Shown: piece after piece, positions 1 to 64,000 of the stretch | Layout: every line of letters starts with the position of its first letter | Numbering within the stretch: the stretch's first letter is position 1 | Assembly: GCA_034687125.1 (NCBI GenBank) | Contig: JAQGBZ010000135.1 | Span: forward strand, 91,153 to 155,152 | Length of the DNA stretch: 64,000 nucleotides | DNA from: Neelides folsomi | Lineage: Eukaryota > Arthropoda > Collembola > Neelipleona > Neelidae | Reading direction: 5' to 3' | Position numbers and translations under genes: made by a program | Notes under the pieces: generated by a model | The model's input: the letters and a program-made list of their open reading frames with translations, nothing else | What the model was told of the DNA's origin: nothing | Database searches by the model: none

Positions 1-969
1 ACCCCCAGGAGCTCCAAGAATTAATTTACTCTCGGTCTCCTTTAGAAAAGCTATTGAAATGGATATTTATATATTTATAAATGAATAAATAAATTCTCGC
101 CGCTCTCAATTTCTGTCTTCTTTAGAATTAGAATTAACATTCTTACTTTTAGTTAATGTATTGAGAAAAATGAATGCCAGTCTTACACGTAAATTATGAT
201 TACCTTTTTGTACCTTTGTACATAATATAACATTATATATATATATCGTCGATTTTCAGTCAGCAATTATACCTATGATGCAATTCATATATTTTCTTTA
301 TATAGGAGTATGGGTATTTGAGCCTATGAGCTTATACATATACTAACATTGTATTTCAAATACCTAATGCCTGTTTCAAAACCCGAATTCGGATCTTTTT
401 GTAGCGATCCTGCGCAAATCTGATGAAATAGGGAAGAGCCTTCAATGTAATGCTGGCATGTGCTACTACTGTATCTGTATCGATATATGGGTCAAACAAA
501 TCTTTCTTTTGACTGTGAGCCTAGCTTATTTATAAAAACACATTAGTAGTTCGGGAATTGCATTGCTAGTATATTTGGCAAGTGAAAATATTAAGGAGTA
601 ATTTGACGAAGAAACAAAAATTCCAAAAATAAAAGGGTTCATTCAATATACATCGCAAACTTAATAGGTATAATCTTATCGTTAGGCACTCCTCATTCCT
701 TAAGTTGTAATTAAATTACAGAGGCAATGTTTTTATATTAATTTTTATATATAAGTAGCTAATTGTTCGACAAATACTTAATACATTAGAAATTAGATAA
801 AATAAACTAGAAAATCTTGGCATAAATCAACTGTTTTTTTTTGCTGATTCATTCCTGAAAATTATATATTTATTCGCATGTGTGTAATAAATATTATGAA
901 TAGAATTTTAAAATTATAGTTCACTATATTAAATGAAGGTAATAAATATTTTGATTATTTTGATTCCAG
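1..969. other. AT-rich upstream region of the phosphate carrier gene
   Basis: No coding sequence is seen. The stretch ends in a plausible splice acceptor (AG at 968-969, after ATTCC) only ten bases before the carrier ATG. Most of it is therefore probably intron following an unseen 5' untranslated exon, or flank before a trans-splice acceptor. A short (TA)n run lies near 235-247. Confidence 0.5.
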
Positions 970-979
970 AACTTCCAAG

Positions 980-2598
980 ATGATTGAGTCACTTTTGGAT
1001 TTGGCCAAGGCTAACCCATTTTTCAACCCGTTTCAAAAAGTAAACTGTGAAAGCGGGACTGAACAACCCTTGGCTAGGTCTTTGGTGGTGCCCAATAGAA
1101 ACATTGCATTCGCTTCGGCTGCACCTGCAGGTATATAAAAATGATAATGATAAATATGAATTAATAACAATCATACAATAAATAACTATTACTGACAATT
1201 TTGATTATTTGTTACAGAGGTTTATTCTTGTGAGTATGGTTCACCAAAGTTTTATGCTCTGTGTGGATTGGGAGGAGCCATTTCGTGTGGATTTACTCAT
1301 ACTGGTGTAGTTCCTCTCGATTTGGTCAAATGCCGTCTCCAGGTTAATCCAGACAAATACAAGGGTATATTCAACGGCTTCAAAGTGACGATTAAAGAAG
1401 ATGGCATGAGAGGTCTTGCTAAGGGATGGGCTCCAACTTTTATCGGTTACTCCATGCAGGTTATATTTCATTTATAAATTAATTGAATTATTGCATTCTT
1501 TAAAATTAATATAATAAATTTATATTAACAATGATTTACAAATTTTTAAAGGGATTGTGCAAATTTGGATTTTATGAAGTCTTCAAAATTTTCTACGCCG
1601 ATTTGATTGGAGAAGAAAATGCATTTTTGTGGAGAACTTGTTTGTATTTGGCTTCCTCAGCATCCGCCGAATTTTTTGCGGATATTGCCCTTAGTCCAAT
1701 GGAAGCTGTAAAAGTAAGTATTAAATAAATTAAAAATAAATTTTATAATAATAATATTAAAGCACGTTCATTAGATCCATCCACTCATTCTATGGGGGAT
1801 GAATGAGTCATAAGCGTGCAACACAAATGTCCATTGAATGGAATACAATTGTATACATTTGTGACACATTTTTAAAAAAAATATAACAATTTTATCTTAT
1901 AGTCTAATACATATAAAGAATGGTTAATAGATATTTCTGTAATTAATTTAGGTTCGGGTTCAAACTATGCCTGGATTTCCACCAACACTGAGACAAGCTG
2001 CTCCTATTATTTTCCAACAAGAAGGAATAATGGGATTCTACAAATCCCTGGTCCCACTTTGGATGAGACAAATTCCATACACCATGATGAAGTTTGCTTG
2101 TTTCGAAAGAACTGTTGAACTTCTTTACAAGTAAATCATTTTTAATATTGCGATTTATAAAATTTAATTATTTACTAAAATTATAATTTGGTTTAAAAGT
2201 TAATCGTTTCTCTATATAGGTATATTATATTTTTATTTATTTATTTCAGGCACGTTGTACCAAAACCAAGAGCCGATTGCACAAAGCAAGAACAACTTGT
2301 CGTTACATTCACCGCAGGTTACATTGCTGGTGTGTTTTGCGCCATTGTTTCTCATCCTGCTGACACACTTGTGTCCAAGTTGAATCAAGACAAAGGAGCG
2401 TCGTCGGGAGATATTATTAGGAAACTCGGATTTGCTGGTCTTTGGAAAGGCCTCACTGCCAGGATCATCATGATTGGAACACTTACAGCCGCACAATGGT
2501 TCATCTATGATGGCGTTAAAGTCGCCTTTGCTCTCCCGCGTCCCCCTCCACCCGAGATGCCAGAGTCTCTCAGAAAGAAGCTAGAAAAGAGTTCATAA
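980..2598 (+). CDS. SLC25A3: Mitochondrial phosphate carrier protein (SLC25A3 family), five exons, complete
   Basis: Imports inorganic phosphate (with H+ or in exchange for OH-) across the inner mitochondrial membrane for ATP synthesis. Exons are 980-1130, 1218-1459, 1552-1713, 1952-2130 and 2250-2598. All junctions are GT-AG and stay in frame, giving 360 aa, very close to the usual family length of about 360. The N-terminus (MIESLLDLAKANPF) resembles the targeting presequence of animal phosphate carriers. The mature part opens with EYGSPKFYALCGLGGA. The first carrier signature is PLDLVKCRLQVNPDKYKG, the second repeat has SPMEAVKVR, and the third is degenerate (HPADTLVSKL). These are the three PxD/ExxK/R-type motifs of the SLC25 fold, with six transmembrane helices expected. 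The ATG is the first in exon 1 and matches the family's N-terminus. The last exon ends in a proline-rich stretch and EKSS before TAA. Nothing appears broken. Family membership is essentially certain. Confidence 0.96.
1762..1819. repeat. Imperfect hairpin in intron 3 of the phosphate carrier gene
   Basis: Arms GCACG (1762-1766) and CGTGC (about 1815-1819) enclose a perfect inner pair, ACTCATTC (1783-1790) and GAATGAGT (1801-1808), around a 10-base loop. It lies in intron 3 (1714-1951). It could be a small MITE remnant or chance. Confidence 0.35.
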
Positions 2599-2663
2599 AT
2601 TAAAATTTAATTCATTCACAGGTTGAATGAAGAGTGGTTTTATTGGAGTTGAACCGTATTTAA

Positions 2664-2669
2664 AATAAA
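2664..2669 (+). terminator. Candidate polyadenylation signal of the phosphate carrier gene
   Basis: AATAAA lies 66 bases after the TAA stop, followed by an AT-rich stretch. It is the first such hexamer downstream and implies a short 3' UTR. Confidence 0.6.
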
Positions 2670-5600
2670 GAGTAGAGAGACATTTAAAAATTCATATTTA
2701 TTTCACATTCTTAACTCTTAACTTATGATTTCACATTCCTATGATGCATAGATTATTTAATTATAGATTATTATTATTATTATAGATTATTATTATTATA
2801 TATGCCAAGTATTATAGATTATTTAATTATAAAAGATCATTTAAAACTTATATTATCCAAGGTAGACAAGTAGAACTCATTTTGAAAAGTAATATTTGAA
2901 TAAAAATTATATTCAGATTTTTAGTGATGGAATTAGGAAAGCTATACGATTTCAAGATAATGTATCTCTACTTAAAAATAACAAATAAGTATTTAGCAAA
3001 TCCTTATTTGCAATTATGCACTAATCAAATAAAATCGCTTAAATCTTAAGCAATATTTTAAATAAAATATAAAATGTACAACATTAGGTATATTAGTGCA
3101 TTTATGCTTTATAAGTTTGTACTAATAACATGCAAAGGGGTGTTTTCATTATAAAGTATCACCCTTAATCCGTATATACCATTTTATTCATTTTACACAC
3201 ATGTCAATTTGATTTACACTTCACGTTTTATGTACTTATTTATTCAGAGATTTTTGCATTCATCACCAATCTTCGCCCATAATAATCGTGATAAATAATT
3301 AGTCAATTCATGCCTTATAAATCTAAATTCGTTAGAGTAAATCTGGAATTTAATTTTACACCCACACATTAACAAATCTGTAAAATGTATAGAAAATTTG
3401 CAAGCAGCTCACCATTACATATAATACTTATATATTTGTATTTTTAAATGTTAAATAACATCAATACATTATCACGCTATTAATCAATAATTGATTTTTT
3501 TTATTACTTTTGACTCTTCCGTATTTTGAAATATAACTACATTATACTTACTTATAATGTATGTAATGTTAAAATACCTAATAATTTATGATTGTGATTA
3601 CGCAATATGAGAGGGATAAAATCATGAAAATCAGGTATAGTTTCTAAAATTCTTGCAAGTTTGGAATCGAGCTTTTATTCCACTTTTCAGTTTTATACAG
3701 CTATTTAAGCAATCGAGATTTAAGAAGCTTGAATGTTTTAGCGAGTTACTTAATATGTCAAAAGAAGGACAAAATTACTTATTATTATATAAGTAACTCC
3801 TAAAACCCGTTGGTGTTGAACTGCATTATTTTATAAAAGTAATTTAAATTGAAAAACCAGTTGCATTTTGTACTACTGACCAAAGATTAATCATTTAAAT
3901 CTACTGGCAATGAGCAAGTGACGAAGACGAGTATATAACATGTTACAAGTCAATGAATTGACATTATTTTTATACATTAAACCACTCTAAATGGCCTTGA
4001 AAAATCGATCAAAAGTCAAGAAGGAATACGAGTTATGCAACCTTCCTCGTTGTCAATCCAACCGGAGGTGTCAAACAGGAACGATTGGCGATGAGATGGT
4101 ATATCCAAATATCCAAAACCTGGTCCCCTTATAGAATTATTGCAATATCTTTTCAGAAAAAGTGCATATATAATACTGTAACTTATATATCTATGTACGA
4201 TATGCATTATAAATACATATCTACCTCCTGTTTAACTATCAATGATTTAAAAAATAGTAACATACATGGTACTTTTGTAAACTACTTATGTAATACATAT
4301 ATTAGGTATAGAGCTAAAATATTTATTCCTGTGGGCGACCGACCTTAAAACAGGAAATTCAAGTTCTATCCTCAACATCAGCATCACATTAAATAGCATC
4401 CACTAAAAATTAATCCATTATCCGATGCCTTTTTGTTTACAAATGCTTACAAGTAACAACCACAGTAGGCACAATAGGTCAGATCTTTGTCGGAATATAA
4501 AAATATTAATTTGATATATTTTTTAAAAAAACTTAATTTTGCATACATACCTAACGTAAAATGGCCAAACACTAATGCTTTATAACTTTTTATATTTTAA
4601 GTACATAAATAGTTTTACAATATTACCTATAGATGCTCTTTTACACAGGCAGAACAAAATATAGAACCACAAGTTTGAACACTCGTTCAGTCATTCATTC
4701 CAATTTCATCCAATTGCTCAATGACATGAAATTTTTGCAAATAAGTTGGAATCTTTATTAAAATTAAGACATAGACATTTGTGACATCGACTTCACGTAC
4801 CGATAAATTTGTCTAACCATTTATGACTATATTCCTAGGTCTCAATCTGTGGTGAGGTGAAATGGGTTCTTTAAAAATTCCCATTACGTTTTCCCACTCC
4901 CGTCATTCATGTGGTGTTAATTCAAAGGTCTTTTGAGTGAAGGATCCCTCTGCGTCTTCGTTCCTCACAATCAAGCAAAATTGAATAGAATTGAATTAGG
5001 AATCGTCTCACTACCTTTTACTACAACACCTGTTTCGGCACAATATTTCGGCAAAATGTCAAATGGAAATGACAAAGGTCAAAGGCCAAGTCAAAGTGAA
5101 AATGGAACGTTTATTAAACTGGACTGATTAGCTTGAGCTCAAATGAGAGACTGAATTCCTAAACTTGAATTCTCATAAAGGAAAACTCGGTTACAATATA
5201 TAACAAATTTTCCCAAGTTACAATGTACATATAAGTTCACTTTTCACAATATACATACTATAGACCCTTATGTTTGAGTCGTCACAGACAAGTAACAAAA
5301 AATCTTTCGTAATGACATTAAATGTAACAAATACAGCTAATATTATACAGAATACTATATCCAAAGAACTTCTCTTAAATATAGAGGATTATTGGCTAAC
5401 ATCAATCTAAAGACATAGTTCATTACAGGAAAAGTCATAGACATTTAACATAGAAACATTGTTATATAAAATACTAATACAATTCGCCAATATACACATG
5501 GAGATTCCGAATAACAATACTAATATATTTCGCCGATACAACACCCATTTGGTAAATACATTATATGTGTCATATAGTCCGGAGTTTGTAGTATTCACCC

Positions 5601-6420
5601 CAAGTCAGAGTCGCATAAAGACTTAAAATTTATGATAAGTATATACATAAAAGTAAATGTGATGGAGTATAAATATCATGACATTAGGAGACCTTTACAC
5701 AAAATAAGGTTATTCCATACATAAAATTGAAAGTTTTGAAAGGGTCCAAGAAAAGTAAAAGTGCTTCTTAATATATTAAAAGAAAAAGATTCTGAATTTC
5801 CTCTCAGTTATCATATATTTCAAATATACATATATAGAATATAAGTACATATGTATGTATGTAGGATACAAAACATGGAAAAAAGCAAGACATATTGAAT
5901 TTTTAATATTACGACTCTATCTAATTTAAGTTTAGAGATATAATACCGCTAAATGTGAGATATATTATATATGTATAGACACATAAATATATAGAGTAGT
6001 GATTTTACTTATTAATATAATAAATACTAAAATATATCTAGTATACTAAACATACAGAAGGTATAATTTTGAATGATTATAAAGAAAAGCGGGATTTTGT
6101 TTTCGGCAAAAAATACCATAAAAACAGTTCCACCATAGTGTAGAACTAATTGTTTTTGATGTACAATATACATATTACTGATATTACATATACCATATAC
6201 AAGGTACATTTGTTGATGGATGTATTGACCAAATGGTACAAGTCCATAGATATAATTAAATAGGTAATATGATTGTACAAATAGGAGCCCTTTACAATCA
6301 TTATGCGACATGTAGTATTATACACTTAACTGTTATATTATATAAGTAGTTACCTATATATACATATATATTCCACTAAGGCAGTATTAGGTCGACTATT
6401 TCTCAACATTTTTCTTTTTT
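2670..6420. other. AT-rich intergenic DNA, no gene seen
   Basis: Mostly A/T, with ATTATT-type simple sequence at 2761-2830 and TATGTA-type runs. The open frames present are short, rich in I, Y, N and K, and show no protein family. No RNA gene was recognised. Confidence 0.6.
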
Positions 6421-6429
6421 GTCCTTTAT

Positions 6430-7290
6430 TTCACAGAGAAGTTATACATGGAAGGAGTGCCTTTGAAGACTTGTGCATTGGTTCCGGCCCAAGGGCATAT
6501 AAAATGGAGAAGGGAAGGATCCCTTAGCTGTCGTATGGTGAATGTATATTTGGGGTACTTGAAGGTATTGAATTACTCTCGAGATAGTACGGATGTGAGT
6601 AGTAAAGAGAGTAAGTTGTAAAACGGGGGTGGACGAAAAAGACCAGATGGTGGCTTGTTGGCCCTTCAAACACGAACGAACCTTCCTTTTGGATGAGCCT
6701 TTGAATTAAAGAGGAAAGTATCAATTCCACCACAATGTCATTTCCGCTAGGCCCCTCGACCGCCGCATGAAGAAGGAATAAATCGCCTGCACTGTCCAGG
6801 TAGAATCATAATATTGGGTAGGCGGAGGAAGGACGATGCTCCTCATAAAGAAATAAGGGACCATTTTGGATCCTTCAAAATAATGTCTCTCCCAACCGGC
6901 CCTAGATGCATTAGAGGATCGGAAGTGGGGGGTTGAACGGAAGTGGGGAACTTCTGCCTTGGTTTCTTCAACACAGAGCCTCATTTTGTGGAGGGTAAGG
7001 GTAGGTACATGTGTCGAGACTTGCTGTTCAAACTCCCAGAAAGACGTTGGGGATTCAAACCACCCCCAAGCAAGTCTTGAGGCATCGGAGCCGCCGTTCC
7101 TCAGAAGCCTTCCCAGTCGCGTGCGACACTCCGACGGAGAAACACTCGACGGACGAACTTCATCCTCATTGACCTCCTTCGTCTTAGACCGATTCTCAGT
7201 CCTCATCAGGTAGCAATAAATACATTCTTACTCACGCACTTCCGCTCTCACGTTCACATCCAAAGACATCTCTCAAGGGAATTTGTTATG
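6430..7290. other. GC-richer island without a recognisable gene
   Basis: This stretch is visibly richer in G+C than its surroundings and is open in several frames on both strands. The longest frame is 161 codons on the minus strand (7206 down to 6721), starting at a true ATG. Its translation matches no family I know and has no domain, signal peptide or membrane segment. Because overlapping frames are open on both strands, the openness is better explained by local composition. It may be regulatory or a non-coding RNA exon. Confidence 0.35.
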
Positions 7291-8190
7291 ACTCTTTTAC
7301 ACTCTGATGGCCATATCATCCTTAAAAACCTCACACTTATTTTCTCAATGGTTTTTCTTTAACGAACTTTACTATATATTAAAACATATATACACGTACA
7401 CTAGTTTACAAAATATAAATATATGTTTGTACATGCACCATATATTACAATATAACATAACCATTTACACCACTTTAAAATACTTTCGTATATAATATTA
7501 TAGATTTTGTTGTTTATTTTGTAATCCATTGAATTTTAAATTTTTTATCATCTTACATTTAGTCATCTTACTAACTCTTATTAGGATTGAAATTTAACAT
7601 TAAAGAGAATTAGGATTATAAGTATTTTCATCTTTATAATTTTTATAAATGTTCTGCTATAAAAATTCGTTTAAAACATTTATTCCATTCAACTTAATAT
7701 TTATTTTGAATGACTATGATACTTGAGCTAATCGTAAGTTTGTAATAATATATTAGGTAGAGTAAATATATATATATATATTTACTATATATATCCTGAA
7801 TGCTTGCATAATATGGTAAGTTTAAAAATAAAAAATAAGGTGGAAATGACTGATAGTGATAGAAAATAATAAGGCATTTAAATGCGCATCATGATTTAAA
7901 GCTTCAAAACTTCACTTTCTGTTGAGTGAAATAAGCGGGCGATTTAGAGAGTGTTTAAAAGTGAACTTAAGTTTCAGTTGTCCCATTATTAGAAGGAAGA
8001 AGAATAGACTTGGAAATGGTTATTGCTCATCTTAAATGAAGGATTTGAGTTAAGTACGTAGTACATAATACCTTCATATTGTTCATTTGAATTCATACAT
8101 AAGTACTTCGATACATTAAGTCCAGACCCATTATCTCATACATAAATATTCAACTACGTCGTTTTCAAATACACTTTCAAATATCTCCTT
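7291..8190. other. AT-rich intergenic DNA, nothing recognised
   Basis: Low-complexity A/T sequence, including an alternating TA run near 7767-7790. No coding potential seen. Confidence 0.55.
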
Positions 8191-8199
8191 CATCCTTAA

Positions 8200-9780
8200 C
8201 TTGGACCGGTAAAATAGGCGAAAAGATTTGGATGGATATCCGACAAGGTTGAAGGGATAATATTAGCTAGTGTGACCGTTCCTACTTGGACCCGTAATTA
8301 TTCATTGTTAGAGATGGGCGATGCGAAGGGAGAAGTGCCGAGAGTGTGGATTGTGTGCGATTTGAGTCTGTTTGTTCCTCTGGCTCGAAAGATTTAAATA
8401 TGAACATAAATTCATATATGAATGTTATGTACATATTATTCTTGAGCTCGTCGGTTCTTGTCTTTGTGGCGTGACAAAGAGAGAAGACTTCTGCAGCTCA
8501 TTAACTCTCTTCTCTGTAAGTGGAGGGAGATGACGAAAGAGGAATATAACTACCATATATCCATAGAGGATATGGGAAGGGTGCCCTTGCGGCTCATTCT
8601 GCTCCTTCACTTCAAAACCCTTCCACTCCCGACCAATTAAGGCTGTCCAAGACTCCATGCTCACCATTTGCCTCACAATTCCATTCATGGACCATGGAGT
8701 TCAATAATTTCATTCTTAACTCCAATCGCATCTCCTGTTTTACTCCAACAACTCCTACCCCAATTTGCCTCACTTGAGGTGAGTTGGGGCGACCAGCTCG
8801 GCAAGTAACTTTTAGCTCTACATTGAGGACGACTTCTATACTAGAATTATCCCAATGATCCCTCCGTTCAACCAGGTTCGTCAACTTGGCAAGTAAATGA
8901 GCCAAAGTGTCCTGCTCCATATATTACTTGATACCCTCGTGACTCGGTGGACTCGTCATTATCTCAATCTCCTTGTTGAACACAAAGGGTAATTCTACCA
9001 AAGGTTGGGAAAAATGTAGAACAGAGAAGCAAACCTCCCTCTTATGACTTTTAACAATATATGTAAAATACAGAGGAGAGGTGAAGTTTCGAAATTCGGA
9101 TCATCATGCCTGGGTTGAAGGGTGATTTCAATGAGGCGAGTGAACAGTTCCCATGAGGGTCAGGGTGTAATTGGTATTATTATTATTGCTGCCTCATTAG
9201 ATTTCCTCCCATGTGAAAGCATGAGAAAGAGTTCACTCCTCGCAAATGTGGTTCTCTGTGGACATGTGTGAAGACCATAACAGGGTATTTTTATCTCTCT
9301 TTGACGAGAGGGAGCATTAAATCCGAGGAGCCGGTCAGCAGGTTGACCATATGCCCTTCCACACCACACGGTTCGCGTCAGCAGCCAATCGTGGCTGTCA
9401 ACTTTGGGATTTCCATCCGAGGGTCGATCGGGAGGCGATGGTCTCCTCCTGCATGTGTTACTCCAATTGTGGCCAAATGGCTTCTTGCGGATATGAAACT
9501 GATGGGGAGCTCGCGTGTGGGCAGGTTCACCTCAACGAGAGTTTTCCTCTGTTGATCAGGGTCCGATCTTTGAGAAACCTTATTGGTTCCACTTCATCCC
9601 TTTCCCACTCAATCTCAATCACTTCACCAATCTCCTTTATGTCACTTCAAACTCCCGGGTGGAGTAATCCTTTATTTTCCTTCCAATGAACCACGAAGGA
9701 ATAATGCATCATTCACGCATTCACTTAAACTTATATTAACCACTCGGCTCCCTATCCCGATTTCTCATTTCTGACGTAAG
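8200..9780. other. GC-richer island without a recognisable gene
   Basis: About 1.6 kb of mixed, non-repetitive sequence with higher GC than its flanks. Several frames of 60-112 codons are open on both strands (for example 8612-8920 minus and 9351-9689 plus). None shows family motifs, and I could not join them into a sensible spliced protein. Candidate regulatory block or non-coding transcript. Confidence 0.35.
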
Positions 9781-12700
9781 AGACGTATGTATATGAGTTA
9801 AGGAATCAAATATTCATTCCCTGGGTCGACTCCTTTTATGCACCACCACCATATTTTTATACTCAAAGAATAAATGCATTATTCGATTTTCCAAAGCTAT
9901 AACCAATTGACTTTAAAGGTACTTCTCATGGGAAAGGTAGCATGAATAAAACACATGTACAATTTTTTCTTTACAAAAACACGCTTACTCTCAAATATGA
10001 ATAATGTTCTTATTGATGTATCAAACCCATTTGTTTCATTCAAAGGGCATATGGCTTTTATTAAAACTAAGGCAGTTCAATCACCAGAATTCCTCTGGTA
10101 TAAAAAACCTTCCCTTTGAAAACAGTGACTTTACAAATCATCAAAATGCTCTCATCACACATATGGCTCTCCTTCCATTAAAATATAATAAGGATTAATA
10201 TTCGGCGATCAAAATATGAGTGATACTAGTGAAAAATAAAATACTTAAAGTTAGCGTCTTTAATGGTAACATGATAACTTTAATGATAATTTTGTTATTC
10301 TCAAAAATTCATAAAAAATAATACTCAAAAATAGCGTACTTTTGTAGAATACGTGTGTACATATTAAACACAATACAAGCCTAAGTAAGTTTGTATTATT
10401 ATTATACAATCCCTTTATTATTATTATAATTGTAGTTTTTTAACAATTGATAGATTATCTCTTGTTTGTATTTGGAGACTATAAACGTATCCTAGTTAAA
10501 CACGCAGTTTTTCTCTAACAACTCAAAAGAATCCACATGGATCATAATTTCATTGTAAATAAATGCATATTTATTTAAGACGTTAATTAGTCCAGACTAC
10601 AATATTAACAACTGCTACGCTCTAATTCCAATTCTCTTTAGTTCATGAGAAGGGTCAAGCCCAATGAGCTTATACAATTATAAACAAAACATACTATAGT
10701 ATACATGTACTCTAATACTCTAGGAATATGTGATATATTATAATGTATACCTAAATACTACAATAGTATACAATTTATAACAATAATTACTATTGTTATA
10801 GTTATAATTATAATAAATATTTATTGTAAACCTATATTAAGTACCTTTAATACATATTATATATGTATTAGGTACTTAGGTTTATCTTTATCCTTACACT
10901 TATTGAATTCATGTAAATTTCCCTTCCTACCTGTACTCATTAAATAGTTAATAAAGAAGGAGTATTTGAATGAAAATATGAAATTATTTTGATTTTAAAT
11001 CCAGTGGAATATCTCTGATAAATCTTTATTAAATGGGTGCTCAAATTTCTTCAAGTTGGTTCTTAGAATCGTAATGGTAGAAAATTATTTGATTTGCGTC
11101 ATATATTGTAGTCGTAATAATATTGCTTAGGTATTCAAGTGCAAATTTATCTGTAATTTCTTTCAATAAATAAATGGCACCACATATAGTCTATGTTTTA
11201 GTAGTTGAGATTTAAATACCTTTTAGTTGTAAAGGGCACGTCATTTGATCAAATGATTTTTAGCTACTTAACACTTTATTGTATATAATTTATAATAATT
11301 TACGTCAGTAACTCTGTAAGCTAATTTTAATGAACTATGATCATGATCACGATTGCTCATCATAAAATAAACGATGAAGAGTTGAAGAATTTCAAGGAGA
11401 TTTGCTTCATATAGAGCTTCTCATAAAATTCTTTTTAGTGCATTCATACATTTATAAAAAAGATGATGACCTGCCTTGCCTATCATTAGTACATAGAATT
11501 CATTTAACGAGCACAAAACACGTGTATTTTTCTTTATGTAATGGAATTTTTCATCTGGAATAAACGATAAGGTAGTTAAGTATTAAGAATTTAAGGTAAT
11601 AATTGGTAAATGTAGTCTTTGCTCAAGCCAAGCGCCATACCATTAAATAATTAAATTATTACGCCAACTTCATAATTCAAACCTGTAAAACCCAATCATT
11701 TGAGTTAAATAAAATTTTAATTGTATGACTGTTGATGAAGTTTTAGTCTTATTTTGTGAACAAAGCAAATCATGTAAAGATATGCTTATGAATGAAGAAT
11801 ATATGTACTTACCCATGTATATGTACAAATGTATGTACTTGTATGTATGTAGGCAGTAATAACTTTGAATACTTGAGATGTTTTTGAATCAAAGTAAAAG
11901 AGGAAGACCTCAATCTATTAATCAGACCATCTTCTTAACCCTAATTCAACTTATGGAATTTATACTTCTTGAGTTCATAAAGCAATAGAAACCCCCAATT
12001 ATTTTATTACTTGTTTCAAGTTCTTGGCAAAATTATTTAATTCTCGCTGCTTCACGGTTTTGACTTCCAACTTTTGTAAACGTCCAATATGCGTTGTTTC
12101 TTTTGTTAATTCACGCAGCGCATCCTCATTTCTAATACATTACTTGAGGAAATTAAAGGTGTGTATTAAATTGTAATGTAACGTGAAAATTTTATGTACC
12201 TTCAATTGGATTCAACTTTGAGTAGTAAAATTTAATTACAGAATGTAATATCTAGTTAACATATATATGTTATGTATATCAATATTTAATATCTTCTATA
12301 AAATTGATTTAACTATTTATCACTAAAATTTTTGACACACTTTCAAGGTTTACTTTAAATTTACTTTGTCTGTTTATGTGTAATTATGTACATATATCAA
12401 ATGTATTTTAGGTATGTACTTACTTTTACATTTTCTAATCACTTCATTTTATTCACTAAAACCAAAATAATTTTAAATTGTATTTAGCTGTACTTTACTA
12501 CACAAAAGTACACTTTTGCAGACACATAACAATGAGTCAATGGATGCATGCATACGTTTATGTAGTATATGCATTGTACTTTGGTAGTGGGTAGACGCCT
12601 TGAATGACGATTCAAACTTCCTATCGTGAAAAGGATGAGCTCCATTCAAAATGTGATTTGAGGGAGATTAAAATAGTAAACAATGAAGTTCATTTGTCGC

Positions 12701-13630
12701 TTTATCAGGCTCATTTCATTAAGCAGGTGAGAGGAATTGTATAGTAAAAGAGAGTTTTTCTAACACATTTATCATTTAACTTAAAGTCAAAGACCATTCA
12801 CAAAGTTTCCCAAGAGTTTCTCTGTCTCTCCATAAAGGAAACGTCGAGATTGGAAAATAACCCAACAACTCACACTCTTAATTTACTTACGGAATAGGTG
12901 AATCCATTTAAAAACCTCATTGTGTTTACAAAATTTATCTTCTTCTTAATCAAAGTTAAAATGAAAGAATGAGGAAGGAAACACGAATTTTTTGTATTTA
13001 TTAAGAAGTGATATTAAGCTCAAACGTGTCGCTCAATTGAGTTCACATATTATCTAGGTAGTGGGGATCCTTTGTTCCTAAAGCCATGAGATGAGATTTT
13101 TATTAATAATGAATGAAAAATATTGGAAAGATCGGGAGGTTGGTTTTGATCAAACGGTCTTTTTACCTCTATTAAAAAATGCAACCGCTGATCAAAGACA
13201 TCCGAACGTGAACAATGAAAGTAAATGAGCCCAGAGAAAAGCGGTTAAACAGACGAGATGGAGATATCATATAAATATATGAGCAGTGAATCTGTTTTTT
13301 AAAATCCCTCAACGCATGATGGAGTATTGAGCTTTAAAATTTATGCTCGAGGAATAATTACAAAGAAGATGAGATAATATTTCTTTGCTTCAATACTCCT
13401 CAAAGATAATAAATAAAACTTCTCGACTACATATAATATGGACTTTACCTCCCAACCTACAAGTAGATAAATGCGTAAAGTGGTACAAGTAGGGAAATAC
13501 AATTTGTTCTATCGTGAACCTTTTCATCGGTCTGATGAGATAAAAAGAGCTTCTTGTTCAATGAATTTCAGGCTACATTAATATACGTACCTATACTTGC
13601 ACGGATCGAGATCATCACTTTAACGAATAT
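9781..13630. other. AT-rich intergenic DNA, no gene seen
   Basis: Long A/T-rich stretch with short low-complexity frames only. A strong palindrome at 10828-10883 is listed separately. Around 12540-13560 the base composition is more even, but no frame is convincing. Confidence 0.55.
10828..10883. repeat. Palindrome (about 25-bp imperfect arms)
   Basis: The left arm AAACCTATATTAAGTACC and its continuation TTTAATACATAT pair with the right arm ATATGTATTAGGTACTTAGG plus TTT. There are few mismatches and almost no loop. It may be a tiny MITE or a hairpin-forming transcript. It has no TA-flanked ends as clear as the other MITEs here. Confidence 0.5.
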
Positions 13631-13639
13631 TAGTGTTAC

Positions 13640-14060
13640 ACGTCGAGGACCTATCTACTCATTTTTACATTTATTATGAATGTTGAAGAATAGGAGGAGG
13701 AACGAGTTCGCGGCGATGATAGGCATCGCTGCAGAGAATCTGATCCTCAACTGCTACCTAAAAGTGGAACATTTGCTGGTGCAGATTGAGACAGCTGGAG
13801 TCATGTCATGCAGAAAGGAGAAATTTTATTTTTCAACTGTGGTGCGTCCGCTCCGCGGTTTCTCCCGGAGGACACAGACAATGAAGCTGTTCATTATGTG
13901 GAGCGTCTCCACGCCGGCCGTCTTAACCTCCCCCACAGCTCCCCATTACTCCCCATTGCTCCACGGATGAGGTTTTTCGGGATTCCAAAAGGGATACGAA
14001 AAAAAGACCATTTTAGATATCAGTCTTAGGACCATACATGTGGGTAGGAAATTTAGGGGA
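13640..14060. other. GC-richer island without a recognisable gene
   Basis: Contains overlapping plus-strand frames of 96 and 73 codons (13680-13970 and 13808-14029). The first does not begin with a clear ATG and neither has family motifs. Both frames being open over the same bases argues for composition rather than coding. Confidence 0.3.
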
Positions 14061-16530
14061 GTCGCTACAGCTCATGTTGAGTTCACAAATTGTGGAGCCA
14101 TTTTTCTCATGTTCTTCAATTCCATCTCCCTCCGAACAATAAAATAATGACCAATTGTCACTGAAATCTCTCATGTGAGGAAAGTGAGGAGAGTTCTATT
14201 CAAATCGTTTTCTATTTCGGAACAAAAAGTTAGTTAATTTAAATCAGTCGACAAGATCACTATTGTTTTATTTATGAAAGTGGTTCCAAATAGCAGAATC
14301 TAATCAATACTAATTAACATAATCAAAATCATAAAAAAACCCTAACATATCAGGATATGGATATTGAATATGTAAGTATAAATACATGGACTTCACTTAT
14401 TGTTAGATATAATATACGCTTCCATACATATGTAATATGCATATGGTATTTATTTATATAGTAAATATAAACACTCGATTTATAAAGATAAAAAACAAAT
14501 TAATAAGCTTAAATAGATTTGTTTGGTGCACAACTCATTAGTGTCATTAGTCATTATCTGGATCCTATTAGTAAAATAATCCATGTATGAAAACTTACCC
14601 TGACTTTCTTTGAAAGTGTTTCTATTGATTTAAAAGAAACGGTCTCATAGCACATTGGCTAATACAAATCATTACGACCTCATTGTATTTAAAAAATAAT
14701 TTAGCTGAAGTAATAGGAGGTTAAAGACCGCAAACACCAATGGTTTCACTGATAATTTAGGTAAGGTGACGCTAATGTTTTATTGGATTATAATTAAGAT
14801 TAAATGATTTGTTATAAAATGAGAACAAATGTTGAAAATCAATCATCTTTCAATTAACTAACTTTAAGAAGGAAAAAATAGAATTAAAAAAAATCAATTA
14901 TAGACATTTTTACACAATTAATGGAGATTTGAATGAAGTACCAAACAAAAAATTTTCTGCTTTAATGACAAAAAACTTGTAGTAAAATCTTTTCAAGCCT
15001 TTTTTTACGTTTTATCGAGTAATTATCAGATACTTACACTTATAACTAGTCTTACTACATAACATACTCTTATTTACCTTACACATATTTATTAGAACAC
15101 AAGTCAACTATCCTACATCGCTTTTATTGTACAAGATATTCGATATGATAATATACTTACACACATATTCTAAAAACACTAATTTAAGTTGATACAAGAA
15201 AGTATTAAGTTTAAGTTTACAGAAATGTTTAATGGTCAAATTTTACATCTTTGACGAGTTTGGCCTTTTTTCAAATCTGTTTTTCGTATAGACTTGTTAA
15301 ACTCATTGAATTATCTATTAAAGTCGAGGAGCGAAGTTGGTCAGGAGGGCTTCCAAAGTTTCCTCGAGAAAAAGGAAGGAAATTGGGAAGGGAGCAGGCG
15401 AGACGCATTAAGAGTTGAATTTCATGGAAAGCAGATGCATCTTCTCCAATTCACTCACTTCCGGTCTCCTTACTTCGTGCATTGATGCCCAAGAGAATCC
15501 AAAAATTTCCCAACCAGCTTACAATACACAATAAATATGTGTCCTTTAAAGGAAATTCTCTATATACAACTTACTTCGCATTAATATATTGTATTGTATT
15601 ATTGTATGCACATAAATACGGTATGAACCTACATATGTAATGAGGCAATAGATATATACTGTACTAGATTGTAGTACTACAGATACATATTGATATGTTA
15701 AGTCCTTGCATTTGATATATGTATATAAATACTCTGTATTTATATTACTTAGTATTCTATCTATAGGTTCTAAACTAGAATCAATGCTAACTAATCGTAA
15801 ATGTTTAAATAAGTGTAACTATTCGGAGCCATCATTCAACTGAAGACAAATTGAGAGACCTTAATCCAAATCTAAAAAGTTGAGTAAAGTAGAAATCCAT
15901 ATTTTCACTCATGACGAATTCTTCTAGTTCGCTTCTTTATTCATTCGTCGTTTAAAAAATATTTGAATTGAGATCTTGAGCTCTTATAGTTTTTTGAGAA
16001 ACATGAGTGTATTACTTTTACTTTAAATAAATGAAGAAATTTCTACTTATTTATGCTATATGTATGTACGTATATTTGTACATACTTCTACATATGTAGG
16101 ATATGTACATGTATGTATAATATACCATATGCATCTATTGGTCCAAATTTGTGAAAAATTGAGAGTGGAACATTTTTATGAAAAATTAGAGCTTTTGACA
16201 TGTGATGACGATTCAAATCCAAAATGTTCATAGGCAATTTATCATTTCCTCAATTCGATTCGATTTCTTGGTGAAATGAACTTTTCTTGACTTTCTTTTT
16301 ATTTCACCTATTTTATGGGGTATAATGTACACATATGCATTAATGCATGTGTTCAATTCTTGAAAAATTCCAAATCTCTACGATTAATCGGCAGTTCTGC
16401 GAATTTATGCTTTCAGGTTGGTTCTTTTTAAGAGAAATTTCTGATAAAAGGTAGAAGTAGCTCAATTAACCAATAAAAAAATTTCAGTTAATATCCTTTT
16501 CTACGTATTGCTACATGCGTGTATTTTGTT
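14061..16530. other. Intergenic DNA, nothing recognised
   Basis: AT-rich apart from a short mixed-composition patch at about 15294-15490. There are many TATGTAC-like simple repeats, for example 16055-16135. No protein family or RNA gene seen. Confidence 0.5.
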
Positions 16531-16541
16531 ACTCCCCAATG

Positions 16542-16947
16542 TCAACCGGGTTTGCGCGCTCCCTGGTTTTGACAACTTTCCTTCTTTTTCATCAAGAATT
16601 GGGTCTTTACATAGAAATATTTTATTTTTTATTTAGTTTGGATTAAAAAGAGTATCATTTGAAATTAATAAAATGTATTATATTAAATCAAATAATACTT
16701 AAATTACAAATTACTTATTACTTATTAACTTTATAAAACCAAGAAAAATATTAATATTTAGTGCTATCTCCTTTAACTTTAATGAGCTCTTTGTAAAAAC
16801 TTAATTCTAATTAAATTAACTATCTCTTGTGATGTTGCTTTTCCTTTCGTCATATGAGTTAAAAAGTTTAAAATGAATCATTGCATTAATGAGAAATGAA
16901 CGAGCAAGGTGATAAAAGGAAGCGCGCAAACCGGTGACGTTGAGGAG
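16542..16947. mobile_element. TA-flanked MITE with about 32-bp terminal inverted repeats
   Basis: The left end starts CTCCCCAATGTCAACCGGG then TTTGCGCGCTCCC. The reverse complement of the right end starts CTCCTCAACGTCACCGG then TTTGCGCGCTTCC. Both ends are bordered by TA (16540-16541 and 16948-16949), as expected for Tc1/mariner-type insertion. The 406-bp body is AT-rich and non-coding. It is presumably moved in trans by a transposase not present here. The CG-rich termini stand out sharply from the surroundings. Confidence 0.8.
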
Positions 16948-16949
16948 TA

Positions 16950-19390
16950 TACTAAATCCCATAAAGTTATTATTAAAATAATTCATTCAAATACAGAATA
17001 CTATCGAATTTATTAATATTTAATACTAATTAAGAAGTTAAGTTGTAGTTACATTATACATTATTAAAACATTGTATGATCAATTAGAATATTCTAGTTT
17101 TGACAAAAGGATATTTTAACTAAAATTTTGCCTTGTTTCTGCCACACCCTTTATAATTGAATTCAGCCCCAACTAAATAAATTAGAGTTACGAGTACTTT
17201 CTTTACCAATAAGTTTTGCCACCATTAAATCAAATACCTTATATAACATAAACATATCAAGTGAGTATATTAAAATCAGTTGATCTGGAAAGAAACGGAG
17301 AAATCAAAACATTTCAAAGACGCAATAACAATATGGAAAGCGTCTCACCTATAAAATGTACTGTACTCATATACTATATTTAATCTTGAAAATGAAAAAT
17401 ACATAAGAGTGGCTAAATGTAAGGACATGTATTACTTATTTAATATATTTATTATAACTTCTAACGTTGGCCAAATGAAAAAATGAAGATAAACGTTGAA
17501 TTTAAATTCTACAAATTCCTTCTTCAATCCTGCATACCCCAGAATTTCGTGATGCTCGTAAAAATAAAGATTCGTGCGAGACAGAGTGGTCCATCAACAT
17601 TGCATATAAGGAAAGGAAACACACAAGGAAAATTTGAAGGTTGAGAAAAGAATTAAATATCATCTTTGAGAAAAACATACACACCATATAGCTACAAATA
17701 TGTATTATATACCAGAGTGCATGTGAATACCATATGTACCCTAAGTTAATGTAAGTACCATATACCTGTATATTAATTATTTTATTTGCACCCTCTATGA
17801 ATTTTTACATGCTTATACACTTTCGTTGTAGTTACCTGGTATCTGTAATATAAATAAGTATGTATTTTAATCCTGATATTGCTATACTACATATACTAGG
17901 TATACAATATAGGCACACCTAATATTTTTATAGATTTACTGCTAAGCACTGCACTATTAACCTTAATGGCACATGAATAAATAGTTTCAACTTCATTTCC
18001 GTTCTTCTTTCCTTATTTTCTCATCATTGAAATGTCTGATAATTCCATTGGAATGAAACACATTAGTTTAACGTGTCTATAAGCATTTTTGACGAACAAT
18101 AAATGGCAAGTAACTTACAATTTACAATGCTCATTTCACTCTTCACATCCTCAGAGGAGCTAATTGTAAATAAATATTTAAGGTACAATCGAATCCTAAT
18201 GTTCATTATAAGTGTAAGCTTATAAAATTAATTGTAGTGTACGAATTCCTAAGGCCAACTTTATTGACAGTCAAAAGAATGTGTCTTATTTCTTAAAGGG
18301 AATAAAACAAAAGACTCCGAGGAATTCATTACTTTTCACTATGCAATCATAATGAACAACAAAGAACTCCTCACTAGGTTAAGTAATTGGATCACACTAT
18401 CATTTGGTTCATCATATCCACATTTTCTCACAATTGAGTTTACAAGGTGAAATGGTGATGGTTTATGTGAATTCATACTTTTAAACATCTTCATTAAAAA
18501 GAAGAAATAACAACATGAGCTTTAAATCAAACGCATTGCTATTGGTCGTACACCTAATTAAGTACACACATTTACGAATGTGCATAATACGTACAATGAT
18601 ATGCAGGTAGGCATTATAATAACATATTGTAAAGCAATATTCCAATGATTGTATTTTTAGTGAGTACCTTTCTCACCCTTTTGTCAAACTGATGACAAAT
18701 GTTAATCGGATTTGCAATGGAACATCAGGATTTCAAGTGATAAGAATTCTTATCTTATTTAAACTATCTAAGATTGGTGACTTCTCTTGCTCTTAACAAT
18801 GTTTAAATTTTAAATCTATCGTATGTATTATTAGTGTGAATTCAAAAGTATTTTACAAATATTTAAGACCATAATCAACTCTATTTTTAGTTCCATACAT
18901 TTAGATATCCATACTGAATTATATTTAAACAAATAATGGGGTGTCATCAGTGACTAATAGAAAAAATTTTGTAAATTTTTTAATATTAAATAATTTTAAG
19001 TATGATATACTAATATATTACTATCGACTTAAATCGAATTTTATAATAAAATAATACATCATTTGTGAAGACAAATATTTGTAGAATAACTTCAATAATT
19101 TATATGTATTATGAATCTATTTAACTTATCAAATAACATTCAAAAACTAAGTATTGAATATGAAACTATGTAACTCGATCAGAGAATGGGGCATATCGAA
19201 ATTTAAATATTCTAGAATGAATCAAGGTTGAGACTTGAGACGAAGGTATGAATTATATTCTTTTCGACCTTTTATTTTGGTTTATAAAAGGGGAGAAATT
19301 CAATTTTCCACATTGATCAAACAGGAGATTGAGAAGAATATAAAAGCGAAGGTAAATTATAACATGTTAAATGCTAATATAATTTACTCG
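16950..19390. other. AT-rich intergenic DNA, no gene seen
   Basis: No convincing frame on either strand. Small patches of more even composition occur (about 17502-17690 and 18290-18480) but nothing can be named. Confidence 0.5.
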
Positions 19391-19417
19391 TTCTCGAGAG
19401 AGAGGGAGAGTATAAAG
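19391..19417 (+). promoter_or_regulatory. Possible GAGA/TATA promoter upstream of the class C receptor gene
   Basis: A CTCGAGAGAGAGGGAGAG purine tract runs directly into TATAAAG at 19411-19417, about 410 bp before the first coding exon's splice acceptor. No good initiator is visible about 30 bp downstream, and the donor of the implied 5' UTR intron was not identified. It is therefore only a candidate. Confidence 0.25.
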
Positions 19418-19820
19418 AGAAATTCTATAAAAAATTATTGCTATGGCTTATGAATGAGGTTCAATAATATGTAGAGTATATTATACATACCACTATGTAG
19501 GTGAATATGTATTTGCATTTACTCTATTAGTATATTACTAGTGTATAGATTTAACTTTTAAGACATCAGACATTAGGAAATAAAATGCTTTCACTATTTA
19601 ATATTCTTGTTTCTACATATTATGGCTATTGGTATTCCTATTCACTTTTAGATCATCATTCTAATAATTGATTTATTTCATATTTTTCCACGTGATTGTA
19701 TTTTTATATATTTCCCATCACATGAATCATTGATCTTGATCATACGAACTGATGAGTTTGGTTTTCATGAATACTAGTACAGATACTTTACGGTATTGCA
19801 ACTAACGTGAGTCTTTTTTC

Positions 19821-19847
19821 TTTCCAGATGCTGTAAATGTGAGGAAA
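19821..19847 (+). promoter_or_regulatory. Splice acceptor and two-codon upstream ORF before the receptor start
   Basis: A pyrimidine tract plus TTTCCAG (ending 19827) is followed at once by ATG CTG TAA (19828-19836), then 11 bases later by the main ATG at 19848. The mature leader therefore carries a minimal upstream ORF, which would tend to reduce initiation at the main start. Confidence 0.5.
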
Positions 19848-22800
19848 ATGCGTTCGTCTCTTCTTCTCGCCTTCTCCGTTCAATTCCTATTCTGCAGTCC
19901 GGGTCTCGGACAATCGGAGCACAACCAAAGAGCAACAATTGGTGAGTTTTAATTACCATTCATTGAGGAAACTGAATGGTTTGTGGGTTTAGGTGTGCTC
20001 GTGGATCTTCACCAAGGCCTCAGTAGTTCTCTCAACAATAGGACTCGAAATTCTCGTGTCCTCTGTGGATCTCTAAACATCCATGCATTCCAACAGCTCT
20101 CGGCAGTCAGATGGGCTTCCGAAATCATCAATAACAAATCATGGCCAGGAGAATTTGCTCTAGGTTCCTATTTAAACTTTTCTTCAGCTATCACACATTT
20201 ATTTACATTAATAGTTAGTTCATTTGGGTAAATGCTTTTTTTAAATTATTATAGATATAGTAGTTCATGACACTTGCGGCGAAAGTGGAATCGCCCTTTC
20301 TGAGACCCATCAAATGCTGAAATGGTCCAAAGGGAATATGGAAACTCCTTTAATTGGTAAGCTTTCACAATTTATTAAATTTAAATAACCAAAATTAATA
20401 TCCCCCATTCCTAAAAAAAGTACTAACTATTTGTATGTAGAATAATTTAAGGCTTCGAAATTCGCATTCGAATAAATTGTTCTTAAAGAATAAAACGTTT
20501 AAGTATACAATAATTTGACAGCCCAATAGTGTTATAGTAATAGTCCATACAATAATCTATATTTACTTATAGTTTTTGGTTTGGTTTCTTATACCTATAT
20601 TATCTTTATTGACCACTGTTACGATGTGTTTTCGTCATGTGGCAGTAATGAGGAATTCTATTGACATGGACATAAAACGTCAAAAGTATTATTTCATATT
20701 GAATGCCAAATGGTAATTTAAAGTTTGTTTGGAAATTTGTCAGGTGTAATTGTCATCGGGAGTAGAAATAACGAGCGAATTATTGATAAGCCATTGGAGA
20801 CGCTGAACAAAGCCAATATTTCGGCCGTCGTGACTTCAGGCCGTGCGGCCGAACTTCTTTTGGCAAAACATCCAAATGTATTTACAACAGCACCTGACGT
20901 GTCCAGCGTCTCAGAGGTACACACAAAAGAAATTTCCCTTTACTAAACGATTGGACTTTTGCATAGGGGAATCAATTGGAATATTTTTTGATTGACAGGC
21001 CATTTTGGCTCTCCTTCATCAACTGGGGACGAGGACTGTGGCTGTCATTTCCAGCTGCTCACATGCTGTCAAACGGTTCGAGAGCATTGCCACCGTCAAA
21101 GCCGTTCAAGCCGAGCACTTTCTCGTTCTCAAGAAAGATAGCCCAACGATTGCAGAATCGATTGTCAAATTCCTTCAAGGGAAAGCTGTATGAATCAATA
21201 TTCAATTTATTGATCGATTTACCTCTTAAAATGCCTTTGTATAAATTACAGATATTTGGAGGTGTAATATTCTTATAAATATATGCATAGTACTTTGGAG
21301 TAAATTTTTAACATTTATTTTAGGGAGCAGCTCAAAGCGTTGTTCTGCTTTTGGAATCCGGAGAGCTTGAACGGCTGATCCGAACGCCAAAAAAGGATAG
21401 CATTATTGGCTGGAATTTGGAGAGGCTAATCCAAGAGAAAACTTGGATTCTCGGATCTGTGGCAATGGAACAAGAACTCGCATTAGAATGGACGATAAGA
21501 TTCAACTCCAATCTTCTCATTGTCCAACCACATGTTCCTTTAAACCTTGAATTTGAAAACTATTTCGTCCGGAACGTTGCTGTAAGTCTTTTCATCAACC
21601 AAAATCTTTACTATATAGTATACCATTATGTAATTTTATCCATCCCCTCTTTGAGATCAATTAATCAAAAGAGTGTTATTGAAAAAAGAGCTTTATTTGT
21701 ATAGATATCTTTTAAATGCAAATATATTATTTATATAAGTATACCTACAAATATAACTACATTAATTTTGTACGTAAAATTTTTATTTTTATTTCATGAT
21801 TTGTCATTGTTTTTATTATCATTGCTATTGCTAGTGATGGTGGGATTAAATAAGATTATAAATTTCATAATTGGTTTAGGATGCTTTGGCTTTTGATGCT
21901 GCCAGTGAAGAGACTCAAGAATATATTCAACGAATTTACAATTGCCAGTGGCCAAGTAGCCGAACTTTGGGGAAATTTTCATCTTACCCACCTTGTGGAA
22001 ATATCATCTCTTCGACTCTCAGTGAGAGGTTTACTCCGGAGGCAGACGTAAGTTTTACAATGATTATTCACTTAGGTATATAAGCTAATAAAACAGATTT
22101 TTAGTAAAATTTAATTTTAATAGGATTAACTTATAAATTTATTTCATTTCTTTGGAATATAAATATAAGTATTACACCTTATTTAATAGTGTTTAATGTG
22201 TTTAACTACCAAATAGAGAACTTTCTGACTCATGAGACTCATGACATGTAATTGTGAATTTTAAATTTACTTTAATTGTTGTTTATTTCTTCAAAGCTTT
22301 CATTTTTCATTTAATCCCTTGTTCCAGGTGGGTTTTATTGTGAGTGCTGTTTCTGCGTATTCAGCAGCTCTGCGTCTAGCCCAGCTTGAGGCTTGTAAGA
22401 ATGAAACCATTTGTGACCATTCACGCCTTTCGACAGAAGTGACAAAAGAACTCAGAAAACTTAACTTTCCCCTTGAAGAAGCAGAAGAAACCGAAGAAGA
22501 AAGAATGGTAAACTCTGGAAAACCCGACTCGACAGTAGCGGGAACTCACGAACTCGAAGGAACGCGAGGGCGAATCAACCACGAAGGAAAGCTTGTAACA
22601 AGGAAATTCGATTTGTTTTTGAGCAAACCAAAAGGGAAAATTTCTCAGGTTAAAAAAACTTTTTTAAAATTATTAAATTCCAAACGGTACATTATATCAA
22701 TTTATGACGATATCATATACATACTATATAGGTACATACACAGTATTTATAAAACAGACCAAATACTATGGTATATTATATTCGTTGTCCTCATATTCGA

Positions 22801-24167
22801 TGTATTATACATTTTTATATGGAAAATATGATAAAATATTTTGTTTATAGGTCGGTCAATATTCTCAAGAAGACGGATTAATATTGGATGTAATGCTCGG
22901 TCTTCATTCAGAACCAGAAATGAATCTTCAAGATGTGTTTACTGGTTCGGCAAGACCTCTCGGTCGCGATATAAATCGCGGAGGAGTCCGAAAAGGGAAA
23001 ACTGCCAAGGAGTCACATGAATTGTTAGAAAAAGAAGCAACCGAAGCGGCCAGACTTCGAGGAGAAGAAGAAACCGGAAACAGCGTGAATATTCTCGCAA
23101 TGGCTCCTCCTGAATTATACATATCAAGAGTGTGGGCAATGGTCGTCGTGGCGATCGGAATCACTGGAGTTTTCCTTGCCCTTTACATGCTCGTCTACGT
23201 CCTTCTCCGGATGTGTGACGGGACCCTTCATGGGAACCAAGTATTGGGAATTCTCCTTCTTCTAGGGGTCATGATGATGTACGCGAGTGTGGTCATGTTT
23301 GTACTACCACCAGGTCCACTTCTCTGCTCCCTCCGAGTTTTCCTCCCATCCCTTTCCATTGCCCTCTGCTTTGGAATTCTCCTCCTCAAAGTGATGCAAC
23401 TGAGGGCGCTTGTTTCGCTCGGGCTCGGTGGTCGGGTCTCGGCCCTCAACCAATTCGTCACCCTCACCTTCATCGTCGCAGTCCAAGTGGCGATCAACGT
23501 GCAGTGGGCCACTAGTCCGCATACAGAACCAACAGAAACAACAATTTTGTCCTCCAGCCTCAACGAGTGTTTGCATTCTCATGAGACTTTTCTCTACCTC
23601 CACAGCTATGTTGGCTTCCTCATCCTCTTTGTATTCATCTACGGGACTTCTGTGTTGAAGATCCGGAGGAATTACAATGAAGCGAGATGGGTGACGCTCT
23701 CAGCGCTTCTTTCCTTACCGGTGGCCATCGGATGGATCCTCGTTGTTTTCTTACGTCCAGGAGAAGATCAAGAACCGGCCGCGTGCATTGCCTTCGTGTC
23801 AATTGCATCGGTCATCCTTTTCTCTATATTTATTCCAAAATTGAGCACAATTGCTCAGCAGACCAGTTTGGCAAAGAGGAAGAAACTTCTTCAGTCTTCT
23901 GCTCCGGGGTATGCGGGATCCATTTCAACCATTTTTACGACATTGAGTGACCGTGGACACGGAACGTTACAGAGCCAGAAGAGACATTCGACGTCATATC
24001 CTCCGCAACCACCGCCCATGCCGTTGTCCAATGGACCAAAGTCCGTCACTTATTCCCCGAGGCTGACCACCAACATTTTCCATTCCTCTTCAGCTGCAAC
24101 TTCCCTTGCACGCTCTGTATCAATGAAGACTCCGTTCATGGATTCATCTCGAGGAGCTTATCCTTAA
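19848..24167 (+). CDS. Class C (mGluR-like) G-protein-coupled receptor without cysteine-rich domain, nine exons
   Basis: Coding exons: 19848-19941, 19993-20163, 20255-20356, 20744-20916, 20999-21187, 21324-21581, 21880-22047, 22328-22648, 22851-24167. All are GT-AG and in frame (930 aa). A signal peptide (about residues 1-22) is followed by a Venus-flytrap domain to about residue 420. Its landmarks are GVLVDLHQG, an early Cys, IVVHDTCGE (compare the mGluR DTC motif), GVIVIGSR and FTTAPDVSSVSEAI. A charged linker of about 160 residues with no cysteine cluster precedes seven helices at about 586-613, 623-644, 650-676, 693-711, 735-762, 771-793 and 802-823. Class C hallmarks are Cys651 at TM3, Cys732 in loop 2, NYNEAR before TM6 (mGluR NFNEAK) and FIPKL in TM7. 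The cytoplasmic tail is Ser- and Pro-rich (PPQPPPMP). The ligand is unknown: the mGluR serine triad position reads NNE, so glutamate binding is doubtful. It may belong to an orphan arthropod class C group. Possible N-glycosylation sites are NRT, NIS and NET. Confidence 0.9.
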
Positions 24168-25540
24168 GCTTCATATTCTGAACTTCAGGATAAGATCTGG
24201 GAAGGAAGGAACCGCACTATTTAATTTAATACTACTGACAATTCGTTGTCAGTAATTACACATTCACTTTTTCATTTCATTTGACATCGATTGATGAGAC
24301 ATTGTTGAATGTTTAAAATTAATAGGGAATTTGGATTTATTTTAATGCCATACAATTTGAAAGCGTTTTTGAAATTAATCAAATTTTTTTGTTGTTCTTA
24401 AAATTACAAATTATAATTTTGTATTTCAAATGTTTAAATTTAAATGATTTATGCTGAATTTGAAAAATGTGGGTAGTATAGTATACCTAGAGTCCAATTA
24501 AGATATAAATTGTGGTAATAGAGATTTAGTTAGTGTCATTAAATTTAAAGTGTTTAATTTTATAAGGTATATAAGGTATTACTAATATTTATAGGTACAT
24601 ATAACTATCCTATGTAAGTCATTGTTGAACATAATTTGGATACATACTTGTATTGTTGTTACCTGCACATAAATACATACAAATCTTAATATCATTATAC
24701 AAGTAGGTATATACTATATATATGTATTTAAATTTATATTGGGTAAACTCATTTTGTACATTTATTTTTCCTATAAATAAATATTTAATTGCTATATTAA
24801 TTATAATTCATGGCAATTAAATATATTTTGTTAAATTCATATAATTATAATAAACAGCTTTAATTTTTAAATTTTATTATTTAGATTTTAAATCTAATAT
24901 ATTTTTTGATTCTCTTTTAGAGGTAACTAACTACACAAGTTTAATGATTTCTTTGTTTTTTTGTGATTTTAGTGAGTTCGCATGTATATTTTATTGGTGG
25001 TAGAATGGCAAATATTTATATTATAATGCTTGAAAACTGTAGTTTGTGGAAGAATAAATATTTTATGAAATGAAATTTATATATTATGTTGGCACATGTT
25101 TTTAAGCACCTTAAATGTTTTATAATTATTCTTATTTACCTATTAAGTAAGTTTACCTTTATTTATTTACAATCCAAAATCACATATTAAATAAAAATAA
25201 TATATTTTAACAACAAGCTCTTTTTGCAATTATGTGCAATTATTTATTTTCTAAGTTAAATTTTTAATACTTTGTTGATAATATGATAAAAATTGGTTTT
25301 AATTTTCAACTTGCTACTAAAAATTTTCAATATATAATACATAAATACCTAGGTACTTTTTATATAATTAGGTACTAGCACTGCACATACATACATACCA
25401 TCCTGTCTACATACTGAAACCTAGCACATGAATTATTTTATTCGTATTTAAAGTTAGTGTACCGAGTCATTTTTATAAAATGTCCTTAGATGCTTAAATA
25501 CAGACCAAGTGATTTGGTTTTGGTTTGGAAACGAAAGTAT
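24168..25540. other. 3' flank of the receptor gene, AT-rich
   Basis: Probably 3' UTR followed by intergenic sequence. No other gene seen. Confidence 0.5.
24776..24781 (+). terminator. Candidate polyadenylation signal of the receptor gene
   Basis: AATAAA lies about 610 bases after the TAA stop, in AT-rich DNA. Such hexamers are frequent by chance at this composition, so this is a weak call. Confidence 0.25.
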
Positions 25541-25546
25541 ATCATA

Positions 25547-25619
25547 CAGGGTGGGGCATAAGTTGCTTTCTTTTTACTATTGTTTATTTTAAAAAGAAAG
25601 CAACTTATGGCTCACCCTG
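25547..25619. mobile_element. 73-bp TA-flanked palindromic MITE (mariner type)
   Basis: The element is almost entirely inverted repeat. The left arm CAGGGTGGGGCATAAGTTGC and TTTCTTTTT pairs with the right arm AAAAAGAAAGCAACTTATGG and CTCACCCTG, around a short AT loop. TA flanks both ends (25545-25546 and 25620-25621). Ends of the CAGGGTG...CCATAAGT style are typical of mariner-family elements. A transcript would fold into a near-perfect hairpin. Confidence 0.85.
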
Positions 25620-25621
25620 TA

Positions 25622-26356
25622 CATACATTAATAGTATGTTGAAATAACCATTTGCATATGGGGTTGGAGCACAAAATTTCATTGATAAATTAGAAAAATC
25701 ATGACCTCTCATGCCTTTATTCAATGAACATAAATTACACTCACATGCAATCAAAGAGCATCGTTCAATATCATTGTATCTTATCAGTGTATGTTAAATA
25801 TAGAGGTAAGTTAAAAATATGAACACTCTAAATAAAAGAATTCACATAATGTAATTATGTAACTAACTGTATGTACTAACCGTTTAGAAATTACTCATGA
25901 TTAATACGTGCGATTTGTTTTTGTTAAAGGATATGTAAAAAGTATTGTTGATTTATCTTTGTACTTACATATGTTAGATATACATACATATTATGTACCT
26001 AGTATAAAATTATTCTTAAATTATTTTTGTGAAATTATCATTGAGAATTGAGAAAATATTCCTACAGTTTCAAACTCGTTTGTATCAGAGGCTGGTTCCT
26101 CTATTATAAATATTTATATGAATATATTATATGAATTGGACTGGTATTGATATTGCTAAATGTTTACAATTACTTCATTACGTGGATCGTGTTAAATACT
26201 AAATATTGTACTACTGCATACTGATTCGTTTTTAAATATGATACTATACATACCGTACATGTATCTCATATGCATATTATATTACATTGATTACTTACTA
26301 AATGGTATATATATATATAGGTAGGGTATGTTAGACATTTAAATACATATAATGAG
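25622..26356. other. AT-rich intergenic DNA, nothing recognised
   Basis: Low-complexity A/T DNA with a (TA)n run near 26306-26320. No coding frame. Confidence 0.5.
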
Positions 26357-27224
26357 TAGAGAGCGGACTTCTATGCAATAGCATGTTTTTTATTTGTGAA
26401 AGATATCCAATCAAACTTTGGAAGTGAACTGATCCATAAAAATAAGGAATCTTCTGACATTTTTCTCATGGCATGTCGAGCATATTTTCGGGGTTAGCTG
26501 CATATCGCCGACGTTCGTGCATATTTTACTTATTTTTTAAAAATTTTCTCTTTAAAATCGATTATCATAAATGATTGCAAAATTTAAAAAAAATATATTA
26601 AAAAAATCGGTAAAATGTTTATATCTAATAATTAGTGGTAATTGTGCTGAGTGTATTCACTTGAAGGTAATTTGATAAGATTAAATTCAAAGTTTATCTA
26701 CCCGTGTGTCCTACATAGTACAAATGGAATTTTTTAGAAAGTCTTCGACCTTTATATCCTGTGTATATCACTTAAATTATTTGCTAAAATCTTAATTTAG
26801 ATCTTTTTTAAATGACTTGTCGAGTTAAGGTGTTTAATACTGGTAGAATTCATTTGAAGTAATTTGTCGATTGTTTAAAAATAACGTTATTTTTTCTATT
26901 GGCTGAAAATCCACTTTATATTATAGTTAACATAAGCATTAATAATGCCACCAGATAAAAAGGGAGCTTTTACAAATTAATTGTAAATGTAGGTTTGAAC
27001 AATTTATTATACTGTAAAAAGATGACATCGATTTATGCTGTTTATTTTAATATAAAATTTAGATTGTATACAAAATTTATAATAAAGGGTATACAATTAT
27101 GCATTTTTGCATGTTTTGCATATGTATATGCATATACAATTTCGGCATATTTCGCTGTTTTTCCCCTGCATATTGCATGCATATAATCGCATTTGATAGG
27201 GTTCTAGGAATAAACAGTCAGTAT

Positions 27225-28002
27225 AACATAGGCGGAAGAAACGTAGTGGAATAAAGATAGTGGGAGTAAAGGTAGTAACTATTAATGGTAGTGAGAATAA
27301 AGGTAGTGAGAAATAATATAGTAAGGTTAAAGCGTAGTTGCGCTTAAACATAGTTATTGCTATTATTAAAATAATCAGAATATTGTAAACCATTTACTCA
27401 AATTTTAAATAACCATTTACCATTTATCCATTTACTTGGCATCTCTTTCATGTTCCCTGACTCCATTCATATTATATTCTTACCTTATATTCACTCCTTA
27501 ACCTTTTATTATAATTAATCAACTCTGACACAATAATTATTAAATATACCCAAAATACCTAGTCTAAATTTTTTAATAAAATTTTAAAACTGGCCCTTTT
27601 TTCTCTTAAAAATCATAGGATCGTTTAACTACACTGAATATTACTGCGGTCCGGAGAAAATTTTTTCAAATCATTCCTTTTTTTCTCTTATAAATCGCAT
27701 GATTATTTGTAAAACAGAATATGTTACCGACCGGAAATATATTTTCATAACTATGTTTGAGTTATACTGTCATTAATATCACTATTTAATAATTAAAACT
27801 TGTTGATATTTAATCTGATACTTTTATTAATACTATGTTTAAGCGCAACTATGTTATATCCTTACTATATTATTTCTCACTACCTTTATTCTCACTATCA
27901 TTATTCCTCACTACCTTAATTCCTCACTACTTTTATTCTTACTACCATTATTTCTTACTACCTTAACTCCCGCTATGTACTACGTTTCTTCCGCCTATGT
28001 TT
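27225..28002. mobile_element. Foldback element with 130-180-bp inverted repeats containing a minisatellite
   Basis: The left arm (27225 to about 27355) starts AACATAGGCGGAAGAAACG and ends near GTTGCGCTTAAACATAGT. The right arm (about 27833-28002) is its reverse complement from both outer and inner edges. Between these edges each arm holds iterations of a 15-16-base unit close to GGTAGTGAGAATAAA: about four on the left and more on the right, so the arms differ in length. The central part is non-coding. The duplicated target is not clear. Long inverted repeats built of subrepeats are typical of foldback elements. Confidence 0.7.
27595..27750. repeat. Imperfect tandem duplication (about 80-bp unit) in the foldback core
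   Basis: Two diverged copies, 27595-27670 and 27677-27750, share the order TTTTTTCTCTTA, AAATC, a central GAATAT.TTAC and CCGGA/CCGGAAA, then TTTTC. They suggest an old internal duplication. Confidence 0.45.
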
Positions 28003-28059
28003 TTAATACTATGTTATTTCCGTCACCATTTGATAGGGCATATAAGTCCGCTCTCTAAT

Positions 28060-29440
28060 AATGAGAATACATTTAGGATTTAAATAGATTTCACTAATAA
28101 ACACTTGCATTGACCTATGATATGAATATAGTAATGTAAATATTTGTGCTATACTTTTAAATGAATAAAACCAAAACCAATAATAATAATAAAATAATAA
28201 TAATAACTTATAATTTATCATCCAATTATAATGTTATAATTATTATGTTAATGTTATCATTATTTAAATCTATATAACTTTTTGAATTTTGAATTTTTAC
28301 AAGTATTTCGGCACTTATAAAGTTAAATTGGAAAATGTAAAAAATATGAATTTCAAAATATTCTTTTTTGTCTTATTTCAATTGTTATAAAATACAAGTT
28401 GTTTATTAAGGAAAATTGTAATCCGATTTTTAAATTAATGATATTGTGAATCGATTTAGTTCTTGTTTAAATTTCTATGATATTTCACCTATCTATTAAA
28501 CTTTAACTATAAATAAACACACCAAAGTAATTAAAATTTCAAATACATTTTTATTCATATAATTTTGGCGTGATTCGTCGTCATTCGAATAATTTTACCA
28601 ATCTAGTTATATTTTGTACGCCAGTACGCCTGAGATTTTGCGTTACGTAATAAATATATTTGTTATAGAATATTTTATCCTACATTGGACTTTAATTTGA
28701 TAAAATAAGATTTACAAATTAATCAGTAAAAGTATTTACCTAATACTTAAGCAAACATAAAGGATAATGTTAAATACACAAAATATATGCATTGTAAGTG
28801 CAGTGATGCCATCACATATAAATTTTAATAACGCTCACGCTTCCTATTAAGCTGGAAAACATAAGCACATGAACATAAACGTAAGCACATGAAATATAAT
28901 AATCCAAAATTTCACATAAATTGCAACAACTAAAATCTTAATTTTAAATAATTTATTAAACTTACCAAGTGTTTCACTATAAGTAACTTAAAATCTAAAT
29001 TCTCTAAATAAACCTCAATTAAATTATTTAGCTTGAATTAATTTAAAGTAAGAAGATTTTCACCAATACTTATAGCATAAATGTATGTGAAAATTGCATT
29101 TATATTAAAGGGACTCATAATATTACATAATATACAATTTATATTTATGTAGAGATAATCTTTTTTAACTTAAAGTTAGAGCTAGGGAATTGTTTAAAAA
29201 CATATAAATCTTTAAACAATTATGATTTGCACAATAATAAACAATTAACGTTAGCTAAGTTTTAGGTTAACAATAAGTACATAATATATCTAGCTACTTA
29301 TAATATACAATATTATGTGTAATGTGATTTATAGTGGATGGGAGAAGGAAGGTTGTTGCTGAGCGAATCTGATACACTCATAGTCAGAATAAACGCTTAT
29401 CGTCGACAATATAGGAGGAAGTACATAGTTTCAAATTTTG
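28060..29440. other. AT-rich region including the probable 3' UTR of the KChIP gene
   Basis: No coding frame. Minus-strand AATAAA (TTTATT at 28952-28957) lies about 490 bp beyond the KChIP stop and is one possible polyadenylation signal. The 3' gene boundary is otherwise not visible. Confidence 0.4.
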
Positions 29441-29442
29441 GG

Positions 29443-32400
29443 TCAAATCACTGTGTCAAATACGCCAATTGAACGATAAATATTTTCATCCTTGGTACAC
29501 GAGTCGAGAAATTCTTCAAGACTTACCAACCCGTCATTATTCTGGTCCATTTTCTAATGGAAATCATATCAAAACATTTAGATAATAAAAGGCTCTCCTA
29601 CACAATGTTGATAAAATGAAGGCGTAGTTAAATAGGATTTTTATTGATTTGTCATTTTTAGCTACTCAATTCCTTAAATCAACTACTTTGATGAAAGTAA
29701 AAAAGCACCTTGAAGATGAGATCCACTCTTTCCTCTACGACTCCATCTTCAACTGTTGGCTCCGAGCAATTTCCCATTAATTCAAAAATTGCGGTCACAA
29801 CGTCTTTCATTTCATCTTTAGATATGAAGCCATCTTTGTTAATGTCGTAGAGATTGAAAGTCCAACGAAGTTTCTCATCGGCTGTTCCACGAGAAAGAAT
29901 TGAAAGACCAAGAACAAACTCCTGAAATGTTCATCAAAAGAGAATTATTTACATATGAGTACAGTTACTCAATGTGATGGAGAATATAAACATTATTTAA
30001 AAAAACATACAAATTGTATAATTTATCACATACAATATTTACGGTTAGATATTATTAATAATTTGTAGAATACAAGACTCCAAATCATGTAGCCTGTATG
30101 AATAAACCACATAAATATCGAAAATACTTTTACGAAATATATTGTATACGCAATTCACAGTCAAAAAACTAATTCTTTATACGATATCTCAAAAAAATAA
30201 ACAATAAAGTATTCTTTCAATTTTCTTCTTTTGTAACCATTATATGTAGTCTTATATTTTAAAGACATGATAAGCTAACTAAAGATAAGATAACTTTTTT
30301 CCAAAAAGGTTAAATTTTTATGAAAATAAGCATCCTTTTCATATCTTATTTAAAACTTTTCAATTCTCGAGTCAATTAAAGAGAAAGTTTAGTTTGAATG
30401 AAATGGAAACTTGGATAATCCAGCTTAAGTTTAACTTGTAATTTGAAATACTGATAAAGTAATGTTAAATAGTAGACAGAACTTTAAAATTAAGTAAAGT
30501 ATCGTTCAACTACTGCTTCATATTTTCGAGAAAAGTATTAAAGAACTAATAAAGAAATAATTATTAATTAATTGAGTTATCATTAAAAGCTATTGACAGT
30601 TGTTAAAAGTATGTTTGTACTTATTTAGGATTGTTTATTAAACAAATATTAGTAATACGAATAATTATTTCTAATTTCAATATATTGGAGATCTTATGAA
30701 ATTATTTTTAAAAAAACATTTATTTTTCATTTAAATGCATTGATCGATATAACTACATCAGGACAAATATCACATTATAAATATGTGTGCTTGCAATTTA
30801 AATCCATAAATCTCGGGATGAAAATTTAATTTTTCCGTTTCTAAAGATTTTTAAAATTTGTTTTTACAAGAATTTAATAATTATGATGTTATTCTAATAT
30901 TATAACAAATAAAGGGGAAAAATGAGTAACTAAGCGTATCAAAATATAACATTATACGATGCTCTTTATTCTTCTTTCGTTCGTCGCAAGAGAAAATATC
31001 TCATTCTCACTTAAATTCATTTTCTCTTTCTATCTGCTTTTTTATTTCTTTAATTTAATTACTAATATTCAATTGATTATTATTTCATTAAATAATTCAG
31101 ATTTTAAATGGTAGTTTAATTAATTATTTGAATTATGGATAAAATAAAGTTAACTTTTAAAAAAATCAAGAATAAAAAGATCTTCAGAAAGAGAAAGGAC
31201 AATATTCCTGAACACAATTCAGTTAAATATAAACTCAATAATTCCAAAAATGCATACATAAATAAAAAGGGAATACGTGTATATGCAAAGCCTCCACCCA
31301 ATTCAGTATTTATAAAATTAATAATTATATACTAAAATATGATGAAATATCAATTTAATACTATCTTTGGGGATACATTTAAAATATGTGGTTAATTTGA
31401 ATTTGAATTTAGGAATTTCAATGCGGGACCAGATGTACAAAGCCTGGATGTTTGTTGCCATTATCGAGAAGAATCGAGATTTTTAAGGGATATTGCAGGC
31501 AAAGTGTAAAAATGATCAAATATTGATGTTTTCGAGGCTCATTGATCGTTTATTTCAAAGTCAACAAAACAATCATTTAGATCAAGCGCGTATGGCTTAT
31601 AATCAAATGATAAGCGATATTGAACATGCAAAACACGATCCAAATTTTGTATGCTTATCAATAGACTTGCAAGCGGTATAATAATTAATAATTTGTACTT
31701 TTAAAACTAGAATATTATATTGTGACTTAATAAATTATATATATTTCCTAAAATTCATTTATTCATGATTTTTTATTATTTTAGATTCTCACAAGCCCAA
31801 ACTTAACATCACAGATTAAGCATTATAGTTCTAATTTTCAATCCTACAATCTTGGAATTGTTAATAATGCAAACGACGAAGCAACTTTCATTTTATGGCA
31901 CTTGACTTAAGGAGAGAGAAAAACGAACAATATTTTAAATTGCCTTCAAAAATTTTACTTTTATCAATGAACAACGAGTCCTTGTTGTATGGTCGGATCG
32001 GTGTAAGGCTCGCAATGACAACTGTCTCCAAATCGCATTCAATCAATTTTTAATTGATTTAAAATTGTTTACACAGGTATTATAAAATTTTGATTTTTAT
32101 TTTAAAGGTACGCCAAAAATTTCTCACAAGTGGCCATTCTTTTTTGTCTGCCGATTTTGCATTTATTGAGAGAAGTAAATGGAATGCTACAATTTATGAT
32201 CCGAACAATTACATTCCCCTCATTAAAGGCTCAAACAATGCAAATCCTTGTAAATTAATGAGAATGGATTTTGACGACTTTTTTAATTTTGATGAGTGTT
32301 TAAAATACCACCCAAACTCAAAGCCACTAAAGTAAAGCAGGTAAAACTTCAAAAAGAGGAACCCCATGTCATTTTTACGAAGGAAGAAATTCATTCTGCA

Positions 32401-34530
32401 ACCTGGATTCACCACGTCGTTCAAAACACAACGTTGACAGTTTTTCAAATCAACCTTCCTTGTATGTACTATGAGCATATTAAAATACCAGCCTCACTGA
32501 TCTCAGATTTGAACTCTCTGGATTAATTCCTCAGGACAAGAAAGCCTTTTGGGCTAATTTGGATCCCGAATTACAAGAAACATTCAATAATTATTTGAAA
32601 ATATTTGATAACTTATGTTAAAATATTTTATTTAATCCAATTTGTCTAGTATACAAAGCCTTTTTAATTGATGTACTAACATGAGAATTTTATGATTTGG
32701 AAAATTTAACTATAAAATAAACCTTTAGAAACGAAAAAATTAATCTTTCATTTTGAGATTTATGGATTTAAATTGCAAACACACATATATATATATATAT
32801 TTGAGATTAAGGTAAAAGTAATTTTAAGAGTACTTGATTACCAAAATGTAATTTAGCGCGCGGATTTAATAGACAATTTCGTGATTGTTAATGACTATCT
32901 GGTGCTTTATACGTCAACCCCATAATAATTCTTCAGTGGCTAGGAAGGAATTAAACTAATAATCTCTTCTTCACGATTGAGTCTTACGACCTTCCAAACT
33001 ACTTTAATACCAAGTCCGGGAAATCTAGACGAATCGTAAAAGATCAATAAAGCAAACCATCCGGAAATTCCATTAATTTTATAATAATTTAAGATTTCAA
33101 AAAAATAATCAAAATCTATATTATTTTTAGGTTGCCTTCAATATTACTTTGGTATAAGTATACTCTACCTACATATAGTTGATGCAAATGTATAGGATAC
33201 AAGCTGCAATAAATATGCCATGTGTAATGGCAGATGTAGCGTAGCTGTTTTATACCTTTATTGTATTACGTACTTATCAAAATAATGAAAAGTACTTATT
33301 GAAAGTATTCTGAGATTCAAAAAATTGGTTTAAAATTTACCAAAGGAAATGAAGTTATTAATATTTTGAATGAAGTCTTAAATTGAAGGAAGGTCTTTAG
33401 AGGGAAGAGTTTGCGATTAAAAGAACCGATGGTGAGTGGAAGATTGTTCTTAGCTTTTCGTTGCCATTAGTAAATGATAGTGACCGCCATCGGGTGAAAA
33501 CCACGAAGGGCAATGAAAATATTTACGTTAGCAAGAGTTAATGGTAAACATTTTGTGGAGTGTAGTTGATGACGAGATAAGTAAGTCTATTTAGTATCTG
33601 TATATGTATAGCAAATACTTCCCTGGAGCCAGCATTTTACCTGGAAACTTATGATCCCACTCCCCCCGTGGTCAAGTGTGTTGAAGACATAATGGGCGTA
33701 GTGGTCCGTGTTGGCTGAGAGAACGAAAGTCATTTATACATACACCATATAATATAGTATAATATAAATAAAGGGGTGGAATTAAATTGAGTCGCTCACC
33801 TCCTTGAGGAAAGAATTGGGCATATATGTCTCGGAAAGTATCTTCCTGAACGATACCCGAAGGGCACTCAGCCTTAAACCCACGGTAGATTCGTTTAATC
33901 TCACGCTCAGTGAATCTTGTGAGACGGCAGAGTGTTTGAATGCTTTCGGGTCTGTAACGGGGAGATCCGCTCTCGCTCTCGTCCAGTTCGGACTCTGTCT
34001 CATAATCAAAATTTTAATTACTTACAAAGTCTCATATACAAGACATTATTTTATTTCACTTTTAACAGAACACATTATATTTTTGTGAAATTGTGACATT
34101 ATAAGTACAGTCGTGAAGGCCTTGTGACCCATTGCAGTCTCTTTATGGGCATTAACGTTGCTTTTTCTTTACCTATTGGTGTCTACCCTTATTTATTTAT
34201 ATAAAATTTAAATAATGTTAGTTTATATACATAGTTGAGTTCTAGGTATATATAAATAGACGGATGTCTATAAGTTATATCATTATATTTATAATATAAA
34301 TTAATTTGGAATGAAATACTAACCATCATTAAAAATATACCAAGGTAAGTATTTATATTAAATGAAAATTGACCTAAGGCGAATTTGACACCGGTCCATG
34401 CTTGTCGCACAAAGTCGAGGAACCTTGAGTAAACAGTCTTCCGACGAGATGAGGAAACTCCTCGTTTCTGAATGCGAGTCTCCTCTTCGGTTCGACTCTT
34501 TGAGTGATCCGAGCTCACGACCCCGTACAT
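29443..34530 (-). CDS. KCNIP: Kv channel-interacting protein (KChIP) homologue, five exons
   Basis: A calcium sensor of the neuronal calcium sensor superfamily. KChIPs bind the N-terminus of Kv4 channels and tune A-type potassium current. Minus-strand exons: 34530-34374, 33994-33800, 33714-33641, 29921-29709, 29553-29443. All are GT-AG and in frame (249 aa). A variable basic N-terminus (1-52) and an acidic spacer precede the conserved core: [24 protein letters not shown] (degenerate EF1, CPSG), then [10 protein letters not shown]2 (132-143) reads [12 protein letters not shown], with Gly at loop position 3. EF3 (168-179) is [12 protein letters not shown] and EF4 (216-227) [12 protein letters not shown], both intact. 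[15 protein letters not shown] and the C-terminus SIGVFDTVI fit KChIPs better than frequenin or recoverin. No N-terminal myristoylation glycine is seen in this isoform. The frame is open upstream of the chosen ATG to an acceptor at 34563-34564, so the true start may be in an earlier exon and alternative first exons are likely. Intron 3 (3.7 kb) hosts an antisense transposon-like gene. Confidence 0.93.
31135..32621 (+). pseudogene. Decayed transposon-like gene (DUF7869-type protein), antisense in KChIP intron 3
   Basis: Pieces in successive frames form one recognisable but broken protein: [20 protein letters not shown] (31135-31335), [10 protein letters not shown] then [10 protein letters not shown] (to 31675), a GT-AG intron 31676-31784, [61 protein letters not shown], and a last part ending DNLC before TAA at 32619-32621. 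The order (xDLQxVLxTP, a YSDNCxGQN-like block, then HKFLxxGHSFxxxDxxFxxIE) matches a widespread family of eukaryotic mobile-element proteins, often annotated with DUF7869 and of unclear biochemical role. In-frame stops (after RDF and after LWHLT) and at least three frame changes (near 31945, 32330 and 32510) show it is dead. The family name is from memory of the motif order; a profile search would settle it. Confidence 0.6.
32622..33640. other. Rest of KChIP intron 3, no gene
   Basis: AT-rich with a short (TA)n run near 32787-32800. A patch of mixed composition at 33400-33600 has no coding frame. It could contain intronic regulatory sequence. Confidence 0.45.
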
Positions 34531-34562
34531 TCTCAACCATTGAAGCCAGATGGGCAAGCTGG

Positions 34563-35466
34563 CTGGAAAAAGGGAAATGAAACAGTTAATTGCTCAAAGA
34601 AAATTTCCATCCGATTTCTCATGACTGATGAAAGTCCCCTAATAATAAATATACCATTTTCTAGTCTTTCGCAGTCTTTTTCATACAAGGGAACTTCGCC
34701 ATTCCACCCATGCACATAAGTAGTAAGCAAAGAGAAGCATAATTAGGCGATTTAAAGTAAATGGAACTTGATTTTAATTTGTATTCTCTATTCACAACTT
34801 CCCCATGGGTTCTATTCATCATTCGTTAAGTAACAAAGAGCGGTTAGAGATTCGCGTGTTCTTAAATATCATCTTCCACATAATAATATAACATTGCATA
34901 GCTGAAAAAAACTTATTTTTATTAAAGATAATGGGAAAATGGAGAAGTAACATGTAATCTTATACGAGTCTATACTCACAATCAACGAAAAATAAAAGAG
35001 CTTTAAATGGGAAATATTAGCCTCGTTATTTATTATGAAACTTGAGAAACTCATCGCGTTTGCTTTCTCTTCCTTTGAAGCAACAAGTGGGATTCAAATC
35101 CATAATTTCCTAAAGAAATTTTCTCTAACTTAATCCTACTTGAACTTTTAATGTATATCCTTCTCCTTTTAAATTTTTAGCTGTTTAAAAAAAGTAAATT
35201 CGCATTGAAACAATTTATCCATGAAATGAACATTGCATTATTGTAAATAAATAGACTTTTTTTATTTTATAGGAAATATTTTTCATATTTTACAAAAGTC
35301 AGAATTTTATATTTAACTATGAAACCTAGTCAATAAAATTTTAATATTATCCTCCTTTATCAAAAAATCAGGGCTGACGAAAAGATGAGTTCCAATTCAA
35401 ATTGTTTTATCAAAAATCATTGTGAATATTTGTGATATGCATAAAATAAAATATATTATACATACA
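34563..35466. other. 5' flank or first intron of the KChIP gene
   Basis: On the minus strand this lies upstream of the acceptor at 34563-34564 (CTTTTTCCAG). The 5' UTR or an alternative first exon is expected further upstream, but no exon was identified. The mixed-composition patch 34570-34880 carries short frames only. Confidence 0.4.
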
Positions 35467-35468
35467 TA

Positions 35469-35960
35469 CAAGGGTCACCCCAATAAAAGCTGCGGAGAGA
35501 GGAGGGTGAAAGTAGCTTTCAACATTTGTAATTTAGAATTTTACTTAATTGGAATTGATACCTATAAGATTTTTAATTTAATTTGATTTATAATTGATAA
35601 TAATAGTTAAATATAAAAATATTAAAACGGTAAATGTTCAAAGTAATCTCCATTTGCATTAATGCATCTCTGCCAACGGGAAAGTAATTGTTCAATTCCT
35701 TTTGAAGAACTCCGAGGTTTGTTTCGCAAACCATTGGCGAACAAATTCTTTGACTTCCTCATCGTTGTCAAATCTTTTCTCCATTAGTTCTTTTTTGAGA
35801 GGCCCAAACAAATAAAAATCTGAAGGAGCAAGATCGGGCGAGTAAGGTGGACGAGGAAGAACTTAAAATTTGAGACTTTCATTTGTCTCTTGTTTTAGCT
35901 GCCGTGTATGGCCTGGCATTGTCATGTTGCAAGATGACTCCTTTCTTCAATAATCCTTTC
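35469..35960 (-). mobile_element. Dead mariner-family transposon, C-terminal transposase fragment
   Basis: Reading the minus strand from 35960 gives GVILQHDNARPYTA (second catalytic Asp), then after a stop VLPRPPYSPDLAPSDFYLFG (third Asp, the mariner D34D block), PLKKELMEKRF, a frameshift, and GIEQLLSRWQRCINANGDYF. This order is diagnostic of mariner transposases. The N-terminal helix-turn-helix part and first Asp are missing, so the copy is truncated as well as frameshifted. The left edge CAAGGGTCACCCCAATAAAA after TA at 35467-35468 looks like the surviving 3' terminal repeat. Confidence 0.8.
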
Positions 35961-38900
35961 TTCTTTCCAATATATGTATGTATTGTTCAATATGTTTTAA
36001 CTTCAAAGTTTCGACGTTTCATAAACTATATTTAACAACACTACATCTATGAGAGACATTGAGAGAATATTTAAGTAATACATTACAATAGCAGACCTTA
36101 CAAATCGTACAATATAAATGTAAGTACGTACTACGTACAACGCTTATAAATGTACTATATATGGTAAAGTAACTAAAATAAGTAGCAATCATTACGTTTT
36201 TATAAATTATATATAGAGTATGTCATATCTTAATAGCTTAAACTTATTTTTAATGTCAATAGGTAAAGGTAGGTATAATAAATAATTTCACTTGATTACC
36301 TCATTATGTATATTATATACCTAGACAAATAAAAGCTGTAGTTATTACATAGGCAGTAAAATTTTTTAATGCTGCTACAACATTTATACAAGCAATAAAT
36401 AATTTATTATATGATGGATGCTGAAGAGTGGAATAAGCAACTTATACCAAATGCACACATTAACTTCCTTGGAAGGTATGGGAAAGGTAATATTTTTATA
36501 TACAAAAGTATGTGTATATTCTGTATTTCAGACTAGTTGAGAAGAGGATGTGAGAGTTCCTTTTCTTAGTCTTTAATTCCCATTTATTTCTCGAGATAAT
36601 GAACCATCAAGGAGCTCTTAGGATTTTCATGATCCAAACAATTAAAACCGAGATATATGTGAAATCCTTAGTTTATTCACTGAGAGAATTAATTGCCTTC
36701 AAATGGTATGAGAGGTTGAGGGAAAATAAAGAGAAAACTCGTTAAAACTTCACTCACCCTCATACCAACAAGTAAACATCCAACGCCTTTGATAAAAACT
36801 ACATGGATTTTACAAATTTACGAGCTTGATGCACTTTATATTCTCACTAATGCACATCCATACTCTTTAGAATACTTCTCAGCAATATAAAATAACATTA
36901 AATAGTAAGATCTAAAGTGGTGCCTAAATTTTAATTAATTTAATTTAATATACATATACTACCTATTTAAAATTCTATCCATTAAAACTACATTGTGATG
37001 TAATATTTTAATTGTGTTTTAAAATTGCCATTTAAATTATATAAATAATTTTAAAGTCGTAAAACTACCCAATGACGCATAAAATTAGTTTTATAATTAA
37101 GACAAAGCAGTTGGACTCTTAATTGGAAAAGAATTCTCGTTCTTATTGTATAGAGAAAATGAGATCGAGTGAGCTTTCAATGGCTCTTATGAGAATAATA
37201 TACAAAGCAGTTATTTTATTTTCCAAATCTCCTGGGTTATGGAGGGAAAGCTGTAATATCAGTAACATGAGAAGGTTCACTCAAAATTGTTGAACCAAAA
37301 TAAAAAATGTCTAATCTCGCAAGAATATACGGATTCACTTTCTTCTGTAAGGATGAGTTTTCTTCGAGCAGCCCCACCACGGGTCAATTACGGAGGATTT
37401 GATTATATGAATTGTCATCGTTATATTGGTCTTTGTCGACAAAAGGCCGAAAGCTCATGAAAGTCAAAATCAAAGAGAAATCCTTCGAGCTTACAAAGGT
37501 ATCTATTTCAAAGACGCGAATCTCAACACCCGTTCTCCCCTATTCAACTCTAAGGAAGATCTCACTAAGCCTTTGACAAAAAGCACAAGATGATGAGAAA
37601 TTATTATCTTTATAATATACAGCCTCCAATTTTTACAGATTGTCTTTCAGATATTTCATCAATTTCCTTTTATGTCTTTTTATTTAGACGATTTTTTCAA
37701 TAATTTCCCAATTTTTCCTACTTGCTTTTCATTAAGCTGTTAGAGGAATTAATTGATGTTCGGAAGATAGTAAAAGCATTATGGTCAGATTCTACTCAAT
37801 ATATATAAATACATAGGTATGTATAGTATATACTAACTTATATAATACATTCTATACAGCAACAAATAATAATTGACCCATCTTAAAATCCAATAAATCG
37901 ACCTCTACATATTAATACTAGCCTTAGAAAAGCAATATCAATTATATATTTCATATAATATTTAGAAAACTAATAAATATATGAGAGGATGAAAATTATT
38001 ATACTACATATATTTGAACGAAGTGTATATTTATGATATTCTATCTTATCTATCCCCAGACAACAAACACAAAAACTGTGGTAAAATGATGAAAATTAAA
38101 ATTTCACCTTCATTTCTAATAACTATGGTAAATAGCGGCAGTCCCTCCTTGCAACGTGTCCGGTTATTCAACTCATTTCAATAATGAAATCTCATATATC
38201 TTATTCTAAGTAAGTAAAGAAATAATTATACTACCAAATCAATACACTTCCATTGCTTCAGTCATTTTAAAAGATCAATTATTCTCATAGTATAATTTTC
38301 TATGTTTGTATTTATACTTTAAGGTGCATATCATATAGCATTAGACTAGAGACATATTTACTGTATAGTACATTTCTAATATGATTTATAAATTTATATG
38401 ATGATTTATCTTTCTAATCCGCTTACATTTTCCTATTTCATAGTGTAACTAAACTAACAAAAGTACTAATTGGAAAGTAAAAAGGATTTTTACTAAATAG
38501 TGCCTTTAATGAATAAAAGTGTTAGTAAAAGGAAAGAAAGGCATTCGACTTCAACTTGCATTGCAGTTGTTAAAAAATGCCTTTGGTAAAAGGGTAGGCA
38601 TAACACATTTACAGTATAATAGGCATATATCGTATTTCTAAAGAAGTAATAGATGACCTATGCAATGAACTTTCTTTTCATTTACGTATAGTTAAAGTGT
38701 TGAGAATTCATCTTGTAGTTTGGTTATGTATAAAAGAAGTAGTTATGGTATAGTTATGTATTCATATTAGTATGAAATACTGGTGGTTTCAAGTCTAAAT
38801 TTATTTTACAAAATAGTTAAGAGTGAGCATTTTTGGTGCATAGAGAGGAATATTTTACAAGATGAAATCTTCTGTGTTTTTAAACATTTATACTTTTATT

Positions 38901-40490
38901 CCTCCTTTTAGGAAAGTATGCACCCTATTCATTATTCCATTGCATTCCTCACAATTACAAACTAGGTGTATCTAAACCTAAGTAAGCGTGTGAGGAATAA
39001 GTTTTTGAAAATCAATAATAGTTTCCAAACCCTTGACATTATATTATATATATACACTTAGGTATTATCTTCACTTCATTGATCAGTGTTAATAAGATGG
39101 GATTTAAAATCTCCTTAACTCACGTTCTCGGAATGAGGGACTCAGGAGTTGTATGCTGAGACTGTTTTGGAGTTAAGCCTTTTTGGCATTTTCGAGGTAT
39201 TCTCTAACTCGGTTTGACGAAGAGCTTTATTGACTGACTGAGTGAGACCTCTGACTCCTCATTTCTACTTCTCATTCTCCCAAGAAGGTCGCGTAATAGG
39301 AAGAAAGTCTCGCAATTTCCTTGCTTAATAATGCATTGGGCGATAAGCAGAGAGACAAAAGTTCTTCCCACTTTTCTTTATTTCCTTCCTCATTTACATT
39401 TCTGGACCATTCCTTTTGCATAAATATAAGGCCTATTAGAGCATAATGGAACTGGAAATTTAAAAGAGCTTCAATAAAAGAGGAATCTCCTCGTTCCTGT
39501 TGGAAATCCTAATCCTCATCATAAGTAGTTGCCAGTTAAACCTCCGTTGTCTTTCCCTTAATTCCTTCATTGGCATTTGACTCATAGATAATGCAATTAT
39601 CGTTAAATATCCAATTGTTAAAAGTTTCCCAAACATTGTGAAATTTAATTATTATAGCTCTTCAATTTTCTTCATCCAGCCTCTGGCTTCAAGAGTTGAT
39701 AAAAAGAAAGAATTATTAATACCACATCGAAGGCTCAAAAGGTATATTATGTATACATATTTCTATCGTTTTAAAAGCTAACAATAAGTGATGATTGATG
39801 ATGAGTTTGTGAGAAATGGGTAAATAATTTGTTTGCATGTCAGAGACGTTAATCGAGCCCTCATTGCTCATTTCCTTCTAAGCAACTTAATTGCCAATTG
39901 AGACATGTTGAATGAAGGCTCATTGAATTTTATCATGCTGAAGTTGATTCAACTAGTACAATACCATTAGTATTAGTATATTATATAATACTCCATAATA
40001 TACCTGAGATAGTTCATCTTTATTTTTCTCAAGAAAACAAGAAATTGAAAATTTTAAAATCCAAACATGTATAACATATGAAAAAACTTTTATTGTAAAT
40101 ATCAGTAGGTAATAGTTTCAGCAATACTTAAACTTTTTACTTTACATGTCTAATCGCTACCATAAACTCAAAGTGGTCCTTTAACCTTTCTAACTTTAAA
40201 ATAGAATTCACTTGATTTCACTCAAACAAACCATTAGATATTTCACGAACTTTGCAGTGTTGCAAATTAATCCGATTGTTTTAAGTCCTTTAGTAATCAT
40301 TTCAATATTACGACTCCTATCAATCAGAGTCAAGCATATTAAAAAATGTAATTGGTACCTAGCTAACCAAAAGTATATAAAAGTATACTGCTTATAATTT
40401 ATCTCAAGGCAATTTATTTGAGCGTGGACATAAAACAGAATAAATTCCAATATTTTGCAAATTTAACTTAAATTAAAATTATTTTGCAAA
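35961..40490. other. Intergenic DNA, no gene seen
   Basis: AT-rich with patches of more even composition (36540-36800, 37130-37600, 39100-39700). No frame over 60 codons is convincing except low-complexity ones near 40208-40450. No RNA gene recognised. Confidence 0.5.
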
Positions 40491-40499
40491 GGTTAATTT

Positions 40500-41700
40500 G
40501 CGCTAAAAGGTAGGGAGTTATTAAGTGAGGAAGAGAAAGTGGGCTAAGACGGCAGCAGGGGAGTTTTCTAAAAGCCTAAATCCCTTTATTAATAATTCTT
40601 ACCTCGTCCTTATTATAAGTCCCGTGGAAATCAATTCCGAGGTTTATCCATACACTTTGCCGGAAGGATCACTCGTCAGTTTGGCCAACTGCATTAGTAT
40701 TGAAGGTGATTAGTACGTTCTACAAAGAAACGTGTTCTTCACGAACATTATGAAATCTCTTTAGAGAAAAGAAGAGTCGTGAGAGTCTTCCTTTCTATTT
40801 TATTAGAAAATTGCCTTGCGGCCAGAAGGAAAAAGGTGGCTTTCACATAAGAACAAACTGAATTGGAGGGAGTATTTACTAATGTGGTCGAGAGATCTCC
40901 GTTCTCAATTTAGCACAAACGGAAACTGTGAAGGGAATTTCTCCGTCGCTCTCTGACCATTCCTATTTACATGCTTCCACTCATGCACACTCATCATCAG
41001 GTTCGCACATTCCCCTGAAGCCCTCATATATCGCAATTCTGAAACAAAGGAGGACATATAATACCATACAGGTAAAAGGCAAAACACACAATGTAACATT
41101 CAATACAAATTATTTACTACTTACTATTTGAAGAAGCATGAAAAGTAATTGAATGTGTGGACAGCGAACCAAACCATGGTCCATTCCAAACAATGCGTAG
41201 GAAATGGGACTTACTCTCTCAAATGCTTCTTCTTTTGCCCCGAACCTCCTCACACTTTGCAGCTTCCGCTGTTCCTCAACTCTCGAGAGAATGAGAGAGA
41301 GGGGAAATTGGGGAAAGTGGATTGATGAGCAGCAGCGGGGAGCAGTTCGGCTTGGTGTGGTGAAGAGTCGACTGAGCGGGAAGCACAAGGAAACCACCGC
41401 TTTTCCTCTTCCCCGGCGCAATCTTCGTTCACGATGTTTGAGGTCGTCCTTCTGGACAGTGCTTCATCTTCAACTAAATCTGACTGTATATCCTCCCATA
41501 CGACCCGAGAACATTCCAATTAAACTCTTAAGAACTCCTTTGCCACTTTCTCCAAAACTCATGAAGCTCATTTATTTAGGGCACACCTTTCCGAATCAAT
41601 CTTCCTCTCCCAGTCACTTCAAAGAAACACTTGAGGTCCAGAATATTGAAATTCCTCTTGATTCACTCACGTGGATTTTAATTCCAAGCTGAATCGGACA
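40500..41700. other. GC-richer island with long but unsupported frames
   Basis: Contains a 162-codon plus-strand frame from a true ATG (41204-41692) and minus-strand frames of 103 and 89 codons over the same bases. The plus-strand translation has no recognisable family, signal or repeat. A GAGA-like run (CTCGAGAGAATGAGAGAGAG) lies at 41281-41300. Open frames on both strands suggest composition rather than selection for protein. Confidence 0.3.
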
Positions 41701-42590
41701 TAGAATACCAAAATATTAACGTTAAGTACCATTTAAATATGGCATGAAAGATTTATATTAATGTATTACATACATGTATGCAATATATGTACTGTGTGCA
41801 TACCACTTCAATATAAACCCAATGTGTAAATATCTAAATATCCACCATTTATATCCAAGATATACTACCTTGGCCGAATATTTTTACACCTAAATCTAAT
41901 GTTAGTTTGCTAGACAAGAATGTAATATCAGATGAACCCGATGCTTTTCAATGTTCAAGAATTTCTCGATATGAATACACATGTCAACTCGTGTACAATG
42001 TAATTGATATGAATCTTTGTCTTACAGTACATAACTGCAATACTATCTATATAGTACTTATAGAATATTAATATTTACAAATTAGATACTACCATAGATA
42101 ATACACGGTAAGCCGAAATACGTTAAAGAATTATTTTAAATAAGTCATTCCATCATATTCATAAAGTATATACTGTTACCACAAAATTAATTTTAAAGTA
42201 AAAGGCGTTTTAAAATATTAATTAACACTGTTTTACCATTTTAATTAAACCTGAATTTTAAACAAATCAATATTACTAATGTTTACTTGAAGGACGACGT
42301 TTACGAGCAAGGTCTCACAGTAATAAAATATTAAATACTATTTAATATTTAATTATAAGAAATGCTGTGAGCACTGACAAAATAGGTCTTGTATAAAAAG
42401 CAATTAGTAAAAAAACATTGTATTACATTTGATATAGTATGTCTGCTAACGGCTATTAAAAAGATATTATTTACTCATAGGCAGTTACTTTAACTAAAAC
42501 CCTTCTGGATTATAATAAATTGTAACTGAATCCTGGGAAGTTTAAGTAATATTCTTTGATTAAATTTGGATCCGACATCATTACACCATT
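41701..42590. other. AT-rich intergenic DNA
   Basis: Low-complexity A/T DNA; apart from the small hairpin at 42314-42371 nothing was recognised. Confidence 0.5.
42314..42371. repeat. 58-bp hairpin
   Basis: Outer arms CTCACAG (42314-42320) and CTGTGAG (42365-42371) surround a perfect palindrome, AAATATTAAATA, one C, TATTTAATATTT (42326-42350). Function unknown; possible MITE remnant. Confidence 0.4.
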
Positions 42591-42599
42591 TGGTTTATG

Positions 42600-44260
42600 T
42601 GGAGTAAAATTAATGATGAGTGTGAGTTGGTATTTTTAAATTAAATTTTTGTTCCTTGACATTTCAAGACTCAAGAGAGAAGATGAGATTTAAAAAGGAA
42701 ACGTGATCTGAGATTGGCAGCCTTACATTTATGTCCTGCTATTTATTTGAAGAGAAAGCTCGTGTCGAGTGGAGTTGTGTAATTGCGGGTGAGAGTGAGG
42801 CGTCGAAATGCCTCATGATGATGAGGATCAACGTTGGCTTAGTTAAGGAGCCGTAGAGGGAAAGAAGCGTCTTCCTCATTTCATGGCCTGAGTGGCTCTT
42901 TTACGGCTTCAACCTTCCCATCATTGCCTTCCAATCAATAGATCCTCCCAAGGTCCTTTCAGCCCAAAGTGGGAAGAGGGGGAATTCAACATTTTCTCCA
43001 GAGCCAATTTGAAAGTCATTTGAGGGAGTATAATGAGGGGTCCTATGCAGAAGACGGAGGATTTTGAGAGCAGGTGGAAAATCAGGGGCTCATTTCCAAA
43101 GTCCCGTCGTCGACCTCCTTCAATCTAATCCCGAAAAGAAAATGGATGAGCGGGGCACATAAAAGACCAGGAGCACTTTCCTCATTGAATAAGACATTCG
43201 AGTGGATTGAGAGACCAAGTTTCCATTTGTTCGGGGTCTCGGAGTCGGAGTCTGTCGCGCTGCTCATGTTCCGTCTTCCCACTGACTTTGGACGGAAATA
43301 TGGGAGAGTTTCCTCAGAGCAGATGTAAAGGACAAAACGAAACCACCATTCCGTATTCCGACTCTGTCACGAACATTTCCCTAAAATTCCCAATGCGACT
43401 TGCATAAAGAGATCTCGTCACAAGAGAATCCTTTCACCGCCGCCTCCCTTCGACATAAAAGAAACTTGAGGGCTTCTACGAGGAATTTACAGTTTACCCA
43501 ATTTAGCCCTTCCTATGTATCCCATACATTGGGTAATTAACAAGAACAATTCGAAACTCTCTGTCGCCCTACAAATCCCAGAGTGTCAAGATGTTTAGAA
43601 AATATTTTACTTTAATGTCATCAAATTACACTTTATGTTCCCATTTCCTTTGAATATAAAGGGATTGGGCGTTGGGCATTTCTCCTCGTCATTGGCTCAG
43701 GTCTCTGTGGATCCATTTTAAATGAACAGTTCCCAAACATCCTTGTTTCATGTCGAAGAGACTTGAGTCAATAACTTCAAATTCACCAATGTCTCAATCC
43801 TTTGAATGAGAAAAATTGGAATGGAAGCAGAATAAGAAAACCTCTCGTTAATATTTACCTCGATTTGAGAAAAGGTAAAAGTAGGAGGAAGATGGTGTAA
43901 ACTTTCTTCATTTAAATATTCATATGGGGTCTGGAGAAGATAAGGAAATTCGATATGGGGAAGATATACACACTCAACACTATATTGTACACCGATGTAA
44001 AAAATTCCGATCGTACAATAAAAGTTTTCTAAAGGGAACAGCGACCTTTTAATGTATAGTAGATATTTATCTTTCTCTCCCAATTCCCACACAGGTTCTC
44101 CTCAGCCCATTCTCCGCCGAGCGACTGCTCTACATTTTAAGCGTATCGCATTCGATATCCACCAAATTTCCACGTTTCGCCCTGTGGCTCATGAGACTCA
44201 ATGCCACCACATTAAGAGCTTATTTGACAAATACGAAATTTTATTCCATATAAATATATA
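42600..44260. other. GC-richer island without a recognisable gene
   Basis: Mixed-composition, non-repetitive DNA. Overlapping frames occur on both strands (43074-43328 plus, 43748-44092 minus) without family motifs. Candidate regulatory or non-coding transcribed DNA. Confidence 0.3.
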
Positions 44261-46615
44261 ATAAATACTTTCATATCTCACAAGAACTGAGGTTCAAAAA
44301 AACCCAATTAAATATCAATATTTGTAATTGATAAGTTCCTAAGTGCTTGTCTTCATTATTAGGCCATTTCTTATTATATATGATTACAACCAATAAGTAA
44401 AAGTCATTTCGAATTTTGGCATGACGAAGGAAAATGAGTAAATAATAAAACAATTCGCATGTTGGAAAGATGTGAAAACTACTTCTAGATTTGAGACCTC
44501 ACATTTTAGATAAAATTAATTTAGCTTTATTTCATTTCTAACTTTCAAAGGTTTAACTCAATTCAATGAATCACTCAACTTTGTACAATCAAAGTTCATT
44601 TTTTATCCTTCAATTGAATTTCCATTAGTTTCTAAATTCGATGCTAATGAAAACAATTTAGTATTTTCTTTATTAATTTATTAATTAAAAAAAATACAGT
44701 GATAACGAGTTTTATTTAATTTGATTTTTTTTTCAATTTGATTCAGTCTGAGTTTTTAAATTGGGTAATTTATAAGCAGTGTTGTTTGAAAAAAAGATTT
44801 AGATTTGAGTAGATAAAATATAAAATTGAAATAAAGTCAGTCCAATGTTTGCTCTTTCTTTAACGAAATCAAAAGGAAATGGCTTTGTATTTCGCAGTTT
44901 CCCCTGAAAATCCAAACAAAAACTTTGTACCTCGAAAATAATGGTTTCCTCTGTTGACTGTTGAAGCTTTCAAATCTTCTGCTTTTACTCTTAACAACAA
45001 TCATTCTATTCTAATTACGCTTTGTCTTGATTAAAAAATTATTATGTATTGCTATTTATTCACCCCAAAGCAGATTTATATTTTAGACAAACGACAATGT
45101 AAACTTTAATTCTGCTGTAGATTTGAATAAAGAATCGGTTGAATTTGTGAATATATTTGAATTTTCCATATCTAGCCTACGAATAAGTTTATTGAAACCA
45201 TATCAGATCTTACTTATTCAATTGGAATTTTAATTATTAAATTAGTTACATTAGGTGTTATATAACGAAATAAGCATTGATGATTGACGAGATTAATGCC
45301 GTACATGGGAGTTTTTCCCCATTATCAATGTCAATATCTAGAATCCTCCGGACGTCATGGAATTGATGGGATCTCGAGAAGAACCTTTTTACAAAAGTCA
45401 AAGTGAATAAAAGATCACTTCCCATGCACTATTTGCAAATGAGATAAGGCAAGTTAATTGCTAATCTTATTACAATCTGGTTTCACTTCTTTTTCATACT
45501 TAATTTTATATGTACTTAATTCTTTTAACCTTTACTGATATAACCGAATTTCTCTCAAATGCATCATCATGTCAACCTCAAACCGGATACAAGAATGAAT
45601 GGACAATTTTTACTATCTTTTGTATTTTGGATAGTCTTGTAAATATGTTTTAAATTAAACGGTTTTCACACTTCACTGTACACTTTATTTTTATGGAATT
45701 ATTAGTAATAAATAACTAATAACAATCCTTTATAGCGCCGTACTTTGGTTAAACAAACTTTTTGACATTTCATTATTATAGTTATCAGCGCAAGGCTTGA
45801 ATTTATTACAGGTAATTATTAAAAGTTCACTAATTTTTTTTGACTAGTGTCACAGGTGTTTTGATAGTTAGTACGAAGCTGAACATCAAATGGTTTCTAA
45901 TTCTAACAACAGGTTCAAATAGGTACTTATGTATATGTATAGTATATCAGTACATAAACATGTACCTTCATATTAATTATTGATAAATTCGGATGTGCAC
46001 AAAAGGATAATTTATATCATTTTATAATGTAATTTTGGCCAAAATACATATTTTAGCCAACAACCCCTTTCCAACATTGTGACGTACACATTAACATTTA
46101 TTTTTAAATGGGAATTGTTTCCTAAATATCTATATTTAATTTTGTATGTTTACCTTCCTGCCTAATAGCAAATTGTTTTAGCATGAAGCATCATATTACA
46201 TAGAAAAATGGAAATATTTTAGGTAAAACCCTAAAATTCATGTTCTATCCTTCCATCAACTTTGTTCGTTTCTTATGTTTGAATTCAAAAGAAATTCAAT
46301 ACATCAGACATGAACTTGAAAGGGGGAGGGAAAAAACAAATTCTCGATACTGACAATGAATGAAACATATTTAAGTATGTTTAGTAAAATAGTGAAGGTT
46401 GTCCATTGATTTGTTTCATTTTTTGACCTTTCTTTATTAAGTGCTCGGGTCGGACTTTATTCTTCAACTAAAGAGTTGACTCTATTACAATTACCTACGT
46501 GGCCGTGACTCAAGTCATAAATTATAAAACTACAAGGGGTTTCATGCCTATAATATATTATATTCAATTTGTGCGTGCTTATTATATTAATCGTAAGTTT
46601 ACATTATTTTAAGGG
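44261..46615. other. AT-rich intergenic DNA, nothing recognised
   Basis: No plausible exon or RNA gene was seen on either strand. Confidence 0.5.
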
Positions 46616-46619
46616 TTGA

Positions 46620-47540
46620 TCGATTCTTCCCTAGATTGAGAATTAAAGAGTTGTGGGTTCTAAATTGTTCCATGGTATTTCCTATTTCTATTTCCTATCG
46701 GACGCGAAGTTCCTGAGAGCCGAAGCTAATAAGGAGGCGAGGGAATAGATGAATTCTGGAAACTGAATGAGACATAGTTAAGGATAAGTATGTAAGTATA
46801 TAGTGAAGGCTGTCAAAGATTGCCGAAAGGATTTGAGGGATTCCTTGTCTAACCCAATTGACAGAACGACTTTTGTCTATTGATGGTTAAGGCAATAATA
46901 CGATGTTGGGGAAGTTGGGGGATCGTGAAGGCGACGTAAATAAGGATGAAATTCAATGAATGTGCGTACGAGTAAAAAACTAATATAGATCTGTGGGTGG
47001 GAAATTCCCATTGGGAATTGTGAGAATTATGAGAAGAATGGTCGAAGAATGCGGGTCGAGGATATTGAGGCGGCTATCGATGAGTTTAAACTTCTCCTCA
47101 GCACATCAAAACTGTCGCGAGATAATAAAATAGTTGTTTTTGGACCGAGGGGACGGTGGAAGTGCGGCGTTGGGTGAAAAAGACGTTTTTGAAGAGAAAA
47201 AAGATCCTGAGTCGGCCGGGAAGAAAATTAAAGAGCTTTGACTTTCGATTGCTTTGTTGAAGAACAGCGAGGGGTCAAATGGAACCTTAAATCATTTGGG
47301 ACTACCTTGAACAAATATCAGCTCGCCAGCACATTCCTGATGAATCTTTCATAAAGTGGCTCGGACCTGACCCAAAACCTCCCAAGGAACCTCTTTGATA
47401 ATGAGCCCTTTTTGCATTGAATAACTATCCACACCATGTAACCTCAGCAGTTATCTTCAACCTAAATTCAACCCGCCCTGTAGTCTTTCCCTTCCTCTTG
47501 TTTTCCCATTCTTATCTAGATACAAATTTGTAAGACTAAC
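46620..47540. other. GC-richer island without a recognisable gene
   Basis: Mixed-composition sequence, notably purine-rich on the plus strand at 46700-47260. No frame longer than 60 codons inside the richest part, so coding is unlikely. Confidence 0.3.
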
Positions 47541-48059
47541 ACTTCCCCATCCAACCCGTGGCTTTGATGTATTATCGACTTGAACAATAAGTTTAACATG
47601 TATTGTATTCCTTGGAGGATTACCACTAGTATAAAATATGAACAAAATGAAATTGGCTTTTATTGGTATAAAACCCAAATGACAAATACTCAATACAAGT
47701 TCGTTTAATGTCATAAAAAAATGTTAAAAGTATACGAGTCTAAAACCTTGTTTACTACAAACACTAACTACCAAGTATTCATTAGTATGGGTAAAAAATA
47801 TTATTAATAGTATGTATTTTAAGCTTATTTTACAAGTTAAATCCCGTCTATATACATAGACGTTGCCTAATCTTAAAAATATTTTGGGTTTATAAAAAGT
47901 CGTGAGTCATTTAAGAGTTTATTTGTTAAAATAAACGTGTTATTTCTATAAAAGAATAATAAAACCTTTTTGCAACTTATAGTATTCCATTTATAAAGAC
48001 TTAGAAAATAATTAGAAATGCGCATTAAACGGCAGGGATACACGATACATACATCTTGT

Positions 48060-48920
48060 ACATACATGGATTTCTTAGTATTGCATTTGGAAAGGCCAAG
48101 TAATTAAGAGGATGTGAGAGATCCAAGAACTGAATGAACTATTTAAGGGATAATTCAAAAGTAACGTTAGTTTCCTTTTTCCACCTTCCCTTTAGAGTCA
48201 CTTCAAAGGAGGCGTGAAGGAACCGAAGAAGTGTCGAGAATAATTCAGCCATCCCAGTTTTTTGCACTATAAAAATCTCACGAAGAGAACCGTTGCTTTT
48301 TTCCTCGTTTTCTTAAATAAAATATAGGGCGGGTGTAAGGTGATTCGATTTTTCCCATTGAGACTCAGGTAGGGCACCCTGGGAAGTCTCGATAAAAAAA
48401 CCCGGTATTGGAATGAGTGAAGTTTTGGCGGGATCAAGGTGGTTGTCTTTTACGCCGCCCACACGTGTTCGGTTTCAGGAACCGTCAAAAGAATTCGAAT
48501 AAAGGAGGGAAATTGGACATTAAAACAATGTACAAAATTTTGTCCTCCTGATGTGCGGAAAGAGGCCGATTATTTGTTCCCCTTAATTGAATAATGAAGA
48601 ATTGAGAGGAGGAGATGAAGGAGGCGGAATTTTTTTCCTTCAATTGCCCAATTGTGGAAGGTAGGCCTCCCATGAGACACTTTTTTGCTCCTTTTAAAGA
48701 CCCATCAGTCAAGGCACGCTGGAGCCTCCTCCTCACTTCACAGGTCGCGTTGTGCAAAAAATGTCCCTAGTAAAGGGAGTGGACCATAAAAAGACAGTAG
48801 GTATAAAACAACATTAATGAAACCTCACCTGGAGCTCGGACCTCGGAAGACATCCCCTCCATTTCATTGCTCCAATTGAGGCCAACATCTATTTCCTAAA
48901 TTATTCTTTTGAATGAATTA
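48060..48920. other. GC-richer island without a recognisable gene
   Basis: One 90-codon minus-strand frame (48757-48485) without motifs. Otherwise closed in all frames. Candidate regulatory block. Confidence 0.3.
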
Positions 48921-49439
48921 TTGCCTATTGAGTTTATATGCCGTTAATTTTGAAGTAGTGAAAGTAGATTTATACTATATATATTGCTTCCACTTTAATG
49001 TGCTCCTAGACCCAAACCTTCTGAATTTTAAATAAAAAACTTTATCAATCTTCTTCCTTCTTTAGTACAAAGCTGAGGGCTCGTGCTTCCAATTAAGATC
49101 CTTTTCTACCCCATTTATTACCGGCAGTAAATGAGCTGTAACAACTATTGGGTTGTAGTATAAAAAATTAATCTAAATTATATAATTTGTCATTGTAAAG
49201 TAGGATATGATAAAACAAGGCAATAAAAACCATTTGATATGAATCATTTTGGAGAGTGGGAATTTTTCATGGCTAATTCCACAGACTGCATTTTGTACCT
49301 CTCTGTACATATATTATAAAAACAAATGAATGAAGTGAAGTTATTGTACTTCCAGTTATTTACTAGTGTTAATCATATCAGCATATTTATTATGGTTTAA
49401 TATTTATCAACATTACCATAAAAGTGTTAAGGTAGGAGT

Positions 49440-51430
49440 CGTGTAAAAACTAGCGTGTGAGAATGCACTAATGGTAAGGGCAAGTACGAAAACGAGTACT
49501 CAACAACCCCCATATACACAGTGTGTGTCTGTGAGGTATCTCATCTGTAGGATGTGGAACGACATTGCAGAAGGCCAAGAGAGGAAAAAAGCCCAAGTTG
49601 TGAATGAATGGGAGATATGTATGCCTATTCCGTTCTGTCATAATTACGTAAATTCGTTTGAGGATTGTAAAAACCCAGTTACCTTTCCTCTTTTTTACTA
49701 GGACACAGTGAGTGATGATGAGAAGGATGACGGCTCAGAAGTAGAGTGCGTCAACAGCGTCTCACTCAGTTTTCTTATGTAGGAACTTGGAAGGATGGGG
49801 GAGGAAAGAGAAAACAAAAGTTTCTTCATTGATGATCCATCATTGATCAGCCTACCTGCCTACTTATCTCTTTACATGGTATATAATAAATATGTACTTT
49901 TACTTATTTAAGTACACATCAAGGTAGGTATGTCCTCCGTGCATGGGCTAGGTACATTTCTTATCTGGTAATGAGAAGGTGAGGCCGAGGGAGCCGATGG
50001 GATAAACCTGAGTAACCCCTTATCCCATAAATTAATTAACAGGGAGATAAAAGAAATCTCCGAAATACATAAGGGAGTTCCAGTTCCACGAATAGTGACG
50101 GAGCAAATGGAAAGTAATAATGCAAACCATCCCTTTATATTCAAACCTGGGATCATCTCGACCTCATCAGTAACTGGCGCATGTTTGCCATTCAATTCCT
50201 CCATCCATCTTCGGTCCTATTCTCAACAACTCAACAATAACCCTCATTTATTAATCCATTTACAATACTTCCATTCCTGTTTTACAACTACGACACTTTA
50301 CGGAACTTCGATCTGTAAAATCCCATTTATTTTTTACATTTGCCGAAAAGCATCTAACAGGTAAATTGTTATACAAGTATGCACATGATAGTAGATGGTC
50401 GTTTACCTAAATTTATTTTAATAAATATTCATGAAGGTTGCAGTGGAGTAGACGCGGGAAAGTTAGTTTTAAAGAACTTGGCCAAACACGTTTGATTTAT
50501 TTCCTATTAAGGAAGATTGGAGCTGGCCAAATGGGAGGAAGTGGAACTGAGAAGCGATTGATTGAATTAGGAGAATAAAAGCCGAGGAATTCTGGTTCCT
50601 TGTCCATCTCATCATCAGTTAAGCCAGTATATGTTTCAGGACTGATGATAATATATTGTAAGAAATACATGCACTCTTGATGAATAGATGAAGAAACAGA
50701 AGCAGTTGAATGGATTCTCAGACAAATTTCCGAGAAAAACAGCTAGGGATCGTCTCCAGCTCTTCTTATCAAGGTGTAATTCTTGTATCAATAAGTGTAA
50801 TCAGCCAGTGGAACTTCCCCTCCCCCAATCCTTATGTATATTTTACATCCATGCAGAGTGGTCTTCTTTCCTTACCCCCATTCAGTTCCTCTCTCGGGGC
50901 GAAGGGATACGCGGTTCAAAGGCATCCTCATTATCCACTCAGGAGAAACGCACTGACGAATTGCAATCAAAGATTATTGCATATGCATGATCCCCATCAT
51001 GGAGAATGAAAAAAAAGATTTTTTACACGAGATGACTCGGGGAATCGCGGAGAGGAACAGAGGCCTCAACAATGGAGTAGTTCTCGGGAAACGGGCTCTA
51101 AGATGGTCAAAGGTATTATGGCCTTTGAATGTCGAGTTTCATCTGTTCCGCCCTACACTTTTATTAGCACAAGTGTGTATATGTCCACATACAAAGAAAT
51201 CATAATCCCTCACATCCCTTCCACTCTATTAGTGAAATCTTGAAGGAGTGGAGACAATCCTTTAAGACTATTAAATTTATAAGACACGGCAAGGTGGAAG
51301 AAAGGTCCAAGATTCCCCCTCTGGCCCTCACAATTAATTTAGGAAACACTAAACGTGTGGTGGAAGAAATGGCCATATTAATACTCCAATTCTCAAAAGT
51401 CCATTTAATCCTTTACCCTTAAAAGTATCT
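49440..51430. other. GC-richer patches without a recognisable gene
   Basis: Several 60-100-codon frames on both strands (for example 49908-50204 minus, 50688-50990 and 50710-51009 plus). The last two overlap in different frames and neither resembles a known protein. No consistent exon chain could be built. Confidence 0.3.
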
Positions 51431-54400
51431 TTCCCTTTTTTTGGAAATGAGTAAATATTTAGGAATTTGAAATGACTTTAGGCATTCAACTTGACTTATA
51501 TTCTATTAATACGGCTGTTTGTTCGTCTGCTCATACCGGCATGCACGTACGCCCATACAAACACAAATACTTACAAAGGTATGTTTTCATCACCTCCAAC
51601 ACCCTCGATGTTTACCTGATATTTAACCCATTTGAGAATGGTTAATTGTATGTATTTCTCAAAATGAATATTTGTTCCTCGAGTATATATTAACGTTTGC
51701 GATCAAAGGTTCTTTTTTCTTGTTGGTAAACCATCGAATAGTAAGATTAAATTAGAGCTAAGCAAATGTTTTTTAACTTATTTCATTACTATAATTTAAA
51801 CCAATTAACCATTGAAGCATGTGTGAAGTGAACAAAAAGTATTTAGAATAATTATAAATATACACAACGTTTCTTAAGATAAATGTATAAGAAAAGGAAT
51901 GGTTATATTTAAGGGAAAAATTATTTATACAATATTGTCTCATTAATTCATCTTGGAAGAGAGCAATTCAATGGATTTAAATATACTTAAATGTATGCCA
52001 ATAATATATGTGTGTGAGGTGAGCATTCGCCGAACTGAAGAATGAATGAATAAAAAGTTGCATTTATTATCGCATAATTTTTGTATGCCTTGAATGTCAA
52101 CAGTATAACACGCAATGCATATAGGTATTCGCATTAGCATTGGCTCTGTGAACTTCATTGATAGAGAAACATATGTATGTATAGTATACCTAATACTAGG
52201 TAATACTATATGAGTAAATATCATTTCAATCGCTTGTAATCATTAGCTGTAATTGCTTCACTGTTAAAGTTGAAGATAACTCTATAGTATTTTTAAGAAT
52301 TAAATACAAAAAATCGCCAAATAAATGTTAATGTTGAATACATTATTTAATAATCTTCCAACAAATCTTAATTTAATTTGTCAAAGATTGTTTAACTTGA
52401 GGAGTTGTAACTATATTACTTGTATTACATTGTTATATTACATATACATAATGAATAATGATACATAAGATCAGTTTTCGAACTTATTAACAGATTAATA
52501 TTTATTTATTACTCATAACACGAACACATTATTTCGTCACATAACATAATTACCTAGTATATAAATTCACATCAAATCGCATATTCATCATTTCTAAATA
52601 ATTTTCCTACCTTTTGTAAAATTCAGTTTATTTTCCAGTGATACATACTACGCAACGTACAAGGAAAATTAGTCTTAACGACCGTTTATTAAATTTCTTC
52701 CTTAGTATTGTCTTCATCAGAAAAATATTTTTTATTATTTTTTTATGCAATTGAATTGACAAATGGGCTAATTTTGCATACGAAAATACGACTGCTTTTG
52801 CCAAAATCTCAAAATATTTAAGATATATCTTAATAGCAATTAATTTGAAATTCTCAGAATTGATTGAAACAAAATTTTAATCATTAAACATACATATTTA
52901 TATAGTTATGAGTCGTCATAAAAGGGATAGTAAACTAGAATCATGGATAATTTTGTTCAATTGTTATATCTTAAACAACTCCAAAAATCATTCACAGAAC
53001 TCTCTAATTACACAAATTATGGGGAATCCGATGATGTAAATATGCGAGTGGATGCCGTAAGCATTTGTTCTAACTAACCCTAAGTAATCTTCCTTTTTAT
53101 TTACAAACGAACAGATCCGAAGGTGTCCATACGATGAGCTATTAATCAAATAAGATGGGTTCAGGTACGCTATCACTTCTTATCATAACTAATATACTTA
53201 TAGACTTGAATAGTTGACAAGCGTGTTTTGGAGCACTATTTAATCAAGAAATGATAATGGCAAGACTCACCTTTCATTTATATCGGACTTTATTTTACAA
53301 TGTGTACCTATTAAACAGTGCATAGTGTTTATGGTCCTATCTTAAAACCCATCTTATTGCTCTGGCAATAAAAATGCATAGGGTGCAAGAAAGATAAACA
53401 CTTTCTTACGTTAATAAGTTGAATGATAGTGATGAGATACTTAAAGGTATACCCCAGTAAGACACATACAGGTAATAGGTATATAAATAATTTATATGCG
53501 TGTAGAGCCATGGCAAACCTTGGGGAAAAATTATCTGAATTAAACACGTACCTAACGATCTCAATGTCAAAGTAAATGAACTAGACCTGCTCAATATTTA
53601 ATGACCAAAATGATCATTTACTCAGCGCATCTACCTTTTGTAATAAAATACCTATGCAGTTATACAGTTATAATTATAATAATCCATTACTCTGGAAGTA
53701 TTAGCCTTTGGAATATATTACTATTAATTTTCATATGAATTTGTATCTTTTCATGTGCATTAAATTGGTGTCTTATAAGAAAATGTATTTATAAATGAGA
53801 ATCTGGTTTAAATAGACAACGTCGACTCTCCTTGAATTGCTGCCAAGTTACACATATGCAGCTCCTCAGATTAGTTCACCACAATAAGTCGATTAATTCG
53901 GGACTGTGAGTTGAAAATTTAATTTAGTTCGCAACTTAACCCAACAAGATATATTAATAATAGTTATTCTTTGAGAATATATTTTTGTCGTTTCCTCGAG
54001 ATAATAATCAACAACTTTTTACACACACACAAAATCAAAGGCGATTCAACATTCAAGTTATAACAAGTCACGGCTTTTATAAGGTAAAGTTGATTTTTTT
54101 TGTTAAATCCTTTAATTATTTTAATTAATAAAATTAAAGTTCAAAAGTGGATTGTATCATTATTTATCATAATTGTCTCATAATGAGAGCACACCTCTGT
54201 CATTTTTGTATGAGATCAATTTTAAACCTTTCTCGATATGAACATGACTTCAGATGTTTTGAAGTTTGTTTTAAATAAATAGTACATATATTACAGCATA
54301 ATTGGTGATAACATAGAGTAAGTATTCTCCAATTCAAATAAATAATATTAGACATGATTTAATTGCATGCCATTTAACAAAATATACAGTGGGCATTTTA

Positions 54401-55840
54401 ATAATAAATAGTTTATAAACTTTACAATCTGACAAAGATATCAATGAAAAAGGAAGTGGTTATATACTAAACAAATAATATTTGAATTTATTAAAGCGAT
54501 ACATTCAAACACGGATCTTTATTACCTTACATGATTACCTCACTTATAATTTATTATTAAATAAACACCGTTTCATTAAATGTGATAGCTCTTCGTCTCC
54601 TCATTATCAATGTTATCTTCTGTTTGTTTGAACGTGGATGATTAATCATTACATTAAATTAAGTAGTTTTTGTATACACATTTGAATACTTCAATAATTC
54701 TGATTTCCATTCTCCATTCATACCATTGCAGTTAAGGACATTGCTATACATTACATTCATCATATCACTCCAGTGTATTTAAAGCACAATATTTAATCCT
54801 TTGACTCAAAAAATTTCCCAAACTTCTGTATCACGCCATAGGAATGGCCAGTTGTTCAAAAATACCTTAAGATAATGACAAAAAAAATATAAACCGCAAA
54901 CTTCGTTCTACACTCATTTATCTTTCAAAAGGATCAAAATGGGCTATTCAATTATTATTAGAGACTAAAAAAGTGATTAAAATTTCCTAAGTGTATCAAT
55001 ATGTCTGGTATTGAATATTAAAAGCCTTTGGGCCAACCCCCCTTATATTAAACGCATAGTAACATTTAACATCGAGATAATTTCACATTTAGATAGATCT
55101 AAATCTAACATGGTGATATTACAATTAAATATGAAAATAAGATACAATTATTTATATCTACTTGAAAAAAGCGAACTTAATCTTACAGAAGATAATCGGC
55201 CATGCATAAATAATCATTGAGACAATCTTTAATGTGCTTATTTACATTATGTATACATATGTAAATATGTTATTGTTCATGTACAATAAATATGTAATTA
55301 ATAGCTATCATATAAATTAATTAGAGGTGTGGAAATGATTATCAGTTAATTGAACTTGACACTTTAACTGCCAAATACACACTTGCATATACGGTATTAG
55401 TTAGATCATTTATACTCTCACGTCATGAATCGAAATATTCGAAATAATCAGCTAATGGTTTAAGTCTTGCGTAGGAAAATTTTTTATCTCGGAATTCGAT
55501 ATCGGATATGGATGTCACTAATAGAGAGGAATAACAATAGAAGAGAAATTGTCCTCAACTTAATCAGTTTACTTGAAGTAAAAATTAATTTTGAAAGTCT
55601 AAAGCATTTCAATGGAAAATTAAATAATAGAAATGTGATGGCTACATTATGACTAGGGATTAAATTTCTACCTGTAGCCATATATAATTGTTCCAGAAAG
55701 AAAACATTTATGGAGGTGTCATGTGCTGGGAGAATGATATGGAAGCCACCCTGGGCCTGAAATCAATTTCTCTTTAAGGATTTTCTAAAAAGTGATTTAA
55801 GCTGTTCTTGTTTATTTTACAAATTCAGTGAAAAACTATT
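51431..55840. other. AT-rich intergenic DNA, nothing recognised
   Basis: Only short A/T-driven frames. No transposase, reverse transcriptase or RNA gene seen. Confidence 0.5.
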
Positions 55841-55849
55841 TTGAAGAGT

Positions 55850-56435
55850 AATCAAGGGCTGTGGCTCATGCCGTCACCTCCTGCCGAAGTTCCACCTTGG
55901 AGATATGGTGGACCTTAAATTTGTTAACGAGGTCCGGACGGCGGTGTAATTGGAGAGTTCAGAGGGTGCCGTGGGCCGTCATTAGGAAACGACGGCCCCA
56001 TTCCCCTCTACCAAATGCAATGAGGTCGGGGAGTTAAACGGCCCGCGCTGGAGAGATTATTTCTCCCGAGTGGGTCAGGGCGGGAGCGGAAGGAGTGGGA
56101 CCGACGAAGGCGTGCGTAGGGAGCATACAGAGGCGGTGGTGGTCGCTGGGCTGCTCGGAGCAGAGTGACCTGTTCACGTCATCGCCGATACTTGGAATCG
56201 CGTGGATGAATGAAGAGAGTGAAGTCAGCCCGTGATGTCAGCGAGTTGTGGTGGTGGCGAAGCACTTGGAGGAAGAGGGGAAGGAAGAGCCGGCCGGTCG
56301 AGCCATCAGCTTCTCCCTAAGATGTGGATGACGCAGGCTGCAGGCTCCTCAGAGCTCGTCGTTGGGTGACAGGAGATTGAGGTGGCGGCGGGAGGACACC
56401 TGTTACAACTCCGAGAGCAGGGAAGTATAGATAGG
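55850..56435. other. Strongly GC- and CpG-rich block upstream of the cytokine-like gene
   Basis: The most GC-rich stretch of the window begins abruptly here and continues to about 58680 across the promoter, first exons and intron 3 of the gene at 56845. Position suggests promoter-proximal regulatory DNA. No complete frame of note in this part. Confidence 0.45.
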
Positions 56436-56474
56436 TATAAAAGCTCGGGCCTCGGCCGGACCACGACCAGTTGA
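56436..56474 (+). promoter_or_regulatory. TATA box plus initiator, core promoter of the cytokine-like gene
   Basis: TATAAAAG at 56436-56443 is followed 33 bases later by CCAGTT, with A at about 56469. This fits an arthropod initiator at the canonical distance. It sits in a GC-rich region where a chance TATAAAAG is unlikely, and transcription would run into the gene that follows. Confidence 0.6.
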
Positions 56475-56844
56475 AGACTTGCTAACCCAAGAGCCTGTAG
56501 ACCATTCGTTCAGAGAGACCCCAACACGACACCTTCCCGTGTAGGTTGCTGTGGGAAATAAATAGGGATTACCTCTCACTGGGATCCTCAGTTGTCGGAC
56601 TCGCGACGTACAAGCCTGACCTATCTCTGGTCCATGACCAAACCTGCTCACATAGTGTTCTCCACTCAACCTTTCGATTGCCATGTCCTCAGACGTCCAA
56701 AACCGTGTTGTCCCAACAGACACTTGTCGGTGTGCCCCGTTGTCCCCTGCCCTGCCCTCCCCGAACCCTCAACAGACCTTCGTTTTCGGTGAGTCGGTGT
56801 TGATACGTTTTTTACAATTTAACTCTTTCAATTTCCCTCAAAGA
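56469..56844 (+). other. Probable 5' untranslated exon and 55-nt intron
   Basis: From the inferred start site to a consensus donor (CG|GTGAGT at 56789) there are 320 bases, then a 55-nt intron ending in a pyrimidine tract and CAAAG (56843). The exon has upstream ATGs (for example 56634 and 56683). If the intron is kept, the frame from 56683 runs into the downstream coding frame, adding 54 residues rich in Pro. If spliced, it becomes an upstream ORF. Which form is used cannot be told from the sequence. Confidence 0.4.
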
Positions 56845-59800
56845 ATGAATGAACGTTCTGAATCTCAATTGGCCCCGCAGAGCACACTTATTCACTCGCT
56901 CACGTTGGAGAACATCCTTCATAGGAATTCCCAGCCTTCTGATTCATTCATTCATAACCTCATTCATATTCATTGGAGTGAGTTATGGAGTGCAGTGAGT
57001 TGGTCGAAGTTAACACACTTTGTTTCCTTTCAGGTTGGAGAAAGATCAGATTTTTGTGCATCTTCGTCGCCTTCTCGCTATTTCCCTTTGCCATGTCAAG
57101 TCCAGTGCGGGAGCACGGGAGAGGCAAAACCCATCACCCTGAGAAGTGGGTGAATCCCTGCGGCATCCCCAACATGACCGGATCGCTGTTCAAGTCCCAC
57201 GGATACCAGGAATCTAACAGCGAAATCTACTTGAACATCGTGACTCAAGTTAAGATGGCGATCGACCAGGCCGAAGAATTCATAGAGTCATTTGTAAGTA
57301 ACCCATGGTTTAATTGCCCAACTTATTCGCCGCTGCTCTCGCTATTATTGAGTCATCAATCCAAGACCATTTCCCCAAGATAGAGATAGGCCGCATGGCA
57401 CGTCGTGTGGGATTTTGTTGACGTCGGCGGCGCTTCCCGCTCTTCGTCCGTTGGGAGCCGGAAGTTGGGCAAGAGAAGTGGGAAGAGATGAGTAATAGGT
57501 CTGGTCGGCTGATGAGAGGGCCAGGTAGATTGGATAGGAGATGGGACAGAGGAATCCGTGCGGTGTGGGGCTAATGGGCCCGCCAGGAGTCGGGCCGAGG
57601 GCCGAGAAGGGATCATGTAATGGGACTTTGAAGTGACCAGCAGCGGAAAGGTTCAGGTCCTCCGTGCATGGAGTGAATGTGAGTCACTGGTCGGAACGCC
57701 CTCACCTTCGCCACCCCCGTCCGCGGAGTCAGCAGAGGCATTCCACCTCCGCGCTGATTACAGAGCGAGCCCTCTCTTTCTTCAACTCGATCTGTAATTT
57801 GTAGAGAGAGTGCCGCCGCTTGAAGCCCGCCGACGTACCTTCGCGCCTCACCCGCCAGTCCCCATCATTCAACTTGTCCATAAATATCTCCCCTCCCACT
57901 CACTCGTTCATTGATAGAGGAAAACACGAGCATTCTTGACCAGTCAACAATAATCGCCCACTTCCACCTTTCCCTCTTCTTCGCATTCCTCGTTTCTCTT
58001 TCCGACCCAGACCCAGCTTGGAGGGAATCATGAAGTCACCGTTGGCCAACATCTCCCACCTTCTCGGCTCCTGTCCTTTCAATCTCAATCAAAAGAGTGA
58101 ATCATATCAATTTTTCCAAGAATATATCGCCATCCGGTTCGCACATCCGTTCCATGATTAGATGCCCGGAGCTCGCCAAGATCCAAAGGTGGATCTGTCG
58201 GATCCCGGATCCTCAGAACCCTAACTGCCAGTAATGAGCCGTGACGTGGGCCGAGGATAATAAGTTCATTCATACGACCTGTTCAGCCATTGTCCCATTG
58301 TTACCATCCTCCTCGTGGAGCTGGAGAAGCTTCTCTCGGCTCCTCACCTTTTCAATGCATCCGCTTAGCTAATAAAACAAGGATCATTCGATGACTCCAT
58401 TTCCAAAGGAATCAGAGAGATGAGAACATTTACGAGAAAGGAAACGAGCGGAGTCAATCCATAAATGACATTTGGGTAACCCAAAGAGCTCCTTTGCATT
58501 CACACACGACACTCCTCCACATTTCACATGTTGAGCTCGCCGATGTTTCGAGGGACTTACGAGACAATTTAGCCACTTATGACCCTTTTCTTCCCAGTAC
58601 TTTTCCACGTCCTAACACGAGGGCTTGAGGTTGGGAAGACATGCTTTGACGAACATACGACCCTTCTTAATTCCTCCGTGTAGGACATAATTTCAATAGC
58701 ACATTATAAATAGGTAATCATCAGCCAATATAAAAACACGTTCATTCAAGTCCTCGTGACTTCTGCCCCCTTAAAAACCGCATGAAAGGAAACAGGTTCA
58801 AATTTGTACAAACCAATACCAAATTAGAATAAATGGCTTGAATAAATAATACACCTGTGTCTGGATGAGGAGTCATTCAAATTGCTCATCCAATTTCACA
58901 GAATATTTTATCAGCATTAATGAGAAGCATAAACTAGATAATGTTTGTTTGAGTAATGCAAAAAAAATCTAGCGTACTTTCAATTTCATACGCATAGTAA
59001 AAATTCATTCAACCTTTAAATGAGAATTCTAATAAATGATAAGCAATTATTGGATAATTTGTCATATTATGGTAAACCAACGATAAATTCTTATACTGAT
59101 GACAAAGCGAGCAGACCGTGAATGATTTGAGCGCCAAAAATAATACCAAGGCTAAGGGTTCTAAAAAAATATTTTATTTTTATTTTAGCACAGCGAGAGT
59201 TTTCAATACGAGAGATCTCAAGACAAATATAAAAATATTCATTATGATTTTGTCGAAACTGAAAATCCTGCTCTAATGAGTAAAATAGGAACCAAGAACA
59301 ACGATGTAGAGGAAATGACAGATAAAGATGTAAGTTTCTTTTTTTTCTCAATTCCATCTTTAAGAATCATTAACCAACGGGTTGGAAATCCGGATAGCAA
59401 CGAGAATGTCGTCAACAACTTCATATTTATTGGCTAACAATTTGTTGTATATTTATTTTTTTAAACATTGACACCGGCGACAATCGCAAAATAAATGTCC
59501 GTATCTAAGCATGTAGGTGTAAGATCAACTCATACATGGGTTAAATATTGTTAAACTAGGCTAAAATTAACTCATATTTTTCTTATCCAGGTTGAAGACT
59601 TAATTGCCAAGCTCTTTGCTACGCTTCAAAGGTTTGCCGTCGGTCTCGAACAGATTGTCTTAGATCAAGCAATCCATGGTGGCTCATTTCATCATCATTT
59701 CCACGAAGCGGAATTTCAGCTGAAATACGTAAGTTTCCATTATAACTTATTGAACATATTCCCTACCTTGTATTGGCAATCAATCAAAGTTGGGCTGAAA

Positions 59801-60858
59801 GTAAAAATGAAAGCAGATATTCAAAAGTGATATCTCTCACACCCCAAGACTCAAAACTCCTATAGTCTCCCCTCTTTTGTTTTGCTAGTATTTCGTAATT
59901 AAAAACATTTGAATTGGTTTGCCAGAGATTCGTCTCCTATTATAGATTACTTCCCAACATGAACATGCGGAGTCACACTCGTGTGAGTACAAATGGCTAT
60001 TGAGAGCCTAAAGATAGACAAGTGAAAGGCAAATAGACTTCAAAGGCTTATAAAATGTACAAAAGAGACTTGAACTAAAAATGAGATCCCCTCGAGTGCA
60101 TAAATTATCTAAGGAAGCGTGAGTGGAGGAAGGAAGGGAAGATAATTCGTATAATTGTGGCTCTTGTAGTGCCACTCTGGGCCCATTCGTTCACCCTCCC
60201 TTGTAAAAAAAGTATAATGAGGGGGAGAAGGGGTGTGAAAAAAATGATGAGTGCTAGAATTAATTAAAGTTGATAGAAAGTAAGAATTCTTTGAATCCGC
60301 CTCATGAACTGACGGCGAGGGTGCGAAGAGGATGTTCATTCAAATAGCCAAATGCCGACATATCCCTCAATGGAGAAGGATTGCGATTGAGGCTGCACAG
60401 GTGAACAACCGGGGAGAAACGGCCAAGATGTGTAGCAACATCTCTTTTGTCCCCCTTAAATACCTACTTTGAGATATACAGGTAAATATAGTTATGTGCA
60501 TCGAGAAAGGGTGTTCCGGTTGTTGAGTCTTGGGATGGGAAGCCTTTGATTGGGAACAGTCACAACGAGGGGCGGAGTGAATTGAAGAATCTGCGTCTAA
60601 TGGCCATTGGAGTCTAACAAGGTGTTTTTTCAGGTTCTTTGCGAGTTCCAACAAGCGTTGATCGAGAAGGGAGTCGTGTATGAGGACATCAAGAGAGAAA
60701 TCATGGGACAGAAAATCAGGGAGCTCGACGACGACAACATGAGAAAGTTCAGGGATTGGGTCATTTTCCGCGACTATACAACGACGCTCAAGTACATCGA
60801 GAAAACCTTTTTGCAGCTCAAGAACCAGGCAGAAAAGGACGAGGCCGAGAGTCCTTAA
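56845..60858 (+). CDS. Secreted helical protein, candidate four-helix cytokine-like ligand
   Basis: I do not recognise a named family. Exons 56845-56977, 57034-57293, 59189-59329, 59591-59728 and 60634-60858 join with GT-AG introns and an uninterrupted frame (298 aa). A hydrophobic segment FLCIFVAFSLFPFA (about 51-64) looks like a signal peptide, with cleavage near SSPVREHG. The long stretch before it makes the start uncertain: ATG 56845 is the first in this exon, while an unspliced ATG at 56985 gives a more normal 36-residue leader. The mature part has two cysteines (C87 and C227, one possible disulfide), a glycosylation site NMT, a His-rich loop (about 207-216) and four predicted amphipathic helices: about 104-136, 179-203, 217-236 and 257-288 (MRKFRDWVIFRDYTTTLKYI). 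This up-up-down-down-like plan and size recall the CNTF/IL-6 type long-chain cytokines that act through gp130/Domeless-like receptors. That is inference; a different helical secreted protein is possible. Confidence 0.75.
57294..59188. other. Large intron 3 of the cytokine-like gene, GC-rich first half
   Basis: 57294-58680 is GC-rich, with minus-strand frames up to 86 codons (57616-57356) lacking motifs. The rest is AT-rich. First-intron-proximal GC-rich DNA next to a TATA promoter could hold enhancers. Confidence 0.4.
59729..60633. other. Last intron of the cytokine-like gene
   Basis: Donor GTAAGT at 59729 and acceptor TTTTTTCAG ending at 60633. Minus-strand frames here (60339-60109 and 60654-60367) show no motifs, and the second overlaps the last exon; they are treated as chance. 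Confidence 0.55.
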
Positions 60859-62930
60859 GGCTAATTCTCAAGGTCTCACCCTTCCTTGTTTGTATATAGG
60901 ATTGAAATGATTTTTTTCATTTTTGACTTATATTTTACTGTGATATGTTCATCTTTAATTGTTAAGTAGTTGTATTTTTAGTTGTTAGTTGTGGTAAAGC
61001 AAAGATATTTATTTCATGGCTTGGTCAAATCAAAGCTTTCAGTCGATGAAAGCATAAAAGTACATAGTACTTAATACATTACTACTTGCACATACATAAT
61101 TTATTGATATAAGGTGTATTCAAAAGGCTCGTCAATGACCAATTGATGGAGTAAGTAGCTAATAGAAGTACCATAATGAGTATTTTAAATTTCATTTGAT
61201 AGTCTTACTTAAGTATTAAAAAGCATTTTTGTTAGAATATTTCCTAAGAACTTCACATATGCAAATCTTCAGCAAAGGTTCTTTTTCATAGTTGTGAAGG
61301 ATAGATTTTCAATGTATATTTAAAGGAAATTGTCTCATTAACGAAGTCCCAAGTAGATCAAAACTATGATAGTCTTATTTATAGATATTTTAGATAATTT
61401 ATGAATTAATGACTTTGAGTCTTGGGCTATTCGACCAATAAATAATTTATGAAAAAGGTAGCAGTACTAAAATGCATGAATAGATCGTAAACGAAATATC
61501 AAAAGTATTTTATCATCTAATAAGTACAGGCATATGTACTCTATTTATCTCTTCTCTCTCTCGTTACGTGATTACTTGATTGGCGTTTTTTGTTCTCAAA
61601 AAGGCGAGAAAACAAGACTATATGATTTACACTCTCAGAGGCAATTCACGGGATCAAGAGGAATGAAGAGAGAAAAATCTCTAATGACTTAAAAAACTAG
61701 TAATTATTAGGAAAATAAATCACAAATTATTTTTACTATCTGTAGACTCTTAAAAACAACAAAATGTATATATTCTATCTATTTATACACGTACCTACAA
61801 TTACCATTTCATAGTGATTACATACCTACCTAAATATTTAAACTGTATTTATTGTTGTTCCTTGTGTTTGTTTCTCTTTAGTAAAATCGAGAATATTTTA
61901 CCATAAATATACATATTTTACTTAAATGTTATATTTTATAAACAAAGTACCTTAATATAAGTATTTGTTGAACTCTATTGTATTGGTTGTGAATTTATTA
62001 ATTAGTATTATTAATAAGTTTAAGGTGCGTTTGCACTAAAGCTCAATAATAGTCAAAATCAAAGATCACGAATGACTATTAACTTTCTATATAGATAATT
62101 TAATGTTTTCTCAGAAGGTAAATTACTTGGTAGCACTTAAAATGTACCTAGGTACCTAGTAGTACCCTTTTATTTATTACCTACTTTATACTTAATCTAT
62201 GCATTTTCATTAGGAGCAATGAAAGAAAGCATACCTTGGGTCTTATTGTTAGTTACCTTATAAAAATATAAATAGATGTTTTAATAAATTGTGTTAGAAT
62301 CACAATGGACACAAAGTACTTAAACACTTATACCTTGTACACATTATTTTTAAAGCAACACTTTTAGCGTGTTTGAATATTACACATGCATGTATATGAT
62401 ATGTGTTATATAAGAACTTGATTTGTATGACTATAATACACACACACACTTTCTTATGATATCTCTAATTTGTATGTATTTCAATTATGAAACTTCATCG
62501 ATAGTTTCCATGTGTAATTTTCGCTAAATATCTTCTATAACGAGCCAAAGATTAATAAACAAATTTTATTTATTATCATTAAAACCTGAAATCATTTAAT
62601 TCAATGTTTCATCATCTGTAAAAATGTTAAATAATCATACGATCATAAATAATCATATTTAAACATAACTCGAACATAATATTTATTTAAATAAATAAAG
62701 TATTTGATATTGAGAAAATAATTATTTAATTAATTAAAATAATATTATTAAGACATTGCATACATATATAATTTTTTCACGTTTTTTTAATTTACAATAG
62801 AGTGATAACATGTATGTGCATGTTTATACCCAAATTACTTTATAGTATTTGGTGTCTTGAATCGTTTTTGTCTTGTTATTACTTGAAAACCTTGTTAAGG
62901 TACTTCAAAAAGGCATAGGTAAATACGTAT
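60859..62930. other. 3' UTR and AT-rich intergenic DNA
   Basis: No coding frame. Contains a short pyrimidine run (CTCTTCTCTCTCTCG) near 61551-61565 and AT simple sequence. Confidence 0.5.
61437..61442 (+). terminator. Candidate polyadenylation signal of the cytokine-like gene
   Basis: AATAAA about 580 bases after the TAA stop. It is one of several possible sites in AT-rich DNA. Confidence 0.25.
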
Positions 62931-62939
62931 CTTACATTA

Positions 62940-63710
62940 AAGGCATGGGGTGATTCAAGCCACGCTCATCCACCGTTTTTACACCTGCACCTATTGAGAA
63001 GTAATCGAACTTTTTGAAACTTGTTCGTTCATTTCCCTGCGCATGGAGCGGTCGAGATTTGAAGGAAAAATGAACGAGAGAGTTCTGTGTGAATTTCATT
63101 CCATTGGTGAGTATAATAAGTTTGTTTTGGCCCTCAGAGATGTCGGATGTGACTCCCACAACCAAGAACCGTGGAAGAACGTTTTTGTGTTTTCGGGTTC
63201 GACCCGAATCCCGAGTCTATATACATGAGGAGGGGAGTTAACCTTAGCAGAAGAGCCTAAATCGGGCCTTAAAAAACTCTTTGGAGTTAGTCCATGGAGA
63301 TGCACAATTATTTTTTCCGATCTCTCTTGGGCCTTTCAATTCCTCACAGTCTCCTGAAGCTCAAGTTGGCATTGTGTATATCGAGAATTTTTGGTTTTTT
63401 GGAAATTCTTTTTCTTACCATTGAATTGAACAAGGCATTCATTCTTCCTTTTCCGTTGAATTGGAATAATCCGAAAGGAAGCTAGAGCTCATATTGGAAG
63501 TGGATATCGCAAAAGACTTTTATGCTTCGGAGAAAGTCGATGAGTATCGACGCCTCTTTCGGACCCTCCTATCCATTTCCCTCGTAACATCCCGTTGAAA
63601 CCGCTCCAACATCCTCATCATGAAGACTCCACATCATCCCACCGACTCTTCACCTCTCTATCGATGTGCCCTCAAAGTCCCATCACACGCATACACATAC
63701 CTTACATAGA
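62940..63710. other. GC-richer island, possible exon of a downstream gene
   Basis: A frame from ATG 63043 (MERSRFEGKMNERVLCEF and on) reaches a good donor, ATTG|GTGAGT, near 63106 and could be a first coding exon of a gene beyond the window. No partner exon was found, and the peptide is too short to classify. Confidence 0.25.
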
Positions 63711-63917
63711 AATAAATAACAATGGGTTCGCCTATTTATCCACATAAGGGTTTTACCCTCTCCAGCTCTCCTGTTCCCTATTTCATATGAATATGAATGG
63801 AAAAATATTAACCTCATTAAATATAAAAGGAAACAGGACCATGTGTCAACATGTTTAGGACACGACTTTGAACGTCGGTTTTATTTATGCACATACATTA
63901 TTTTGTTGGAACATACC

Positions 63918-64000
63918 AGGTTGCTCGGAAAGTTCTGATATTTTTTAGTTTTTGGTATACATTTGTATAAATTTTACATTGCTAGTCTTAAACCTGCTAA
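63918..64000. mobile_element. Probable mariner terminal repeat, element cut by the window edge
   Basis: The sequence GGTTGCTCGGAAAGTTCTGA followed by an AT-rich stretch resembles mariner-family ends of the type AGGTTGnCCGGAAAGTTT. The rest of the element, if present, lies outside the window. Confidence 0.4.

Follow-up and report, generated by a model that had tools for sequence, protein, structure and literature searches.

In Drosophila, the Unpaired proteins (Upd1–3; Pfam PF15972) are the ligands of the receptor Domeless, and JAK/STAT genes are widespread among arthropods. In 2006, work on the honey bee reported that the ligand unpaired is the one component of four immune pathways that appears to be missing altogether, and proposed a 'currently unrecognized ligand' (PMC1847501). 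Unpaired was likewise not found in the pea aphid (PMC2872881), in triatomines and other hemipterans (PMC5778769), in Varroa and ticks (PMC12027997), in the small brown planthopper – where Domeless was not identified either (PMC10069781) – or in the locust, whose authors considered Upd perhaps Drosophila-specific and also named Anopheles, Tribolium and Bombyx as lacking it (PMC4624584). A putative stink bug 'upd' is glossed as uroporphyrinogen decarboxylase (PMC7071726), in a 2026 survey of the IL6 pathway, IL6 itself turned up in vertebrates only (PMC13203501), and the activators of JAK/STAT in arthropods have been called 'largely unknown' in a shrimp paper (PMC9195186). In shrimp, a C-type lectin and peroxiredoxin 4 have been reported as non-cytokine activators of Domeless.

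The window analysed here, the whole stretch of 64,000 nucleotides (64 kb), contains a gene that we read, with rather more confidence than doubt, as encoding a secreted long-chain class I helical cytokine that is related to Unpaired and probably acts via Domeless and JAK/STAT. Its product would be secreted, or signal-anchored and then released; having passed through the secretory pathway, it would engage a gp130-like receptor, most likely Domeless, and this engagement would activate JAK and STAT, as for CNTF, IL-11 or Unpaired. The chain would fold into four helices, connected by a long A–B loop, a B–C turn of five residues and a C–D loop. The gene structure from exon 2 onward, the conservation of the product, the predicted fold of two relatives, and the presence of JAK and STAT in the genome are directly supported. 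In window coordinates, the gene and its landmarks are:

56436–56443, + strand: TATAAAAG, a possible core promoter element upstream of the gene, from sequence reading alone
56683–56788, + strand: preferred first coding exon, with an ATG and the phase-1 donor TCG/GTGAGT (donor score, GWR junction)
56845–56977, + strand: first exon of the initial annotation, ranked second (open and in frame; SWR junction, weaker donor)
57034–57293, + strand: exon 2, with the putative secretion segment FLCIFVAFSLFPFA, the W-V-N-P-C motif and helix A (splice borders, homology)
57159–57161, + strand: first conserved cysteine, in the W-V-N-P-C motif of exon 2
59189–59329, + strand: exon 3, the long A–B loop, phase 0 at both ends (splice borders, homology, P0004 model)
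59591–59728, + strand: exon 4, helix B (AVGLEQIVLDQ), the short B–C turn (HGGSFH) and the start of helix C
60634–60858, + strand: exon 5, the remainder of helix C, the C–D loop, helix D (RDWVIFRDY) and the TAA
60640–60642, + strand: second conserved cysteine, in helix C, exon 5

Exons 2–5 form one open frame running to the stop codon, with canonical AG/GT borders; the first intron of the gene is in phase 1 and the remaining three are in phase 0. Exon 4 (phase 0 at both ends) was recovered again by searching the genome itself, and exon 5 is the best match in this genome of the relative P0004 (E 2e-15); the assignment of helix A to exon 2 is transferred through an alignment from the model of the same relative. 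The initial annotation had joined five exons into a protein of 298 residues. Exons 2–5 stand, their joins being supported by the homologues, whereas the first exon does not fare as well. Among the compatible ATG/donor pairs between 56440 and 57030, exon 56683–56788 has the best donor, agreeing with the consensus at 7/9 positions compared with 6/9 for exon 56845–56977. The latter gives a product of exactly 298 residues with SWR at the junction, the former a product of 289 residues with GWR – as in two of the four springtail-like relatives that extend this far upstream (P0001 and P0103; P0005 and P0104 differ). Given this junction and the donor score, 56683–56788 fits better as exon 1, and the one first proposed is probably misplaced.

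Searched against 5.8 billion proteins, the 298-residue product returned four matches (239–322 residues, 42–45% identity across exons 2–5) at E-values of 9e-58 to 2e-50, far above chance, three of them from named springtails: Allacma, Orchesella and Folsomia. A profile built from these four and the mature chain of the window protein found 104 proteins at E <= 1, and a second, built from nine distant members, found 195 matches at E <= 10, of which the best 120 were listed; across the profile searches we gathered 142 distinct relatives. In direct BLASTP comparison, the mature chain is 37% identical to a copepod member (E 2e-46) and 28% identical to a scorpion member (E 7e-20). Among the matches listed, all relatives with a named organism are arthropods: outside the insects, springtails, copepods (Eurytemora, Tigriopus), an ostracod, a scorpion and a spider mite; within them, mayflies, a damselfly, a cricket, a katydid, a cockroach, a termite and stick insects, as well as thrips, Hemiptera, beetles, Hymenoptera and a caddisfly. 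No fly or moth appears among those named in the best 120 of the 195 second-profile matches. None of the matches listed carries a precomputed Pfam domain, and the printed names are uncharacterized, hypothetical or unnamed, with the exception of 'HutI_0' (P0083).

In a tree of 28 rows (27 of the 142 relatives plus the window protein), the window protein groups with four Collembola rows at a support of 100/99, on a long branch (1.18, compared with a median of 0.53); eight well-supported forks fit accepted groups, and much of the insect part is unresolved. This grouping marks the window as springtail DNA, and the copepod or crustacean origin suggested at first has to be given up; nor is the protein a hormone of crustaceans in particular, as its relatives range arthropod-wide from chelicerates to insects.

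Conservation is concentrated in a small set of residues. In an alignment of 81 of the 104 first-profile matches (23 near-duplicates or fragments having been removed by eye), P38, C39, Q146, E153, D158 and L181 are invariant, as are C182, E183, M203, R219, D220 and R225 (P0004 numbering). The motif W-x-[NKES]-[PA]-C is absent from only 8 of the 142 relatives, and exactly two cysteines are found from this motif onward in 106 of 134 proteins. The window protein agrees with this pattern and with its first description, having exactly two cysteines in the 234-residue stretch from MSSP onward. These conserved cysteines, one before helix A and the other in helix C, may pair as a disulfide. Of the 79 proteins that have 40 or more residues ahead of the motif, 76 carry a hydrophobic segment in this part, and many annotated models of relatives come without one; in exon 2 of the window gene, FLCIFVAFSLFPFA has a mean hydropathy of 2.4 over 14 residues. 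The window protein is putatively secreted.

Elsewhere in the genome, two divergent tandem relatives (C130:157285-159506, minus strand, locus L020) are found where contig C130 ends, near a transposase-like frame. One copy retains the cysteine of helix C and an intron at the same position, and no upstream exons were found for it; in the other this cysteine is missing, and the sequence read next to its helix-A exon showed no NPC motif. The pattern would fit a disulfide between the two conserved cysteines, without proving it. Separately, in insect relatives such as P0024, P0025, P0065, P0131 and P0140, the long isoforms have in common an LDRDQRT-like motif well ahead of the hydrophobic segment. 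This motif may point to a signal-anchored form with a conserved cytoplasmic tail; a look through the plus-strand frames of the 64-kb window did not reveal it.

The class of the protein is seen best in its predicted fold, modelled for two relatives (one of them P0004; 60 of the 142 relatives were used for the second model) rather than for the window chain. The helices span residues 61–91, 134–161, 167–190 and 213–247 in one model and 79–108, 142–166, 174–197 and 221–255 in the other, so the four helical segments noticed at the outset reappear as a four-helix bundle. Both models have long A–B and C–D connections and a short B–C turn, the arrangement of long-chain class I cytokines, and share the whole-domain fold with solved members of that class. 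All PDB matches listed for the two confident folds are class I cytokines, the best in the VIA-align searches with both models being gp130-type, at identities of 9–14% in the structural alignments with CNTF, IL-11 and CLCF1. A library of viral structures gave no match at E <= 0.001, its top rows being viral IL-10 homologues (E 0.25 and 0.31). Unlike the vertebrate gp130-type cytokines, the family has named relatives in arthropods only.

By sequence, such proteins are easily missed, as the initial annotation had anticipated: with the 298-residue protein as the only query, neither Pfam nor PDB yielded a significant match, and PDB sequences searched with profiles yielded none either. In Pfam, the window protein matches neither Unpaired nor IL11. 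Four relatives queried against NCBIfam, which serves bacterial and archaeal genomes, gave no match. Weak matches do emerge from the family as a whole. We scanned the 81 aligned members and then all 38 new relatives from the second profile, with individual Pfam tables for 70 of the 81 (in batches) and for P0004 and P0122. Unpaired (cut-off 27 bits) was matched below threshold by 4 of the 81 and 7 of the 38, or 11 of 119 relatives, the seven being known as a tally only; the best match overall is P0075 (23.5 bits, E 4.7e-5), and the best in the smaller set has an E-value of 0.0018. Interleukin-11 (PF07400, cut-off 25.8 bits) was matched by 5 of the 81, the fifth known as a tally only, and by 1 of the 38, in all cases below the cut-off (best P0102, 18.0 bits, E 0.0023). 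By member count, Unpaired ranks first in the set of 38 and third in that of 81, behind Anticodon_2 (6 members, best E 0.075) and IL11.

These matches are weak singly, and the matching members are related to each other. Their register is consistent. In the four inspected Unpaired matches (a beetle, a bee and two unnamed), which cover helices A to C, VGLEQ falls at profile position 130 and LCE at 161 each time, and NPC falls at position 28 in all three matches that reach it (positions counted from the nearer end of each match). In the four inspected IL11 matches (a beetle, a spider mite, a wasp and one unnamed), counting from the match start puts VGLEQ at 78 and LCE at 109; counting from its end puts LCE at 109 in three and at 105 in one. 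Together with the predicted fold, the Unpaired and IL11 matches make common descent with Unpaired likely. The likeness extends to the arthropod setting and the presence of JAK and STAT. The comparison was made through the Pfam profile; since its best score, 23.5 bits, stays below the curated cut-off of 27, we do not file the gene as a member of Unpaired. Overall, the assignment to the long-chain four-helix IL-6/CNTF class, offered initially as a possibility, is strongly supported by the two confident folds and these weak matches. No non-cytokine family was matched above its cut-off.

Which receptor such a ligand would engage is less clear-cut. The genome has JAK, whose FERM part matches JAK2 (E 2.4e-9) with tyrosine-kinase-like frames adjoining, and STAT, which matches STAT5B (E 7e-114). 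The receptor gene recommended for checking was another matter, as no Domeless was identified by the searches for WSxWS, fn3 and IL6Ra-bind: the WSxWS DNA pattern was uninformative (2006/2012 matches, compared with 816/789 in the control), and the Unpaired and IL6Ra-bind profiles gave 0 matches, as did their controls, so that these two results do not indicate an absence. The fn3 search listed 94 matches, and the 30 loci inspected contained two WSxWS-like motifs, neither of which was accepted as a Domeless candidate. A survey of arthropod immunity (PMC4833078) found Domeless in most species but not in a scorpion, and Hop likewise in most, with none clear in that scorpion, a spider and a mite, which speaks against Domeless as the partner in every lineage. 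With all this, we still lean slightly towards Domeless as the receptor of the family.

The main rival is a class I helical cytokine that signals instead through CRLF3, which we consider unlikely. According to two papers (PMC6797617, PMC8063046), CRLF3 is an orphan receptor without a known endogenous ligand, is absent from Drosophila and mediates the action of a locust hemolymph factor; the candidate family, for its part, is present in Orthoptera and beetles, with no fly among the matches listed, although this absence rests on the best 120 of 195. Against this, one of these papers describes CRLF3 as a near relation of the Epo receptor group (PMC6797617), whereas by fold the family is matched best by gp130-type cytokines, and the weak sequence link points to Unpaired, the ligand of Domeless. 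Less probable still is a four-helix hormone from the prolactin/growth-hormone side, acting on a receptor not yet described in arthropods: both hormones have lower Z-scores than CNTF, IL-11 and CLCF1 in both VIA-align searches, and neither Pfam family occurs among the matches listed. Least probable of all is that the four-helix protein does something other than cytokine signalling (as a carrier, an inhibitor or an intracellular protein) and resembles cytokines by convergence.

Returning to an Unpaired-related cytokine, we give about even chances to a broader reading, in which the family would be the ancestral arthropod class I cytokine and the long-missing JAK/STAT ligand, with fly Unpaired as its derived, fast-changing descendants; it would then possibly be the protostome counterpart of the CNTF/IL-11 group. 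The lineages with a missing ligand covered by this reading include bees, beetles, crickets, crustaceans and arachnids. Unlike Unpaired, the candidate family is present in lineages where the surveys found no Upd; it occurs, for instance, in Apis and Bemisia. The shrimp C-type lectin and peroxiredoxin 4 resemble it in being proposed extracellular activators of arthropod JAK/STAT, but belong to different protein families, whereas the candidate family has a predicted cytokine fold. In non-fly arthropods, it may be the missing trigger of JAK/STAT in immunity and growth.

In the literature searched, which excluded preprints and most subscription journals, we found no published account of the family as a cytokine or Unpaired relative and no mention of six locus names of its members. 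The family occurs in Apis and other Hymenoptera, beetles, Bemisia, crickets, copepods, a scorpion and a spider mite, and its predicted fold is the right one for such a ligand. It makes the ligand question directly accessible to binding and reporter assays, since pollinators, pests and crustaceans all supply candidates, and bears on whether vertebrate and arthropod class I cytokines have a common ancestor.

Some features of the surrounding sequence may be added. The G+C content is 0.458 at window positions 56001–60000, centred on this gene, and 0.255–0.385 in the other 4-kb blocks; Rfam gave no match at gathering thresholds anywhere in the 64-kb window. A long open frame at 22851–24164 (+ strand) resembles the seven-helix part of class C receptors (metabotropic glutamate receptor 2, E 6.7e-11), and 33675–34013 (− strand) matches an exon of a Kv channel-interacting (KChIP-like) protein (E 1.9e-19). 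At 2197–2595 (+ strand), a frame with the appearance of a mitochondrial carrier exon weakly matches mitochondrial uncoupling protein 2 (E 9.5e-5).
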